54,671 bases of DNA, taken from positions 1 to 54,671 of the forward strand of contig RXIG01000013.1 in NCBI GenBank assembly GCA_004212155.1, in the 5' to 3' direction. Numbering within the stretch: the stretch's first letter is position 1; every line of letters starts with the position of its first letter. Positions 1 through 54,671 of this stretch are shown one piece after another. Origin of the DNA: an archaeon. Lineage in GTDB: Archaea > Methanobacteriota_B > Thermococci > Methanofastidiosales > NM3. Below the pieces are notes generated by a model, which worked only from the letters and a program-made list of their open reading frames with translations, ran no database searches and was not told where the DNA came from. Made by a program: the position numbers and the translations under genes.

Positions 1-464
1 ATACCCGCCTTAAGCGACGTGGGCACCACGTTCACGATCTTCTTGGCACCGCCTGTGAATGCCATGACCAAGAATATGATGGCCATTAATGCCTGCAGAG
101 CACACATTGCCTGTATGGCTTCAACCTTGCTAGCATCAGTCGCATATGTGGCAACAAAGGACATGTACAACGGTATGCCTGCGGTGATCCATCCAGCCAT
201 ACTCGGATCGCCGAAGCTGGTGTGCAACAGGTACATAAAGTTGTTGATAATGACCATAGTCAGACCGACTTCATAGCTGATGCCAAATGAAGCCTGCATA
301 GCTGCAATGACGCCCATAGGTACGACACAGAGAATAGCACCCTGGATAAAGTCCGGCCACTCCCACGGATAGTGGATGAAAGGCAGACGCAGGCGCAGAG
401 AACCGCCCCAGTAAGGCTGTTCCGACTCTCCGGGTTCTCTTTCTTTTCCTATATACCAACGCAT
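1..464 (-). CDS. Multi-spanning permease, paralogue 1 (partial, C-terminus beyond window)
   Basis: The reading frame is open from the ATG at 464 to the left edge, about 154 residues, so the C-terminal two thirds lie outside the window. It starts MRWYIGKEREPGESEQPYW and is nearly the same protein as the gene at 954-2423, including the segments ILCVVPMGVIAAMQAS and IINNFMYLLHTSFGDP. A run of G residues 9-10 bases before the ATG can serve as ribosome binding site. Hydrophobic segments and the GGAKK...VPTS.KAG stretch recall the UraA/SulP (NCS2-like) transporter fold, but the family call is tentative and the substrate is unknown. Its closeness to its neighbour indicates a tandem duplication. Confidence 0.7.
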   Translation of the reverse strand, partial: MRWYIGKEREPGESEQPYWGGSLRLRLPFIHYPWEWPDFIQGAILCVVPMGVIAAMQASFGISYEVGLTMVIINNFMYLLHTSFGDPSMAGWITAGIPLYMSFVATYATDASKVEAIQAMCALQALMAIIFLVMAFTGGAKKIVNVVPTSLKAG

Positions 465-953
465 AGTATTGTTTCCCCCCTATTATTTTTTCAGCTTAGT
501 GTATCTTCGCTTTTTTGCAAAGCTGACGATACGTAAATAGCTGATTAACGTGATTTCCTAATTCTACGTATATAAGCGTTTCGGTATATTTTTCTCTATA
601 TAAGGGTTATATGCATAATTATTATTTTACATTTTATTCTACTTATTTATTATTTCATGAATATATTTTTGTTATATGTGGCATTATATGATATTAATAT
701 ATATTATTCAATTATTTATAGAATTAAATTTATAATTTTTTATTAATTATAAAATTCTTATATGAATACATTATTAAGAATATTATTCATATTTATCGGA
801 TATTATTTTACAATTTGTAAACTTTGTCCCCCGACAAGACAGCCCTCATGCCCTTGTTTTAAAAAAGTTGTGTCAGGCATCCTACGATGTGTAAGAACCG
901 TCCCTATTATACCAAGGGAATGATTAATAAATAAGTAAAAATGAGAAGTATTT
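465..953. other. AT-rich intergenic stretch between the permease paralogues
   Basis: No credible gene. The region from about 490 to 830 is very AT-rich and holds an inverted repeat at 721-757 (TTTATAATT against AATTATAAA). The part next to 465 holds the promoter and an about 85-base leader of paralogue 1, with short self-complementary segments (GTATC/GATAC, GCTT/AAGC). The right end is the T-rich 3' flank of paralogue 2 on the minus strand. Confidence 0.6.
568..584 (-). promoter_or_regulatory. Promoter of permease paralogue 1
   Basis: On the minus strand a BRE-like CGAAAC precedes the TATA box GCTTATATAC. The expected transcription start lies near 549, leaving an about 85-base leader before the ATG at 464. 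The same CTTATATAC core is found before paralogue 2. Confidence 0.5.
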
Positions 954-2423
954 CTACTTCTCTGGAGTGACATTCTCTTCAGGAGTTTCTTCTTCTTGAA
1001 GCCTATCTGATTTCTTCTTCCCAGTTGTGCCCCATACAAGAGCAAGGTAGAAGAGGACACCCATGAGCAGAGCCCAGGTCGCACCACGTGTCGCGAGGAT
1101 ACCGCCAGTCATGCCTGCGATACCGCGCTCAATATTGGTCGTCACCATCTCCATGGCCAAATAGGTACAGAGGTACCCCTGAATGGCCATCGTGAGGCCG
1201 AAGCCGTATGGGAGTGCCGGTTTCACTGCGAGCACGATCGGGTAGACGAGCATGATGGATGCCATACCCCAGTACATGCCTGTTGCACCGCCCCAGTACG
1301 AGTAGAACTCTTCTGGTTTGGAGTTCTTGAACCTGTTGACGACAAGCGCCTGTCCTGCTGTCCACTGTGGACCGCATAGTGGCAGATATGGCCATATCAG
1401 TGCTTTTATCAGGTTGCGAATGCCGACCCAGAAGTTCGTCCTGTTGGGGTCGATGATGACGAGTTCGTCCTTTCGGGCATCGTTTGCCTCATCGATGATG
1501 GCCTGCGCGACAAGGATGTCGCCGAATGCAAGGATGTATGCAACGATAGCTGTAGAGATTGCACCCACAAACATCGATGCTGATGGCCACCCTATCACGA
1601 ATGGTGACATAGCGTTATAGGTTTCACTTACGTGGGGCACGAAGACCCATCCACTGTCGAAGACGCCCGTTGGTTGGGGCACCTCTCCAAGTGCGAGACC
1701 GATGATGTAGCCGATGATGAACGTCGGGGCGATACCATATTTAGCTATCCATGCGAACCATTTGTGTTCTTTTCTATAAGCAATAGCTCGAGGCGACCAC
1801 AAGATGAAGAACGATAGCACCACTGCGATTAAGAACGAGACCGATATGGGGCCGATTCCGAGTTCCGGCGACCACTTGGCGACGCCGTTTTGGATACCGT
1901 TGCTGTTGTTTTCCCACGTCCTGATGATGGCAGCGATACCTGCACCAAGCAGGATGCCAGCCTTGATGGATGTGGGAACAATTTCTGCAACTTTTTTTGC
2001 TCCACCACTAAATGCCATTCCAAGAAATAGTACTGCCATCAATAACTGCAATGCGCACAATGCTTGTATGGCCCCTGAATTAATACCGCTCCCAGGCGTG
2101 GCATAATCTGCTACGAACGCCATGTAGAGGGGTATACCCGACGTAATCCATCCCGCCAGCGTGGGATCACCAAAGCTGGTGTGCAATAAATACATAAAAT
2201 TGTTGATAATGACCATAGTGAGTCCCATTTCGTATGTCACGCCGAGGGATGCCTGCATTGCCGCGATAACACCCATTGGCACCACACAGAGGATGGCTCC
2301 TTCAACGAACTCAGGCCATTCCCACGGGTAGTGGATGAACGGAAGTCGAAGTCGCAACGAACCTCCCCAGTAAGGCTGTTCCGACTCTCCGGGTTCTCTT
2401 TCCTTACCGATATACCATCGCAT
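954..2423 (-). CDS. Multi-spanning permease, paralogue 2 (NCS2/SulP-like fold, tentative)
   Basis: A membrane protein of 489 residues with roughly a dozen hydrophobic segments, so a cytoplasmic-membrane transporter. The start at 2423 (MRWYIGKEREPG) is chosen over an upstream ATG at 2441 because AGGAGG lies six bases before it and because it matches paralogue 1. The segment KVAEIVPTSIKAGILLGAGI resembles the amphipathic half-helix region of UraA/SulP-type carriers; the later FGDILVAQAIIDEAND segment may be the equivalent of the family's second binding helix. The C-terminus is a charged Glu/Lys tail. A purine, pyrimidine or anion substrate would be typical of the fold, but nothing in the sequence fixes it. 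Convergent or co-transcribed partners are absent; it has its own promoter at 2489-2506. Confidence 0.65.
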   Translation of the reverse strand: MRWYIGKEREPGESEQPYWGGSLRLRLPFIHYPWEWPEFVEGAILCVVPMGVIAAMQASLGVTYEMGLTMVIINNFMYLLHTSFGDPTLAGWITSGIPLYMAFVADYATPGSGINSGAIQALCALQLLMAVLFLGMAFSGGAKKVAEIVPTSIKAGILLGAGIAAIIRTWENNSNGIQNGVAKWSPELGIGPISVSFLIAVVLSFFILWSPRAIAYRKEHKWFAWIAKYGIAPTFIIGYIIGLALGEVPQPTGVFDSGWVFVPHVSETYNAMSPFVIGWPSASMFVGAISTAIVAYILAFGDILVAQAIIDEANDARKDELVIIDPNRTNFWVGIRNLIKALIWPYLPLCGPQWTAGQALVVNRFKNSKPEEFYSYWGGATGMYWGMASIMLVYPIVLAVKPALPYGFGLTMAIQGYLCTYLAMEMVTTNIERGIAGMTGGILATRGATWALLMGVLFYLALVWGTTGKKKSDRLQEEETPEENVTPEK

Positions 2424-2488
2424 ATAATTCCTCCTATTCACGATCTGCCGTAATGTCGACAGAGGTGTAAAGCAACCTTTGAGGCGGC

Positions 2489-2506
2489 GTATATAAGATT
2501 TTTGGT
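2489..2506 (-). promoter_or_regulatory. Promoter of permease paralogue 2
   Basis: Minus-strand TATA box CTTATATAC preceded by the A-rich ACCAAAAAT. It would give a leader of about 40-50 bases ending in the AGGAGG site. It sits back to back with the promoter of the plus-strand gene at 2694. Confidence 0.5.
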
Positions 2507-2653
2507 AGATAATTTCTTAATTTGTCAAATTAAAGAATAATATTCATTAAGATTAAAGAATATTTATATTAAAATTACTATATGCATATTAATGGAGAAT
2601 ATTATTATTTTCTTTCTCAACCATATCATAAAAACAACATAAAAAATATTATA

Positions 2654-2665
2654 AGTATATATTAA
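2654..2665 (+). promoter_or_regulatory. Promoter of the exported protein gene at 2694
   Basis: TATA-like AGTATATATTAA about 30 bases before the expected start of transcription, followed by a very short leader with GGTGGTG before the ATG at 2694. Confidence 0.45.
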
Positions 2666-2693
2666 TACTACATTTCATATTTGGTGGTGTAAG

Positions 2694-3602
2694 ATGCACA
2701 GCAAACACATTGTATCCCTCGTACTGCTCATCATGGTCATCGCTACGTTGCCCGTAAGCATTGCCCAGGAAGATGTAGACGTACTCTTTGACCTCTCTAA
2801 AGAGCATGATGCGACATATGGCAATCCTATCGTACAGTCGGATAGGTTATGCTCCTCCCTTGCCGATGACGGCATAACGTATGGATTCATTGAAGAAGAT
2901 GAAACTCTGTCCCTCGCATCTCTTGTCCGCGCCCGTATCCTGGTCATATGGGACCCGGATGAGATGTATTCATCTGAGGAAATGGAGGCGGTACGCGCTT
3001 TCGTTGAGCAGGGGGGCGTACTCATATTTGCCGGCACGTCGTTTTTCGACACGCCTTCAATGGTATTTGACAACATCAACGAGCTTTTGGACCCATTTGG
3101 CATCCAGATGGTCCATGAACGCGTCATTGACCGGACGAACTTCGTAGGATGCCATTGCGGCACGACGCCTGTTGCCACCGTATTCGCACCCGACAGCTAC
3201 TTCTACAACATCGAGGAGATCGCTTTGAGCCACTCGTGCTACCTGGAAGTAGAAGAGAACGTGACCGTCCTCGTGAAGGGGGACGATGACGCATTTGTTG
3301 ACAAGAACAATAATGAGGTCCATGACGAAGACGAACCGCAAGGCGACATCCCACTCATTGCTCAAACTGTGTATGGAGAAGGGAAGGTAATAGTGCTCCC
3401 TACTGAAAAGACGTTTGAGCGCATCTCGATTGGCAGGAAGGACAACATGAAGTTTGCTGTAAATCTCTTTGGTGACCTTGTTTCGGGCAGCCGCCCCACA
3501 GAGGAATCGTCGATCCCGATTCCATATGTGGTCGCCGGTATAGCTGTCATCGCGGTCTGTGGAGGGGCGGTGGTCATCTTCATGAGGCGCCATCAGAAAT
3601 AA
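2694..3602 (+). CDS. Exported, membrane-anchored protein with a GATase1-like (DUF4350-like) domain
   Basis: 302 residues. An N-terminal signal sequence (about residues 1-24, ending near SIAQE) and a C-terminal hydrophobic anchor (about 276-295) followed by RRHQK show a protein held on the outer face of the membrane. The body begins VDVLFDLSKEHDATYGNP and contains ARILVIWDPDEMYSSEE and FVEQGGVLIFAGTSFFD, the strand pattern of class I glutamine-amidotransferase-like folds such as DUF4350, in which catalysis is often lost; no clear Cys-His-Glu triad is visible. A short acidic stretch (DDDAFVDKNNNEVHDEDE) could bind Ca2+. GGTGGTG stands before the ATG. The last 23 bases overlap the convergent deacetylase gene. 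The function is unknown. Confidence 0.6.
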   Translation: MHSKHIVSLVLLIMVIATLPVSIAQEDVDVLFDLSKEHDATYGNPIVQSDRLCSSLADDGITYGFIEEDETLSLASLVRARILVIWDPDEMYSSEEMEAVRAFVEQGGVLIFAGTSFFDTPSMVFDNINELLDPFGIQMVHERVIDRTNFVGCHCGTTPVATVFAPDSYFYNIEEIALSHSCYLEVEENVTVLVKGDDDAFVDKNNNEVHDEDEPQGDIPLIAQTVYGEGKVIVLPTEKTFERISIGRKDNMKFAVNLFGDLVSGSRPTEESSIPIPYVVAGIAVIAVCGGAVVIFMRRHQK

Positions 3603-4452
3603 GCAATTCGTAGGCCTCTGCGAGGGTGACATACTCGACGTTCTTGTCGTGAAGGTATTCGAGGAAGGCGACGAGGCGCTGATACGTATGTGGTCCACAT
3701 GATTCCTCGATAGCCCCGTATTCTTCGGGAAGGTCGAAGTTGCATAGCTCCCAGGGGTGAAGTCCTATGACGACGATTGTTTCTGGGCGGTCATTTTGCA
3801 TATTGATGACATGTTCGAACGGTATGCTCCACTCCGTATCATGATAGTAGAATGGATAAAAGTAGTCCGGTGCGTTCGATGCTGGTATGCGAAGCATATT
3901 CATGTCCCCAACTTCAGTCCAATCGTCCCAGGAAGGATGGTACGGGTAACTATCGCCTTGATAACACGAGGCTTCCACCGTGTATCCCAAGCCTTCAAGT
4001 ATGCGTATGACTTCGGTGTCGCACGAATGCCCAGGGGCACGAAATGATGTCGGTTTGCTTCCCGTCACTGATGCAATGATGGCTGTCGCCTCTTCGATGC
4101 GTTCGACCTTTTCCTGATATCCAAGCGATGAGAGCGCGACATCATGGTACATGCCGTGGCACCCCACCTCATGGTCGTATGCGATCTGTTGCACTACGTC
4201 TGGATAATTCTCTGCTACATGACCTGTTACAAGGAATGTGGCGCGTACGCCGTGTTCCTCGAACAGTGATAGAAGCAGGGGTATTCCCTTCTCGATGCCC
4301 GAGCTGCCCTCAAGCAGCGGCGGCACGTCTCGTTCGGTATCGATGGTGAACACGACGTAGATGGGATCTGGTTCATTGACCCCGGAGGCGAACGCAAGTA
4401 GCACGCCTGCGACGACAAGCACCGCAATCACTACTGCATGCGACCGTTTCAT
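3580..4452 (-). CDS. Polysaccharide deacetylase (NodB family), exported
   Basis: 290 residues. After a signal/anchor segment (about residues 4-24) comes a NodB domain: TIDTE near the start carries the metal-binding Asp position, GCHGMYH gives the histidine pair, RAPGHS matches the third conserved motif, and GLHPWEL the late histidine. Members remove N-acetyl or related groups from sugars, so an action on the cell-surface glycan or glycoprotein coat is likely. The ATG at 4452 overlaps the stop of the peptidase gene (ATGA) and has GGAGG before it, so the two are co-translated. An in-frame start 15 bases earlier exists but is less well placed. Confidence 0.8.
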   Translation of the reverse strand: MKRSHAVVIAVLVVAGVLLAFASGVNEPDPIYVVFTIDTERDVPPLLEGSSGIEKGIPLLLSLFEEHGVRATFLVTGHVAENYPDVVQQIAYDHEVGCHGMYHDVALSSLGYQEKVERIEEATAIIASVTGSKPTSFRAPGHSCDTEVIRILEGLGYTVEASCYQGDSYPYHPSWDDWTEVGDMNMLRIPASNAPDYFYPFYYHDTEWSIPFEHVINMQNDRPETIVVIGLHPWELCNFDLPEEYGAIEESCGPHTYQRLVAFLEYLHDKNVEYVTLAEAYELLISDGAS

Positions 4453-6215
4453 GACCTCTTCCTCCACAACAAGGCGATTACGATGGCCGCGACAAGCCCG
4501 ATGGGCGCATATGGCAGTGGCAGGCGCTTTTCGTCTGTTGAAAAGGAACCTGTATTGTTCTCTTCGTTCGATTCGACGATCCTGTCGCGAGGATCAAGCA
4601 CGTATGAGACGGGAGCACTCTGCACGTTCATCTCTAGGGGGGGCATGCCAGTTACCGTCATGGTCGACCCGTCTTCCAAGGTCACACACGCCTCGACGGG
4701 CAACACCATTACCTTGTTCGTAGGTTCGATAATCGCTGTCCCATCATCATACGTAGCTTCATATGCTATTATATCGGGCAATGAATCGCTTCTTAATAAT
4801 ACATCGAAGAAAGTATCGAGTTCCTTTTCGGGAATTCTGGTCATGAATTCGTTCTCAAACGTTGCAACATCGATGATGCCAAAAGTGTGTTTGTTGTAGA
4901 TGTCAGAGAGCGCATCGTAGAACTCATCAGACCCTACCGTCCATCTGAGCATGTCAAGCACGAGGGGGCCTTTCCAATATGCCATTACCATGTACTCGTA
5001 ATCGCTACCATACTCTTCTAGCGATCTGTCGATGATGTCAGAGATACCTTCTTTTCGCGCTCGATCGTACGGATCACGAAGATAGTTCTCATAATACGAA
5101 GTTCCGATCAGATCGCCATGCTCCTCAAAATATGCGAGTGTCGAGAGCTGAGCAAGGGACTCATCTATGAATGAATGGCATACCTGATCGTTACCCACGA
5201 CGCCATACCACCACTGGTGAGCGACCTCATGGGCGATGATCACCTCAAATATCATATCATGGGGCGATGTATAATACTGTTGGTCGACGAAGATGAGGTG
5301 GGGGTACTCCATGCCCGCAGCACCCAGGTGTGTTTCGGCGATCGAGAAGGTGTCATAAGGGTATGGGCCGAATATGTCCTCATAAACATACATCGCTTGT
5401 CTGGCCAGCTCGCACGCACGCACTCCTCCCTCCTCATGCCCGGGGAGATAGTACGAACGTATCGTCGTGGCACCGTGCTGCAGCGTGGCGACCTCATACC
5501 GCTCCGAGCAGCTAAAGGCAAAATCCCTCGTGTCCGGCGCTACATAGGTCGTGGTGAATGTGGATTCTCCCACGTCCTCGTCGATTGGTGTACCTGTCGA
5601 GGCGACCGTCCATCCCGTAGGCGCTGTGATGGAAACGCTCCATTGCGCAGATTCGGAATAAAACGGGTCCCCTCGCGCTGTATAGGGATGTCGGACCCAT
5701 CCCCCTTCTTTATAGGGGCAGACGAGTGGCAGGCAGTTGCCTGCGTATATAATGCCATCATGATATCCGAATCTATGAGTGAGGTGAGGCACTTTAATAT
5801 CGAAGTTGAGTTCGATGTTGACAGATTCTCCTGGCGTGAGGGGATCTGTGAGATCGATCCTGAGGAATGTGTCATCTACGACCTCGTACGTCCGGTCGAT
5901 GACATCGACCGTTATGTATCCAGGGTCAAACCCCTCCGGGTATGATACGCTGGCCGGTGCGATGAGCGGCGCCTCCCCTTCCTCATCAAATGCGTTGGGA
6001 TAGAGCGTAAGGTAGAGTGAATCCAGGGCAATGAGTTCTCTATTACAATATATTATAGTAGAAGTGCCCTTTATGGCGTGTCGTTCAGGATCGACCTCCA
6101 ACGTTACCTCATAGTGCGTTGATGATGGGGCATCATACGCTGCATATGCCATCGTCGGGGCGATTGCCACGATCAGCATGACGATTATCATGAGGGTTCG
6201 TGTGCCTGACATCAT
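4449..6215 (-). CDS. M1-family (gluzincin) aminopeptidase-like metallopeptidase, membrane-anchored
   Basis: 588 residues. A signal peptide (about 1-25, ending TMAYAA) and a C-terminal transmembrane helix followed by WRKRS place the catalytic part outside the cell. The zinc site is complete: HEVAHQWW at residues 329-336 and, after 18 residues, the third ligand Glu352 in DESLAQ; GAAGMEYP is the equivalent of the GAMEN exopeptidase motif. The N-terminal beta domain (about 30-240) is typical for M1. It probably trims peptides from outside for uptake or works on surface proteins. A TATA box at 6233-6245 puts transcription start about at the ATG, so the message is probably leaderless. Confidence 0.88.
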   Translation of the reverse strand: MMSGTRTLMIIVMLIVAIAPTMAYAAYDAPSSTHYEVTLEVDPERHAIKGTSTIIYCNRELIALDSLYLTLYPNAFDEEGEAPLIAPASVSYPEGFDPGYITVDVIDRTYEVVDDTFLRIDLTDPLTPGESVNIELNFDIKVPHLTHRFGYHDGIIYAGNCLPLVCPYKEGGWVRHPYTARGDPFYSESAQWSVSITAPTGWTVASTGTPIDEDVGESTFTTTYVAPDTRDFAFSCSERYEVATLQHGATTIRSYYLPGHEEGGVRACELARQAMYVYEDIFGPYPYDTFSIAETHLGAAGMEYPHLIFVDQQYYTSPHDMIFEVIIAHEVAHQWWYGVVGNDQVCHSFIDESLAQLSTLAYFEEHGDLIGTSYYENYLRDPYDRARKEGISDIIDRSLEEYGSDYEYMVMAYWKGPLVLDMLRWTVGSDEFYDALSDIYNKHTFGIIDVATFENEFMTRIPEKELDTFFDVLLRSDSLPDIIAYEATYDDGTAIIEPTNKVMVLPVEACVTLEDGSTMTVTGMPPLEMNVQSAPVSYVLDPRDRIVESNEENNTGSFSTDEKRLPLPYAPIGLVAAIVIALLWRKRS

Positions 6216-6562
6216 ACAATGCTTACCAATTGATTATTTATAAACTACATGGCCTGTCCGTCGGGCGTTGCACAAAAATTCCTATATTCTTTCTGTGCAT
6301 TGCACACAATGCATATTGGCGCGTATGCTGGATGCAATCTGACTTCTTCGATCTTTTCCTTACGTATTGGAAAATGTTTTTTACCATTTTACAGGCATCG
6401 TTCACATCATCTGCCACACAATGTCGCCCGGCGCGCATGTTAAGCACTTAAGATATGAACTAGATACATATGCATAAATTGTATGTGTAGGCTAATACGT
6501 ATAACAATTGAGGATATGCACGGCCCTATAGGCATGCATTATGTGTATTATTGCTTGGCGCT

Positions 6563-6578
6563 ACCTTGTGAACAAGGT
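6563..6578. promoter_or_regulatory. Perfect palindrome upstream of the RNase Z promoter
   Basis: ACCTTGT GA ACAAGGT, two seven-base arms around GA, lies about 13 bases upstream of the TATA-like AAATATTTTA. The position suits an operator for a dimeric regulator acting on the BRE/TATA region; a binding protein is not known. Confidence 0.35.
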
Positions 6579-6590
6579 TCATCATTGGGT

Positions 6591-6600
6591 AAATATTTTA
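6591..6600 (+). promoter_or_regulatory. Promoter of the RNase Z gene
   Basis: TATA-like AAATATTTTA centred about 27 bases before the ATG at 6624, which suggests a leaderless message, although GGTGG also lies just before the ATG. Confidence 0.45.
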
Positions 6601-6623
6601 TTGCATAATCGCTAAGGTGGCAT

Positions 6624-7499
6624 ATGCGCATAGTCTTTCTGGGCACGGCGAGCTCCAAACCCACCACCGATCGCAACGTGTCAAGCATCGCCCTGCACTA
6701 CCGCGGAGACATCGTCCTCTTCGATTGTGGCGAGGGAACGCAACGCCAGATGGTTCGCAGGGTCAAGCAGTCGCGGATATCCAAGATATGCGTTACGCAC
6801 TTCCATGGCGACCATTACCTCGGGATCCCTGGTCTTCTCATGACGATGTCGCTCAACGGCCGTAGACGTCCGCTCTACATATACGGGCCGCCAGGCACGG
6901 CCACGTTTCTCTCCCATCTCCTCCATTCCGGCTATATGGATGTTGGATTCGATGTGCGTGTCGAAGAGGTATACGATACGATGATACCGTGCAAAGGGTA
7001 CTCGATCAGGGTTTTTCCCGTTGACCACGGTGTCCCCGCAGTGGGATATGCATTCATCGAGGATACGCGCAGGGGCACCTTTGACAGAAAGAAGGCGCAT
7101 GAGTTTGGCATCCATGGTGAGATGTTCGCAGAGCTTGAAAAGAAAGGTGAGATTACCGTTGATGGCACGAAAGTAACGCTTCAGGATGTGACAGGCCCCC
7201 CCAAGAAAGGCAAGATCGTGACATATTCGGGCGATACGCGCCCTGTCTCATTCCCACCGGAGACCAAAGGATCATCCGTGCTCATCCACGAGGCCACGTT
7301 CATCTCTCCAGAGGACCGTGACGGCACGTATCATTCAACCGTCAAGGAAGCCTGCGAAGCAGCTCGTTCGATGGAAGCGCCCCTCCTTGTCCTCACACAC
7401 CTCAACTCACGTTACGAGCCGGAGCAACTACAGCGGGCGGCTGATGAGCATTGTGACGATGCCGTGGTCGCATATGACTTCCTGGAGATTGAGATATAA
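6624..7499 (+). CDS. rnz: Ribonuclease Z (tRNA 3' processing endonuclease)
   Basis: 291 residues, the usual length of the short-form tRNase Z. It is a metallo-beta-lactamase-fold enzyme that cuts tRNA precursors after the discriminator base. The start MRIVFLGTASSKPTTDRN is the family's N-terminus, CGEGTQRQM follows, THFHGDHYLGIPGL is the HxHxDH zinc motif, and SGDTRP, HEATF and LTHLNSRY are the later ligand motifs. Three of the five tRNA genes in this window (Ser and both Leu) have no encoded CCA, so a processing enzyme plus CCA addition is needed for them. Confidence 0.95.
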   Translation: MRIVFLGTASSKPTTDRNVSSIALHYRGDIVLFDCGEGTQRQMVRRVKQSRISKICVTHFHGDHYLGIPGLLMTMSLNGRRRPLYIYGPPGTATFLSHLLHSGYMDVGFDVRVEEVYDTMIPCKGYSIRVFPVDHGVPAVGYAFIEDTRRGTFDRKKAHEFGIHGEMFAELEKKGEITVDGTKVTLQDVTGPPKKGKIVTYSGDTRPVSFPPETKGSSVLIHEATFISPEDRDGTYHSTVKEACEAARSMEAPLLVLTHLNSRYEPEQLQRAADEHCDDAVVAYDFLEIEI

Positions 7500-7597
7500 T
7501 TATGCACGTCATGCAAACGATAGGAACGACGGATACACACCTCTGTGTTGTGCAATAATTTTATATATCACAGAGCGTTTTTTCTCATTACCAAAAA

Positions 7598-7607
7598 CTT
7601 TTTAAAT
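7598..7607 (+). promoter_or_regulatory. Main promoter of the ribosomal supercluster
   Basis: CCAAAAA followed by the TATA box CTTTTTAAAT. Transcription should start near 7630, about 115 bases before L3. The box is identical to promoter P2 of the Hdr operon at 38735-38744, suggesting a shared strong promoter type. Confidence 0.6.
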
Positions 7608-7629
7608 CACATGCCAAACATACGGTAGG

Positions 7630-7747
7630 CGCAAGAAATGGATAGGATTATCCATACCCTTATCGGGGATGTGGTGATGCATCATGTTCCCTGAGTTTAT
7701 CTGAAAAATGATTGTGTAGTATTTAGAAATAATGTGGAGGTAAGGCA
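7630..7747 (+). promoter_or_regulatory. Structured leader of the ribosomal operon
   Basis: A perfect hairpin at 7638-7655 (ATGGATA, loop GGAT, TATCCAT) is followed by a second foldable segment around the palindrome TGATGCATCA between GGGGA and TCCC. The ribosome site TGGAGG precedes the L3 start. Such leaders can be targets of ribosomal protein autoregulation; which protein would bind is unknown. Confidence 0.4.
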
Positions 7748-8758
7748 ATGGGAAGCAGTAGTGGTCATAAGCACAAACCAAGGTCAGGATCATTGGCCTA
7801 TACGCCCCGTAAGCGGGCAAAGAGTCCTCTGTCCAGGAATACGAGTTTCGGACAGTCCGATAAAGTCAAACTCTTAGGATTTCCGGGGTACAAGGCTGGC
7901 ATGACCCATGTGTTGAAGCTAGATGATAGGCCTCACGCCATCACGAAAAACAAGGAAATATTCGTTCCGGTTACTGTAATAGAGACACCTCCTGTAGTGC
8001 TTTGCGCGATACGTGGATACGAATCGACCAGAGATGGGGAGAGAGTTGTAAGTGAGGTATGGGCCCCTGAGGTTTCCAAGGACCTTGAGAGGATCATGTG
8101 CGTACCAAAAAAGAAGCACGATCTGGAGGCCTTTGAAAAGCTCATCTCAGAGGGCAAGGTCACGTCCATCAGGGCGCTTGTCCACACACAACCGCGTGTC
8201 ATCAAGATGAAGAAGAGACCAGAGCTCATGGAATATGCAATAGGCGGTTCATCGCTTTCCGAACAGTTCGATTACTGTAAGAACAACTTCGGAAAAGAGC
8301 TCAAGGTCCATGACGTCTTTGAGGATGGTAACTACATCGATGTGAGTGCTGTATCGAAGGGCAAGGGATTCCAGGGCCCCGTGAAGCGTTGGGGTGTAAA
8401 GATACAGAGCAGGAAGACCAACGATGCCCGGAGACACGTGGGATGTATCGGTCCGTGGAACCCCTCGCGTACGATGTGGACCGTGGCAATGGCCGGTCAG
8501 ATGGGATTCCATCAGCGCACCGAGTTCAACAAGCGTGTCTTGAGAGTGTACTCATTGAATGAGAAGGATATCACGCCAAAGGGTGGATTCATCCATTATG
8601 GCGTCCTTCGTTCTGATTATGTATTGGTGCGAGGCTCGGTCCCGGGACCGACGAAACGTGTGGTGCGATTGCGCGACTCCTTGAGGACGCCGATGCACGT
8701 ACCGAAGGGCAAGCCTCAGATTACCCACGTATCAATGGCATCGGCTCAGGGTGATTGA
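7748..8758 (+). CDS. rpl3: 50S ribosomal protein L3 (uL3)
   Basis: 336 residues, the archaeal length. It reaches into the peptidyl-transferase region of the large subunit and is needed early in assembly. The start MGSSSGHKHKPRSGSLAYTPRKRA is typical of archaeal L3, as are FPGYKAGMTHV and the later KGKGFQGPVKRWG core loop with QSRKTNDARRHVG. TGGAGG stands before the ATG. It is the first gene of the supercluster and is followed two bases later by L4. Confidence 0.97.
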   Translation: MGSSSGHKHKPRSGSLAYTPRKRAKSPLSRNTSFGQSDKVKLLGFPGYKAGMTHVLKLDDRPHAITKNKEIFVPVTVIETPPVVLCAIRGYESTRDGERVVSEVWAPEVSKDLERIMCVPKKKHDLEAFEKLISEGKVTSIRALVHTQPRVIKMKKRPELMEYAIGGSSLSEQFDYCKNNFGKELKVHDVFEDGNYIDVSAVSKGKGFQGPVKRWGVKIQSRKTNDARRHVGCIGPWNPSRTMWTVAMAGQMGFHQRTEFNKRVLRVYSLNEKDITPKGGFIHYGVLRSDYVLVRGSVPGPTKRVVRLRDSLRTPMHVPKGKPQITHVSMASAQGD

Positions 8759-8760
8759 AA

Positions 8761-9531
8761 ATGAAGTGTAACGTGTATTCGCTTGATGGAAATGTAACAG
8801 GCGAGATCGAGGTGCCGATGGTGTTTAGCACCGAGTATCGCCCTGATTTGATCAAACGTTCAGTATTGTCATCGTTTACTGCCCGGATCCAGCCGTACGG
8901 ACCAAACACCCTGTCAGGCAAGAAGACAAGTGCAGAGTCGCTTGGCAAGAACAGGGGCATCGCGCGTCTTCCGCGCATGAAGTCGGGTCCGCGACGCGCA
9001 GCGTTCGTGCCGCAGGCCGTTGGTGGACGAAGGGCGCATCCGCCACTCGTCGACAAGGTGCGAAGGGAAAAGATCAACAAGAAGGAGCGCAGGCTCGCAC
9101 TCATGTCTGCCATCGCAGCGACCGCTGATACGGAACGCGTGAAAAGGCGCGGACACCGTATCGACAATATATCCTCCCTGCCCATCGTCATAGAAGACGA
9201 CTTCGAGAAAGTACGAAAGACGAAGGAGACAAGGGAAGTATTCAAGATCATCGGCGTCTGGGACGACATCCTTCGTGCGCGTGAGAAGAAGATTCGCGCA
9301 GGAAGGGGCAAGACGCGCGGTCGCAAGTACAAGAAGAAGAAGGGTCCTCTCGTGATCGTATCACGCAATCAGGGCATCTACTTTGGTGCCCGCAATCACC
9401 CTGGCGTAGACGTCGTCGAAGTTGAAAAGCTTTCGACAAGCGACCTCGCGCCCGGATGTGAGGCAGGACGCCTCGTGGTCTGGACCCGCTCGGCGATTGA
9501 AAAATTGAACACATTTGTAGGAGGCAACTAA
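8761..9531 (+). CDS. rpl4: 50S ribosomal protein L4 (uL4, archaeal L4e type)
   Basis: 256 residues. L4 lines the nascent-peptide exit tunnel through a long basic loop, here the Arg/Lys-rich stretch around residues 60-100 (RMKSGPRRAAFVPQAVGGRR). The ATG at 8761 is chosen because GGTGAT ends five bases before it; an in-frame TTG at 8755 overlaps the L3 stop. The C-terminal half with RAREKKIRAGRGKTRGRKYK is the archaeal/eukaryotic form. Confidence 0.97.
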   Translation: MKCNVYSLDGNVTGEIEVPMVFSTEYRPDLIKRSVLSSFTARIQPYGPNTLSGKKTSAESLGKNRGIARLPRMKSGPRRAAFVPQAVGGRRAHPPLVDKVRREKINKKERRLALMSAIAATADTERVKRRGHRIDNISSLPIVIEDDFEKVRKTKETREVFKIIGVWDDILRAREKKIRAGRGKTRGRKYKKKKGPLVIVSRNQGIYFGARNHPGVDVVEVEKLSTSDLAPGCEAGRLVVWTRSAIEKLNTFVGGN

Positions 9532-9792
9532 ATGGATCCCTACAATATCGTTTACTATCCCCTTATCTCTGAAAAGACCGTTGGGATGATGGAGCGTGAG
9601 AACAAGCTCGTTTTCATCGTTTCACGACGTGCAAACAAAGAGGAGATCAAGGAAGCGATCGAGAATCTCTACGAGGTAGAGATCGAGAAGATATCTGTCA
9701 TGATTCAGCCTGACGGCAAGAAGCGAGCATTCGTACGACTTAGGGAAGAGTATCTTGCCGATGAGGTAGCAACGAAGATGGGGGTATTCTAA
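9532..9792 (+). CDS. rpl23: 50S ribosomal protein L23 (uL23)
   Basis: 86 residues. It sits at the tunnel exit, where it docks the signal recognition particle and other nascent-chain factors. The family signature YYPLISEKTVGMMERENKL is at the N-terminus and VEIEKISVMIQPDGKKRAFV follows. It directly abuts L4 and its stop shares a base with the L2 start (TAATG), showing translational coupling. Confidence 0.96.
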   Translation: MDPYNIVYYPLISEKTVGMMERENKLVFIVSRRANKEEIKEAIENLYEVEIEKISVMIQPDGKKRAFVRLREEYLADEVATKMGVF

Positions 9793-10502
9793 TGGGACAT
9801 AGAATAAGGTCACAGAAGAGGGGCAGAGCGAGTACGAAGTACCGTGCAAACTCAAAGAAGTACAAGACCCGCATCCGCTATACCCACGGCTCTGAAGGCA
9901 TGAGCGCTACCGTGCTCGATGTCAGGCATGACAGCTCCCGTACCTCGCCCATCATGAAGGTGCGCTATGAAAACGGAAAGGATGACCTTCTCCTCGCACC
10001 CGAGGGCATCAAGGTCGGTGACGTGATACACATCGGGGAGAAAGGCTTGCTGCAGGTAGGAAATGTCTTGCCACTCGCCGAGATCCCCGAGGGTACGTTC
10101 ATATATAATATCGAGAACGCGCCTGGAGACGGCGGAAAGATGGTACGTTCGGCTGGTACGTTTGCCACCATCGTCTCGCACGATGTGAAGAAGACGGTCG
10201 TGCAGCTCCCCTCGAAGGTCATGAAGACGTTCAACGGATCGTGCAAGGCCACGGTCGGGGTTGTTGCAGGCGGCGGGCGCCACGAAAAACCGTTCTTGAA
10301 GGCGGGTAAGAAGTACCATCAGCTCAAAGGCAGACCAATCATATATCCTCGCGTTTCCGCGACGGCAATGAACGTTGTCGACCATCCATTCGGTGGCGGA
10401 GGCCACGACCATGCCGGTCGTCCAACGACCGTGTCACGTTCGACCCCGCCAGGAAGGAAGGTAGGACAGATTGCAGCGAAGCGAACTGGGAGGAGAAGGT
10501 AA
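9792..10502 (+). CDS. rpl2: 50S ribosomal protein L2 (uL2)
   Basis: 236 residues, archaeal size. A core protein near the peptidyl-transferase centre and an intersubunit bridge. The N-terminus MGHRIRSQKRGRAST and the C-terminal histidine-glycine segment VVDHPFGGGGHDHAGRPTTV, which holds the conserved functional histidine, are both present. It starts on the last base of the L23 stop. Confidence 0.97.
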   Translation: MGHRIRSQKRGRASTKYRANSKKYKTRIRYTHGSEGMSATVLDVRHDSSRTSPIMKVRYENGKDDLLLAPEGIKVGDVIHIGEKGLLQVGNVLPLAEIPEGTFIYNIENAPGDGGKMVRSAGTFATIVSHDVKKTVVQLPSKVMKTFNGSCKATVGVVAGGGRHEKPFLKAGKKYHQLKGRPIIYPRVSATAMNVVDHPFGGGGHDHAGRPTTVSRSTPPGRKVGQIAAKRTGRRR

Positions 10503-10910
10503 ATGGCGAGAAAGAAGTTTGTTTACAAGGGATACGAGCTGGAAGAATTGCAGAAGTTACCAATGCAGGACTTCATCTCTCTCATCCCTTCACGGCAGCG
10601 CAGGTCTTTGCGCAAGGGATTCTCTGAGAAGCAGAAGAAGCTCCTCCTTCGTCTGAGGAAAGCCAAGGAGGCAATGAATGAAGAAAAGCGCGTAGTCATC
10701 AGGACGCACTGCAGGGACATGATCGTCCTTCCCGAGATGGTAGGCCTTACCATAGGCATACACAACGGGAAGGAATTCAAACTCGTTGAGATCGTCCCTG
10801 AGATGGTCGGACACTACTTTGGCGAGTTCGCCTTGTCACGAGGCAGGGTGCGCCACAGTTCACCGGGTGTCGGTGCGACCAAGTCGTCGATGTACGTGCC
10901 GCTGAAGTGA
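10503..10910 (+). CDS. rps19: 30S ribosomal protein S19 (uS19)
   Basis: 135 residues with the archaeal N-terminal extension. It binds the head of the small subunit together with S13. RKKFVYKGYELEELQ opens it and the conserved core includes IHNGKEFKLVEIVPEMVGHY and FALSRGRVRHSSPGVGATKSS toward the C-terminus. It abuts L2 without a gap. Confidence 0.96.
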   Translation: MARKKFVYKGYELEELQKLPMQDFISLIPSRQRRSLRKGFSEKQKKLLLRLRKAKEAMNEEKRVVIRTHCRDMIVLPEMVGLTIGIHNGKEFKLVEIVPEMVGHYFGEFALSRGRVRHSSPGVGATKSSMYVPLK

Positions 10911-10923
10911 GGAGATGATATCA

Positions 10924-11382
10924 ATGGCTGCATACTCATACACGAAGGACCTTGACGAGACGCGCACCGCGAAAGTGTACGGAAAGGACCTCAGGATCTC
11001 ACCGAAACATGCTGTCGAGCTGGCTCGAGAGCTCAAAGGAAAAAAACTCGACACTGCCAGGCAATACCTTGAGGACGTCATCGCCAAGAAACGGGCGGTG
11101 CCATTCCGCAAGTACAACAAGAAGGTCGGGCACAAGAGAGGATTGGTCGGTTGGGATGCTGGACGATACCCCGTAAAGGCGAGCAAGGAATACTTGAAGC
11201 TGCTTCATCAGCTTCAGGCCAACGCCGAGTACAAGGGGCTCGAGGCGGACAAGCTCCGCATTATCCACGCCTCCTCATACAAGAGCCGAGAGATACCCGG
11301 ATTCCTCCCACGAGCCTACGGACGTGGAACGCCGTTCAATCAGGAGCTGACCAACATCGAGATGATTGTGGAGGAGAGGTAA
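10924..11382 (+). CDS. rpl22: 50S ribosomal protein L22 (uL22)
   Basis: 152 residues, archaeal type. Its hairpin lines the exit tunnel. The start at 10924 ([10 protein letters not shown]) is preferred over the in-frame ATG at 10915 because GGAGATGAT ends four bases before it. [11 protein letters not shown]-like residues near the end ([16 protein letters not shown]) and [13 protein letters not shown] mark the family. Its stop overlaps the S3 start. Confidence 0.95.
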
Positions 11383-12314
11383 TGGCTATAGAGAGACGAT
11401 TCATCGAAGAGAACATCAAGAACGCCAGCATCGACGAATACCTGGCAAAGACACTGGAGCGAGCCGGGTATGGTGGAGTGGACATCAAGCGAAGTCCGCT
11501 TGGCACCCGCATCATCGTTCGTGTCGAGACGCCGGGAGTCGTGATAGGCCGCAAGGGGCGCTCGATCCGAAAGCTCACGACAGACCTTGAGCAGGAGTTC
11601 AATCTTGAAAAGCCGCAGATTGAGGTGGAGAACCTACCTAATCCGGAATTCAACGCCAACGTTATGGCCAATCTCCTCGCATCCGATCTGGAAAAGGGCC
11701 TTCACTTCAGGAGGGCCGCGTACTTCCTCTTGCGAAAGATCATGAACTCCGGGGCAAAAGGTGTTGAGATACTCATCTCTGGTAAGATCACGGGCGAGCG
11801 TTCACGTTCGGTCCGATTCTATCAGGGCTATATCAAGAAATCAGGCAATCCTGCGCTAGAGAACGTATCGACTGGCTATGCAACTGCAAACAGGAAACTC
11901 GGTACGATAGGCGTACGAGTGAAGATCATGCCTGAAGAAATATCACTTCCTGATGAAGTAACGATCAAGGACATCGATATACCCGTGCCCCACGAGGAGG
12001 AAGTCCCTCCCGAGGAAGCTGAGGTGGAGATGACCGAGGAAGAAGCGGAAGAGCCGCTCCCCCAGGCTGAACAGGCACCTGAGGAAGCATCTGGGACGGA
12101 GGAAGAAGAACCCCTCCCCGAAGCTGAAAAGGCACCAGAACCTGAGGAGCCAAAGGAAGCACCAGCAGAGGAGCCAGAAAAGGAAAAAGCTAAGGCTCCT
12201 GCAAAAAAGAAAGCAAAGAAGGCTCCCTCCAAAGCTGAAAAGGCACCAGAACCTGAGGAGCCAAAGGAAGCACCAGCAGAGGAGCCAGAAAAGCAGAAGG
12301 AGGAGGGTGCATAA
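11382..12314 (+). CDS. rps3: 30S ribosomal protein S3 (uS3) with a long charged tail
   Basis: 310 residues, about 80-90 longer than most archaeal S3. The first 205 or so residues are standard: the KH domain holds the motif [14 protein letters not shown], and the mRNA-entry-side domain follows with [14 protein letters not shown]. The tail (about 206-310) is made of Glu/Pro/Ala/Lys and contains the unit [20 protein letters not shown]-like twice, split by a Lys/Ala-rich patch ([15 protein letters not shown]). The start is fixed by GGAGAGGTA before the ATG at 11382, overlapping the L22 stop. The tail is probably disordered and may be specific to this lineage. Confidence 0.95.
12121..12293 (+). 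repeat. Perfect 62-bp direct repeat inside the S3 tail
   Basis: Bases 12121-12182 and 12232-12293 are identical over 62 bp and are separated by 49 bp. Identity at the DNA level, third positions included, indicates a recent duplication in the coding sequence rather than old protein-level convergence. Confidence 0.85.
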
Positions 12315-12526
12315 TGGCAATACTCAGAAGCGATGACATACGCGAGCTCAGCGAGGAAGAGATGGTCAACAAGCGAAATGAACTACTCTTCGAGCTGGCA
12401 CGAGAGCGTGCACTCCTTGCTACAGGGTCTGCGCCCGAGAATCCTGGACGGATTCGTGAGCTTAAGCGGACCATCGCCAGGATTAATACTATCCTCAACC
12501 AAGTCAAAAAAGATAAGGAGAGTTGA
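12314..12526 (+). CDS. rpl29: 50S ribosomal protein L29 (uL29)
   Basis: 70 residues, two long helices as usual. It lies next to L23 at the tunnel exit. [20 protein letters not shown] is the N-terminal signature and [19 protein letters not shown] the C-terminal one. Its ATG shares a base with the S3 stop (TAATG). Confidence 0.95.
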
Positions 12527-12533
12527 GTGGAGA

Positions 12534-12869
12534 ATGGCTGAAGTATGCCCAAAATGTGGACTTCCAAAGGAGTTATGCGTTTGTGAAGAGATCGCAATCG
12601 AGGATCAGCAGATACGAATAACGACGGTACGTCGCCGGTTTGGAAAGATCATGACGATTGTCGAGGGATTCGATAAGGACATCGATGTCAAGGAACTTGG
12701 CAAGGACCTCAAGGCGCGTTGCGCATGCGGCGGGACCATGAAGGACAACAAGATCGAGCTGCAAGGAAATCATGCAAAACGGGTGAAGTCCATCCTCGTT
12801 GAGATGGGGTATTCACCGGAGATGGTCGATGTCGATGAATCGCGAAGTGCTGGTAGGAAGCGACGCTAA
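12534..12869 (+). CDS. Translation initiation factor aIF1 / SUI1 family
   Basis: 111 residues. The archaeal homologue of eIF1 binds the small subunit and helps select the start codon. It begins with a short zinc-binding head, [13 protein letters not shown], typical of archaeal SUI1, followed by the core [24 protein letters not shown] and [15 protein letters not shown]. The ATG at 12534 is chosen because the head begins there and GTGGAG precedes it; the frame is open further upstream through L29. This position between L29 and Rpp29 is the usual euryarchaeal one. Confidence 0.93.
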
Positions 12870-13089
12870 GGTGATAGGCAGCAGCAATCCTTCCGATGTT
12901 GGAATCAAGGGAACGATCGTCGATGAAACTGCACATATGCTGGACATTGAGGATGAGAACGGAACCATACGGCGCATAATAAAGAAGAACGTTATCTTGG
13001 AAATAGATGGAGTCCATGTTGATGGCATGACGATACTAGGAAGGTCTGAAAACAGAATCAAGAATCGTATAAAACTTAAAAGGAGATAA
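12829..13089 (+). CDS. rnp1: Ribonuclease P protein component 1 (Rpp29/Pop4)
   Basis: About 86 residues. Rpp29 is a protein subunit of archaeal RNase P, which makes the 5' end of tRNAs, and is the match of the bacterial-operon gap between L29 and S17. Seen are [20 protein letters not shown] and the basic C-terminus [15 protein letters not shown] with the Sm-like fold strands. The ATG at 12829 has GGAG seven bases upstream and overlaps the end of aIF1 by 41 bases; a second ATG at 12835 and a TTG at 12799 are alternatives. Confidence 0.88.
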
Positions 13090-13093
13090 TAAT

Positions 13094-13405
13094 ATGATCG
13101 GACTTAATGTCAAAGAACCATCCACCACGTGCGACGACAAGAACTGTCCGTTTCACGGCTCCTTGTCAGTGCACGGGAGGGTATTCGATGCGGAGGTAGT
13201 AAGCGACAAGATGAGGAAATCGGTCGTTGTCAAGCGAGAGCACATGAAGTTCGTCGATAAGTATGAACGGTACGAGAAGAGGACATCGCGCCTCACCGCT
13301 CATAACCCTCCGTGCATCGACGCAAAGGCGGGAGATCGGGTACGCGTAGCTGAGTGCAGGCCCCTCTCCAAGACCAAGAGCTATGTTATCGTTGAGGTGA
13401 TGTGA
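13094..13405 (+). CDS. rps17: 30S ribosomal protein S17 (uS17)
   Basis: 103 residues, archaeal form. A primary 16S rRNA binder. It carries the archaeal N-terminus [22 protein letters not shown] with a Cys pair, the core [21 protein letters not shown] and the typical [26 protein letters not shown] precedes the ATG. Confidence 0.96.
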
Positions 13406-13406
13406 T

Positions 13407-13829
13407 ATGGCAAAGGGTGCAGGAGCGACGAGGGGAAGGTCCCCCGTGCGTCCCGGAAGGGCGCTCACGACGGGATCACGCCTCATATGCGCAGACAACA
13501 CCGGCGCCAAGGAGCTCGAGATTATCGCGGTCCTTGGTTACAAGGGTAAGAAGCGCCGTTACCCCAAGGCGGGAATAGGCGACATGGTGTTTGCCTCAGT
13601 GAAGAAGGGACGCCCAAATATCAGGAAGACCGTGGTCAACGCCGTTATCGTACGACAGAAGAAGGAGTACATGCGCCTCGACGGCACACGTGTGAAGTTC
13701 GAGGACAACGCAGCCGTCATCACGGGCCTCGATGGGGTGCCCAAGGGATCGGAGGCGCGCGGACCTGTCGCTAAGGAGTCGGTGGAGCGCTGGCTCAAGA
13801 TATCTGGCATTTCCAGCATAATCGTGTGA
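13407..13829 (+). CDS. rpl14: 50S ribosomal protein L14 (uL14)
   Basis: 140 residues. It sits at the subunit interface and contacts IF6 and S-subunit bridge elements. [20 protein letters not shown] is the signature, and [17 protein letters not shown] and EDNAAVI follow. The N-terminal basic extension is archaeal. Only one base separates it from S17. Confidence 0.97.
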
Positions 13830-13839
13830 AGGTGATATT

Positions 13840-14199
13840 ATGGTTACACGCTCACCCAGGAAACAGAGAAAAAAGTTGTATAAGATGCCACAGCATCGAA
13901 GACACAAGGTGCTACAAGCACCGCTTAACAGCGAGCTTCGAGGCCAGTACGGGGCCCACTCGATGCCTGTTCGCAAGGGCGACAAGGTACGTATCACGAG
14001 GGGCGACTATGTTGGTCATGAAGGAGAGATCACGCACATTGACCGGAAGGCCACGAAGATTAATGTCGAGGGCGCGACAATCGAGAAGACCGACGGAACC
14101 GAGCGTTCCTATTCGATTCACCCATCCAACGTTGAGATCACACAGTTGGGAACTACTGATGAAATGAGAAAGAAGAGTATAGAGAAGAAGGGATGGTGA
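13840..14199 (+). CDS. rpl24: 50S ribosomal protein L24 (uL24)
   Basis: 119 residues. An early assembly protein near the tunnel exit. The KOW motif is visible in KGDKVRITRGDYVGHEGEI, after a basic N-terminus (SPRKQRKKLYKMPQHRRHKV) that is standard in archaea. GGTGATATT stands before the ATG. Confidence 0.96.
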   Translation: MVTRSPRKQRKKLYKMPQHRRHKVLQAPLNSELRGQYGAHSMPVRKGDKVRITRGDYVGHEGEITHIDRKATKINVEGATIEKTDGTERSYSIHPSNVEITQLGTTDEMRKKSIEKKGW

Positions 14200-14203
14200 G
14201 CAC

Positions 14204-14929
14204 GTGGGAAGAAAAGGAGACGGTAAGAGTTTGAAGAGGTCATTCGCACCTCGGCAATGGAAAATACACAGGAAAGAGAACGTGTGGACGATACGCAATA
14301 TGGCGGGTCCCCACTCTTCGGAATTATCCATTCCTATAACGTTCATCCTCCGCGACTATCTGGGCTATGCCCGCAACGTGCGCGAGGTGAAAAAGATACT
14401 CAATGAGGGTCTCGTCCTTGTCAATGGTAAGGCTCATAAGGACTACCGCTTTCCCGTTGGTGTCATGGACATAATCGAGATACCCCGCACTGAGGAATAC
14501 TACCGTGTGGTGCCCGACTACAAGGGGTCGCTCACGCTCCATCCGATCAGTGCTGATGAGAAGGACAAAAAGCTGTACAAGATAAGCAACATCATAGCCC
14601 TGAAGGGCGGAAAGTACCAGCTCAACTTCCACGACGGGAATAACTACGTCACGACCAAGAAGTACAACACCTACGAGAGTGTCATCTTCGACCTCGACAA
14701 GAACGAGATCGTCGATACCGTGCCCCTCGAGGAGGGGAGTGTTGTGCTCATCGTTTCCGGCCGTAACGTCTCGCATATCGGCAAGATCGTGGAGATCCAG
14801 AACTTCGGCATGAATCCGGACACGGTCACGTTGGAATCGAGCAAGGGGACGTTCCAGACGCTCAAGGACTACGTCATCGCGGTCGGCACGGGCTCAAAAC
14901 CCATGATTTCACTACCGGAAGGTGAGTAA
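14204..14929 (+). CDS. rps4e: 30S ribosomal protein S4e (eS4)
   Basis: 241 residues, an archaeal/eukaryotic-only protein. It starts with GTG at 14204 ([19 protein letters not shown]), the conserved N-terminus. An S4-like RNA-binding domain ([21 protein letters not shown]) is followed by the KOW-containing C-terminal part ([19 protein letters not shown]). It is in its usual place between L24 and L5. Confidence 0.96.
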
Positions 14930-14931
14930 GG

Positions 14932-15435
14932 ATGGCTATCACACAACCGCGCATTCACAAGGTCACGGTCCATATGGGAATTGGCGAGTCAGGCGACATG
15001 CTACAGAAGGCGGCCAATCTCCTCGAGGAACTCGTTGGCCAGAAGACCGTCATGCGGGCTGCCAAGAAGACCAACAGGGACTTTGGCATTCGCAAGGGAG
15101 AACCAATCGCTGTCATGAGTACCCTTCGCGGTGAGAAGGCAGATGACTTCCTCAAACGCGCGTTCGAGGCGGTCGAGAACAGGATACCCTCGTCGAACTT
15201 CGATGACCATGGCAACTTCGCCTTTGGGATCAGGGAACACATCGACCTTCCCAAGGTCAGGTATGAACCCAAGATAGGCATATTCGGCATGGACGTCTGC
15301 GTGACGCTCGAACGTGTTGGATACCGTATTGGGCGAAGGAAGCTCCAGAAGAAGAAGCTCACGTCTCGTGTGCGTCTCTCTAAACAAGAGGGTATCGATT
15401 TCATCAAGGAGAAATATGGAGTTGATATAGCATGA
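14932..15435 (+). CDS. rpl5: 50S ribosomal protein L5 (uL5)
   Basis: 167 residues. It binds 5S rRNA with L18. [34 protein letters not shown] and [18 protein letters not shown] are family motifs. Its stop overlaps the S14 start (ATGA). Confidence 0.97.
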
Positions 15436-15578
15436 GCAGTGATTCATTCGGAAGGGGCAGCCGCAAGTGCAGGCGATGTGGAAGTCATGGGCCTGTCATT
15501 CGACGGTACGGGCTCATGATTTGCCGCAGATGTTTTAGGGAAATAGCGCCGAAGATCGGCTTTAAGAAATATAGTTAG
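15432..15578 (+). CDS. rps14: 30S ribosomal protein S14, zinc type (uS14)
   Basis: 48 residues, too short for usual ORF cut-offs. It begins [17 protein letters not shown] and has the four-cysteine zinc site CRRCG...ICRRCF, then the basic end [14 protein letters not shown]. This is the short zinc-bearing form found in all archaea. The ATG overlaps the L5 stop by four bases and the gene ends with TAG just before S8. Confidence 0.95.
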
Positions 15579-15587
15579 GTGATGCCG

Positions 15588-15974
15588 ATGTTAAATGATC
15601 CGTTGGCCAATGCATTATCAAACATTGCAAATCATGAGAAAGTGAGGAAACCTTCGTGTACTATCCCGGCCTCCAAGCTTATCGGGAACGTCTTGCGCAT
15701 CCTTCAGAAGTACAGCTTCGTTGGAGCATTCGAGTTCATCGATGACGGAAAGGCGGGACAGTTCAAGATCGAGCTCCTCGGTAACGTAAACCGTTGCGGT
15801 GTCATCAAACCACGGTATGCGGTTGAGAAGGATGGATATGAGAAGTTTGAGCGACGATACTTGCCCGCACGCGGGTTTGGCATCCTCGTCGTCTCGACGC
15901 CCGAGGGCGTGATGAGCCACGAGGAGGCTGCCGAAGTAGGACACGGCGGTCGATTGCTTGCGTATGTATATTAG
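15588..15974 (+). CDS. rps8: 30S ribosomal protein S8 (uS8)
   Basis: 128 residues. A central-domain 16S rRNA binder. [20 protein letters not shown] is the classical N-terminus, and [20 protein letters not shown] the C-terminal signature. The third in-frame start, at 15588, is used because GGTGAT ends four bases before it; GTG 15579 and ATG 15582 lie inside that site. Confidence 0.96.
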
Positions 15975-15983
15975 GTGATGACG

Positions 15984-16535
15984 ATGTTGGTAGAAGAGTT
16001 AAAAGAGGAAATCGAGATGCCCGAGGACGTCACGATGACGCTTTCCGGTCGCACCCTCGTCCTCGAGGGTCCAAAAGGAAAGCTCGAGCGGACGTTCAAG
16101 TACCCTACCATTTCCCTTCATTCGAAGGATGGGTCGATCGTGCTTTCAGTGGCATATCCCCGCAAGCCCGACAAGGCAGCGCTCTACACATTGCTTTCCC
16201 ATATCCGTAACATGATACATGGTGTCGAGGGCGGATACACGTATAAGCTTCGTGTGGTCTATGCACACTTTCCGCTCAACATCAAGGCTGAGGGCGACAA
16301 GGTCGTCATAGAGAATTACCTCGGGGAGCGACATCCCCGTATTGCCCGCATCGTGGGCGATACGAAGGTGAAGATCTCAGGGGACGAGATACTGGTCGAA
16401 GGCATCAACAAGGAACACGTTGGACAAACGACTGCCAATCTCGAACACGCGACGCGCGTGATCAAGCGTGATCCTCGCGTGTTCCAGGACGGCATCTACC
16501 TTGTTGAACGCAACGGCGTACCTCTGAGGTGGTGA
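15984..16535 (+). CDS. rpl6: 50S ribosomal protein L6 (uL6)
   Basis: 183 residues with two similar RNA-binding domains, near the factor-binding site of the large subunit. The start at 15984 (MLVEELKEEIEMPEDV) follows the same GGTGATGACG spacing as S8. LEGPKGKLERTF and the late segment INKEHVGQTTANLEHATRV are typical of archaeal L6/L9e. Confidence 0.96.
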   Translation: MLVEELKEEIEMPEDVTMTLSGRTLVLEGPKGKLERTFKYPTISLHSKDGSIVLSVAYPRKPDKAALYTLLSHIRNMIHGVEGGYTYKLRVVYAHFPLNIKAEGDKVVIENYLGERHPRIARIVGDTKVKISGDEILVEGINKEHVGQTTANLEHATRVIKRDPRVFQDGIYLVERNGVPLRW

Positions 16536-16540
16536 GACAG

Positions 16541-17074
16541 ATGAGTGAACGATTATTGAGACTTCGCAAACAGGCGTCAAGGAAACGCCCCGCGTTCAAC
16601 CGACAGGAAACATGGAAGTTGAAGCGATTCAAGAACAACCCAACATGGAGGAAACCGCGCGGACATTCGTCGAAGATGCGACGCAAGCTCAAGGGCAATC
16701 CAGCCCTCGTTTCCATCGGCTACCGCGGTCCGAAGGCGGTCCGTTACTTCCATCCGAGCGGTGCTCCTGAGCACTATGTCACCAACGTGGCAGAGATGGA
16801 GAGAGTGCCCGAGGGCACTGTGGCCCGCATAGCCTCCGCGGTGGGCACGAAGAAGAAGGCCCTCCTCATGGCCAAGGCGCATGAGCGGGGCATCAGGGTC
16901 GTCAATCCCCGCGTGAAGTTCGTCTATGTCGATTCGGTCGAGGCGCTGGAACGCTATGCGCCGCTCAAGGACGTGATCACGACGTTCAAGCTGGCCAAGG
17001 TTGGGGAAGAGGACGAACTGTCGATACGGGACAGGGCCGATGAGCTCAAGATACCACTTGAGGAGGGAGTGTGA
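16541..17074 (+). CDS. rpl32e: 50S ribosomal protein L32e (eL32)
   Basis: 177 residues. An archaeal/eukaryotic protein of the large subunit. The core is FNRQETWKLKRFKNNPTWRK, KGNPALVSIGYRGPKAVR and HPSGAPEHYVTNVAEM. GGTGAG ends four bases before the ATG at 16541. The C-terminal 60 residues extend beyond the core and are mildly acidic, seen in several euryarchaea. Confidence 0.95.
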   Translation: MSERLLRLRKQASRKRPAFNRQETWKLKRFKNNPTWRKPRGHSSKMRRKLKGNPALVSIGYRGPKAVRYFHPSGAPEHYVTNVAEMERVPEGTVARIASAVGTKKKALLMAKAHERGIRVVNPRVKFVYVDSVEALERYAPLKDVITTFKLAKVGEEDELSIRDRADELKIPLEEGV

Positions 17075-17079
17075 ACACG

Positions 17080-17541
17080 ATGGATCTGAAGGTACAGAAG
17101 AGAATAGCGTCTGATGTGCTCGGATGCGGTCTTGGCCGCATCTGGATCGATCCGGACAAGGCAGAGGAAGTGAGCATGGCCATTACACGCCAAGACATCC
17201 GAAGACTCGTGTCAAACGGCGTCATCAAGAAGAAGCAGGAGAACGGCATCTCGCGCCACCGCGCACGAAAGAACCATCTCCAACGCAAGCGTGGACGCCG
17301 CCGCGGTCACGGAACGCTCAAGGGTCCGAAGTTCTCTCGCTACTCGCGTAAGGAACGCTGGATGAACACCATTCGCCCGCTTCGCAAGGAGCTCAAGAGG
17401 ATGTATGGCGACGAAGAGATCACAACACCCTCGTATCGCAAGCTCTACCGCATGGCAACTGGTGGCGCGTTCAGGTCGATCGAGTACATGAAGACGTACA
17501 TGAAGGACCACAATCTCTATGAAGGAGGAAGTAATAGATGA
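17080..17541 (+). CDS. rpl19e: 50S ribosomal protein L19e (eL19)
   Basis: 153 residues, archaeal/eukaryotic only; its long helix forms an intersubunit bridge. LKVQKRIASDVLGCGLGRIW opens the protein and the basic region KNHLQRKRGRRRGHGTLKG follows. The ATG at 17080 is preferred to an in-frame GTG at 17071, which lies too close to the purine-rich site. It overlaps L18 by four bases. Confidence 0.95.
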   Translation: MDLKVQKRIASDVLGCGLGRIWIDPDKAEEVSMAITRQDIRRLVSNGVIKKKQENGISRHRARKNHLQRKRGRRRGHGTLKGPKFSRYSRKERWMNTIRPLRKELKRMYGDEEITTPSYRKLYRMATGGAFRSIEYMKTYMKDHNLYEGGSNR

Positions 17542-18116
17542 AAGGACCACGTTATTCAGTTCATTTCAGAAGGCGCAGAGAGGGCAAGACGGATTTCCGT
17601 TCACGACGCAGCATGCTCTACTCGGGCAAGCCGCGCCTGGTGGTGAGAAAGTCGCTCAAACACATATGGGCGCAGATCATCATGCCCGGGGAGAAGGGCG
17701 ATAGCGTCCTTGTCTCATCGCACTCAAAGGAGCTTCCCGCATACGGGTGGAACTGTTCCTGCTCCAACACGCCTGCCGCGTACCTTACAGGTCTCCTTTG
17801 CGGGGTCAAGGCTCGCAACGCAGGCATCGAGAACGCGATACTCGACATGGGTCTTCGCGATGTCGTCAAGGGCTCTGCGGTGTTTGCCTGTCTCAAGGGA
17901 TTCGCGGATGCGGGCGTTCCGATTCCATTCAATGAATCGGTCGTTCCAAGCGATGATCGCCTGACCGGACAACACATCGTGAACCATTACGAGTCGCTTG
18001 ACGAGGAAGAACGGAAGAAGCGATTCGGTGGCTATCTCAAGAACAAGGTCGATGTGAACGCAATCCCGGACTTCTTCGAGAAGACCAAGGAACAGATATT
18101 AAGCAAGCAGGAGTAA
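17538..18116 (+). CDS. rpl18: 50S ribosomal protein L18 (uL18)
   Basis: 192 residues, the archaeal L18/L5e form. It binds 5S r[23 protein letters not shown] at the start, [20 protein letters not shown] and [21 protein letters not shown] are family motifs. The ATG overlaps the L19e stop. Confidence 0.96.
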
Positions 18117-18127
18117 AGAGGGATCAC

Positions 18128-18826
18128 ATGGCTAGAGAAGATAAGTCCAAAAAGGAACAAACGCGCGTTGATGATTCATGGGTCCCCAAAACGGAATTGG
18201 GAAAGGCCGTCAAATCAGGCAAAATCAAGGACATTAGCGAGATATTCGAACGCAATCTCCCCATGTTGGAAACTGAGATCATCGATTATCTCCTCCCAGA
18301 ACTCTCGGAGCGAGAGTTCCAGGAGGTTCTTTCCGTCAACATGGTGCAGCGCATGACCGACTCGGGCAGGAGGGTCAAGTTCTCCTGTATCGTCGTCATC
18401 GGCAACAAGGACGGATATGTCGGCCTCGGACAGGGCAAGGCGCAGGAAGTGGGGCCTGCCATCCGAAAGGCAATCACCGACGCAAAGCTCAATTTGATTC
18501 AGATCAAGCGCGGATGCGGGTCGTGGGAATGTGGCTGCGGAAAGCCGCATACCATCCCCTTCCAGGTTCGCGGTCGTTCATCAAGCGTCTCCGTGACGCT
18601 CCTTCCAGGCCCGCGCGGCCTTGGCATCACCATGGGCGACGTCGGCAAGAAGATACTGGGGCTCGCTGGCATCAAAGACGTCTGGTCACGTTCATACGGC
18701 CAGACCCAGACGACGCTCAACATGGCACTTGCCATCTTCGACGCGCTCAAGCAGACGAACAACATCAGTGTGCAGCAGCGTCATGTCGAACGGATAGGCA
18801 TCATGCCAGGCAAGTCTAGGGAGTAG
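18128..18826 (+). CDS. rps5: 30S ribosomal protein S5 (uS5)
   Basis: 232 residues. It helps hold the decoding centre and mRNA entry. The double-stranded RNA-binding part contains [20 protein letters not shown] and [19 protein letters not shown]; the C-terminal domain has [20 protein letters not shown]. The N-terminal 50 residues are the archaeal extension. Confidence 0.97.
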
Positions 18827-18834
18827 TGAGGACA

Positions 18835-19296
18835 ATGAAACGAATGGTCGCTATAAGAATACGGGGCACGGTCGGCGTCAGGAAGACGATCAAGGATACA
18901 CTTGACCTATTGAAGCTTCCCCGCGTGTCCAGCTGTGTGGTCATTGACGACAGGGAGTCATATCTCGGCATGCTGCAAAAGGCAAAGGATTACACAACCT
19001 ACGGCGAGATTTCCCATGACGCCCTCAAGCAACTCGTCCTCAAATGGGGAAGACTCCCTGGTGACGAACGCATCGACGAGTCGTTCATCAAGGAGAAGAC
19101 GGGCCTTTCGGCCGACGAGTTCATCACGGGCGTGCTCAACTTCGAGCATGACCTCTCAGAGTTAGGCATTAAGGATACGTTTCGACTTCATCCGCCCCGT
19201 GGCGGATATAAGGACACAAAGCGCGGATACTCCCAGGGCGGATCCCTCGGAGCGCGTGGTGATACAATAAATCACCTTTTGGAACGCATGATGTAG
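18835..19296 (+). CDS. rpl30: 50S ribosomal protein L30 (uL30)
   Basis: 153 residues, the long archaeal form. VAIRIRGTVGVRKTIKDTLD is the family start and RLHPPRGGYKDTKRGYSQGG the C-terminal archaeal part. The ATG at 18835 has GTGAGG close upstream; a GTG at 18826 sits on the S5 stop and is less likely. Confidence 0.95.
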   Translation: MKRMVAIRIRGTVGVRKTIKDTLDLLKLPRVSSCVVIDDRESYLGMLQKAKDYTTYGEISHDALKQLVLKWGRLPGDERIDESFIKEKTGLSADEFITGVLNFEHDLSELGIKDTFRLHPPRGGYKDTKRGYSQGGSLGARGDTINHLLERMM

Positions 19297-19305
19297 GTGA
19301 TGTGG

Positions 19306-19752
19306 ATGATACGCAAGACGAGAAAGATCACGAAAATGAGGGGGTCACGGACCTGTGGCGGAGGATGCTCAAAGAAGCGGCGCGGTGCTGGACACCGCGG
19401 TGGCCGCGGAAATGCTGGCTCCGGAAAGGAGAAGAAGCAGAAGAGCACCTGGTTCCAGATACACAAGCCGGGACACATCGGCCGCTATGGATTCCAGAGG
19501 GGCGAGTTCCTTCGCTCTGACCAGTCGGGCATCAATGTCTCCGCTATTGAACAACACCTCGCGGCACTCACCGAAGAGGGATGCGTCGAGTACGACGGCA
19601 CGACGCCGGTCATCGACGTGTCACAGGTCGGCATCCGAAAGGTGCTTGGTAGCGGACGATTGTCAAAACCCATGGTCATCAAGGCCCCCATGTTCAGCAA
19701 GAATGCAAAGGCGAAGATCGAGGAAGCTGGCGGCGAGGCCATTACCCTATAG
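19306..19752 (+). CDS. rpl15: 50S ribosomal protein L15 (uL15)
   Basis: 148 residues. A late-assembly large-subunit protein. The N-terminus KTRKITKMRGSRTCGGGCSK and the glycine/arginine-rich RRGAGHRGGRGNAGSG are characteristic. The ATG at 19306 lies four bases after GGTGAT; earlier in-frame GTG and ATG codons fall inside that site. SecY follows after ten bases. Confidence 0.95.
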   Translation: MIRKTRKITKMRGSRTCGGGCSKKRRGAGHRGGRGNAGSGKEKKQKSTWFQIHKPGHIGRYGFQRGEFLRSDQSGINVSAIEQHLAALTEEGCVEYDGTTPVIDVSQVGIRKVLGSGRLSKPMVIKAPMFSKNAKAKIEEAGGEAITL

Positions 19753-19762
19753 GTGTTAGCTC

Positions 19763-21124
19763 ATGTCGTTTATCGAAGCACTAGCCCCAATCGTTCGCTT
19801 CCTTCCGGAGGTCACAAGCCCCAAACGACACATATCGTTCAAGGAGCGCATCACGTGGAGTGCGATCATACTCGTTGTCTACTTTGTGCTCTCAGAGATA
19901 CCGCTCTATGGGCTTCCAGCCTCCATAGAGGACATGTTTGCGGGATTCAGGACGGTGCTTGCGGGTAACAGCGGCTCGTTGCTTCATCTCGGTATCGGTC
20001 CGATAGTCACGGCCGGTATCGTCATGCAGCTTCTGGCCGGGTCCGACATCATCAACTTCGATCTGTCGACCCATCGCGGTAAGGCCCTTTTCCAGGGTAC
20101 CCAGAAGCTGCTTGCCGTTTTCCTGTGCTTCTTCGAGGCCATACTGTTCGCGTTCGCGTGGCGCTATCAGGTCTCAGGCTCGATGCTGGCATTTCTCATC
20201 ATACAGATGGGTATCGGAGCAATGTTCCTCCTCATGATGGACGAGGTCGTCACGAAGTGGGGGTTTGGGAGCGGAGTGTCGCTTTTCATCGCGGCGCGCG
20301 TGTCCGGCCAGGTCTTCTGGCAGGCATTCAGCCCGTTGCGCGATGAATCAGGACAGTTCCTCGGTGCGATACCGGACTTCATATCGAAGATCATAGGGGG
20401 TGAGACGGCAGGGATCTTCACCCGACCTGCCCCCTATCCCGATGTCACGTCGTTCATGTTCACGATAGTGGTGTTCCTTATTGTCGTCTACTTCGAGGCG
20501 ATGCGTATCGAGATTCCCCTTGCATACGGAAAGTACAAGGGCATACGTGGTCGATACCCCATAAAATTCATCTATGCATCAAACATCCCAATGATACTTA
20601 CCGTTGCGCTGTTCGCAAACGTTCGCGTCCTGGCGCAAGTGACGGGGTTCAACATACTTGGCACGTTCGGGCAGGGTGATTCCATTACTGGCGGTCTGCT
20701 CTACTATCTGACGCCACCGAGGTCCATCTCGGCAGTGGCGGCAGAGCCGTTACGGGGACTCGTATATCTCGTGGTCGTCGTGCTGTTCTGTGTCATGTTC
20801 GCCAAGCTGTGGATCGAGCTCACCAATATGGGTCCGAAGGCCGTTGCAAAACGGTTGCAGAGCTCTGGCATGCAGATACCGGGATTCAGAAAGGATATAC
20901 GCATCCTCGAGAAGATACTCTCGCGCTACATCCCGCATGTCACCGTCATGGGTGGTGCGTTCGTGGGATTCATAGCGGTATTTGCTGATTTCACGGGCGC
21001 GCTTGGTACCGGTACCGGGATCCTGCTTACCGTAGGTATAATATATAGGATGTATGAACAACTGGCCAAAGAACAGGCCTCTGAGCTGTTCCCAGCACTC
21101 AGGCAGTTCTTGGGCAAAGAGTAG
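19763..21124 (+). CDS. secY: Preprotein translocase subunit SecY (Sec61 alpha)
   Basis: 453 residues with about ten hydrophobic helices: the channel for protein export and membrane insertion. The N-terminal amphipathic part FLPEVTSPKRHISFKERITW is the archaeal signature, YGLPASIEDMFAGFRTVLA gives the plug region, and RIEIPLAYGKYKGIRGRYPI a cytosolic loop that binds ribosomes or SecA-less partners. In many euryarchaea adk follows secY; here the next gene, 13 bases on, is the EMC3-like insertase. Confidence 0.97.
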   Translation: MSFIEALAPIVRFLPEVTSPKRHISFKERITWSAIILVVYFVLSEIPLYGLPASIEDMFAGFRTVLAGNSGSLLHLGIGPIVTAGIVMQLLAGSDIINFDLSTHRGKALFQGTQKLLAVFLCFFEAILFAFAWRYQVSGSMLAFLIIQMGIGAMFLLMMDEVVTKWGFGSGVSLFIAARVSGQVFWQAFSPLRDESGQFLGAIPDFISKIIGGETAGIFTRPAPYPDVTSFMFTIVVFLIVVYFEAMRIEIPLAYGKYKGIRGRYPIKFIYASNIPMILTVALFANVRVLAQVTGFNILGTFGQGDSITGGLLYYLTPPRSISAVAAEPLRGLVYLVVVVLFCVMFAKLWIELTNMGPKAVAKRLQSSGMQIPGFRKDIRILEKILSRYIPHVTVMGGAFVGFIAVFADFTGALGTGTGILLTVGIIYRMYEQLAKEQASELFPALRQFLGKE

Positions 21125-21137
21125 GAGGTTATGACTC

Positions 21138-21683
21138 ATGGGCATTATGGATAGTGTATATGGAGTGCTTGACAAGGTCTTCGGATTCCTTCCGATCGAA
21201 GATCCGAGTCAGATGTACCTTGTCGTCATCGTCCTGGCCATCATCGTCGGTACGTTCATGACGTTGATCCAGCATTTCATGGTCGATCAGCAAGAGTTGA
21301 AGAAGATACGAAAGGAAGTGTCGTCGTTCCAGGGCAAGATGCTCAAGGCACAGCGTGCCAACGACAAGAAGGCGATGCGCAAGCTTCAGCTCCAGAAGCC
21401 GCAGATCGACCAGCTCAATCAGCAGATGATGAAGCAGAACTTCAAGCCGCTCTATGTCACCATGGTCCCCGCGATAATCTTTTATTCGTGGTTGCGTCAT
21501 ACCTACTCGCCCATGGCCGCGGAGGCGGTGGTACACCTTCCGTTCTCCCTCTTCGACCTCCCTGTGCTCTCCTATCTTCACGATGGGACGATCGCAGCGA
21601 ACGAGCTGGGAGCTATCGGATGGTATATCGTATTCGTGTCATTCGTGAGCAACAGCATACGCAAGATGCTCAACATGGCGTGA
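21138..21683 (+). CDS. EMC3/TMCO1-like (DUF106) membrane protein insertase
   Basis: 181 residues. The archaeal DUF106 family belongs to the YidC/Oxa1/EMC3 superfamily that helps insert membrane proteins beside SecY. Three membrane helices are visible: MYLVVIVLAIIVGTFMTLIQ near the start, a central one (LYVTMVPAIIFYSWLR) and a C-terminal one (GWYIVFVSFVSNSIRKML); a long charged coiled coil (about residues 52-100, LKKIRKEVSSFQGKMLKAQR) lies between the first two. Placement directly after secY fits the role. Confidence 0.9.
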   Translation: MGIMDSVYGVLDKVFGFLPIEDPSQMYLVVIVLAIIVGTFMTLIQHFMVDQQELKKIRKEVSSFQGKMLKAQRANDKKAMRKLQLQKPQIDQLNQQMMKQNFKPLYVTMVPAIIFYSWLRHTYSPMAAEAVVHLPFSLFDLPVLSYLHDGTIAANELGAIGWYIVFVSFVSNSIRKMLNMA

Positions 21684-21708
21684 GAACAATAAGGAGAGTG
21701 TGAGAAAC

Positions 21709-21990
21709 ATGGTACGTGGAATGTATAGATCAAGGTCACTAAAGAGGAAGTTTACCCGTGTCCCCGGTGGAGGCAACGCGCTCCACTACAAGAGGAAGAA
21801 GACATCGCCCCACGTCTGCGCCGAATGCGGTGCGAGGTTGGGCGGCATTCCGAGGGGGACGCCGCATGAGATGAAGAAGTGCACACGCTCCGAGCGCACC
21901 GTCTCCCGTGCATACGGGGGGCAGCTCTGTCCTTCCTGTCTCAAGCGCAAGCTAATACGGGAAACTCGAGAAAAGATGGGTCAGCAATGA
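21709..21990 (+). CDS. rpl34e: 50S ribosomal protein L34e (eL34)
   Basis: 93 residues. Archaeal/eukaryotic large-subunit protein with a zinc finger: CAECGARLGGIPRG and LCPSCLKRK. RGMYRSRSLKRKFTRVPGG is the family start. The ATG at 21709 is chosen; a GTG at 21700 is possible. The stop overlaps the cmk start (ATGA). Confidence 0.93.
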   Translation: MVRGMYRSRSLKRKFTRVPGGGNALHYKRKKTSPHVCAECGARLGGIPRGTPHEMKKCTRSERTVSRAYGGQLCPSCLKRKLIRETREKMGQQ

Positions 21991-22520
21991 GGATCACAAT
22001 CGGGGGACCTCCCGGCAGCGGGACCACGACGGTGGCACAGAAGGTCGCTGCCGAGTTTGGTCTCACGCACATATATGCCGGAAAGATCTTTCGGGACATG
22101 GCCGCCGAACGGGGCATAAGCCTCGGTGATTTCGGTTTGCTGGCCGAACGTGACGACAAGTTCGACCGTGAGGTCGATAAACGGCTTCATGACATGGCTG
22201 TGGAGGACACGATCACGGAAGGGCGCATGGCAGCATTCGTGGTGAGCTCACCGGATCTTACCATCTGGATCGATGCACCCCTTGACGTGCGTGTCTCACG
22301 CATCGCTAGACGGGAGCCGTATACTGAACAACAGATTCGCGAGATGACGCTCGAACGAGAGGAGAGCGAGAAGCAGCGCTATAGCGCCTACTATGGCGTC
22401 AACATATATGCGCTCTCCCACTACGATATTGTCATCAACAGCGAAAAATGGGACTCAGATGGGGTCTTTGCAATAGTGAAGTCTGCCATCACCTCTCTTG
22501 CGAGGGCGACCCAAGAATAA
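21987..22520 (+). CDS. cmk: Cytidylate kinase, archaeal type
   Basis: 177 residues. It phosphorylates CMP and dCMP with ATP. The N-terminus MRITIGGPPGSGTTTVAQKV holds the P-loop, FRDMAAERGISLGDF the nucleotide-binding region, and RIARREP the lid arginines. Archaeal cmk genes usually lie between L34e and L14e, as here. The ATG overlaps the L34e stop. Confidence 0.95.
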   Translation: MRITIGGPPGSGTTTVAQKVAAEFGLTHIYAGKIFRDMAAERGISLGDFGLLAERDDKFDREVDKRLHDMAVEDTITEGRMAAFVVSSPDLTIWIDAPLDVRVSRIARREPYTEQQIREMTLEREESEKQRYSAYYGVNIYALSHYDIVINSEKWDSDGVFAIVKSAITSLARATQE

Positions 22521-22538
22521 GAAAAAAGGTGATGTAAA

Positions 22539-22769
22539 ATGGTAGTAGAACGCGGAAGAGTTTGTACAAAGCTTTTGGGAAGAGAAGCTGGCAACATCTG
22601 TGCTATAACGGAACGTGTGGACAAGAACTTCGCAATGGTCGTTGGTCCAAACGTACGCAAGCGCAGATGCAACATCACGCACCTCGAGCTGCACGACACA
22701 AAGCTCGAACTGCCTGATGAGGCTAGTGACGACGACTTCATCAACGAACTGACCAAGATGATCCAGTGA
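22539..22769 (+). CDS. rpl14e: 50S ribosomal protein L14e (eL14)
   Basis: 76 residues, the short archaeal form, with a KOW-like start VERGRVCTKLLGREAGNICA and then VGPNVRKRRCNITHLELHD. GGTGAT stands before the ATG. Its stop overlaps the Cbf5 start. Confidence 0.93.
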   Translation: MVVERGRVCTKLLGREAGNICAITERVDKNFAMVVGPNVRKRRCNITHLELHDTKLELPDEASDDDFINELTKMIQ

Positions 22770-23770
22770 TGCACGCCGAGACAGATCCAGCGGGCACGAC
22801 TGCGCCACGCATCATAGAACGCATCGTCTCGACGACGAATCCGCGATACGGGTGCGCCCCTGAGCACAGGTCAATCGAAGATATGTTCAGGCGCAGCATC
22901 ATCATCGTGGACAAGACGCGCGGCCCCACTTCGCATGAGGTGGTGGCATGGGTAAAGGACATCCTTTCTGTCGGGCGGGCGGGCCACAGCGGTACGCTCG
23001 ACCCCAAAGTGACAGGTGTCCTTCCCGTAGCACTGGAAGATGCCACGAAGATCGTCAAACAGCTCCTTGACATCGGCAAGGAATATGTCTGTCTGATGCG
23101 CCTCCATGGCGACGTCGATGACGAGGCCCTCTCGCGCGTGTTCAAGGAGTTCACGGGCGTCATACTTCAGCGACCGCCGGTCAAGTCTGCCGTGAAGCGC
23201 CAGGTGCGCCCGCGGGAGATCTACGAGCTGGAGATGCTCGAGCGTGAGGGAAGCTACGTCCTCGTGCGCGTGAGCTGCCAGGCGGGAACGTATGTGCGAA
23301 AGCTCGTATACGACATCGGTCTCGCGCTTGGGTGCGGGGCCAACATGGCAGAGCTTCGACGCACCCGTGTTGGCGAGTTCACCGAGGACCACCTCGTCAC
23401 GCTCCAAGACATTGCCGACGCGCGGCATGCGTACCTCGCTTCCGAAGACGAGGCGCCGCTTCGCCGCATGCTCATACCCATGGAGCGGGCAGTCGACCAC
23501 CTTTCCACCATATGGATAAAGGACTCGGCGGTCGATGCCATATGCCATGGTGCTGATGTGGCGATACCGGGCATCGTGCGTCTTGAGGACAGCGTAAGGA
23601 AAGGCCAGCGTGTCGCGGTGATGTCTCTCAAGGGAGAGCTCGTTGCCCTCGGAACGGCTCGGATGTCCGCCCATGCCATAGGCGGCGGGACGGAAGGAAT
23701 CGCCGTTACGACGACGCGCGTGCTCATGGATCCTGGGACGTATCCCTCACACTGGAAGGGGTCAGTATAG
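22769..23770 (+). CDS. cbf5: tRNA/rRNA pseudouridine synthase Cbf5 (TruB family)
   Basis: About 333 residues. The catalytic subunit of archaeal H/ACA ribonucleoproteins; alone it can also make pseudouridine 55 in tRNA. KTRGPTSHEVVAWVKDIL and GHSGTLDPKVTGVLPVAL carry the TruB motif with the catalytic Asp, and SCQAGTYVRKLVYDIGLALG follows. The C-terminal PUA domain (about 245-325) includes GADVAIPGIVRL. The ATG at 22769 shares bases with the L14e stop; GTG 22766 is the alternative. Confidence 0.95.
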   Translation: MHAETDPAGTTAPRIIERIVSTTNPRYGCAPEHRSIEDMFRRSIIIVDKTRGPTSHEVVAWVKDILSVGRAGHSGTLDPKVTGVLPVALEDATKIVKQLLDIGKEYVCLMRLHGDVDDEALSRVFKEFTGVILQRPPVKSAVKRQVRPREIYELEMLEREGSYVLVRVSCQAGTYVRKLVYDIGLALGCGANMAELRRTRVGEFTEDHLVTLQDIADARHAYLASEDEAPLRRMLIPMERAVDHLSTIWIKDSAVDAICHGADVAIPGIVRLEDSVRKGQRVAVMSLKGELVALGTARMSAHAIGGGTEGIAVTTTRVLMDPGTYPSHWKGSV

Positions 23771-23831
23771 GCATGAAAATGAAGATAGAAAGAATTAAAA
23801 AGGTAAATGAATCGAGAAAGATAAGTTCATG

Positions 23832-23917
23832 GCCGGGGTTGCCGAGCCTGGTAAGGCGCAAGCCTGGAGAGCTTGTTCTGTATTCACAGAACCAGGGTTC
23901 AAATCCCTGCCCCGGCG
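23832..23917 (+). tRNA. tRNA-Ser (GGA)
   Basis: 86 bases. The acceptor GCCGGGG pairs with CCCCGGC; the anticodon arm CAAGC-CTGGAGA-GCTTG has anticodon GGA; a long variable arm (TTCTGTATTCACAGAA) marks the class II tRNA; AGGGTTCAAATCCCT forms the T arm. Discriminator G, CCA not encoded. It stands between cbf5 and S13, a place where haloarchaea also have tRNA-Ser. Confidence 0.95.
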
Positions 23918-23973
23918 CTCACTGTCATATGACACAATTCATTACATGAACATCAAGCATGGGGTGAAGATAC

Positions 23974-24432
23974 ATGGCTGAATTTAGGCACATCGTTCGT
24001 GTCGCTGGTACAGACCTTCAGGGTGACAGGCAATTGATGCTTGCCCTGACCGGTCTTAAGGGAGTTGGGCAGATGTTTGCCCGTTCGATAGCCTTGGCTA
24101 TCGACCTCGATCCGAGCGATAAGATGGGCGAGATCTCAGATGAAGATGTTGGAAAGATAGAGGCTATCCTTGAAGATCCCATTGCGCACGGCATCCCTGC
24201 ATGGATGCTCAACAGGCGCAAGGACATGGATACCGGAAAGGACGTTCACGTGGTCGGTTCAAAACTGGCCATATCACTGCGAGAAGATGTTAACAGATTG
24301 AGAAAGATACGGGCGTACCGTGGCATCCGCCACGAATCGGGATTGCCCGTACGCGGCCAGAGGACAAAGTCCTCGTTCCGCACCGGCGGCACGCTTGGCG
24401 TGAGAAGGAAGCGCAAGGCAGAGCAGAAGTAA
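23974..24432 (+). CDS. rps13: 30S ribosomal protein S13 (uS13)
   Basis: 152 residues. It bridges the subunit heads and contacts P-site t[23 protein letters not shown] and the helix-two-turn-helix [20 protein letters not shown] open it, and [20 protein letters not shown] near the end is the signature. GGTGAAG precedes the ATG. Confidence 0.96.
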
Positions 24433-24442
24433 GGTGATTGAC

Positions 24443-25018
24443 ATGGGTGATCCAAAGAAAAAGAAGAAGCGTTACATGACTCCCACTCATCCGTGGCAGA
24501 AGGACCGCATCGATGACGAGAAGGAGCTCAAGCGCAAGTATGGATTGAAGAACAAAAAGGAGATCTGGAAGGCCCAGTCACTGCTCCGTAACATGCGGGG
24601 ACAGGCTCGAACGCTCCTTGGCACGCATACGCAACAGGCTGAAAAGGAGACAGAAGACCTCCTTGGCCGATTGAAGCGGCTGTCTATATTGAAGGAAGAG
24701 GCAGAGCTCGATGACGTGTTGGCCCTTACCATCCAGGACGTGCTCGACCGACGCCTCCAGTCCGTCGTCGTCAGGAAGGGACTTGCACTCAACATGCGCC
24801 AGGCCCGGCAGATGATATCGCATGGCCATGTCGTCGTCGATGGCCGCAGGGTCTCGATACCTAGCTACATGGTCAGCGCGCTGGAGGAGGAGACAGTAGC
24901 ATACTCGCCGTCATCGCCCTTCGTGGGCCGCGAACTGCGCCAGCAGCGCACCATGGAGGCGCCTGCGGCACCGGCCGAAGAGGCTCCAGTAAAGGAGGGA
25001 GAACAGCATGGCGAGTAA
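24443..25018 (+). CDS. rps4: 30S ribosomal protein S4 (uS4)
   Basis: 191 residues. A primary 16S rRNA binder. The S4 RNA-binding domain is [20 protein letters not shown] through [20 protein letters not shown]. The start at 24443 ([18 protein letters not shown]) lies four bases after GGTGATT, inside which an in-frame GTG falls. The C-terminal Ala/Pro/Glu tail overlaps S11 by 11 bases. Confidence 0.96.
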
Positions 25019-25403
25019 GGATCCCAAGTGGGGTGTCGCCCACATCTACGCATCGTTTAACGACACGATCATTCACATCACCGACCTATCGGGCGCTGAG
25101 ACGATCACGCGCTGGTCCGGCGGTATGATCGTCAAGGCTGACAGGGAGGAGTCATCCCCCTACGCTGCCATGAAGGCTGCCGCCAAGGCTGCCGAGGAGG
25201 CGCTTGAGCGCGGCATCGCCGGTGTGCACATCCTCGTTCGCGCCCCGGGCGGGAACAAGTCCAAGAATCCTGGCCCCGGTGCGCAGGCCGCCATCCGTTC
25301 GCTCTCGCGCGCCAAGCTCCGCATTGGCAGGATCGAGGACGTGACTCCCATTCCTCACGATGGTACCCGACCGAAGGGAGGAAGAAGGGGGAGAAGGGTA
25401 TAG
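25008..25403 (+). CDS. rps11: 30S ribosomal protein S11 (uS11)
   Basis: 131 residues. A platform protein near the mRNA exit. [20 protein letters not shown] is the N-terminal signature, [18 protein letters not shown] the helix, and [20 protein letters not shown] with [18 protein letters not shown] the end. It overlaps S4 by 11 bases. Confidence 0.97.
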
Positions 25404-25405
25404 GC

Positions 25406-26170
25406 ATGAAGGTCGATTATCTTCCCTCCACGCACGACAACGTCCTCTCGATCGTCATCGAGGGCGTTACTGCGCCGTTCGTGAACGCATTGCGGCGCGC
25501 CATACTGTCAGAGCTGCCCGTCTACGCCTGCAACGAGGTCGTATTCTACGACAACTCGAGCCCGCTCTTTGACGAGACCATCTCCCACAGGGTCGGTCTC
25601 ATACCGCTCACGACACCGGTCGACTCCGACGAGGGCAGCCGCATGGTCACGCTCAGCATGGAAGCCGAGGGGCCACGCATGGTCTATTCAGCCGACCTCG
25701 TCTCGGACGACCCCGAGGTCATGCCGATCGATGATGGATTTCCCATCGTTAAGCTCGGTGAGCGCCAGCGCCTTGTCTTCAACGCCGAATGTACGGTGGG
25801 GTACGGACGCGACCACGTGCGATGGCAGGCAGGTCTAGCTTCCTACAAGAACTATCCGGTCATCACGATCGACACGGAGCAGTGCAACCGCTGTGAAAGC
25901 TGTGTCAAGGCATGCCCCGTTGATATCCTAGCCATCGAAGACGACGTGCTCGTCGTCACTGATGCAACGAAATGCACGTTTTGCCGTTCTTGCGAGGAGG
26001 CGTGCGCCAAATCGAACGAAGAAACGCTCATATCCGTTTCTTTGGACCGTAACAAGTTTATATTTACATTAGAGTCCTTTGGCAATATGTCTGCAAAAGA
26101 TTTATTAACAACTGCCTTAAAGGTGATGGAAAACAAGTCATCTGAACTTTCGAGTCAGTTGACCGGCTAA
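25406..26170 (+). CDS. rpoD: DNA-directed RNA polymerase subunit D with two [4Fe-4S] motifs
   Basis: 254 residues. The alpha/Rpb3 homologue, which dimerises with RpoL and nucleates polymerase assembly. The core starts VLSIVIEGVTAPFVNALRRA; domain 3 (about 160-205) is ferredoxin-like with two full cysteine sets, CNRCESCVKACP and CTFCRSCEEAC, so two cubane clusters are expected. Such Fe-S domains are known from many methanogens and are lost in oxygen-living relatives, so this supports an anaerobe. The dimerisation end FIFTLESFGNMSAKDLLTTA is intact. Confidence 0.96.
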   Translation: MKVDYLPSTHDNVLSIVIEGVTAPFVNALRRAILSELPVYACNEVVFYDNSSPLFDETISHRVGLIPLTTPVDSDEGSRMVTLSMEAEGPRMVYSADLVSDDPEVMPIDDGFPIVKLGERQRLVFNAECTVGYGRDHVRWQAGLASYKNYPVITIDTEQCNRCESCVKACPVDILAIEDDVLVVTDATKCTFCRSCEEACAKSNEETLISVSLDRNKFIFTLESFGNMSAKDLLTTALKVMENKSSELSSQLTG

Positions 26171-26172
26171 TT

Positions 26173-26257
26173 GCGGGGGTTGCCGAGATTGGTCAAAGGC
26201 GCAGGGCTTAGGACCCTGTCTTGTAGAAGTTCGTGGGTTCAAATCCCATCCCCCGCA
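26173..26257 (+). tRNA. tRNA-Leu (UAG)
   Basis: 85 bases. Acceptor GCGGGGG / CCCCCGC; anticodon arm CAGGG-CTTAGGA-CCCTG with anticodon TAG; variable arm TCTTGTAGAAGTTCG; T arm around GGTTCAAATCC. Discriminator A, no encoded CCA. It precedes L18e as in haloarchaea. Confidence 0.95.
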
Positions 26258-26319
26258 CTAAAACGTACGCACACTGGGCGAGCGGACGAGGTCCGCTACC
26301 GAGTTCGGGAGTGTTAGAG

Positions 26320-26682
26320 ATGAAAAAACTGAGAAAGACGAACGCAACATTGTTGCAGCTTATCGAGACCATGCGGTCAAAAGGATATTCGGAGGGCGTG
26401 CCGTTGTGGGTGGCCCTTTCGAAGAGGTTGTCAAAACCATCACGCCGCATGAGCGAAGTGAACATATCGACCCTTAACAGGTATGCGAGCGAGAACGAGA
26501 TCGCCGTCGTCCCTGGCAAGGTACTTGGCTCCGGAGAGCTTGACCACAAGGTCACGGTCGCCGCGTTCAAGTTCACCGAGTCGGCCCGACGCAAGATCGA
26601 AGAGAACGGAAAAGCGTTGACGTTAAACGAGCTCATGGAGCAGAATCCCACAGGGTCCAACGTGAGGATTATAGGGGGATGA
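26320..26682 (+). CDS. rpl18e: 50S ribosomal protein L18e (eL18)
   Basis: 120 residues, related in fold to L15. MKKLRKTNATLLQLIETMRS is the archaeal start and VVPGKVLGSGELDHKVTVAA the signature. The frame is open further upstream through the tRNA, so the ATG at 26320 with GGGAGTG before it is used. The stop overlaps L13. Confidence 0.94.
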   Translation: MKKLRKTNATLLQLIETMRSKGYSEGVPLWVALSKRLSKPSRRMSEVNISTLNRYASENEIAVVPGKVLGSGELDHKVTVAAFKFTESARRKIEENGKALTLNELMEQNPTGSNVRIIGG

Positions 26683-27110
26683 GTGGCATGAACATCGACG
26701 GAGACAACATGATACTTGGACGGATGGCCAACGAGGTCGCACAGTACCTGCTTGCAGGCCAAGACGTTACCATCGTGAACGCCGAGAAGGTCATCATCAC
26801 GGGAAACAAGGAGAACATCTTCAAGCGATTCAAGCACCGCACGGACCTCTCCGACAGGGCGAATCCGACCCACGGACCGTTCTTTCCCAAGACCCCCGCA
26901 CGCATCGTTCGCAGGACCATTCGCGGCATGCTCCCATGGAGGAAGCCTTCCGGGCGAGCCGCATACAGGCGATTGCGCGTCTTCGAGGGTGTCCCCGAGA
27001 CGTTTGAGGGGTCAGATTTCACGAAGATCGAGAATGCCGACGGTGCCAGGCTTGGCACACACAAGATCATGAGGGTAGACGAACTCTCCAGATATTTACG
27101 GGGTGAGTAG
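26679..27110 (+). CDS. rpl13: 50S ribosomal protein L13 (uL13)
   Basis: 143 residues. INIDGDNMILGRMANEVAQ-like start (MNIDGDNMILGRMANEVAQY), VTIVNAEKVIITGNKENIF and PARIVRRTIRGMLPW are conserved. The ATG at 26679 overlaps the L18e stop; the next ATG at 26688 is an equally likely start. Confidence 0.95.
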   Translation: MSGMNIDGDNMILGRMANEVAQYLLAGQDVTIVNAEKVIITGNKENIFKRFKHRTDLSDRANPTHGPFFPKTPARIVRRTIRGMLPWRKPSGRAAYRRLRVFEGVPETFEGSDFTKIENADGARLGTHKIMRVDELSRYLRGE

Positions 27111-27515
27111 ATGAAGATAGTGCAGTCAAGCGGAAAGAGGAAGAGGGCCGTTGCCCGCGCCGTCGTCACAGAAGGCAAGGGCCGTGTCCGCGTCAACAGA
27201 AAGCCCCTTGTACTCGTTGAACCAGAGATGGCAAAGCTCAAGATGATGGAACCCATCTACATCGCAGGCGACATCGCCTCCTCATACGACATCAACATCA
27301 AGGTCTATGGCGGTGGGATCATGGGCCAGGCCGATGCATGCAGGATGGCCATCGCGCAGGGCCTAGTCGAGATATCCGGCGACATGGAGCTCAAGGACCG
27401 GTACATGGAATATGACCGCTCCATGCTCAAGGGTGACACCCGACGGACCGAACAACACAAACCAAACAAGTCATCACAGGGTGCACGCGCCAAGCGACAG
27501 AAGTCATACAGGTAG
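27111..27515 (+). CDS. rps9: 30S ribosomal protein S9 (uS9)
   Basis: 134 residues. Its C-terminal tail touches P-site t[23 protein letters not shown] opens it; [20 protein letters not shown] is the core and the end [11 protein letters not shown] is the invariant basic tail. It abuts L13. Confidence 0.96.
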
Positions 27516-27520
27516 ATGCA

Positions 27521-27712
27521 ATGATATTTCCAATACGCTGCTTCACATGCGGGAAACCAATAGGGCATCTCTACGAGCCCTATATTGAGCGCATACAGGA
27601 GGAACCCCGGAACAAGGTCTTGGACGACCTCGGGGTCACCCGTTATTGCTGTAGGCGCATGTTCCTTACGCATGTGGACCTGATAGACGAGGTACTTGAG
27701 TTTAGCGTGTAA
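27521..27712 (+). CDS. rpoN: DNA-directed RNA polymerase subunit N
   Basis: 63 residues, the Rpb10 homologue. The zinc-bundle motif MIFPIRCFTCGKPIGHLYEP gives the CxxC pair and RYCCRRM the adjacent CC pair. A small polymerase-assembly subunit. In many euryarchaea rpoK follows, but here the next features are tRNA-Pro and an enolase-like gene. Confidence 0.96.
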   Translation: MIFPIRCFTCGKPIGHLYEPYIERIQEEPRNKVLDDLGVTRYCCRRMFLTHVDLIDEVLEFSV

Positions 27713-27721
27713 GACAAACGT

Positions 27722-27799
27722 GGGGCCGTAGGGTAGCTTGGACCATCCTCTCACCTTGGGGTGGTGGACACTCGAGTTCAAATCTCGGCGGCCCCACCA
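27722..27799 (+). tRNA. tRNA-Pro (GGG), CCA encoded
   Basis: 75 bases plus an encoded CCA. Acceptor GGGGCCG / CGGCCCC; anticodon arm TCACC-TTGGGGT-GGTGG with a G-U pair at the base and anticodon GGG; T arm TCGAG-TTCAAAT-CTCGG. Discriminator A followed by CCA at 27797-27799. The place between the polymerase gene and the enolase position is shared with haloarchaea. Confidence 0.93.
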
Positions 27800-27843
27800 T
27801 ACCGATCATCTATGCGTAGCGAGACAAACGAGGCAGTGATAGA

Positions 27844-28422
27844 GTGAGTGTGATTGAGGACTTTGCGATTCGAACGCTCTATGGCGACACGAGAGATCTA
27901 GTAGAAGTAGACCTCTTTACCGCCAGTTCGTTCGGACGTGCACAGGTCCGTGCCTCGCTCGATGTCGACGACCTCACGACGGTCGCGGCACCCGAGCTCG
28001 TCGGTCTCAACGTCCTCGAACAGCGGCTCTTTGACGATGTCGTAGAGGAGGTAGCCGAGGACCCCAATGCTCGCTTCGCGTTCTCACTGGCATGTGCAAA
28101 GGCGGCAGCGTCCTATATCGGGCTTCCCCTCTACCAATACCTTGGCGGCGTCTTCAACGTGAGCACACCGTCGATCGTATACGGTGACTCAGAGGTGGAC
28201 ACAGCGTTCAACGTGGTGGCGCCGGCGCCCCGTATCGACTACAGCGAGCTTGCAACGTTGAGCTCACTTTCCACGCAGGTGCCGTTAACCGGCGGCCTGC
28301 AATACGTCGAGGAGGGCAGCTGGCATGTCGCATGCGGCCTTTCATACCGCTATGTAGAGATATACAAGAAAGAAGATATTAACGAGCTCTTAAGAATAAA
28401 GGAACACATGACGGAGGTGTAG
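27844..28422 (+). CDS. Enolase-like protein lacking the catalytic barrel
   Basis: 192 residues, less than half of enolase (about 410-430). The first part follows the enolase capping domain: [28 protein letters not shown], and [20 protein letters not shown] then LYQYLGG, which is a close match to the conserved AKAAA...LPLYRYLGG region. After about residue 105 the alignment breaks; the last 20 residues ([20 protein letters not shown]) resemble the very end of enolase (YNQLLRIEEEL). The barrel with the metal ligands and the catalytic Lys and Glu residues is absent, so it cannot be an active enolase. It keeps the usual enolase place before S2, is in frame and ends two bases before S2. The GTG start at 27844 is uncertain. 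Confidence 0.75.
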
Positions 28423-28424
28423 AG

Positions 28425-29021
28425 ATGACTGATGAATTATTGATCCCTCTTGACCAATACCTTGCATCCGGTATTCACATCGGTACTCAACAGAAAACGA
28501 AGGACATGGAGCGATACATCTATCGCGTGCGACAGGATGGGCTCTATGTGCTCGATATCAAGGCGACGGACCAGCGCATCCGCTCGATCGGAAAGCTCTT
28601 GGCAAAGTACGATCCACAGAAGGTGCTTGTCGTCTCGACCAGGGTATATGGTCACAAACCGGTACGGAAGTTCTCCGAGCATACCCACTGCAAGTCGGTG
28701 GCGGGACGATTCATACCAGGGATGTTGACGAATCCAAGCAACAGCCAGTTCATGGAGCCCGAGCTCCTTATCATCACCGACCCCCGTGCCGACTATCAGG
28801 CGCTGAGGGAGGGTGCAAGCATAGGCATACCCATCGTGGCACTATGCGACTCAGAGAACATGATCTCAAACGTCGACCTTGCCATACCGACCAACAACAA
28901 GGGACGCAAGGCGCTCTCCTTGATATACTACCTGCTTGCGCGCGAGATGCTTCGGGCCAACGGCACGTTGCCAGACGACGGCGACATCGACTTCGAACTC
29001 GAGGACTTCAAACAACCGTAA
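28425..29021 (+). CDS. rps2: 30S ribosomal protein S2 (uS2)
   Basis: 198 residues, archaeal length. [20 protein letters not shown] is the start, [20 protein letters not shown] and [20 protein letters not shown] follow, and [20 protein letters not shown] with [20 protein letters not shown] forms the signature. GGAGGTGTAGAG precedes the ATG. It closes the supercluster. Confidence 0.97.
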
Positions 29022-29081
29022 GCTTCGTAACATCATGACCTGGTCGCTCATCTACGGTTATGGTGGTCCGGGTCCTCTAGC

Positions 29082-29121
29082 GTGAGGTGGCATGAGGTCC
29101 CCTCACACAACCTTCTTTTTT
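29082..29121 (+). terminator. Probable terminator of the ribosomal supercluster
   Basis: GTGAGG at 29082-29087 can pair with CCTCAC at 29101-29106, and a T-rich run (CTTCTTTTTTC) follows at 29112-29121, 60-100 bases after the S2 stop. Confidence 0.5.
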
Positions 29122-29213
29122 CATAGTTCATGCTCTAGCGGCCTAGTCGCCAGTACGAAACACGCACTAATCAAGAAATATTTTTATAGCTGCGCCCGAT
29201 GGTATGGGTACGC

Positions 29214-29355
29214 GCGGGGGTTGCCGAGCTTGGTCAAAGGCGCTGGACTTAAGATCTAGGCGTGCACTGTTGTGCACGATCGTCATCGGGAGTGCGTCTT
29301 TGGATAAGAAATCCAGTTTCGCAGGAATCCGCGGGTTCAAATCCCGCCCCCCGCA
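29214..29355 (+). tRNA. tRNA-Leu (UAA) with a 57-base intron
   Basis: The mature tRNA is 85 bases: acceptor GCGGGGG / CCCCCGC, anticodon stem CTGGA / TCCAG with loop CTTAAGA and anticodon TAA, T arm GCGGG-TTCAAAT-CCCGC, discriminator A, no CCA. The stem halves are separated by 29254-29310, an insert directly after position 37, the canonical archaeal intron place. The junctions can form the bulge-helix-bulge recognised by the splicing endonuclease. The intron contains a strong hairpin (CGTGCAC...GTGCACG). Confidence 0.92.
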
Positions 29356-29510
29356 CCTTTTTGCATTGCATCGTTCATTGCTTTTTTCAGCTTGTATCGT
29401 TGTGCAATCCCTTGGCGACACAAACCATTTGGGATGGGGCGTGTTATTTGTTTGCAGCAATTGAACGAAAAGGTGTTCTCATCAGGTCATGCATGGCCCC
29501 CATACACAAT

Positions 29511-29520
29511 TTTTTTATAC
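29511..29520 (+). promoter_or_regulatory. Promoter of the UppP-like gene
   Basis: TATA box TTTTTTATAC centred about 25 bases before the ATG at 29541, which points to a leaderless message. Confidence 0.5.
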
Positions 29521-29540
29521 TGGCATGACGCCTTCCTTTC

Positions 29541-30347
29541 ATGGAGCTATTCGAGCTCATCCTCATTGGCGCGCTTCAGGGCGTATTCGAATGGCTTCCC
29601 GTGAGCAGTGAGGGGATCGTCTCCATCGTCTCGACGCAGCTTATTGGGGAGGATGTGTTGACGTCGGTGCATATGGCAATATGGCTGCATCTTGGCACCA
29701 TGCTGGCAGCTACTCTCTATCTTCGCGAGGACGTTGCCTCACTCGTCCGACAGGTGCCCTCATACATGTCAGGCCTGCCCCATGCGAGGCCATTCAGTGA
29801 AAGGGACAGCGCGCTTCTTTCGTTTATCATCATAGCGACGTTGTTTACCGGTATCGTGGGTGGGTTCCTCTATCTTTTTGGCATCAGGATGCTTGCGGGA
29901 TCGCCTCGCCTCTTCACGTTCATCATGGGCCTCGCACTCATTATTACCGGGGCGCTTCGTACCTATGGGCCAGCGCGGGAACGTTTCGCCGATGACACAA
30001 CGCTTGCCGATTCCGTATTTGTCGGCATATTGCAGGGCCTTTCGGTGATACCAGGCATTTCAAGGTCAGGATCGACCGTCTTTGGGCTCCTATACAGACG
30101 ATTTGATGCAAAAGAGGCGTTTCGATTATCATTTCTTCTTAGCATTCCCGCGGTCTTGGCCGCCAACATCGGCATAGAGCTCACATCCGGCATCGAAGTG
30201 GACGCGGGCATGCTCGTTGCCATGTGCGTTTCTTTTATCGTTGGTTACGTTACCATCGACATCGTGCTGCGCTTTGCAGCACATGTCCGTGTCTCGCTTG
30301 TCTGTTTCATCCTGGCCGCGATGCTGTTTGCGTCTCTAGCCCTCTGA
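29541..30347 (+). CDS. UppP/BacA-like undecaprenyl-diphosphate phosphatase homologue
   Basis: 268 residues with seven or eight hydrophobic segments. The family removes phosphate from polyprenyl diphosphate lipid carriers; in archaea it should serve recycling of dolichyl or polyprenyl carriers for glycosylation. Both family motifs are visible: ALQGVFEWLPVSSEG near residue 11-25, equivalent to the (E/Q)xxxE region, and PGISRSGST near residue 171. The histidine that normally follows the SSxG element is replaced by Ile here, and the first acidic residue is Gln, so the activity may differ from the bacterial enzyme. No ribosome site is seen, in line with the TATA box 25 bases upstream. Confidence 0.85.
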   Translation: MELFELILIGALQGVFEWLPVSSEGIVSIVSTQLIGEDVLTSVHMAIWLHLGTMLAATLYLREDVASLVRQVPSYMSGLPHARPFSERDSALLSFIIIATLFTGIVGGFLYLFGIRMLAGSPRLFTFIMGLALIITGALRTYGPARERFADDTTLADSVFVGILQGLSVIPGISRSGSTVFGLLYRRFDAKEAFRLSFLLSIPAVLAANIGIELTSGIEVDAGMLVAMCVSFIVGYVTIDIVLRFAAHVRVSLVCFILAAMLFASLAL

Positions 30348-30368
30348 TACCCTTGGTCCGCCCCCTTA

Positions 30369-31595
30369 GTGGAAATGTTATTAAGATTCGATATACATAC
30401 TAATGGTGCTAATCATTTTGGAGATGATCATATACGCCGTATTGCTTTGTGTATAGCACTTCTCGTGCTCATATCACTTATCGGCGGATGCATTGGTGGC
30501 GATGAGGAATCGACAACAACGCCCGCCCCAACTACCACGCAGCCACCCGTCACGGACCGTGATGGAGACGGGGTGCCGGACGCCTCCGATGCATGCCCCG
30601 ACATACCTGGCGATCCTGCCAATGAGGGATGCCCCACCACGACACCACCACCGACCACCTCCGCACCGACGACGACCGCGCCACCGACCACCTCCGCACC
30701 GACGACGACCGCGCCCCCTGATTACTATCGCGTAACATACCATGATGCTGTCGAGGCCGATGTCTTTGGCCAACCATATATTTACAATGATGCCATTTTG
30801 AGATATTTGGAGGAGGAGTATGAGGAGACAGAAGAGTTCTGGGGAAAGTACAATTTGCACGAGTTGACCCTCTCATCTCTCAACGATCGTACGACTGATT
30901 TCTTCTATGGCGACGAGAATATCGTGATGCTCGCATCGGATGCCCTTTACATACCCGTCGACGATCCGCAATATTTTGGCTACTACTGGAACATCGATAC
31001 CGAGAAGCGCAAGGACCTCATGCTCAAGTCGCTTGAGGACTACGATGACGGATGGGGGACGTATCGCCTTCGAACTGGGTCGTACTGGCAGATCTACACC
31101 CGCGACATTATGGGGGGAAAGTCATACCAGGTAACGACAACGAACACCAACAAGGAAAGTCCTCGCCTTCATGGCACGAACGTCATATATTGTGAATACA
31201 TCAGGGATTGGGACCTCATGCTCGCTACGCTTACGGGAGGGAGTAACAGGACACTGTCAAATATGGACGGCGATGAGATAAAGCCTCTCATCCATGAGGA
31301 TCTCGTCGTCTTCGTGCTCGATAATGCAACGCCACACCTTTACTACATGTTCCTTGATGACAAGGATCCTACACTTTTATGCGAGAACGTGGGGACATAC
31401 GTCATCTCCGAGGACCGCATACTGTACTACGATGTGGAAACGACGAGATGGAACATCATCGTCTTTGACGACAAAGCCAGAAAACGGTTCTACACACCGA
31501 CTGGACGGGACGATACCGTCAACGTTGCGATATCGGAGAGCTGGGTCTATATCGATGGCACGGTCTATAAGATCAAGGCTCCCGGCGAGAGCTAA
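30369..31595 (+). CDS. Secreted lipoprotein with Ca-binding type-3-like motif, Thr/Pro linker and propeller-like domain
   Basis: The frame is open for 408 residues from a GTG at 30369, but the true start may be the TTG at 30447, which gives a short signal peptide ending in the lipobox LIGGC (Cys then lipid-anchored). After it come a thrombospondin type-3-like Ca2+ motif (DRDGDGVPDASDACPD, then CP), a Thr/Pro-rich linker (TTTPPPTTSAPTTTAPP and on) that is a likely glycosylation site, and about 280 residues of short beta strands with repeats such as DLVVFVLDNATPHLYY and DRILYYDVETTRWNIIVFDD, as in TolB/WD-like propellers. It is an extracellular binding protein of unknown target. Confidence in the function is low, in the layout high. 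Confidence 0.65.
   Translation: MEMLLRFDIHTNGANHFGDDHIRRIALCIALLVLISLIGGCIGGDEESTTTPAPTTTQPPVTDRDGDGVPDASDACPDIPGDPANEGCPTTTPPPTTSAPTTTAPPTTSAPTTTAPPDYYRVTYHDAVEADVFGQPYIYNDAILRYLEEEYEETEEFWGKYNLHELTLSSLNDRTTDFFYGDENIVMLASDALYIPVDDPQYFGYYWNIDTEKRKDLMLKSLEDYDDGWGTYRLRTGSYWQIYTRDIMGGKSYQVTTTNTNKESPRLHGTNVIYCEYIRDWDLMLATLTGGSNRTLSNMDGDEIKPLIHEDLVVFVLDNATPHLYYMFLDDKDPTLLCENVGTYVISEDRILYYDVETTRWNIIVFDDKARKRFYTPTGRDDTVNVAISESWVYIDGTVYKIKAPGES
30390..30398 (+). promoter_or_regulatory. Promoter of the lipoprotein gene
   Basis: GATATACAT preceded by AAGATTC. Transcription would begin near 30417, downstream of the first in-frame GTG and ATG of the following frame, so translation should begin later; GGAGATGAT at 30420-30428 could be the ribosome site. 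Confidence 0.4.
30648..30713 (+). repeat. Two perfect 33-bp tandem units in the Thr/Pro linker
   Basis: 30648-30680 and 30681-30713 are identical. Each unit codes for eleven residues of the PPTTSAPTTTA linker, so unit number may vary between strains by slippage. Confidence 0.85.
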
Positions 31596-31650
31596 CACAA
31601 CGGGTGAGCGGAGGTCATAAGGAATATTGTTCCATGTTTTATGGATAAAA

Positions 31651-31750
31651 TTTATATATGAAAAGCACAAATAGGATATGGGCGGGTTAGATACCCTCCT
31701 AAGGATCTTATCCTCACCCGTCCTATCCACCTTTTCTTTTTTCCCTTTTT
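31651..31750 (+). ncRNA. Candidate small RNA, or bidirectional terminator, between convergent genes
   Basis: A TATA box (TTTATATA, 31651-31658) lies about 25 bases before a strong foldback: 31674-31687 pairs with 31716-31728 over 13 base pairs with one bulge and one G-U pair, and a small hairpin (AGGAT-CTT-ATCCT, 31702-31714) sits inside. A T-rich run (TTTTCTTTTTT) follows. A promoter, a fold and a T-tract in that order suggest a short independent RNA; alternatively it ends transcription of the lipoprotein gene and the SatP gene. It resembles no RNA family I recognise. Confidence 0.4.
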
Positions 31751-31764
31751 AGCCTATTTTTAGC

Positions 31765-32322
31765 CTATCCTACTGGCAGCACTTCGCGTCCGTACGTCTC
31801 GTTGATCACCTGGGCTGCTGAGAGGTACAAGGCGCTACCGCCGCACAGTATTCCCTCAAATCCTGCGAGTTTGTGTATACCTGGTGAATAGACGCCGATG
31901 GCGAGCATGAAAAACAGTATCGTAAGCGTCGCGAAGACGACGAAGAGCGCGCGAGGCATCTTGAGGGTCGGTATCGTCATGTAGAGGGTAAATACGCCCC
32001 ATCCTGCCAGGAAGAGCGCAAGACCCGCATCGGGCACTATGTCGATATAGCCGTTGGTCTCCAAAAGCAGCATCGTTGCGAGCGCTAGCCAGAATCCGCC
32101 ATAGGCTGTAAAGGCTGTGGCACCGAACGTGTTGCCTATCTTGGATTCCCAGCTTCCGGCGATGAGCTGTCCCAACCCTCCGAAGAACAGCCCCATGGGA
32201 AGGATCATGCCCATGGCATCGCTTGTCACGATGCCGGAGTTAATGAAATTAAGCATTACGGTCGTCAAACCAAACGCGGCAAGTCCGAGGACTGCGGGAT
32301 TAGCATTCTTTTGTTCTTGCAT
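31765..32322 (-). CDS. Acetate/succinate transporter, GPR1/FUN34/YaaH (SatP) family
   Basis: 185 residues with six transmembrane helices. The family signature NPAVLGLAAFGLTTVMLNF begins close to the N-terminus, as in SatP and methanogen AceP, which move acetate or succinate with protons. FFGGLGQLIAGSWESKIGNT and FTAYGGFWLA are further family segments. In an anaerobic archaeon it would take up acetate or excrete it. A TATA box at 32342-32354 lies 25 bases before the ATG, so the message is probably leaderless. Confidence 0.9.
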   Translation of the reverse strand: MQEQKNANPAVLGLAAFGLTTVMLNFINSGIVTSDAMGMILPMGLFFGGLGQLIAGSWESKIGNTFGATAFTAYGGFWLALATMLLLETNGYIDIVPDAGLALFLAGWGVFTLYMTIPTLKMPRALFVVFATLTILFFMLAIGVYSPGIHKLAGFEGILCGGSALYLSAAQVINETYGREVLPVG

Positions 32323-32341
32323 TTTTGTGAAACTATTTTAT

Positions 32342-32354
32342 GTATATAAAAATC
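32342..32354 (-). promoter_or_regulatory. Promoter of the SatP gene
   Basis: Minus-strand GATTTTTATATAC, centred about 26 bases from the ATG at 32322. Confidence 0.5.
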
Positions 32355-32440
32355 TTATTTCTTTTAAAATGAAATTATGGTGATCAGGTGGTCGAAGCCT
32401 CCGTGCAGTGGTGGAAAAAATGCCACACCCAATACAAACA

Positions 32441-32563
32441 TTTATAAAGGCATGTGACATGCTAAGCCATACTCATTATCTTAGTAGAGGAGTGCCAGAG
32501 GATTTCCCAGGGTGTTCGCTAGTGAGAAGGTGTGGGTAATAACCGATAAAGAGGTGAACATCA
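32441..32563 (+). promoter_or_regulatory. Promoter and about 90-base leader of the CxxC protein gene
   Basis: TATA box TTTATAAAG at 32441-32449, expected start near 32471, then a leader of about 93 bases with complementary segments (ACTC/GAGT) and the ribosome site GAGGTGA just before the ATG. Confidence 0.4.
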
Positions 32564-32719
32564 ATGGGTTACAATGACCGAAGGCGAGACAACTTTGGCC
32601 CGCGCGAAATGCACAAGGCCGTTTGTTCAGATTGTGGCGAGGAATGTGAAGTTCCGTTCAAGCCGACAGAAGGACGACCAGTTTATTGCCGTGACTGCTT
32701 CCAGAAGAAGAGAGACTAA
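32564..32719 (+). CDS. Small CxxC-x17-CxxC zinc-binding protein
   Basis: 51 residues. MGYNDRRRDNFGPREMHKAV is followed by the zinc site CSDCGEECEVPFKPTEGRP and CRDCFQKKRD: two CxxC pairs 17 residues apart. This family of short basic zinc proteins is widespread in archaea and some bacteria, often near RNA-related genes, and its function is not established. GAGGTGA precedes the ATG. The downstream neighbour is an RNA helicase. Confidence 0.85.
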   Translation: MGYNDRRRDNFGPREMHKAVCSDCGEECEVPFKPTEGRPVYCRDCFQKKRD

Positions 32720-32731
32720 ATATCCTTTAGT

Positions 32732-32793
32732 TTCTTATAATCTTTTTTTGTTTTAAATTTAGGTTCGTTTCTATCCCCTCAGGAAGAAACGAA
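32732..32793 (+). promoter_or_regulatory. TATA-like element followed by a strong hairpin upstream of the helicase gene
   Basis: TATA-like TCTTATAATCT at 32732-32742 precedes, by the usual distance, a hairpin with nine perfect pairs: TTCGTTTCT (32764-32772) and AGAAACGAA (32785-32793), twelve-base loop. It may be a small RNA, a helicase leader, or a stop signal for the CxxC gene. Confidence 0.35.
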
Positions 32794-32979
32794 TCCTTAC
32801 TTACCAATACTAGCTTAATAATATACGATATAGTAGAAAGAACCAAAATCAAGCGATGATTGCACTACAGCATCTCACCATCACTATACGGACTGTACGA
32901 TTGGATCGTACCGACGAGAAACGTTGGTATTACTTTTAGTGGAATCGTCATCATATTTACCTTAATGAGTTGTTACAAG

Positions 32980-34164
32980 ATGAAGTTTGAAGAATTAAGA
33001 TTGGATGGGGACCTCCAAGCGTCCCTTCACACGATAGGATTCGTGGAGATGACCGATATACAGGAGCGCACCATACCTCTTATCAGGGACGGACATGATG
33101 TGTTCGGACAGTCCCAGACAGGCTCTGGCAAGACCGCAGCCTTTGGTATCCCCCTTGTTGAGAAGGTGCAGAGGGGAAGGGGCGTGCAGGTGCTCGTGCT
33201 CGAACCGACGCGAGAGCTGGCAAAGCAGGTCTCAAGCGAGATGAAGAAGTTCTCTGCGAACAAACATGTCAAGATCGCCACCATCTACGGCGGCGCATCA
33301 TTCAACACACAGATACAGGCACTGAAAAAGGCCGAGGTCATCGTCGGGACGCCTGGCCGTGTCATCGATATGATGAAGCGGGGACACATCGAGCTGGAGG
33401 GCATAACAGCGTTCGTGCTCGATGAGGCGGACAAGATGATCGACATGGGATTTTTCGAGGACATGATGTTCATATCGGAAAAGATGCCCCGTGACCGCCA
33501 GACACTTCTTTTCAGCGCCACCATGCCGGACAAGCTCAAGCATCTGCGTTCCAAGTTCTCACGCAACGCACATACCATCAAGACATCGTCCAAGGTGGCA
33601 GAGGACGTACTGAAACAGTTCTACTGCGAGGTATCATATACGCGCAAGTTCTCCCTTCTGACCCACCTTTTGGAAAACGAGCGCCAAGGGCTCTCGATCG
33701 TCTTTTGCAACGCGCGCAGGGAGGCAGACGACGTCGCACGCAATCTCAAGGAAAGCGGCATCAACACGAAGTCGCTCCACGGGGGCATGCCGCAGAACAA
33801 ACGCGAAAAGACCATGCAGCAGTTCCACGATAAGAAGATCGATGTTCTCGTTGCCACCGATGTAGCGGCCCGTGGCCTTGATGTCAAGGATGTGACTCAC
33901 ATCTTCAATTACAGCATCCCTATGAACGCCGAGGATTATGCAAATCGCATAGGGCGCACCGCTCGTGCGGGGAACAGCGGCATTGCCATCTCGCTTTTGA
34001 GCAGGAACGACCACGATGCTTTCCGAAAGGTGCAGTCGACGTTCTCATACGACATCGAGGAGATGAATGCGCCGCAGTTCAAGGTACGTCCGTTCAGGAA
34101 GCACAATTATTCGTATGCAAAGGGCGGTGCCCGCGGGCGTTCACAGCGCGCATACGCGAATTAA
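32980..34164 (+). CDS. DEAD-box ATP-dependent RNA helicase
   Basis: 394 residues. All helicase motifs are in order: Q motif (GFVEMTDIQERTIP), Walker A SQTGSGKTAAFG, PTRELAKQ, TPGRVID, DEADKMIDMGF, SATMP, then the second lobe with HGGMPQNKREK, VATDVAARGLDVKDVTH and HRIGRTAR-like NRIGRTARAGNSG. The C-terminus is short and basic with Arg/Gly/Tyr (SYAKGGARGRSQRAYAN). Such proteins unwind rRNA or mRNA, often in the cold. The start at 32980 (MKFEELRL) is chosen because a TATA-like TCATATTTAC lies 25 bases upstream; a longer frame from 32860 would include the promoter. Confidence 0.93.
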   Translation: MKFEELRLDGDLQASLHTIGFVEMTDIQERTIPLIRDGHDVFGQSQTGSGKTAAFGIPLVEKVQRGRGVQVLVLEPTRELAKQVSSEMKKFSANKHVKIATIYGGASFNTQIQALKKAEVIVGTPGRVIDMMKRGHIELEGITAFVLDEADKMIDMGFFEDMMFISEKMPRDRQTLLFSATMPDKLKHLRSKFSRNAHTIKTSSKVAEDVLKQFYCEVSYTRKFSLLTHLLENERQGLSIVFCNARREADDVARNLKESGINTKSLHGGMPQNKREKTMQQFHDKKIDVLVATDVAARGLDVKDVTHIFNYSIPMNAEDYANRIGRTARAGNSGIAISLLSRNDHDAFRKVQSTFSYDIEEMNAPQFKVRPFRKHNYSYAKGGARGRSQRAYAN

Positions 34165-34193
34165 CCGGTGCGTACAAAAACGAAACCAAACAA

Positions 34194-34237
34194 GCATCTG
34201 CAGCTATCACGGCATGTGAGCGCTGCATGCATTTTTT
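34194..34237 (+). terminator. Terminator after the helicase gene
   Basis: GCAT-GCAGC (34194-34204, two bases bulged) pairs with GCTGC-ATGC (34222-34230), followed by ATTTTTT. It lies between convergent genes. Confidence 0.5.
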
Positions 34238-34292
34238 CCCTTCTGTTCAAGATCGGGATGGATCTTCATCCCATCATTTCTTAAAAAGCTGC

Positions 34293-34787
34293 TCATCCCG
34301 CTTCTTTTCCGTATACGCTTGTCGTAATTTCGGAGTTCTCGATGTAATCAAAGGGTATGACGTCCGTCCAACCTGCACGTTCGAACATGTTCATGAAGCA
34401 GACGCCGATGATCACGGTGTCATCAGAGCGTATGGCCTCGATCATCCTCTTGGCATCTGCGACATCGCATTTGTTCGGCATTGCAAGGCCCCCGAGCAAG
34501 ATGATGACGTCGACCTTCTTCGTTTGAAGGTCTGCTGACTCACCGATCTCCATCGAGTAATCACCCAACGATATGGAGCGTGCCTCCTCCAGATGCGTAT
34601 AGGGAACGTAGTACATATCAGCACCGGAGTCCCTGAGCACGTATAAAAGGAACTCGATGATAGGGGTGCACGTATGGGGCAGGCCGCTGTATACGATCGT
34701 AGCGCTGCGTGGAACGGCCTCCATTACCTTCCTGAACGACTGCAGCATCCCTTTGATGCCACGAGGGTCTGTGAAGAGCTCTTCCAT
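34293..34787 (-). CDS. DUF2124 family protein
   Basis: 164 residues. This uncharacterised family is found mainly in methanogens and relatives. Recognisable stretches are SATIVYSGLPHTCTPIIEFL, VDVIILLGGLAMPNKCDVAD and DTVIIGVCFMNMFERAGWTD, which alternate strand and helix like a Rossmann-type fold. The ATG at 34787 is used because GGTGAT ends four bases before it; a GTG at 34796 lies within that site. A minus-strand promoter-like CCGAAAATAGTTAAGG lies near 34829-34844. Molecular role unknown. Confidence 0.72.
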   Translation of the reverse strand: MEELFTDPRGIKGMLQSFRKVMEAVPRSATIVYSGLPHTCTPIIEFLLYVLRDSGADMYYVPYTHLEEARSISLGDYSMEIGESADLQTKKVDVIILLGGLAMPNKCDVADAKRMIEAIRSDDTVIIGVCFMNMFERAGWTDVIPFDYIENSEITTSVYGKEAG

Positions 34788-34976
34788 CATTATCACCTGT
34801 ATGTCGTTTTCTTGATGAAGCGCCCTTAACTATTTTCGGGTATGTTTTCTCGTTAGCGTTGCATACAAGCGATGTGGCCAATGCGTATAAAAACGAGGAA
34901 TATATGTCCAATTGGCGCAAGCCACCTGTTCCAGATGACGGGCTCATTTCCTGTACGTGCCCCTTTTCACAAAAAC

Positions 34977-34985
34977 CTTTAATAC
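34977..34985 (+). promoter_or_regulatory. Promoter of the SelB-like gene
   Basis: TATA box CTTTAATAC preceded by CACAAAAAC, centred 30 bases before the ATG at 35011, so the message has no or almost no leader. Confidence 0.5.
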
Positions 34986-35010
34986 TCGGGCACATCGTTG
35001 TATCGATACG

Positions 35011-35958
35011 ATGAAGCATCTTACCATTGGCATCTTTGGAGAACAGGAACACGCACTGCTCAAGAAACTTGGCAACAAGGGCACGCTCAACGACCTTGAG
35101 TTCCGCAACGCCTCGGGCAACGACCATGTGTTCACGTTTTGTTCCCCGCGTTCGGAGAAGGTGACGTCGCTTCTCCAGGCCATCGGCGCCATCGACGTTC
35201 CTGTCGTCGTGTTCGAGGAACCAACACCTCAGCTTGGGGAGGCCGTGCTTGCGCTGGATGCGGCAGGATTTGATCATGGTGTGATATGCGTCTCCCCCTC
35301 GTTTGACAAAAAGCTCATGGACCGCATCGTTGGTCCCACATCGCTTTCCGATTACACGGTGCTTCCCCTCGACCCCGATGCGGTGATGGCGCATTTCCTC
35401 GATGACCAGCAGTATGCCTTACTGCTCCCCGATGATGGGCCTGTCAAGGTGCCTATTGACAATTACTTCCAGGTAAAAAGCGTCGGTACCGTTGCGCTGG
35501 GCACCGTCAAACAAGGCGAACTCGGCGTCTATACCAAGCTGCAGCTCTATCCCGACGGCTCCGAGGTACTGATCAAATCGATACAGTCACAGGACAAGAA
35601 CGTGAAGACGGCCACAACGCTTCAGCGTGTCGGTGTCTCGCTCAAAGGGGTCAAACCGGACGACCTCAAGCGCGGCAACATCATCGCAGAGAAGGGAAGC
35701 CTCACGGTGGCCGACACGATAGCTGTCGACATCTCGTACAACTCGTTCTCGACGCCCCCTAAGGAGGGCGACTCGCTCTTTGTTTCAATCGGCCTTCAGG
35801 CTCCTGTGGGAAGGGTCGAGGCCCTCGATGAGTCAATGATCAGATTCTCCCTTGAACGCCCTGTTGCATTCAGTCCGCATGACCGCGCCATCGTGGCCCG
35901 CACCACGCAAACGCCTCCGCGCATCGTGGGCGGCGGCACCGTCCTTCCGGCCGGATAG
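35011..35958 (+). CDS. SelB-like pseudo-elongation factor (aSelBL type)
   Basis: 315 residues, arranged as EF-Tu-like domains 1, 2 and 3. Domain 1 (about 1-140) begins MKHLTIGIFGEQEHALLKKL where a GTPase would have the P-loop GHVDHGKTT; the P-loop, the DxxG and NKxD motifs are all missing. Domain 2 (about 148-230) keeps the beta-barrel pattern VPIDNYFQVKSVGTVALGTV and GVSLKGVKPDDLKRGNIIA, which is close to SelB/EF-Tu/IF2. This fits the archaeal SelB-like family described as having lost GTPase motifs. A role in translation is likely but not shown. The start at 35011 fits the TATA box. Confidence 0.82.
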   Translation: MKHLTIGIFGEQEHALLKKLGNKGTLNDLEFRNASGNDHVFTFCSPRSEKVTSLLQAIGAIDVPVVVFEEPTPQLGEAVLALDAAGFDHGVICVSPSFDKKLMDRIVGPTSLSDYTVLPLDPDAVMAHFLDDQQYALLLPDDGPVKVPIDNYFQVKSVGTVALGTVKQGELGVYTKLQLYPDGSEVLIKSIQSQDKNVKTATTLQRVGVSLKGVKPDDLKRGNIIAEKGSLTVADTIAVDISYNSFSTPPKEGDSLFVSIGLQAPVGRVEALDESMIRFSLERPVAFSPHDRAIVARTTQTPPRIVGGGTVLPAG

Positions 35959-35992
35959 CGGCGACGGCATCGCATGCAGTAGTGTGAGAAAA

Positions 35993-36070
35993 TGGTCCCG
36001 ACGGCCGGATTTGAACCGGCGATACGTGGATCTACAGTCCACTGCCCTAGCCAGACTAGACCACGTCGGG
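35993..36070 (-). tRNA. tRNA-Tyr (GUA), CCA encoded
   Basis: On the minus strand: acceptor CCCGACG / CGTCGGG, anticodon arm GTGGA-CTGTAGA-TCCAC with anticodon GTA, T arm GCCGG-TTCAAAT-CCGGC, discriminator A, then CCA at 35995-35993. The C1-G72 end pair is the archaeal tRNA-Tyr identity element. A promoter (CCGAAACC then TTTAAAAATA) lies at about 36093-36108. Confidence 0.94.
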
Positions 36071-36158
36071 ATGAATTTTGATAGGTAAAGTTGTATTTTT
36101 AAAGGTTTCGGTTTTGCGTTGTTTGGGTAATATTGGGGGATTCAGGCGCCATAGACCG

Positions 36159-36914
36159 TCAGTATGGCACTCCCTGCTCCCACAGGTAGTGGAAGTTGCG
36201 TCTGCACCAGAAGACGAACTCCTCATCGATGCCGACGATGTAGTTGGTGAAGTCGAACGTGCCGTCCTTGTCAAGAAACGATATCTGCGCCTCATGCGCA
36301 TCGATGATGCGCCCATGCATGTACATCTGGCCGCTATCGACCAACCGTATCTGTATGTTGTGGTCGATCTGTTCCTCGATATAGCTGCGCGAGTCGTCCG
36401 ATGCGAGGCTTTGTTTCGCGTAGATGAACTTCACGGGTATCTCGTTGATCTTGTCCTTGATGAGCGAGAGGTCTATCTTGATGACGTTGGGCGTGATCGC
36501 ACGGTACTGGTGCTTGCATGCGAGCAGTGCGTCACGCTCGGCGGCGAGGTAGTCGGTGGGGATCATGCGCTTGAACGAAACGTGTTCCCATATCCCGAAG
36601 TCCTTGAGTATCATCGGGGGGATTCGGTGTATCTGGTGATGGGCGACGAAGTCCTCGAGCACCCAGTTGTCAAAGGATGGCAGTGACGATATCCTCGTGA
36701 TGAGGAAGTATCCCTTTTCCGTAAGCACGTAGCCAGTGCCGATCTTAGATACGACGCCCATCTTGAGCAGATTGTTGAGCTCTGCCGAGGTCGTCTGCCA
36801 CGACAGGTCCGTCTTCGAGGCGATGTCCTTGCTCCTTTGCGGAGCGTCAATCGACATCGATTTCAGGATTTTTATCCTGTTCTTGCTCGAAACTAGGTAA
36901 CCGTAAAGCTTCAT
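36159..36914 (-). CDS. Winged-helix transcription regulator, FilR1/DUF1724 family
   Basis: 251 residues. An ArsR-like winged helix (about 1-75: NRIKILKSMSIDAPQRSKDI, then LSWQTTSAELNNLLKMGVVS) is followed by the FilR1 domain typical of methanogen regulators (FVAHHQIHRIPPMILKDFG and the end FWCRRNFHYLWEQG). The C-terminal domain probably senses a small molecule or another protein. It is read divergently from the Nudix gene out of a shared 60-base promoter region, so it may control that gene and itself. Confidence 0.82.
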   Translation of the reverse strand: MKLYGYLVSSKNRIKILKSMSIDAPQRSKDIASKTDLSWQTTSAELNNLLKMGVVSKIGTGYVLTEKGYFLITRISSLPSFDNWVLEDFVAHHQIHRIPPMILKDFGIWEHVSFKRMIPTDYLAAERDALLACKHQYRAITPNVIKIDLSLIKDKINEIPVKFIYAKQSLASDDSRSYIEEQIDHNIQIRLVDSGQMYMHGRIIDAHEAQISFLDKDGTFDFTNYIVGIDEEFVFWCRRNFHYLWEQGVPY

Positions 36915-36924
36915 ATTCTTACCG

Positions 36925-36953
36925 TGTATTTAAAAAAGAACCAACCATATAAG
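36925..36953. promoter_or_regulatory. Divergent promoter region of the FilR1-type regulator and the Nudix gene
   Basis: Two AT-rich cores, TATTTAAAA (36927-36935) and CATATAAG (36946-36953), can act as TATA boxes in both directions. CATATAAG puts plus-strand transcription start at the ATG 36975. The overlap leaves the regulator well placed to repress both genes. Confidence 0.4.
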
Positions 36954-36974
36954 AATTGTGGTCGAATGAAGGAG

Positions 36975-37376
36975 ATGCGCCCAGTCGTAACATCGTTCCT
37001 TGCCAATGGCGGGGCATACCTTATTCTCAAGCGCTCTGACAAGGTCTCATCATACCGCGGCAAGTGGGCCGCGGTGTCGGGCTCGATCGAAGAGGGGGAG
37101 TCAGTCCTCGATGCCGCATACAGGGAGATACGTGAGGAGACAGGATTAGGTCCCGACCACCTTGACTACCGTGTTCAGGCGCCGGAAATACGGATTCCAT
37201 ACGGCAACATCACGTGGTGCGTCCATCCCGTGCTCTACGATTGCGATACGAGGGAGGTGCGGCTGGACTGGGAGCACACCGCGTATCGGTGGGTCACGCG
37301 TAGTGGGATCTCATCGTATGATACCGTCCCTGCGCTCGTAGAGGCGCTTGACATGGTCCTTGAACTCTCGGATTAA
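36975..37376 (+). CDS. Nudix hydrolase
   Basis: 133 residues. The full Nudix box is visible: GSIEEGESVLDAAYREIREE followed by TG, matching Gx5Ex7REUxEExGU. It hydrolyses a nucleoside diphosphate linked to another group; the substrate cannot be read from sequence. YLILKRSDKVSSYRGKWAAV precedes the box, as in MutT-like members. The start at 36975 fits a leaderless message from the TATA box at 36946; ATG 36966 and an upstream frame are alternatives. Confidence 0.88.
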   Translation: MRPVVTSFLANGGAYLILKRSDKVSSYRGKWAAVSGSIEEGESVLDAAYREIREETGLGPDHLDYRVQAPEIRIPYGNITWCVHPVLYDCDTREVRLDWEHTAYRWVTRSGISSYDTVPALVEALDMVLELSD

Positions 37377-37738
37377 AGCCATCATATGTGCACAGACCCC
37401 CCACATATACCCGTACATTTTTCAGAGAGGAACAACAGATGTATACATGGGAACTGTCACGTACGGACAGGCGGTGGCGAACGCATCAATTTGCCTTCTC
37501 ACAGAAAGGCTTTTAAGAACATTGGTGCATCATGCTCAGCCTACGTCCCTATGGCGTTGCATCCGCCGGACCGCTGCCACTTCGCGACGAGGCCCACATG
37601 AAAAAAGACCGCCAGATATACGCAGGGCAAGGGCATTCATCTCGACGGTGATGCAGCCTGATGCGTTCGTGGCCAAAAGGTGCCTTCCAGTGACGTTGCC
37701 CTAAGCACAGTGCACTGGAAGCAGGCAGAGGTGAAAAA
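37377..37738 (+). promoter_or_regulatory. Intergenic region with promoter, long leader and hairpin before the gene at 37739
   Basis: No credible gene. A promoter (ACAGAAAGG then TATA CTTTTAAG at 37510-37517) would start a transcript near 37540, leaving a leader of about 200 bases. Just before the ribosome site the leader holds a strong hairpin: TTCCAGTG (37685-37692) pairs perfectly with CACTGGAA (37713-37720), extended by TGCC/GGCA with a small bulge. GAGGTGA then precedes the ATG. A translation or attenuation control is possible. Confidence 0.45.
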
Positions 37739-38275
37739 ATGAAGGTTATGGACACGATGAAGGATGGAGTCACCAACATATGGTACTCCACGCGAAGTAA
37801 TCTGCCCCTTTCGCGAAGGAAATCCCCCATGGGAAGCATCCTCGTCTCTTCTACACAGTACAGTACCCCCCGTGACAAGTTCTACAAGGGGAGCATTGAA
37901 CGTATGGAGAGCAGGGATCCCAGGATCTCCGAGGAGATGGATGCCATGGTCAAGGAACTCAAGAGTGCCATCACGGTAGACCGGGCCATCTTCGACAAGG
38001 CTGGAACGAAGTATGTGCTCGACACCAGGATGCACTCGAAAAACTTCAGGTACAAGGTCTCCAAGAAGTGGGAGGTAAAGGGCAAGAAGCGAAAACCAGT
38101 GAGCATGTCGATCAAGGCAGTGGGCATGTACACGGAGACGTTCGAAGATGATTGGGACATATCCAACCTGCGCACCTTCGACCTCAAGGAACTTCGCAAG
38201 CTTGGATTGCCTACAAGTACCATCGTGCAGATATATGCGCTCCACCTCCTCACTGAGGACTACATGCGACAGTGA
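37739..38275 (+). CDS. Protein of unknown function
   Basis: 178 residues, soluble, rich in Lys and Arg (pI clearly basic). No signal peptide or membrane helix. The central part has SRDPRISEEMDAMVKELKSA, probably helical, then a strand-rich basic part (KWEVKGKKRKPVSMSIKAVG) and a short acidic segment before a helical C-terminus (STIVQIYALHLLTEDYMRQ). I recognise no domain. A single gene with its own promoter and long leader; GAGGTGAAAAA precedes the ATG. Real coding is supported by the ribosome site and balanced codon use. Confidence 0.75.
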   Translation: MKVMDTMKDGVTNIWYSTRSNLPLSRRKSPMGSILVSSTQYSTPRDKFYKGSIERMESRDPRISEEMDAMVKELKSAITVDRAIFDKAGTKYVLDTRMHSKNFRYKVSKKWEVKGKKRKPVSMSIKAVGMYTETFEDDWDISNLRTFDLKELRKLGLPTSTIVQIYALHLLTEDYMRQ

Positions 38276-38426
38276 TGTCGCATTCTTCTTTTATTGTTTT
38301 CTTCCTTTTTGTACCTATCGGGGTCGCGCTCGCGACACCCCCTGGTAGATGCCATCCCTTGACAAGCATTGTCGCCATTACTTGTAGAATTGGGGTGCTG
38401 CATCATCGATTTTTTTCATTGCGTGT

Positions 38427-38518
38427 ACGTGGGACCACCACACGCCCTGGGACACGTGTTTAGCGGGTGTCCCGCAGACAGCCTGGGACGAATTCATTGT
38501 CTGTGGTGAACGTCTTTT
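38427..38518 (+). ncRNA. Candidate branched RNA structure ending in a T-run
   Basis: Three helices can form together: an outer one (ACGT...ACCAC at 38427-38438 with GTGGT...ACGT at 38503-38513), GGGACAC (38449-38455) with GTGTCCC (38467-38473), and CAGACA (38475-38480) with TGTCTG (38498-38503); the last shares one base with the outer helix. TTTTT follows at 38515. No clear promoter precedes it, so it may be the 3' end of the upstream transcript. No RNA family is recognised. Confidence 0.35.
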
Positions 38519-38572
38519 TCATGCATTCGCCTGAGCTCACCACCCAGGAGTGTTTTATCTACGAGCCTGCAT

Positions 38573-38590
38573 TACCGAAACATTTAAATA
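38573..38590 (+). promoter_or_regulatory. Hdr operon promoter P1
   Basis: BRE-like ACCGAAAC followed by TATA ATTTAAATA (38582-38590). The expected start is near 38612, giving a leader of about 360 bases to hdrA. Confidence 0.6.
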
Positions 38591-38628
38591 GTTGAACAAT
38601 CTTTCAAATATTAGTAATGGGAGTCAGT

Positions 38629-38692
38629 ATACTATTCTTAAAATATAAGATTCATGAAACAGAATCCAAAGGTGTGAAGCGGTGAATAGTAT
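38629..38692 (+). promoter_or_regulatory. Nested inverted repeats between P1 and P2
   Basis: ATACTATTC (38629-38637) pairs with GAATAGTAT (38684-38692), and inside it GATTC (38649-38653) pairs with GAATC (38662-38666). It lies at the start of any P1 transcript and may be a leader fold or a small RNA. Confidence 0.4.
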
Positions 38693-38734
38693 CTATTGCG
38701 ATGTACCGCGTAACGTTGCAAGATGCCGCGAAAA

Positions 38735-38808
38735 CTTTTTAAATCATGAACGAAAGTACGCTTTAATCGTTTGATTTCTTGTTCAATAGAAAAGAAATTG
38801 TTTGATTT
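38735..38808 (+). promoter_or_regulatory. Hdr operon promoter P2 with downstream direct repeats
   Basis: TATA box CTTTTTAAAT (38735-38744), identical to the ribosomal operon box, gives a start near 38768. Two copies of GTTTGATTT begin at 38769 and 38800, 31 bases apart (three helix turns), just downstream of the start. The arrangement suits a repressor or activator site. Confidence 0.5.
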
Positions 38809-38826
38809 TTCTGGGAGGGAGAAACA

Positions 38827-38958
38827 GTGGAAAACACATTTTGTACCAAAGAAAACAAAATATATGACATTCTTAAGGATAACTCCGTTTTCTCCCTAAT
38901 AAAAAACCTCGCAAGAATAGACGTTGGACGTGAGATTACTACACATTACCGACTCTAG
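38827..38958 (+). CDS. Possible 43-residue leader protein before hdrA
   Basis: GGGAGGGAG lies directly upstream of a GTG at 38827. The frame runs 43 codons to TAG and ends 15 bases before hdrA. The product would be VENTFCTKENKIYDILKDN and on to a basic end (REITTHYRL), with one Cys and no domain I know. The ribosome site is the best argument that it is translated; it may act as an upstream ORF controlling the operon. Confidence 0.4.
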   Translation: MENTFCTKENKIYDILKDNSVFSLIKNLARIDVGREITTHYRL

Positions 38959-38973
38959 TACGAAGGTGAAAAA

Positions 38974-41900
38974 ATGACGGAACACAATGTATCGACATAC
39001 CGTCTTGGATGGAGTGAAAAGATGACTGAAAGCAGTGTACTGGTCATAGGTGCCGGTATCACCGGCATTCAGGCAGCACTGGATCTGGCAGACAAGGGGT
39101 ATTCCGTATATCTTGTCGAGAAATCTCCTTCGATCGGCGGGGCAATGGCCAAGCTTGACAAAACGTTCCCTACGAACGACTGTTCAATGTGCACCCTTGC
39201 TCCCAAAATGGTCGAAACATCGAGACACCCTAATATACATTTATATACATACTCCGAGGTCGTTGGACTTGAGGGTGAGAAAGGGGACTTCACGGCATTG
39301 ATCAAGAAAAAACCCCGATATGTCATTGAAGAGAAATGCACAGGCTGTGGCGACTGTATCGCCAAATGTCCCATTGGAAAGAAGGGCGTGGACAGCGAAT
39401 TCGACCACGGCATGGGAAAGCGTGCAGCCATCTACATTCCATTTGAGCAGGCCTCTCCACTCGTTGCGACCATAGACGAGGAGAGCTGCCTGAAGTTCAA
39501 GACAGGTAAGTGTGGCATATGCCAGAAGGCGTGCCTCGCCGATGCGATCGACTTCGAGCAAGAGGAGGAGATCGAGGAGGTAACGGTGGGCGCTGTCATC
39601 GTTGCCACTGGCTACGATGTGCTCGAACCTACGATGAGGACCGAGTACGGATATGGTAAGTACAAGAACGTGATGACAGCCATTCAGTTCGAGAGGCTGA
39701 TGTCCGCATCAGGCCCTACGATGGGCCATATCAAGCGACCGTCCGATGGCGAGGAGCCACAAAAGATCGGATGGATACAGTGCGTCGGCTCCCGCAGCGA
39801 CAGGTTGGGAAACCCGTACTGTTCACGCGTGTGTTGCATGTACGCCACCAAGGAGGCGCTTGTCACCAAGGAGCACTCGCCACACATCGAACCATACATA
39901 TTTTACATGGACCTTCGTGCTTACGGCAAGGAGTTCGAGGAGTACTACAATCGCGCCGGCGAAACGGGCGTGCACTACATACGAGCACGACCCGCCGAGG
40001 TCTGGGAGGAGGACAACGGCGACATCACCATCAGGTACGAGGACACGTACACGGGAGAGATCAAGGAAGAGACGGTCAACATGCTCGTGCTCTCGTCTGC
40101 CATCGTCCCGGCTCAGTCGAACAAGGAGCTTGCAGAGGCGCTAGGCGTCAATCTTGACGGGAACGGATTCTTCTGCGAGCGCGAGGTCGTGACAGGCCCG
40201 ATGGAGTCCTCACGCCCCGGCGTGTTCCTCGCTGGCTGTTCGCAGTCGCCCAAGGACATCCCCGACTCGGTCGCACAGGCATCTGCCGCGGCGGCGAAGG
40301 TCATGGACATCCTTCCCAAGCCGGAGCGCATTGAAAAGGAAGAGATCGAGGAGACCGAGGTCCCCTCCGACGCTCCGCCACGCATTGGCGTCTTCCTCTG
40401 CAAGTGCGGTAAGAACATCGCGGGATACATGGACATGGACGACTTGATCGAATATGTCAAGACACTCCCCAACGTCGAGCACGCAGATACTCTCATGTTC
40501 GCATGTTCACAGGATGCGCAGGGAAAGATCAAACAGGCCATTGCCGACAGCGACCTCAACAGGGTCGTCGTGGCGGCATGCACACCGCGTACCCATGAGG
40601 GCCTCTTCCAGGACACCATCAGGGAGGTCGGTCTCAACAAGTACCTCTTCGAGATGGCAAACATCAGGAACCAGTGCTCATGGGTCCATTCCAACGATTC
40701 CAAGACGGCGACCGAGAAGGCAAAGGAGCTCGTGCGCATGTCGGTAGCCAAGTCACGCCTGCTCGAGGCGCTCTCGCAGGGCGAGATCGATGTCGAAGGT
40801 TCGGCTGTCGTCATCGGCGGCGGCATCTCCGGCATGAACGCAGCGCTGGCGCTCGCCGAGGCGGGCATCAAGGTATCGATCATCGAGAAGAGCGACAAGC
40901 TCGGCGGCATGCTCAACAATCTCACGACGCTCTACCCGAGCGACGTCAAGGCACAGGATGTCGTCGACGAGATGGCCAAGATGGTCAATGAGAACGAGAA
41001 TGTCACCGTCTACTACAACACATACCCCGAGGACATCGAGGGATACATCGGTAACTTCAATGTCAAGCTCAAGGACCACGAGGACACCTTGCATGCCGGT
41101 ACGCTCATCATCGCCACTGGCACCGAGCCCATCGATGCGACGGGTCTTTACAACTACGAGAACAGCGACAAGATCATCACACAGGTCGAGCTCGAGGAGA
41201 TGCTCAAGAACGGCACCTTCCCCAAGGACGTAAAGGAAATCGCAATGATATCCTGTGTCGGGTCACGTGAGGACACGGGCCGTACCTACTGCTGCCGTGT
41301 TGGATGTGGCACGATGCTGCGCAACTCCAAGGCGATCAAGAAGCTCTCTCCAGACACGGAGGTCTTCGTCCTGTTCAGGGACATGCGCTCGTTTGGCAAG
41401 AACGAGGAGGAGTACTACGTCGACGTTCAGGAGAACTACGGCGTGAAGTTCCTCAGATACGAAAAGGACCAGAAACCACAGGTCGACGTCGAGGGCGACA
41501 AGCTCGTGCTCACAGTGCACGACATGCTCCTTGGCGAGGATCTTGAGCTCGAACCCGACATGATCGTGCTCACGACGCCCACCGAGGGCAAGAACGCCGA
41601 GCTCGCCCAGATGCTCAAGGTGCCTGTTTCCGGCTCTGGCGGTTTCTTCATGGAGGCACACGCCAAGATACGACCGCTCGACTTCGCGACCGACGGCATC
41701 TATGTCTGCGGATGCGCACACGCGCCCAAGGGTGTGGCCGATGCGCTCGCACAGGCCATCGGCGCGGCATCACGCGCGGCCGTTCCCATCTTCGAGGAGC
41801 GCGTCAAGGGCGAGGCCATCGTAAGCAGCGTCGACCCGGACAAGTGCATCGGTTGCGGCATATGCGCAAGCCTGTGCCCGTATGGTGCCATCGAGGTCGT

Positions 41901-42054
41901 CGAAGGAAAGGCCGAGTCGAACAAAGCATTGTGCAAGGGCTGTGGCACATGTGCATCAGCATGCCCGCAGTTCGCCATCAAGATGCCGCATTACACCGAT
42001 GTCCAGATCGTTGAACAGATCAGGGCTGCCTGCAACAAGGCGGGGGGTGCGTAA
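38974..42054 (+). CDS. Double-module HdrA (heterodisulfide reductase subunit A-like)
   Basis: 1026 residues, against about 650 for usual HdrA. Module 1: Rossmann FAD site VLVIGAGITG (22-31), the HdrA motif NDCSMCT (68-74), an inserted ferredoxin part with CTGCGDCIAKCP (122-133) and a second Cys set (CLKFKTGKCGICQKAC, 172-187). Next comes the HdrA N-terminal-type domain (from about 472, PRIGVFLCKCGKNIAGYMD), then module 2 with VVIGGGISG near 612-620, which lacks the CxxC and inserted ferredoxin. The end (about 957-999) has two [4Fe-4S] motifs, CIGCGICASLCP and CKGCGTCASACP. HdrA is the FAD subunit that splits or joins electron flows; two modules in one chain could copy its dimer. GGTGA precedes the ATG. 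Confidence 0.9.
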   Translation: MTEHNVSTYRLGWSEKMTESSVLVIGAGITGIQAALDLADKGYSVYLVEKSPSIGGAMAKLDKTFPTNDCSMCTLAPKMVETSRHPNIHLYTYSEVVGLEGEKGDFTALIKKKPRYVIEEKCTGCGDCIAKCPIGKKGVDSEFDHGMGKRAAIYIPFEQASPLVATIDEESCLKFKTGKCGICQKACLADAIDFEQEEEIEEVTVGAVIVATGYDVLEPTMRTEYGYGKYKNVMTAIQFERLMSASGPTMGHIKRPSDGEEPQKIGWIQCVGSRSDRLGNPYCSRVCCMYATKEALVTKEHSPHIEPYIFYMDLRAYGKEFEEYYNRAGETGVHYIRARPAEVWEEDNGDITIRYEDTYTGEIKEETVNMLVLSSAIVPAQSNKELAEALGVNLDGNGFFCEREVVTGPMESSRPGVFLAGCSQSPKDIPDSVAQASAAAAKVMDILPKPERIEKEEIEETEVPSDAPPRIGVFLCKCGKNIAGYMDMDDLIEYVKTLPNVEHADTLMFACSQDAQGKIKQAIADSDLNRVVVAACTPRTHEGLFQDTIREVGLNKYLFEMANIRNQCSWVHSNDSKTATEKAKELVRMSVAKSRLLEALSQGEIDVEGSAVVIGGGISGMNAALALAEAGIKVSIIEKSDKLGGMLNNLTTLYPSDVKAQDVVDEMAKMVNENENVTVYYNTYPEDIEGYIGNFNVKLKDHEDTLHAGTLIIATGTEPIDATGLYNYENSDKIITQVELEEMLKNGTFPKDVKEIAMISCVGSREDTGRTYCCRVGCGTMLRNSKAIKKLSPDTEVFVLFRDMRSFGKNEEEYYVDVQENYGVKFLRYEKDQKPQVDVEGDKLVLTVHDMLLGEDLELEPDMIVLTTPTEGKNAELAQMLKVPVSGSGGFFMEAHAKIRPLDFATDGIYVCGCAHAPKGVADALAQAIGAASRAAVPIFEERVKGEAIVSSVDPDKCIGCGICASLCPYGAIEVVEGKAESNKALCKGCGTCASACPQFAIKMPHYTDVQIVEQIRAACNKAGGA

Positions 42055-42057
42055 GAT

Positions 42058-42807
42058 ATGGCTGAAGAAGAGAAGTTTGAACCAAAGATCGTAGCATTCA
42101 CGTGCAACTGGTGTTCATACGCAGGTGCCGACCTTGCCGGTACCTCCCGTATACAGTATGCCCCCAACTTCAGGGTCATACGCGTCATGTGTTCGGGCAG
42201 GGTGGAACCAACCTACATCCTCGAGGCACTGCAAAACGGTGCCGACGGCGTGTGTGTGCTTGGTTGCCATTTTGGCGACTGCCACTACATCAGCGGTAAC
42301 TACGAGGCGAAACGAAGGATGGAACTGCTCACCAAGCTGTTCCGCGACACCGGAATGGACGAGCGCAGGATCATGATCGAATGGGTCTCCGCCTCGGAGG
42401 GTGAGCGATTCGCAGAGGTCGTCAACGACTTCACGGAACAGATACGTGATCTGGGACCTTTGCCTGAAGATTACCAAGAGAAACTCTCTCTCATCAAGGG
42501 AGCACTCGAAGCAGAACGACTGAGGATCGTGCTCGGCTCGACCAAGCGCGCCTTTGCAAGCGGCGGTGTCGAGGAGGAACGCTACAACGAGGCCCTCTAT
42601 ACCATCGCAAAGGAGGAGATCGAACGGGTCTTGCTCCTCGAGGCACTAGAAAAGAACGGACCAAGCATCGTTCCCGAACTTGCTGAGTACGTCGGTGTCC
42701 CGAAGACGCGCATCTGGAGACACATCCTCGCCATGACGATGAAAAACATCATCGAGGTCGTCGGAGAGAGGGACCACTACATGGAGTACCAGAGGAGGGG
42801 TCAGTAA
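42058..42807 (+). CDS. MvhD-like iron-sulfur subunit with a C-terminal winged-helix-like extension
   Basis: 249 residues, where MvhD/FlpD has about 140. The N-terminal 140 residues are complete Mvh[27 protein letters not shown] and [20 protein letters not shown] bear the conserved cysteines of the [2Fe-2S] site that passes electrons from a donor enzyme to HdrA. The extra 100 residues start with a helical region (about 150-205) and end in [20 protein letters not shown], the shape of a winged helix. Such a domain could bind DNA or, more likely in a complex, a protein. Three bases after hdrA; its stop shares a base with the next start. Confidence 0.88.
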
Positions 42808-43976
42808 TGGCCATCAAACAAGATGAGATGGACTTGGAGTTCTCCAAGAAGCTTGCCAAGGAGATTGGAGACAGCTTCCAGAAATGCTTTCAGTGTGGTA
42901 CGTGCACCGCACGCTGCCCGGCCGGCAACGTTTCACAGTACCGAGTACGAAAGCTCATGAGAATGGCCCAGCTCGGTCTCAAGGAACGCATATTCGACTC
43001 AGACGAGATATGGAACTGCACGACATGCTCGACATGCAAGATACTTTGTCCATGGGGCGTCGACACCGTTTCAACGATCCTGCGACTGCGTGCAGAGGCG
43101 GTCGATGCAGGCCACGAGAACAAGAAGCACGACCCGTTGGTCAAGAGCCTGCAAAGCTATGACAATCCCTGGTTGCAGCCTCGCTCTGCCAGGCGCAAGT
43201 GGTACAAGAAGCTCGATAACGTCGTCGACCTCTCGAAGAAACCGGGAGAGGCCGATGTGCTCTACTATGTCGGATGCACGGCAACGTTCGACCCGCGGCT
43301 GTGGAACATGGCGCAAAGCGTCGTCAAGGTCCTCGCCAAGGCGGGCATCACCGTCGGTGTGCTCGGCAAGGAGGAGAAGTGCTGTGGCGGCACCGTGCGC
43401 GGTGTTGGCCACCCTGACATCTTCGAAGGTCTTGCCAAGCGCAACATCGAGGACTTCAACAATTCTGGGGTCGACACGATTATATTCTCGTGTCCGGGTT
43501 GTCTCAACACGGTCATGAACGCTTACAAGGACATAGGCGAGATAAAGCCTCGAATGGTCCATGTCGTCGAGTACGTTGCCGAACTCTTAGAGAAAGGCAA
43601 GCTCAAGCTCGACAAGGACGTCGGAAGGATCATCACCTATCACGATCCATGCCACCTTGGCAAGCATTGTGAGGTATTCGATCCGCCACGGGATATCCTC
43701 AAGGCCATCCCAGGCGTCGAGTTCAAGGAGATGGACTTCATACGCGAGAACTCATGGTGCTGCGGCGCCGGCGGCGGCGTCAAGACCGCATACCCCGACC
43801 GTGCGACCGAGCTTGCTTCAAACAGGCTCAAGGAGGCCGAGGATACCGGTGCGGACACCATCACGAGCGCATGTTCATTCTGTTATCAGAACTTGCTTGA
43901 CGGCATAAAGCAGAGCGACTCGAAGTTAGAAATGAAGGATATAATGGAAATCGTTGCGGAGGCGATTGAAGAATGA
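42807..43976 (+). CDS. HdrC-HdrB fusion (HdrD-like) protein
   Basis: 389 residues. The N-terminal HdrC part has two cubane motifs, CFQCGTCTARCP (27-38) and CTTCSTCKILCP (71-82). The C-terminal part has two CCG domains, the first around YYVGCTATF, CCGGTVRGVG and SCPGC, the second with YHDPCHLGKHCEV, WCCGAGGGV and SACSFC, so both non-cubane-type sites look complete. The family includes HdrD, GlpC and similar disulfide or quinone-linked reductases; the thiol or other substrate here is unknown. The start is coupled to mvhD (TAATG). Confidence 0.9.
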   Translation: MAIKQDEMDLEFSKKLAKEIGDSFQKCFQCGTCTARCPAGNVSQYRVRKLMRMAQLGLKERIFDSDEIWNCTTCSTCKILCPWGVDTVSTILRLRAEAVDAGHENKKHDPLVKSLQSYDNPWLQPRSARRKWYKKLDNVVDLSKKPGEADVLYYVGCTATFDPRLWNMAQSVVKVLAKAGITVGVLGKEEKCCGGTVRGVGHPDIFEGLAKRNIEDFNNSGVDTIIFSCPGCLNTVMNAYKDIGEIKPRMVHVVEYVAELLEKGKLKLDKDVGRIITYHDPCHLGKHCEVFDPPRDILKAIPGVEFKEMDFIRENSWCCGAGGGVKTAYPDRATELASNRLKEAEDTGADTITSACSFCYQNLLDGIKQSDSKLEMKDIMEIVAEAIEE

Positions 43977-46261
43977 TTGGCGTTTTCATCTGCTTTTGCG
44001 GTAACAACATCGGTGGTTACATTGATGTGCAGCAACTCACCGACTACTTCAACGAGGAGTATCCAGCGGACGATGTTGTAGCATTCAACACCACCTTCCT
44101 CTGTTCAGAGATTGGACAGGACTTAATAAAAGAAAAGATAGAGGAGCTCAATCTTGACGCCGTCGTGATCGCGTCATGCTCACCCAAGCACCACGGTGCA
44201 ATCTTCCAGGCCTGCATAGGCGAGAAGATGAACCAGTACCGCTGGGAGTTCGCAAACATTAGGGAACAATGTGCATGGGTGACACCGAACAAGAAGAATG
44301 CCACCGAGAAGGCCAAGGCGATTATCAGCGGCGCCATAGAAAAGTCACGACTGCTCGAGGACATCGGGTCGACGCGCGTACCCGTTACCAAGGATATCCT
44401 CGTCATTGGCGGGGGAATTACAGGCATGCACGCTGCGCTTGAGCTCTCTGCCAAGGGTTTCCATGTGCATCTCGTTGAGAAGAAGGAGACTGTTGGCGGT
44501 AACATGGTGCGCTTCGACAGGGTATTTCCCACTGATGACTGTGCCATGTGCACCAGCTCTCCGATACTTGCCGAGGTCGCCATGGACCCGCTTATTGACA
44601 TCTACTCCCTTTCCGAGGTCACCGAGGTCAAGGGTCGACCTGGCGAGTACGATGTGACCGTCGTGAAGCAACCGCGCTACATCGACGAGACGAAGTGTAC
44701 GGCGTGTGGCGACTGCACAGCCCACTGTCCCGTGGAGGTATGGAGCGAGTGGGACGAGGGCATGGGCCTACGTGCCGCCACCTACAAGCCGATGGCACAG
44801 GCAGTGCCGCTCAAGAACAGGATCAACATGGACTCGTGCATACGCTGCGGCACATGCGAGAACGTATGCAAGGCCGAGGCGGTCATGTACAACGAGGAGC
44901 CAAAGGAGTTCACTATGAAGGTCGGCGCGATACTCGTCGCGACGGGCTATGAGCTCATCGACCTCAAGAACACCGAGTACCACCAGGAGCACCCCAACGT
45001 GATCAGCGGCCTGCAGCTCGAGCGATTGAAGGTCCCTTCAGGCCCGACGGCCGGCGAGATACTACGGCCTTCAGACGGCAAGATGCCAAAACATCTTGTA
45101 TTCGTTCAGTGCGCGGGTTCGCGAGACCGGCGCTACAACGTCTATTGCTCGAAGATTTGCTGCATGTATGCGACTAAGAACGCGCGACTCATCAAGTCCG
45201 AGAACCCCGACATGAAGATAAGCATTTGTTATATCGACATGCGTACCGCTGGACGCGGGTATGAGGAGTTCTTTGACAAGGCTCGTGAGATGGGAATCAA
45301 CTATATACGTGGCAATGTGTCAGAGATTGTTCCTGACGGAGAGGACCTCATCCTTAAGGTCGAGGACACGTTCACAAGCGAACCCCTTGACCTCAAGGCG
45401 GATCTCGTCGTGCTCTCAAGTGGCCTCATACCCTCGCAGGGGACCAAGGACGTGGCAAGCACGATACACCTTGTCTCAGGTGCCGATGGCTTCCTTGCAC
45501 CTGTGCACGTCAAGATCGCTCCGGTAGACACTGCTACGAAAGGCATATTCATCGGTGGCACGACCGAGGCACCAAAGCCTATTCAGGAATGTATCACCGA
45601 TGCAGGCCTTGTAGCTTCGCGTATTGCTTCGTTCCTCAAGGACGACGATATCGAGATTGATCTCACGACATCAAAGATTAATCCCGAGATATGTATCAAG
45701 TGCGGTACATGCGCCGAGAACTGCGTCTACGACGCTATCGACACCACTGGCGAGAACTACGAGGTGCTCGACGTGTCGTGCATGGCGTGCGGCAAGTGCT
45801 CGGTCACATGCCCCACCAACGCTATCGACCTATCGCTCTACACTGAGGACCAGGTTATCAAGCAGATCGACGGTATCCTTGCGGAGGACCCTGATAGCAT
45901 CATCGGGTTCTCGTGCTACCAGTGCGGCTACAACGCAGCGGATCTCGCAGGCACTGCAAAATCGTTCATCGACCCCAAGATCAAGGTCGTGCTCGTACCC
46001 TGTTCGGGACGTGTCACGATGCAGCATATGCTCTATCCCTTCTTCAAGGGTGCACGGGGTGTATTTCTCGCTGCATGCCTTGAGGGGCAGTGCCACTACA
46101 TCGATGGCAATCTGCAGGCAAAGGAGAAGGTGAAGCTTGCCAAGAAGGCGCTTGACGTCATGGGCGTCGGCGGCCACAAGCTCAACCTCTTCAACATGTC
46201 CTCTGCAGAAGGGCCTAAATTTGTCGCAGCTGCGAAGAGGATGGTGGAAATATGCCAGTAG
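43973..46261 (+). CDS. HdrA-MvhD fusion protein
   Basis: 762 residues. In order: the HdrA N-terminal domain (MIGVFICFCGNNIGGYIDVQ), FAD site VIGGGITGMHAAL at about 146-151, the motif DDCAMCT near 188-193, four [4Fe-4S] motifs (CTACGDCTAHCP from 242, CIRCGTCENVC from 289, CIKCGTCAENC from 574, CMACGKCSVTCP near 603), and from about 640 a full MvhD domain (GFSCYQCGYNAADLAG, CSGRV, CLEGQCHYIDGN). Natural HdrA-MvhD fusions show that the two work side by side. All residues expected for FAD and cluster binding seem present, so this may be the working bifurcating HdrA. It overlaps the gene before by four bases (ATGA). Confidence 0.92.
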   Translation: MIGVFICFCGNNIGGYIDVQQLTDYFNEEYPADDVVAFNTTFLCSEIGQDLIKEKIEELNLDAVVIASCSPKHHGAIFQACIGEKMNQYRWEFANIREQCAWVTPNKKNATEKAKAIISGAIEKSRLLEDIGSTRVPVTKDILVIGGGITGMHAALELSAKGFHVHLVEKKETVGGNMVRFDRVFPTDDCAMCTSSPILAEVAMDPLIDIYSLSEVTEVKGRPGEYDVTVVKQPRYIDETKCTACGDCTAHCPVEVWSEWDEGMGLRAATYKPMAQAVPLKNRINMDSCIRCGTCENVCKAEAVMYNEEPKEFTMKVGAILVATGYELIDLKNTEYHQEHPNVISGLQLERLKVPSGPTAGEILRPSDGKMPKHLVFVQCAGSRDRRYNVYCSKICCMYATKNARLIKSENPDMKISICYIDMRTAGRGYEEFFDKAREMGINYIRGNVSEIVPDGEDLILKVEDTFTSEPLDLKADLVVLSSGLIPSQGTKDVASTIHLVSGADGFLAPVHVKIAPVDTATKGIFIGGTTEAPKPIQECITDAGLVASRIASFLKDDDIEIDLTTSKINPEICIKCGTCAENCVYDAIDTTGENYEVLDVSCMACGKCSVTCPTNAIDLSLYTEDQVIKQIDGILAEDPDSIIGFSCYQCGYNAADLAGTAKSFIDPKIKVVLVPCSGRVTMQHMLYPFFKGARGVFLAACLEGQCHYIDGNLQAKEKVKLAKKALDVMGVGGHKLNLFNMSSAEGPKFVAAAKRMVEICQ

Positions 46262-48282
46262 AGGGTGCTGAAAAGGTTCAAAATGAAGCAGCAGAGTACA
46301 AAGCTCAATCTGGTGAAAACGAAATGGACCAAGAAGCGAACAAGACACCGAAGGTAGAAGGGTGTGAATTCGGCGATGTTGTCGATTGTGTCACATGCAA
46401 ACGCTGCTCACTCGTGTGCCCCACCGAGCTCGATCTTGAGAGGGTCGTACGGATCCACCGATATATCAAGGACTCATACGGGCAGGTAAAGGGGTCCCAC
46501 AGGGACGTCTTCCGGCTCGCCTCGAAGCTTTCGGGCATGGCCGACGCCCAGGGATGGCTTACAGGCATCGATGAAGGCGATGACATCGTTTTCTTCCCCG
46601 GCTGTGCAGCCCTATTTGATTTACTCCTCCAGCGAGACACCAATTACAGCGGCAATGCGAAGGCAGCGGCGCTCACGCTCAACAAGCTCGGCTACAAGCC
46701 CGAGATCGTCTACGGCTGCTGTGGGCACGACCTTTACTACTCGGGCGCACTCGATGAGTTCGAGTTGATCAAGGCTGAGAACATGGAAAAGCTCAAAGGC
46801 AAGAAAATCGTCGTCAGTTGTGCAGAGGGCTACCACATGTTCAAGAACATCTACGGTCTTGATGTCGTGGGATTCGAGGAGTTCGTTCTCGAACACAATC
46901 CAGAATTCGTCAACACTGATTTAAAGACCACGTACCACGACCCGTGCAGATACGGCCGTTACAACGAGGTATATGACGCACCACGTGAGGTGCTTAAAAA
47001 GGCCTCAGACTTCCGAGAGATGGAAAACATCCGCGAGGAGGCGATATGCTGTTCCGTATCGGCTTGGATGAACTGTAACAAGTACTCAAGGGACACGAGG
47101 AAAAAGCGTCTCGAGGAGGCCAAGGCAACGGGCGCGGACTACCTTGTTACCGCCTGTACGAAGTGCAGTATCCACCTCGACTGTATTCATTTCGAAAAGA
47201 ATAGTGAAGATGCAGAGGCGCTCGAGGATATCAAGATACTTGGTACCGCCCAGGTCGTAGGCTATGCGCTTGGCGTGTACGACCCCTTCAAGGAGGAAGT
47301 AGATTACATAGTTCCAGAGACTGCAGGCAAGTTCCTCGAACCACTCAAGATACAAAAGAACGTCGATCAGTATATCGATGATGAACTTCTCGACAACGCA
47401 TTCCTCTGCACGACATGTAAGAACTGCACCATCGTTTGCCCTAATCATCACGATACGGCAAGCATGATGGAGGAGTTCAGGTCGGAACTTGTAAAGAAAG
47501 ACCTTGGGCCTGAAAAGCATAGCAAGATCGCAAAGGCAATCATGAACACCGGTAACGCATTTGGCGAGAAGGAGCCGATGACGCCTCATCCCAACGAGAA
47601 GGCAGAGTACATTTACTACCCGGGCTGCGTTGCGAACTACCGTCGAGATGATGTTTACCAGGCCACCAAGAAGATTCTTGACCTGCTAGACGTCGACTAC
47701 GAGATCCCAGAGGGTCTCGTGTGCTGCGGCTCTGTCCTTAGAAGGGCAGGCCACGAGGACGAGTTCCAGGACATTCGAGAGAAGAACACGGAACTGCTCA
47801 GGGGTAAGAAGGTGATCTGTTCGTGTTCTGGTTGCTATGCAACGCTCAAGAAGGACTACGAGGGACTTGACGTCTACCACATCACCGACATCGTGAAGGA
47901 AAACATCGACAAGCTGCCGCTCAAGGAGGTCAAGAAGAAGGTCATGTACCATGACCCGTGCCACCTTGGCAGGAAGTTCGAATACTACGACATCCCTCGA
48001 GAGATCATCGAGGCAGTCCCCGGCGTCGAGCTCATCGCCTTCGAAAAGGAGAAGGAGAACGCCCAGTGTTGTGGTGCTGGCGGCGGTGTGAAGTCGGCAA
48101 AGCCCGACATCGCAAACAATCTCGCGAAGAAGAAGATGGACGAGGCCAAGGAGAAGGGTGCTGACATGGTCGTTTCGGCATGTCCGTTCTGTGAGCTCAA
48201 CCTCAACGACAACTGCGAGGAGATCCCTGTGGTCGACATCCTCAATCTTCTTATGGAGTCGCTCGGGGAGGTGAAGGAATGA
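46252..48282 (+). CDS. Double HdrD-like protein (two HdrC-HdrB modules), first module degenerate
   Basis: 676 residues, about twice an HdrD-like chain. After an acidic lead of about 35 residues, module 1 has only one clear cubane motif (CVTCKRCSLVCP, about 44-55) and a CCG pair in which the second is altered: the usual CCGAGGG reads CCSVSAWMNC. Module 2 has CTTCKNCTIVCP, then YYPGCVANYRR, VCCGSVLRRAG, SCSGCYATL and the intact second CCG domain YHDPCHLGRKFEY, CCGAGGGVKS, SACPFC. Module 2 should therefore be active while module 1 may be structural. Overlap with hdrA-mvhD is ten bases, with GGTGG before the ATG; it joins hdrC by ATGA. Confidence 0.88.
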   Translation: MPVEGAEKVQNEAAEYKAQSGENEMDQEANKTPKVEGCEFGDVVDCVTCKRCSLVCPTELDLERVVRIHRYIKDSYGQVKGSHRDVFRLASKLSGMADAQGWLTGIDEGDDIVFFPGCAALFDLLLQRDTNYSGNAKAAALTLNKLGYKPEIVYGCCGHDLYYSGALDEFELIKAENMEKLKGKKIVVSCAEGYHMFKNIYGLDVVGFEEFVLEHNPEFVNTDLKTTYHDPCRYGRYNEVYDAPREVLKKASDFREMENIREEAICCSVSAWMNCNKYSRDTRKKRLEEAKATGADYLVTACTKCSIHLDCIHFEKNSEDAEALEDIKILGTAQVVGYALGVYDPFKEEVDYIVPETAGKFLEPLKIQKNVDQYIDDELLDNAFLCTTCKNCTIVCPNHHDTASMMEEFRSELVKKDLGPEKHSKIAKAIMNTGNAFGEKEPMTPHPNEKAEYIYYPGCVANYRRDDVYQATKKILDLLDVDYEIPEGLVCCGSVLRRAGHEDEFQDIREKNTELLRGKKVICSCSGCYATLKKDYEGLDVYHITDIVKENIDKLPLKEVKKKVMYHDPCHLGRKFEYYDIPREIIEAVPGVELIAFEKEKENAQCCGAGGGVKSAKPDIANNLAKKKMDEAKEKGADMVVSACPFCELNLNDNCEEIPVVDILNLLMESLGEVKE

Positions 48283-48848
48283 GCCAGGAAGCAGCGGTTG
48301 AAGAGAAAAAGAAAGACGAATACGAACTCGACGAGTTCCAGAAGATCATGGATCAAAGCAACATCCTCAAGTGCGTCCAGTGCGGCAAGTGCACGGCAGG
48401 ATGTCCTGCAGGACGGGAGTCACGCATTCGCATACGTGAGCTCATCCATCTTGCCCACGAGGGAAAGGACCTCAAGGACGCGCCCGAGCTATGGTACTGC
48501 ACAACATGCTACAATTGCCAGGAACGATGCCCCAAGGGTGTCGACACCACCGAGGCAGTGATATTCCTGCGCAACAGGGCAGTCCGTAAGGGTCACCACA
48601 ACTTCCCGGACCTCCACGTTACCGCCATCACGTCACTTCGCGACCAGGGCGATGGCTTCCCACTGAGTCCCGAGGTGGAAAAGATCCGCTCGGTCATCGG
48701 CCTTCCGCGAAAACCTATCGACCTGGCCCATGACGAGGAGTTCCTTAAGGACTTCCAGAAACTCATCGACGAACTGGGCATCCTCGACCTCGTCAAAGAG
48801 GCACAGGCCCAAAAGAAGGAAGAAGAGGAAGGTGAGGAAGATGAGTGA
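48279..48848 (+). CDS. hdrC: HdrC (heterodisulfide reductase subunit C)
   Basis: 189 residues, the usual HdrC size. It carries electrons from HdrA to HdrB through two [4Fe-4S] clusters: CVQCGKCTAGCPAG (about 28-41) and CTTCYNCQERCPKG (about 73-86). The motif SRIRIRELIHLAHEGKDLKD lies between them and matches authentic HdrC. The C-terminus is a strongly acidic tail. It overlaps the previous gene (ATGA) and the next by eight bases. Confidence 0.93.
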   Translation: MSQEAAVEEKKKDEYELDEFQKIMDQSNILKCVQCGKCTAGCPAGRESRIRIRELIHLAHEGKDLKDAPELWYCTTCYNCQERCPKGVDTTEAVIFLRNRAVRKGHHNFPDLHVTAITSLRDQGDGFPLSPEVEKIRSVIGLPRKPIDLAHDEEFLKDFQKLIDELGILDLVKEAQAQKKEEEEGEEDE

Positions 48849-49788
48849 ACAGCAGGTTACTCAGGAACAAAACGAGTCACAGGAACAGCAGGTGGCCCAG
48901 GAGCAAGTGCCGGAGCGATTCTCGCTCTTCCCTGGATGCATCGCCAAGAACATGTACCCATCGATCGAGAAGTCGACCCGCATCGTCTTCGAGAAGATCG
49001 GCATCGAGCTGCTCGATCACAAGTATTCCTGCTGCCCGGCGCCTGGTGTGTTCCGAGGATATGACAGGAACACCCACATGACCCTCGGAGTGAGAAATCT
49101 CGTCATGGCCAATCAGGACGGCGTGGACGTCCTTACGATATGCAACGGATGCTACGGATCCCTTTGGGAAGCCAATCACATGTTCAAGAAGAGCAAGGAG
49201 AATCAGGAGTTTGTCAACAAGATGCTTGAAAAGATTGGACTCTCCTACGATGGTTCCACAGAGGTCTACCACTTCGCCGACATCCTTCACAAGCACCTCG
49301 ATGACATTAAGGCCAACAAGGAGATCGACCTCGGCCTCAAGGTCGCTATCCACTACGGATGCCACTACCTTCGTCCGTCTGAGAAGCATCCCGACATCAA
49401 TCCAGAGGCCCCCCATATCGTTGAGGACATCGTCGAGGCGCTCGGATGCGAGAGCTTGGAGTTCAAGAACAAGCTTTCCTGCTGCGGTGCAGGCGGCGGC
49501 GTGTGGAGCGGGGCAGAAGATGTTGCGCTCAAGATACTTGATGACAAGATGAACAAGATCGAGGAGGTCGGAGCAGACTGTGTCGTCAACATCTGTCCGT
49601 TCTGCCACCTGCAGCTCGACCAGGGCCAGGCGAAACTCAAGACGCACAAGGTCCCCGTGCTTCATCTCAGCGAGCTCATCGGTCTTGCGTTCGGTGTGCG
49701 ACCCAAGCACCTTGCCATGCACACGCACATGGTCTCCACACGTGACATCGAGAAGAAGGTCAAGAAGGCCAAGAAGGAATCAGACTGA
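48841..49788 (+). CDS. hdrB: HdrB (heterodisulfide reductase subunit B)
   Basis: 315 residues. The true start is the ATG at 48841 behind GGTGAGGAAG; a longer frame from 48730 overlaps hdrC. Both CCG domains with the non-cubane cluster cysteines are complete: FPGCIAKNMYPS, the CC in YSCCPAPGVF and CNGCYGSLWE form the first set; HYGCHYLRPS, SCCGAGGGVWSG and NICPFCHLQLD the second. This is the heterodisulfide-type active site. The first 25 residues are Gln/Glu-rich. It is the last gene of the operon; a T-rich tract follows. Confidence 0.93.
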   Translation: MSEQQVTQEQNESQEQQVAQEQVPERFSLFPGCIAKNMYPSIEKSTRIVFEKIGIELLDHKYSCCPAPGVFRGYDRNTHMTLGVRNLVMANQDGVDVLTICNGCYGSLWEANHMFKKSKENQEFVNKMLEKIGLSYDGSTEVYHFADILHKHLDDIKANKEIDLGLKVAIHYGCHYLRPSEKHPDINPEAPHIVEDIVEALGCESLEFKNKLSCCGAGGGVWSGAEDVALKILDDKMNKIEEVGADCVVNICPFCHLQLDQGQAKLKTHKVPVLHLSELIGLAFGVRPKHLAMHTHMVSTRDIEKKVKKAKKESD

Positions 49789-49835
49789 TTTCCTTCTCTA
49801 TTTTCTTCTTTTTCTTTGATTATTTTTTATTTTTG
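49789..49835 (+). terminator. T-rich terminator of the Hdr operon
   Basis: Directly after the hdrB stop comes a long pyrimidine tract with several T-runs (CTTCTTTTTCTTTG, TTATTTTTTATTTTTG), the intrinsic type of archaeal stop signal, without a hairpin. Confidence 0.55.
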
Positions 49836-49954
49836 AAATAATTCAATTCAAGATTCTTTTCTTAGGATATTACTCAGTTATACTCCTTTTCTGCACATGT
49901 TAGGCGCTAACTATTAATATTTCAATCTCCATAGGTAATATGGGAGGGGTGTAT

Positions 49955-50068
49955 GTGGAAACGATAGAGAAGCACATCTGCCCGCAATGCGGGAATGAGA
50001 TGAGCTATTTCGTAAACCCGTGGAGCCACGAGAAAGAGTGGTACTGCGAACATTGCGACATGGAGTGA
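49955..50068 (+). CDS. Tiny zinc ribbon protein
   Basis: 37 residues from GTG 49955 (or 42 from ATG 49940). The sequence ICPQCGNEMSYF...WYCEHCDME has two CxxC pairs, a zinc ribbon. The GTG is favoured because GGAGGGGTG ends four bases before it and a TATA-like CTATTAATATTT (near 49909) would start the transcript around 49940. Small zinc ribbons of this kind have no fixed function. Confidence 0.6.
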   Translation: METIEKHICPQCGNEMSYFVNPWSHEKEWYCEHCDME

Positions 50069-50138
50069 TCCTGTCGAACTGCGATGATAAGCGCCTTTAT
50101 TTTATTTTTTTATATTTTTAGGTATCGCAATACCATAA

Positions 50139-50150
50139 AATTTATATACT
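50139..50150 (+). promoter_or_regulatory. Promoter of the GLYWGD protein gene
   Basis: TATA box AATTTATATACT preceded by ACCATAA. The short leader ends with GGTG before the ATG at 50179. Confidence 0.5.
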
Positions 50151-50178
50151 CATATTAATACTATACTTAGGTGTAACA

Positions 50179-50448
50179 ATGAATAAGAGATCACTACTCG
50201 TATTTGGATTATTTTGGGCACTGCTCGTACCCATAGTGTCGGCCGGTGCAGTAGCATGCGACGGACTCTACTGGGGTGACAGTATAGGTGAGCCGACTGG
50301 GACCGCGGACGTCGGAAATGGCCACATGAAATGTCTATCACCTCCTGGGGCAGAACAGGCCATGAACAATGCACCGATAGAGATCCCACCGTTCCAAGGG
50401 CAAGACGATATTGTCACGATCACGAGCGGTCTCTACTGGGGCGATTGA
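50179..50448 (+). CDS. Small secreted protein with a repeated GLYWGD motif, unknown function
   Basis: 89 residues. A signal peptide (KRSLLVFGLFWALLVPIVSA) is followed by GAVACDGLYWGDSIGEPTGT and the protein ends ITSGLYWGD, so the hexapeptide GLYWGD stands near the new N-terminus and at the very C-terminus. Two Cys residues in the mature part (at about 27 and 52) could form a disulfide. No family is recognised. The gene stands alone with promoter and terminator; the terminator hairpin includes its last codons. Confidence 0.65.
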   Translation: MNKRSLLVFGLFWALLVPIVSAGAVACDGLYWGDSIGEPTGTADVGNGHMKCLSPPGAEQAMNNAPIEIPPFQGQDDIVTITSGLYWGD

Positions 50449-50472
50449 TCGCCCCTCTCTTAACCTTTTTTT
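50438..50472 (+). terminator. Terminator overlapping the stop codon of the GLYWGD gene
   Basis: GGGGCGAT (50438-50445), loop TG, ATCGCCCC (50448-50455): eight perfect pairs. The left arm codes for the last Trp-Gly-Asp residues and the stop TGA spans the loop. CTCTTAACCTTTTTTT follows. Confidence 0.75.
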
Positions 50473-50723
50473 CGTTCTACTTCTTGCCATTTTCCACTAA
50501 CCGCATAGCGATATAGCGGGGCACTGAGTAATCTTCTATGCAATCTCTTGCTGATCTGCGTAGCGTATGTGCCATATGTGAATTTGGCCACAAGAGGGGA
50601 CCTTTTACCTTCCTTTCTGTCGAAACGCCGTTATGCACCGTCTGTTATGTGGAAGCTCCTGCTCTTAGAAAAGGTTATTAATCATCCATACGACATCGTA
50701 GTAACAATCCCTGCGGTGACACA

Positions 50724-52517
50724 ATGGCTGATGATTCTCAATCCACCTCCCTCTCTGGCAGTTCTATCTACAAGGCACTGGACTTCCACAAGGTCGGCCT
50801 TATTATCGGCCTCATCGTCTTTGTTGCCATTGTGCTCGCACCCCATCCCGCATCCATGGACCGCAGCGGTTACAATGAGCTTACCTCTCGGCTGCCTGAT
50901 GAGACACTCGTTCGTATAGACAATGAGTTCGGGCCCGTCAACGAGGACAACTTCAAAGAGTTCCTAGAATACTCCAAGACCATACGCGTGGCCACAGGGT
51001 CCACCTCACCGCGCTTCATCACTGAGGAGGCCTACCATGCGCTGGACGACACGTCGTCGTTCAAGGGCCCCACAACGCTCTATGAGCTCATCAAGGGGCA
51101 GGGGAGGGCGCAGATGCGGGTGTTGGCCCTCGCCCTGCTCATGGCCATCTGGTGGATCACAGAGGCCGTTCCCGTACCGCTCACCGCCTTGCTCCCGATG
51201 GTGCTCCTCCCCATGTTGCGCGTGTGCAACTTTCGCTACGCGGTCTATCCTGGGTACTTCTCGGCCTTCGAGCAGTATGCCCACTACCTCATCTTCCTCT
51301 TCCTCGGCGGGTTTGTCATCGCAGCAGCGATGCGCCGCTGGGGCCTGGACAAGCGCATATCGCTTACTATCCTTAGCATCTTCGGCACGAAACCCTCGCG
51401 CATCATCCTCGGATTCATGGTATCGACAGCTTTTCTTTCGATGTGGATATCAAACACCGCGACGACGGCGCTCATGATGCCGGTCGCGCTGGCGGTCCTC
51501 ACACAGGCGAAGGTGCGGCCTGGCGAAAGTGGGTTCGGCCTTGGCCTCATGCTCTCAATCGCCTATGCGGCATCGATCGGCGGCATAGGCACGCTCATCG
51601 GCACGCCGCCCAACGGCATCGCCGCCGGGTTCATCTCTCAGTTCGTGGGCAAGGAGGTGACGTTTGCCTCGTGGATGCGCATAGGCCTTCCTCTCGTCGT
51701 GATATTCCTTCCCATCGCCTGGCGCTACATCCTGTGGCGCTGTCCTCCTGAGACCACGGAGCTAGAAGGGGGAAAAAACGTCATCAAGGACAATCTGGGA
51801 AAGCTCGGCGCACTCTCGCGCGGGGAAAAGAACACCCTGGCCGTCTTTTTGGTCACCGCCGTGCTCTGGGCGACCCGTTCGTCGATCGTCATCGGTGATA
51901 CGACGATCATCATAGGTTGGTCCACGTGGTTTGGTGGCTACTTCTCGTGGGTGCACGACAGTACCGTCTCGATACTTGCGGTGATACTTCTCTTCCTTTT
52001 GCCTGTGAACTTCAGGAGCGCCACGTTCACCATTGACTGGAAATCAGTGGAAAAGTATGTCCCGTGGGGGACTCTCCTGCTCTTTGGCGGTGGCCTGACG
52101 CTCGGTCAGGCGGTAGCCAATACGGGAATGGCATCATGGGTCGCATCGTATCTCACGATGCTTGCGTCCGTACCAATCATCATACTCCTCTTTGCTATCG
52201 TTGCGCTCTCGGTCCTGCTCTCGGAAGTCACCTCCAACACTGGCACGGCCTCGATGCTGATGCCGGTGATGTTTGCCCTGGGCACTGCCATGGGTAGGGA
52301 TCCTTCCGCATTCATGATCACAGCCGCTGTCGCCACGTCGCTCGTGTTCATGTTGCCGGTCGCGACACCACCCAATGCCATCGTCTTCGGCACAGGCTAC
52401 GTCAAGATCGATAAAATGGCAAAGACAGGCATCTTTCTTGACATGATCGGCATCATCGTATGGACGCTCGTGCTCTACTTCATCGTGGGCAAGTTCTTTG
52501 GCATCGTACTCATCTAG
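50724..52517 (+). CDS. DASS/SLC13-family Na+/carboxylate (or sulfate) symporter
   Basis: 597 residues with about 11-12 membrane helices. The two SNT motifs that bind Na+ and the carboxylate are present: WISNTATTALMMPVALAVL in the first half and SEVTSNTGTASMLMPVMFAL in the second; GGIGTLIGTPPNGIAAGF is a further family signature. An unusual feature is the extra domain of about 90 residues between the first helix (around 24-42) and WWITEAVPVPLTALLPM, which should lie outside the membrane. It probably imports dicarboxylates such as succinate or malate. A TATA-like GGTTATTAATCAT (about 50679) and GGTGA before the ATG give a short leader. The stop overlaps the convergent gene by eight bases. Confidence 0.9.
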   Translation: MADDSQSTSLSGSSIYKALDFHKVGLIIGLIVFVAIVLAPHPASMDRSGYNELTSRLPDETLVRIDNEFGPVNEDNFKEFLEYSKTIRVATGSTSPRFITEEAYHALDDTSSFKGPTTLYELIKGQGRAQMRVLALALLMAIWWITEAVPVPLTALLPMVLLPMLRVCNFRYAVYPGYFSAFEQYAHYLIFLFLGGFVIAAAMRRWGLDKRISLTILSIFGTKPSRIILGFMVSTAFLSMWISNTATTALMMPVALAVLTQAKVRPGESGFGLGLMLSIAYAASIGGIGTLIGTPPNGIAAGFISQFVGKEVTFASWMRIGLPLVVIFLPIAWRYILWRCPPETTELEGGKNVIKDNLGKLGALSRGEKNTLAVFLVTAVLWATRSSIVIGDTTIIIGWSTWFGGYFSWVHDSTVSILAVILLFLLPVNFRSATFTIDWKSVEKYVPWGTLLLFGGGLTLGQAVANTGMASWVASYLTMLASVPIIILLFAIVALSVLLSEVTSNTGTASMLMPVMFALGTAMGRDPSAFMITAAVATSLVFMLPVATPPNAIVFGTGYVKIDKMAKTGIFLDMIGIIVWTLVLYFIVGKFFGIVLI

Positions 52518-53484
52518 GACGCATCCGTTTGGTGATGCCCGTGATGATGTCGTTGGAAAAGTCGAAGAGCACGCCGCGCTCATCGCCGAGCGTGACCTCC
52601 ATTCGCTTCGAGTCGTTGACCGTTCCGATCACGGCACAGTCAACGCCGTGCTTCGTGAAGAGCCCGCAGACGTCGCTGGTGCGTTTCGGGTCGCAGGTGA
52701 GGATGAATCCGAAGCCGGGATACATCTTGAGCCACGTGTCGAGTTCAAGCGCCTCAGGGCGCGGTATGGCGTCAATATCGATCGTGGCGCCCACCTCCGA
52801 CGTCTCGAGGAGCATTCCGATCGTGCCAAGCAATCCAGGATTTGATATGTCCTTGCACGCAGTGGCGTACCCTTTCTCGGCTACCTCGACGATGCAGTCA
52901 AGCCGCGCCACCACATCCTCGGGAGACTTCATCGACGTCGAGTCCCAGTTGAGGAACTCATCGTGCTGCTCGCCTGTCGTGTCGACGACCACGATGATTT
53001 CTTGACCTGGCGTGGCGTCAAACGAAGTCAGCACGCGCGTGGCCTTGCCGATGATCGAGATCGAAAGCGATTCCGTCTGAGTGTTGGGGTGGAGGTGTCC
53101 GCCGACCATGGGAACCTTGAACTTCTTACATCCTCTGCAAATCCCCTCGATGATGCGGGGACAGTTCTTCTCGTCCTTTATGGACATCACGTTGGTGAGC
53201 GCAAGGGGGCGCCCCCCCATGGCGTATATGTCGTTGACGTTGGCCAGCACGGCGCAGTAACCCGCCCACACTGGATCGCGGTCCATGAGCTTTGACCAAA
53301 TGCCATCGGCCGCAAACAAGAGGTAGCCGTCGTCGGTCTTGAGAACGGCGCTGTCGTCGCCAAATGATATTTCCGTATGTCCGAAGTCGTCCACTTCTGA
53401 AAAACACGTAGTAAGCGTCTTGATAGGATTCTTGCGTGTAACGCCCTCGTATTCCCGTATTGATTTGATGATGGTCTCGAGCAT
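52510..53484 (-). CDS. Methanogenesis marker protein 2 (AIR synthase-related)
   Basis: 324 residues. PurM-like ATP-dependent fold: the N-terminal part has SFGDDSAVL (Mg/ATP-binding) and AADGIWSKLMDRDPVWAGYC, then VLANVNDIYAMGGRPLALTN, PMVGGHLHPNT and WLKMYPGFGFILT. This close variant of the selenophosphate/AIR synthase family occurs in nearly all methanogens and methanotrophic archaea and is used as a marker; its reaction is not established. The ATG follows the ATPase stop (GGTGACTAGATG), so it is the third gene of an ABC operon, an unusual setting. Confidence 0.88.
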   Translation of the reverse strand: MLETIIKSIREYEGVTRKNPIKTLTTCFSEVDDFGHTEISFGDDSAVLKTDDGYLLFAADGIWSKLMDRDPVWAGYCAVLANVNDIYAMGGRPLALTNVMSIKDEKNCPRIIEGICRGCKKFKVPMVGGHLHPNTQTESLSISIIGKATRVLTSFDATPGQEIIVVVDTTGEQHDEFLNWDSTSMKSPEDVVARLDCIVEVAEKGYATACKDISNPGLLGTIGMLLETSEVGATIDIDAIPRPEALELDTWLKMYPGFGFILTCDPKRTSDVCGLFTKHGVDCAVIGTVNDSKRMEVTLGDERGVLFDFSNDIITGITKRMRPR

Positions 53485-54225
53485 CTAGTCACCTTCCGTT
53501 CTCATCTTGGCCAAAATGTCCTTCCTGACCTCGATAAATGATTGCTCCGTTCGGTCCCGCGGCCGCGGGAGCGTGATCGGCACCTCGTACTTGACCTTCG
53601 TCGGTCTGGGAGTGAGGATCAAGACCCTGTCTGCCAGATAGACCGCCTCGTCGACGTTATGCGTGATGAATATGACCGTGCTTTTCGTTTCCTCCCAGAT
53701 CTTGAGCACTTCTTGCTGGAGGATGTTTCGGGTCTGGGCATCCAGGGACACGAACGGTTCGTCCATGAGGAGGATGTCGGGATCGATGGAAAAAGCCCGT
53801 GCGATAGCCACCCGCTTTTGCATGCCCCCTGAGAGCTCCCTGGGATACGATGTCTCGAATCCCTCCAGTCCCATGAGCGAGATGAGCCGGGAGACCTCCT
53901 TTTTTATCTCCTTTTCATCACGACCCTCGATCTCGAGACCGAACGCGATGTTGTCCCATACAGACCTCCACGGCAGGAGCGACTCGCCCTGAAAGACGAA
54001 CCCGATCGAGTGGTTCTTGGTCATCCATATGATCGATCCGGACGTTGGGGTATCGAGTCCGGCTATGATGCGCAGTATTGTCGTCTTGCCGCAACCGCTC
54101 GGTCCGACAAGGCATACGAACTCACCATCCCTGACATCGAACGTTAGGTCTTCTACCGCCTTTACCTGCGTCTCCTTCTCAGTGGTGAAGGTCTTGCTGA
54201 GATTGTTGATTTTCATCATTTCCAT
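53485..54225 (-). CDS. ABC transporter ATPase (nitrate/sulfonate/taurine type)
   Basis: 246 residues. Walker A GPSGCGKTTI, Q-loop FVFQGESLLPWR, signature ELSGGMQKRVAIARA, Walker B ILLMDEPF and the H-loop ITHNVDEAVYLADRV are complete. VFQ..LLPWRSVWDN and the ending are typical of SsuB/TauC/NrtD-class ATPases. The ATG at 54225 is used because GTGAT lies just before it; a long frame extends upstream through the permease but is not the gene. Permease, ATPase and marker protein form one operon. Confidence 0.93.
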   Translation of the reverse strand: MEMMKINNLSKTFTTEKETQVKAVEDLTFDVRDGEFVCLVGPSGCGKTTILRIIAGLDTPTSGSIIWMTKNHSIGFVFQGESLLPWRSVWDNIAFGLEIEGRDEKEIKKEVSRLISLMGLEGFETSYPRELSGGMQKRVAIARAFSIDPDILLMDEPFVSLDAQTRNILQQEVLKIWEETKSTVIFITHNVDEAVYLADRVLILTPRPTKVKYEVPITLPRPRDRTEQSFIEVRKDILAKMRTEGD

Positions 54226-54230
54226 ATGAA

Positions 54231-54671
54231 TCACGTGTGTTTCACATTCCGCCAGGAAAAGTAGCGTTTCTCCACGAACTTGAAGGTCCTGTCGATGGCA
54301 AGCCCTATGACGCCTATGTAGACGATACCGGCGATGATTATCGAGACGTTGCCGATGTAGTTTGCCTGCCATATGAGGTATCCGAGGCCCGAGGGCGCTA
54401 TCCCGGGCATCATCTCGGCTGCGACGAGACACATCCATGCAATGCCCATGCCGATGCGCAATCCGGTGACGATATAGGGTGCGGCAGAGGGGATGACGAT
54501 CTTTTTCAAGATCTGGTACTCTCCCGCCTTGAACGTCTTTGCCACCTCTATGAGTCCGCTGTTCACGTTCTTGACGCCCTCTATCGTATTGACGAGGATG
54601 GGGAAGAACGCACCTATGAATATGATGATGATGGAAGAGCGCAGCCCCAGCCCGAACCAGGCCAGTATGAG
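54231..54671 (-). CDS. ABC transporter permease (SsuC/TauC/NrtB type), partial
   Basis: The frame is open to the right edge; about 146 C-terminal residues are seen. The inner-membrane loop that contacts the ATPase is present: EVAKTFKAGEYQILKKIVIP followed by SAAPYIVTGLRIGMGIAWMC, the BPD signature of this family. Three membrane helices are visible. The N-terminus and any binding protein lie outside the window. Confidence 0.92.
   Translation of the reverse strand, partial: LILAWFGLGLRSSIIIIFIGAFFPILVNTIEGVKNVNSGLIEVAKTFKAGEYQILKKIVIPSAAPYIVTGLRIGMGIAWMCLVAAEMMPGIAPSGLGYLIWQANYIGNVSIIIAGIVYIGVIGLAIDRTFKFVEKRYFSWRNVKHT

What the first reader, a model, noticed from the sequence alone, without database searches (positions are those of the whole stretch)
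27844..28422. Barrel-less enolase at the conserved enolase position
The protein keeps enolase capping-domain motifs and what looks like the enolase C-terminal tail, but the catalytic barrel is gone; the frame is intact and placed two bases before S2. Either a full enolase lies elsewhere and this relic has a new job (for example in the ribosome or polymerase setting), or the lineage lacks glycolytic enolase.
Basis: partly seen in the sequence, partly recalled or inferred. Interest (0 to 1): 0.58.

Follow-up and report, generated by a model that had tools for sequence, protein, structure and literature searches.

The report
Barrel-less enolase remnant beside S2
In a group of methanogen-like archaea, the enolase gene that sits among ribosomal-protein genes has shrunk to a small protein that lost the whole catalytic part but kept the part by which enolase pairs up, which points to an old non-glycolytic job for enolase near the ribosome.

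Summary
Window 27844-28422 (+) encodes a 192-aa protein, two bases before S2, whose N-terminal domain and last barrel helices are enolase-derived, while the catalytic barrel is missing. It is not decay: 18 of 21 genomes of its order carry an intact 191-200-aa form directly before S2, with dN/dS of about 0.06-0.12. The catalytic residues are gone, but four residues of the enolase dimer-interface elements are unchanged. The genome holds two full-length enolases elsewhere, one with all catalytic residues. In Thermococcaceae-like genomes of the class the same slot carries a 342-aa dead enolase; other archaea have an active-looking full enolase there. That the in-place copy keeps an ancillary, ribosome-linked role was proposed in 2015 for Thermococci (PMC4390880). 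New here: the extreme barrel-less form, and that what survives is the dimerisation module. Best explanation: a non-catalytic dimeric docking protein, independent of glycolytic enolase. Its partner is unknown.

The parts
27844..28422 (+). barrel-less enolase-derived protein, 192 aa (GTG start)
27844..28170 (+). residues 1-109: enolase N-terminal (capping) domain, three strands and four helices; 30 of the 39 invariant columns; active-site loop 1 deleted
   Evidence: profile match to operonic enolases E 1e-30
28171..28314 (+). residues 110-157: linker in place of most of the barrel; 1 of 39 invariant columns; no detectable enolase sequence, modelled as short strands
28315..28419 (+). residues 158-192: last helix-strand-helix of the enolase barrel, with R184 and E187 (yeast R414, E417)
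28413..28419 (+). GGAGGTG, Shine-Dalgarno-like, inside the end of the gene, for S2 (read by eye)
28425..29021 (+). ribosomal protein S2, directly downstream
27722..27799 (+). tRNA-Pro (GGG), between rpoN and the gene; kept in relatives
27521..27712 (+). rpoN (RNA polymerase subunit N)
23974..27515 (+). S13, S4, S11, rpoD, tRNA-Leu, L18e, L13, S9: the rest of the archaeal alpha/L18e cluster (names by reading the sequences; order conserved in relatives)

Best explanation
The gene descends from the enolase that archaea keep between rpoN/rpoK and S2. After a second enolase took over catalysis, the in-place copy lost catalysis (342-aa form in Thermococcaceae-like genomes) and in this order lost most of the barrel. 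What remains is the capping domain plus the last strand and helix of the barrel, i.e. most of the elements that build the enolase dimer. It most likely forms a small acidic homodimer that acts as a non-catalytic docking protein, its dimer cleft holding a partner of the co-encoded machinery (ribosome assembly or RNA polymerase), much as the enolase dimer cleft of E. coli holds a segment of RNase E. Shown: descent, loss of catalytic residues, purifying selection, fixed place, unchanged interface residues. Inferred: dimer formation, the docking role, and that the partner belongs to the ribosome/polymerase setting.
For: Descent: the short and 342-aa forms plus one operonic full enolase lie on one side of a branch against 21 other full enolases, support 100/99; active-looking enolases sit in the same slot in a Bathyarchaeota genome and in 16 of 25 Halobacteriota loci read. 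Loss of catalysis: the ten-residue catalytic set is gone in 8 of 8 short rows, against 10 of 10 kept in the C10 enolase. Dimer module: the columns of yeast R8, E20, R414, E417 read R, E, R, E in 8 of 8 short and 9 of 9 342-aa rows; the matching residues R10, E21, R184, E187 are invariant in all 18 short members. Literature: enolase monomers pair through beta1-beta3, alpha5 and alpha12 (PMC4667285, section 15); R11:E425 is an inter-subunit salt bridge in Plasmodium enolase (PMC5494301, abstract and passages); the RNase E segment lies in the cleft of the enolase dimer (PMC5758883, passages). Selection: median dN/dS 0.078 in 44 pairs, 0.058 for the closest pair, S2 0.02-0.04. Independence from enolase: six genomes keep it without a full enolase. 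A 361-362-aa dead form also occurs at the same slot in 6 of 25 Halobacteriota loci, hinting that catalysis is dispensable there more than once.
Against: No partner and no dimer was shown; alpha5, the other interface helix, is not retained as such. The interface residues are also part of the enolase fold, so their conservation may be inheritance. In the 362-aa Halobacteriota form R8 is replaced by S or T. The protein is acidic (pI 4.3-4.9), which speaks against direct rRNA binding. The gene is absent from family f3, whose S2 locus is intact (G006, G009), so it is dispensable. Position may be mere inheritance. Two origins of dead forms are favoured by the tree (95/85), but one origin is not rejected (p-AU 0.22 and 0.455).
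Confidence: 0.5

Rival explanations
1. It is a regulatory subunit of the full-length enolase: it pairs with a catalytic subunit through the shared dimer interface and so tunes or stabilises glycolytic enolase.
For: Interface residues are kept on both proteins; 14 of 20 other genomes of the order and the window's genome have a full enolase.
Against: Six genomes with the short form show no full enolase; 3 of these are 91-94% complete, and G003, G004, G013 and G016 also lack ApgM. MAG gaps could explain some of these. Family f3 has enolase but not the short form.
Confidence: 0.15
2. It keeps a new function of its own in the capping domain (for example small-molecule binding), unrelated to dimerisation; the place beside S2 is inherited only.
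For: Other invariant residues lie outside the interface set (for example S29, G31, R77, F78, T138, H161); strong selection.
Against: No active-site set is left; T138 is the only invariant residue of the linker.
Confidence: 0.2
3. The gene is kept mainly for translational coupling: its reading frame carries the ribosome-binding site and sets the translation of S2, the protein itself mattering little.
For: Stop and S2 start overlap or lie a few bases apart in all 18 loci, and in the window GGAGGTG lies inside the gene end.
Against: Selection acts on amino acids along the protein (dN/dS 0.06-0.12) and the protein is predicted to fold; family f3 encodes S2 without it.
Confidence: 0.08
4. It is a decaying pseudogene or a split half whose barrel is encoded elsewhere.
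For: Barrel missing.
Against: 18 intact copies, purifying selection; no separate barrel found with PF00113 in the window's genome nor in the six genomes without full enolase.
Confidence: 0.01

Closest known systems
PRK08350 / NF006223 (342-aa enolase-like protein of Thermococcales, P. furiosus PF1641 type)
   Same: Same slot before S2, related N-terminal and C-terminal sequence, catalytic residues lost, interface residues kept
   Different: 342 aa with more of the barrel left, rpoK still between tRNA-Pro and the gene; the window protein scores 40.6 bits against a cut-off of 624. That PF1641 is this gene is inferred from a gene table (PMC3561251, passage)
In-place enolase paralogues (branches 3 and 4) of Thermococci and Methanococci, Makarova et al. 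2015, PMC4390880 (passages read)
   Same: The proposal that the copy in the ribosomal superoperon keeps only an ancillary function and not glycolysis
   Different: The words catalytic, truncat-, inactiv-, Methanofastidios- and WSA2 do not occur in the held text; the barrel-less form is not described in the passages read
Archaeal operonic enolase (Bathyarchaeota L035; Halobacteriota loci within L208-L227)
   Same: Place rpoN-(rpoK)-eno-S2; near-identical first ten residues and the C-terminal INELIR motif
   Different: Full barrel; 10 of 10 catalytic residues in all 16 full-length Halobacteriota loci and in L035
Enolase of the E. coli RNA degradosome (docking of RNase E in the dimer cleft; PMC5758883, passages)
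   Same: Works like, as a hypothesis: docking through the enolase dimer, apart from catalysis
   Different: Full active enzyme; partner RNase E; no partner known here

Membership tests
Enolase (phosphopyruvate hydratase, TIGR01060 / PF00113+PF03952) | catalytic and metal-binding residues S39, H159, E168, E211, D246, E295, D320, K345, H373, K396 (yeast numbers, recalled; columns found with the C10 enolase) | tested here: not met
   deleted or replaced as a set in 8 of 8 short rows aligned; single letters E, K or S at some aligned columns fall in unalignable stretches
Enolase (phosphopyruvate hydratase, TIGR01060 / PF00113+PF03952) | eight-stranded C-terminal barrel (PF00113) | tested here: not met
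   no PF00113 hit at E up to 10; only the terminal part matches
Enolase (phosphopyruvate hydratase, TIGR01060 / PF00113+PF03952) | N-terminal capping domain (PF03952) | tested here: met
   E 4e-8, 34 bits against cut-off 35 for the single protein; profile match to operonic enolases E 1e-30; model superposes on enolases, Z about 16.5
Enolase dimer module | charged interface residues R8, E20 (beta strands) and R414, E417 (last helix) | tested here: met
   4 of 4 in 8 of 8 short rows, invariant in 18 of 18. Only R11:E425 of Plasmodium (R8:E417 by offset) was read in print; E20:R414 is recalled
Enolase dimer module | actual dimer in solution | not testable with these tools
   no multimer prediction offered
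NF006223 / PRK08350 | whole-length match over the curated cut-off | tested here: not met
   40.6 bits against 624; the short and 342-aa profiles align over columns 1-194 to 1-333 with E 1.8e-25, so a shortened sister, not a member
Degradosome-type enolase docking | binds an RNase E-like segment in the dimer cleft | not testable with these tools
   needs pull-down or multimer modelling

The most novel reading that the evidence does not exclude
The ancillary, non-glycolytic function of the enolase encoded in the archaeal ribosomal/RNA-polymerase cluster resides wholly in its dimerisation module, and this order has distilled that module into a dedicated 21-kDa dimeric factor for ribosome biogenesis or transcription-translation coupling, the archaeal counterpart of enolase docking in the bacterial degradosome.
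Probability: 0.22. Interest if true: 0.78.

Novelty: new variant of a known kind. Interest (0 to 1): 0.57.

Why it matters
Why enolase sits among ribosomal and polymerase genes in archaea is an open question. A protein from which evolution has removed the catalytic barrel, while selection still holds it in that slot, separates the second job from glycolysis and shows which part of enolase carries it. That turns the question into one for a 21-kDa protein that can be expressed, tagged and pulled down, with a 342-aa homologue in genetically tractable Thermococcus.

Tried and rejected
Pseudogene and split-gene readings: rejected. Unrelated family over the whole length: Pfam and NCBIfam gave only enolase models and a weak Prenylcys_lyase hit, E 0.03; PHROGs and PADLOC were not searched. 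Nucleic-acid binding as the prime role: judged unlikely from pI 4.3-4.9. Structure of the 342-aa form: the model is poor (pLDDT 43, pTM 0.40) and was not used. Foldseek alone gave TM about 0.5 with rmsd mostly 3-6 for enolases; the second aligner gave Z 16-17.5, and other enolase-superfamily members (methylaspartate ammonia lyase, dipeptide epimerase) score as high at 10-15% identity, so the fold search places it in the superfamily and the sequence places it with enolases. Other barrel-less forms: among 100 Halobacteriota and 101 Thermoproteota genomes sampled the listed matches have open frames of 361 aa or more except G115 (188, a gene split over two overlapping frames) and G202 (205, on a contig that ends at 3609, soon after the match at 3195-3431). 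The phylum names are read from the titles of the named loci that led to them (L038, L035) and from recall. Literature: ten searches; no paper on the short form was seen in those listings, which cover only the held open-access library. Searches for named homologues (PF1641, TK1497) gave one gene table and, for TK2106 (the other copy), one interactome paper.

Rows dropped: one search used 8 of 18 short rows, 9 342-aa rows, one operonic full and 21 other full enolases (two duplicates from L200 and the incomplete L166 left out). One search used 8 of 18 short, 6 of 9 342-aa, 5 of 6 362-aa rows (L204 left out, same scores as L203), 17 operonic full and 11 other full rows; the split L217 was left out. 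The dN/dS used one pair of family f1 (L003/L004), 45 pairs of f4 (44 with finite dS) and 3 of f2, not all pairs; S2 was read whole in 17 of 18 loci (L017 ends too early).

Full report
What is there. Window 27844-28422 on the + strand is an open reading frame of 192 codons, starting with GTG and ending two bases before the ATG of S2. Upstream lie S13, S4, S11, rpoD, tRNA-Leu, L18e, L13, S9, rpoN and tRNA-Pro. Single-sequence scans find the enolase N-terminal domain (Pfam E 4e-8, 34 bits with a cut-off of 35) and two NCBIfam enolase models far under their cut-offs; there is no match to the enolase barrel family.

Anatomy. An AlphaFold model from 18 relatives is good (pLDDT 87.1, pTM 0.85; two of the five models were weaker at 75 and 73). 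It shows three strands and four helices of the capping domain, then a few short strands, and a terminal helix-strand-helix. A second structural aligner superposes residues 1-192 on enolase chains spanning residues 1-420 at rmsd 2.3-2.4 and Z 16-17; Foldseek gives enolases as best hits at E 5e-9 with TM about 0.5. By profile comparison residues 1-112 match operonic enolases (E 1e-30) and the last 38 columns match the barrel end (probability 94%), whereas residues 101-147 match nothing beyond the first 13-15 columns. Most of the barrel has therefore been cut out and its two ends joined by a linker.

Conservation. A profile search of 115 genomes of the phylum finds the short form in 18 of the 21 genomes of the window's order. 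It is missing in G006 and G009 (one family, S2 locus intact, nothing of the kind between rpoN and S2) and in G011, where S2 itself was not found. In all 18 the gene lies directly before S2, with stop and start overlapping or a few bases apart (in L017 only the start of S2 is on the contig). Thirty-nine columns are invariant: 30 in residues 1-109, one in the linker, eight in the last 35. Codon comparison gives dN/dS of 0.058 for the closest pair, median 0.078 (44 pairs, family f4) and 0.103 (3 pairs, family f2), against 0.02-0.04 for S2. The protein is acidic in all 18 (pI 4.3-4.9).

What was lost and what was kept. Aligned with full enolases, the short rows (8 of 8 examined) lack the catalytic set, and the 342-aa rows (9 of 9) have lost it too apart from K345 and an acidic residue at the E168 column; the C10 enolase keeps 10 of 10. 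The columns of yeast R8, E20, R414 and E417 are R, E, R, E in all short and 342-aa rows. R8:E417 corresponds by offset (three residues at the start plus the five-residue insert) to R11:E425, the inter-subunit salt bridge of Plasmodium enolase (PMC5494301, abstract and passages); E20:R414 as a pair is recalled. The S. aureus enolase paper states that monomers pair through beta1-beta3, alpha5 and alpha12 (PMC4667285, section 15); of these the short form keeps beta1-beta3 and the last helix, alpha12.

Descent. In the class, 92 of 94 Thermococcaceae-like genomes match; the operonic-type matches listed have open frames of 342-393 aa, and where the locus was read (L187) the order is rpoN, tRNA-Pro, rpoK, 342-aa form, S2. 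In a Bathyarchaeota genome and in Halobacteriota an enolase sits at the same place; of 25 Halobacteriota loci, 23 show S2, rpoK or rpoN beside it: 16 full-length with 10 of 10 catalytic residues, 6 of 361-362 aa with most of them lost, and one split in two frames. A tree of shared columns puts short, 342-aa and the one operonic full row on one side of a branch against 21 other full enolases (100/99). With more operonic rows, short and 342-aa forms stay together (95/85) and the 362-aa form nests among Halobacteriota operonic enolases (95/85 when short rows are left out), which suggests a second, separate loss of catalysis; holding the dead forms as one clade is not rejected (p-AU 0.455 and 0.221). 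Long branches make these placements uncertain.

Enolase elsewhere. The window's genome has two full-length enolases, on C10 (444 aa) and C18 (431 aa, H159 and H373 replaced). Among the 20 other genomes of the order, 14 have a full enolase and 6 do not. Four of the six (G003, G004, G013, G016) also lack ApgM, as do G006, G009 and G019. All six keep the short form. Incompleteness (the six are 69-94% complete) may explain some of these, but the short form is not visibly tied to a full enolase.

How it most likely works. The parts kept are those that make the enolase dimer, the parts lost are those that make it an enzyme. In E. coli the cleft of that dimer holds a segment of RNase E (PMC5758883, passages). 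The simplest reading is a small homodimer that docks a partner. The place between polymerase and ribosomal genes, held for a gene whose glycolytic role is gone, makes ribosome assembly or transcription-translation coupling the first candidates. [quoted passage not shown] Dimer, partner and process remain inferred.

Organism. The genome has McrA, so it is a methanogen or a relative of one; its class also holds genomes that look like Thermococcaceae. An order such as Methanofastidiosales is my inference from recall; a contig of a family-f2 relative (G005) matches in length and coordinates a record titled Methanomicrobia archaeon AUK010.

Novelty. The general idea (in-place enolase with an ancillary role) is in print. 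The barrel-less form, the retained interface set, its independence from full enolase and the further dead operonic group in Halobacteriota were not seen in the ten searches made, which cover open-access papers only.

Noticed in passing
L002:1066-2361 (G000:C18); G011 relative L174: A second full-length enolase with H159 to L and H373 to E and, in L002, an altered loop 1 (GRSRG). In L002 it is flanked by ORFs that look by eye like a glycerate kinase and a class I aldolase (no family call made). A different substrate is possible.
   Followed up: partly
L203-L207, L211 (six Halobacteriota genomes): A 361-362-aa enolase-like protein with most catalytic residues lost in the rpoN-rpoK-eno-S2 slot; five of the six genomes show a further match in a 404-450-aa open frame.
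   Followed up: partly
G000:C9:35168-35311 (L153, L188): rpoK has left the rpoN-eno-S2 cluster in this order; in a Thermococcaceae-like genome it is still there.
   Followed up: partly
window 29205-29330: Sequence after S2 looks like a tRNA-Leu (UAA) with an intron; ARAGORN does not call it here but finds tRNA-Leu (taa) after S2 in L184, L187 and L190.
   Followed up: no
window 25406-26170: RpoD carries cysteine-rich ferredoxin-like motifs, as in archaea with an iron-sulphur RpoD (read by eye).
   Followed up: no
L038:7992-9196 (Methanogenium cariaci): The operonic enolase is split over two overlapping frames: a sequencing error or recent decay.
   Followed up: no
G010:C67:4704-5555 (L166): Full enolase with one internal TGA, possibly decaying or an assembly error, while the short form is intact.
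   Followed up: no

Follow-up and report, generated by a model that had tools for sequence, protein, structure and literature searches.

Several systems built on heterodisulfide reductase (Hdr) parts have been described. Type II HdrA, HdrA-MvhD fusions and expanded HdrA/HdrD clusters are already in the literature, and two studies (PMC12054007, PMC9012536) describe in outline the kind of cluster treated here. The expanded type II HdrA cluster of ANME-2/3 and Methanosarcinales includes FdhB and Molybdop, and two bifurcation events have been proposed for it (PMC12054007, PMC9012536), both of them inside the single type II HdrA protein (PMC12054007). Complementary domains and Cys197 in fused HdrAs have already been noted (PMC9012536). 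In Elp-Hdr, F420H2 is fed to Hdr by ElpABC, and a mobile arm belonging to one HdrA serves the FAD of its partner HdrA; in Methanococcales, a single MvhD has been proposed to work with two donors (PMC12350162). HdrA2B2C2 of Methanosarcina needs no additional subunit to oxidise F420H2 (PMC5296606).

We analysed a window of 54,671 nucleotides, the whole of one contig (C14) of a 28-contig, 1.49 Mb archaeal genome that is 89.8% complete. The genome carries mcrA and methanogenesis marker 2, and was searched by family beyond this contig. Seven genes (g1 to g7) occupy positions 38974–49788 of the forward strand, with a gap of 3 bases at the first junction followed by overlaps of 1, 4, 10, 4 and 8 bases. 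The operon and its conserved neighbour are as follows (operon coordinates include stop codons).

38974..42054, + strand: g1, type II HdrA of two fused HdrA halves, 1026 aa; two HdrA flavin modules (Pfam/NCBIfam)
42058..42807, + strand: g2, MvhD with a helical C-terminal extension of ~110 residues; FlpD, 187 bits
42807..43976, + strand: g3, HdrCB fusion (HdrD/TfrB-like), 389 aa; HdrC and HdrB fused, 2 CCG, two CxxCxxCxxxC motifs
43973..46261, + strand: g4, HdrA-MvhD fusion (type Ia, HdrA2-like), 762 aa; NF040770 (HdrA2), 818.7 bits, cut-off 1100
46252..48282, + strand: g5, double HdrCB protein, 676 aa; 4 CCG domains in one chain
48279..48848, + strand: g6, HdrC, 189 aa; TIGR03290, 119.5 bits, cut-off 160; two [4Fe-4S] motifs
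48841..49788, + strand: g7, HdrB, 315 aa, ATG at 48841; TIGR03288, 346.7 bits, cut-off 345.15
50724..52517, + strand: DASS-family (sodium-coupled) anion symporter, a conserved neighbour outside the putative complex (NCBIfam/Pfam reading)

An earlier note on this DNA had described seven joined genes with the parts of a bifurcating Hdr enzyme. Coordinates and Pfam/NCBIfam matches bear this out: there are three HdrA flavin, two MvhD, four HdrC-like and four HdrB-like modules, 13 in total, and the residues described below support the assignment of the parts. Its statement that no MvhAG, FdhAB or FrhB-like gene lies nearby also holds. The contig has no PF00374 (hydrogenase) or PF04432 match, none of the neighbours that were read with Pfam is a redox donor or an FdhA, and the locus does not qualify as an Mvh-Hdr or Fdh-Hdr cluster. 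No membrane gene lies inside the operon, so the HdrE cytochrome b of membrane HdrDE is absent. Promoter and terminator scans performed no better than chance level, and an Rfam search returned tRNAs only.

The conserved position of the DASS symporter suggests a functional link with the Hdr operon; an ORF for a membrane protein of the same size lies 3' of the operon in two related loci (at 976 bp in L064 and 81 bp in L065). A gene for a winged-helix regulator (36159–36914; weak match to FilR1) precedes the operon on the other strand, and its upstream position is conserved in the relatives L063, L064 and L065. Elsewhere in the genome, pairs of GlcD-like oxidase and HdrD-like genes adjoin aldehyde ferredoxin oxidoreductase-like genes (L025 and L028, contigs C20 and C1). 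At L029 (G000:C1:68000-79000), malic enzyme has as its neighbours a flavoprotein of fumarate reductase and a subunit like TfrB, with fumarase-like genes upstream, a possible CoM/CoB thiol-dependent fumarate route.

The order, a small one, is represented by 21 genomes in four families. mcrA is present in the host family (f1) and in f3, and was not found in f2 or f4 of this sample. The pattern fits the published Methanofastidiosales (PMC9635834), to which the genome probably belongs; f1 would then correspond to the NM3/Nuwarchaeales family and f4 to Theionarchaea. The operon is kept by all five f1 genomes (three genera), in the same gene order and at 70–98% identity, and is therefore not a chance arrangement. 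In two of these genomes a contig end cuts the operon after g5, and one of the two is also cut inside g1. Neither a donor gene nor a PF04432 match adjoins the operon in any of the five, two of which are <85% complete, and the locus is thus not a type II HdrA-Molybdop-FdhB cluster.

We mapped functional residues using the solved HdrA of Methanothermococcus (PDB 5odc) as the reference. The N-terminal half of g1 holds Cys194/197 (Cys73 = Cys197), the bifurcation residues E240 and K293 (E356 and K409 of the reference, both kept), the inserted ferredoxin and the TrxR cluster, and has neither N-domain nor C-terminal ferredoxin. The C-terminal half has the N-domain and the C-terminal ferredoxin, lacks Cys197 and the inserted ferredoxin, and retains the glutamate, with K409 replaced by arginine in all five f1 genomes. 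Having two TrxR/FAD domains, of which one carries the N-domain and the other Cys197, g1 classes as a type II HdrA (A3). When 11 type II HdrAs were aligned, C194/C197, E356, K409 and all eight inserted-ferredoxin cysteines of the N-terminal half were invariant in every one. In their C-terminal halves the input-arm cysteines are kept, with one exception, and the inserted ferredoxin is absent in those inspected; glutamate and lysine are both kept in five proteins from other clusters, the lysine is arginine in four (the f1 rows) and both residues are lost in two (proteins of the C20 type described below). The FAD module with E356 and K409 that is expected of soluble bifurcating HdrABC occurs in the N-terminal half of g1 and in g4. 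Three bifurcation sites were considered and ruled out, because the C-terminal half of g1 lacks the inserted ferredoxin and K409. By residue mapping, the full bifurcation signature is carried by two flavins of the operon, not three. Since its halves hold complementary parts, g1 itself looks like one complete engine split over a fused HdrA pair, by analogy with Elp-Hdr. The AlphaFold model of g1 has a pLDDT of 46.6.

g4 keeps both E356 and K409, along with the cysteines of its N-domain, TrxR, ferredoxin and MvhD parts. It is a complete HdrA with a C-terminal MvhD, as in type Ia HdrA/HdrA2; we class it as HdrA2-like, not HdrA2, on its score below the curated value, and its identity to HdrA-MvhD proteins outside the order is at most ~43%. 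The other MvhD, g2, is 54–59% identical to solved MvhD/ElpC. Its C-terminal extension is conserved within f1 and also in the long MvhD that the sister family f4 carries; it had no match among solved structures, and may be a bridge between HdrA units instead of a donor dock. In the sister family, the MvhD with the long extension (42500–42807 in g2) lies between two HdrA genes. The cluster-motif cysteines of g3 are kept in 6/6 homologues, and both non-cubane cysteine sets of g7 are conserved. An HdrB with two such sets and an HdrC with two [4Fe-4S] motifs are thus provided by g7 with g6, and also by g3. The two HdrC parts of g5 have only one CxxCxxCxxxC motif each. In its first HdrB site, Cys193 reads G/G/G/C/D across the five family members, and one member has lost three more cysteines; this site is eroding. 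Full-length relatives of g5 were found only in f1 and f4 (115 genomes of the phylum and 396 archaeal genomes were sampled).

The earlier note had placed the electron donor elsewhere in the genome, and donor modules are indeed present there: Frh on contig C1, Mvh on C24, Fdh on C17, and FdhB with an FdhA-like protein on C20. The other HdrA genes of the genome adjoin a donor, namely Mvh (C24), FdhA (C17) or FdhB with the FdhA-like protein (C20), and among these Hdr clusters only the seven-gene operon never has one. The C20 cluster is a separate, FdhB-bearing type II HdrA cluster. It was read in three of the five family genomes; G016, which has a type II HdrA plus an FdhB match, and G017, which has an FdhB match alone, probably carry it too. 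Its FdhA-like protein (L024, 11880–13325) has no Pfam match at 1e-10, and is in keeping with a non-catalytic, ElpA-like scaffold. FrhA or FrhGB (F420 chemistry) occurs in all five family genomes.

The nearest clusters outside the order that combine type II HdrA with an HdrA-MvhD fusion have a joined FrhB in G217 (HdrD-FrhB-HdrA_II-MvhD-HdrA2) and G304 (HdrD-FrhB-HdrA_II-HdrA2), and none in G224. The earlier description of the operon as having no dehydrogenase partner is therefore true of the f1 operon in its five genomes and does not extend to cognate clusters of other archaea. Because these carry a joined FrhB, the missing partner is a trait of the lineage, not of this kind of cluster. We also considered the orphan FrhB proteins of the genome as the missing donor; none is clearly sister to the FrhBs of Hdr clusters in a poorly resolved tree.

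We regard the operon, with middling confidence, as a soluble heterodisulfide reductase system that is linked to F420H2 and contains two engines for flavin-based bifurcation. Gene content, residues, conservation, the FrhB-bearing cognate clusters and the donor genes elsewhere are observations; complex formation, donor and direction are proposals. The first engine would be g1. Its C-terminal half would give the input arm (N-domain and C-terminal ferredoxin, together with the MvhD g2), and its N-terminal half would contribute the inserted ferredoxin, the outlet cluster and the FAD at which bifurcation takes place; g3 would receive the high-potential electrons. The second would be g4, whose HdrA2-type chain is complete and includes an MvhD; it would feed the HdrC and HdrB of g6–g7 as well as g5. 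Each engine would split its electrons between ferredoxin and a disulfide, either CoM-S-S-CoB or one like it. The likeliest donor would be F420H2, entering via the HdrA2-type subunit or via an FrhB/FdhB-type subunit that is encoded elsewhere and docks on MvhD. It is favoured by the joined FrhB of G217 and G304, by Frh in all five genomes as against MvhA in three, and by two precedents, the unaided oxidation of F420H2 by HdrA2-type enzymes and the F420H2-fed Elp-Hdr. Several points weigh against it: the operon has no recognisable F420 site, g4 falls below the HdrA2 cut-off and is distant from its counterparts outside the order, no FrhB of the genome is clearly sister to those of Hdr clusters, Mvh and Fdh are also available in trans, and the genomes are few (n = 5). 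In addition, the sister family, where mcrA was not found, may use a substrate other than CoM-S-S-CoB.

The sister family provides the case for a possible, though less probable, alternative, in which one transcript yields two separate enzymes, g1–g3 and g4–g7, each served by a donor of its own and perhaps acting on a separate disulfide. In f4, genes for the HdrA2-like protein, the double HdrCB, HdrC and HdrB form one operon (L058, L059), and genome G019 has a two-gene operon of type II HdrA (53%) and HdrCB (62%) (L103). These two orthologous units are found on separate contigs (L103 and L058), and G020 has the second unit without the first. Because its parts lie apart in the sister family, the seven-gene operon looks, from these comparisons, like a join of two units: type II HdrA-MvhD-HdrCB (g1–g3) and HdrA2-type HdrA-double HdrCB-HdrC-HdrB (g4–g7). 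The earlier note had left the choice between one large complex and two that share parts; the split of g1 and g3 from g4–g7 adds weight to the latter. However, the two units are joined by overlapping genes in five genomes of three genera, and type II HdrA again adjoins HdrA2 in similar clusters of other archaea. Two separate enzymes can also be reconciled with F420H2 as the donor.

A second Mvh-Hdr complex, in which MvhAG encoded on contig C24 docks on the MvhD of g2 or g4 and H2 drives the system, is unlikely. The Mvh genes are in the genome, and a sister-family cluster that combines type I and type II HdrA with the long MvhD ends in MvhG-MvhA (HdrC-HdrB-HdrA-long MvhD-type II HdrA-MvhD-MvhG-MvhA; L104, L105). 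In that cluster, however, it is a separate short MvhD that adjoins MvhG, the long one lying between the HdrA genes. MvhA, which already sits with its own HdrA and MvhD, occurs in three of the five family genomes and was not found in two operon carriers, G018 (96% complete) and G015. We give a similarly low rating to a single asymmetric seven-subunit machine that runs two bifurcation engines in series, uses several HdrB-type sites on different disulfides and needs no dehydrogenase of its own; in the sister family, which has no detected mcrA, the disulfide served by its second half would not be CoM-S-S-CoB. In another archaeon (L199, G321:C92), three separate HdrA genes lie in a run of HdrC-HdrB-HdrA-HdrA-HdrA(MvhD)-X-HdrC-HdrB, with no donor gene seen.

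A formate-driven system is improbable. The cluster hdrC-hdrB-hdrA-mvhD-X-fdhA, or its hdrA-fdhA part, occurs in 5/5 family genomes (L030, L211–L214) and could lend Fdh subunits, but it already includes an HdrA, plus HdrBC and MvhD where it is intact, and nothing links it to the seven-gene operon. The poorest candidate is entry of electrons at the HdrD side, with g3 and g5 as ports for a GlcD-like 2-hydroxyacid oxidase: both proteins resemble TfrB, LdhH and GlpC, the genome has separate GlcD-HdrD pairs and Chloroflexota join GlcD-HdrD-HdrA-MvhD (L067, L068), but these pairs own their HdrD and a GlcD gene adjoins the operon in no relative.

In the published texts, we found no description of the donor-less seven-gene order, of the double HdrCB protein or of the split counterpart in relatives without detected mcrA. 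The lineage, which comprises mcrA-bearing archaea and these relatives, is poorly known, and the donor is to be found biochemically. The published texts allow the following comparisons. Like Elp-Hdr of Methanothermobacter marburgensis (PMC12350162), which is driven by F420H2, not H2, the operon pairs Hdr with an MvhD-type connector; Elp-Hdr differs in its ElpA/ElpB donor subunits, for which the operon has no genes, and in its symmetric HdrA dimer. HdrA2B2C2 of Methanosarcina acetivorans (PMC5296606) shares the HdrA fused to MvhD, HdrB/HdrC and the absence of a donor subunit, whereas it has no type II HdrA and no HdrCB proteins, and g4 scores below the HdrA2 cut-off. The operons of G217 and G304 (L202, L204) also place a type II HdrA (45–49% identity to g1) beside an HdrA-MvhD fusion (39–40% to g4), plus HdrD; unlike the seven-gene operon, they have a joined FrhB, no double HdrCB and, within the stretch examined, no HdrB/HdrC. 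The expanded type II HdrA cluster of ANME-2/3 and Methanosarcinales (Lyu 2025, PMC12054007; Chadwick 2022, PMC9012536) has type II HdrA, MvhD, a second HdrA, HdrD-like and HdrBC parts in common with our operon, which is distinguished by its different lineage, by having neither FdhB nor Molybdop, by a second HdrA of the HdrA2 type with fused MvhD, and by the extra double HdrCB protein. The operon offers a small natural system in which to test the workings of type II HdrA, since its residues suggest one engine where two events have been proposed (PMC12054007).
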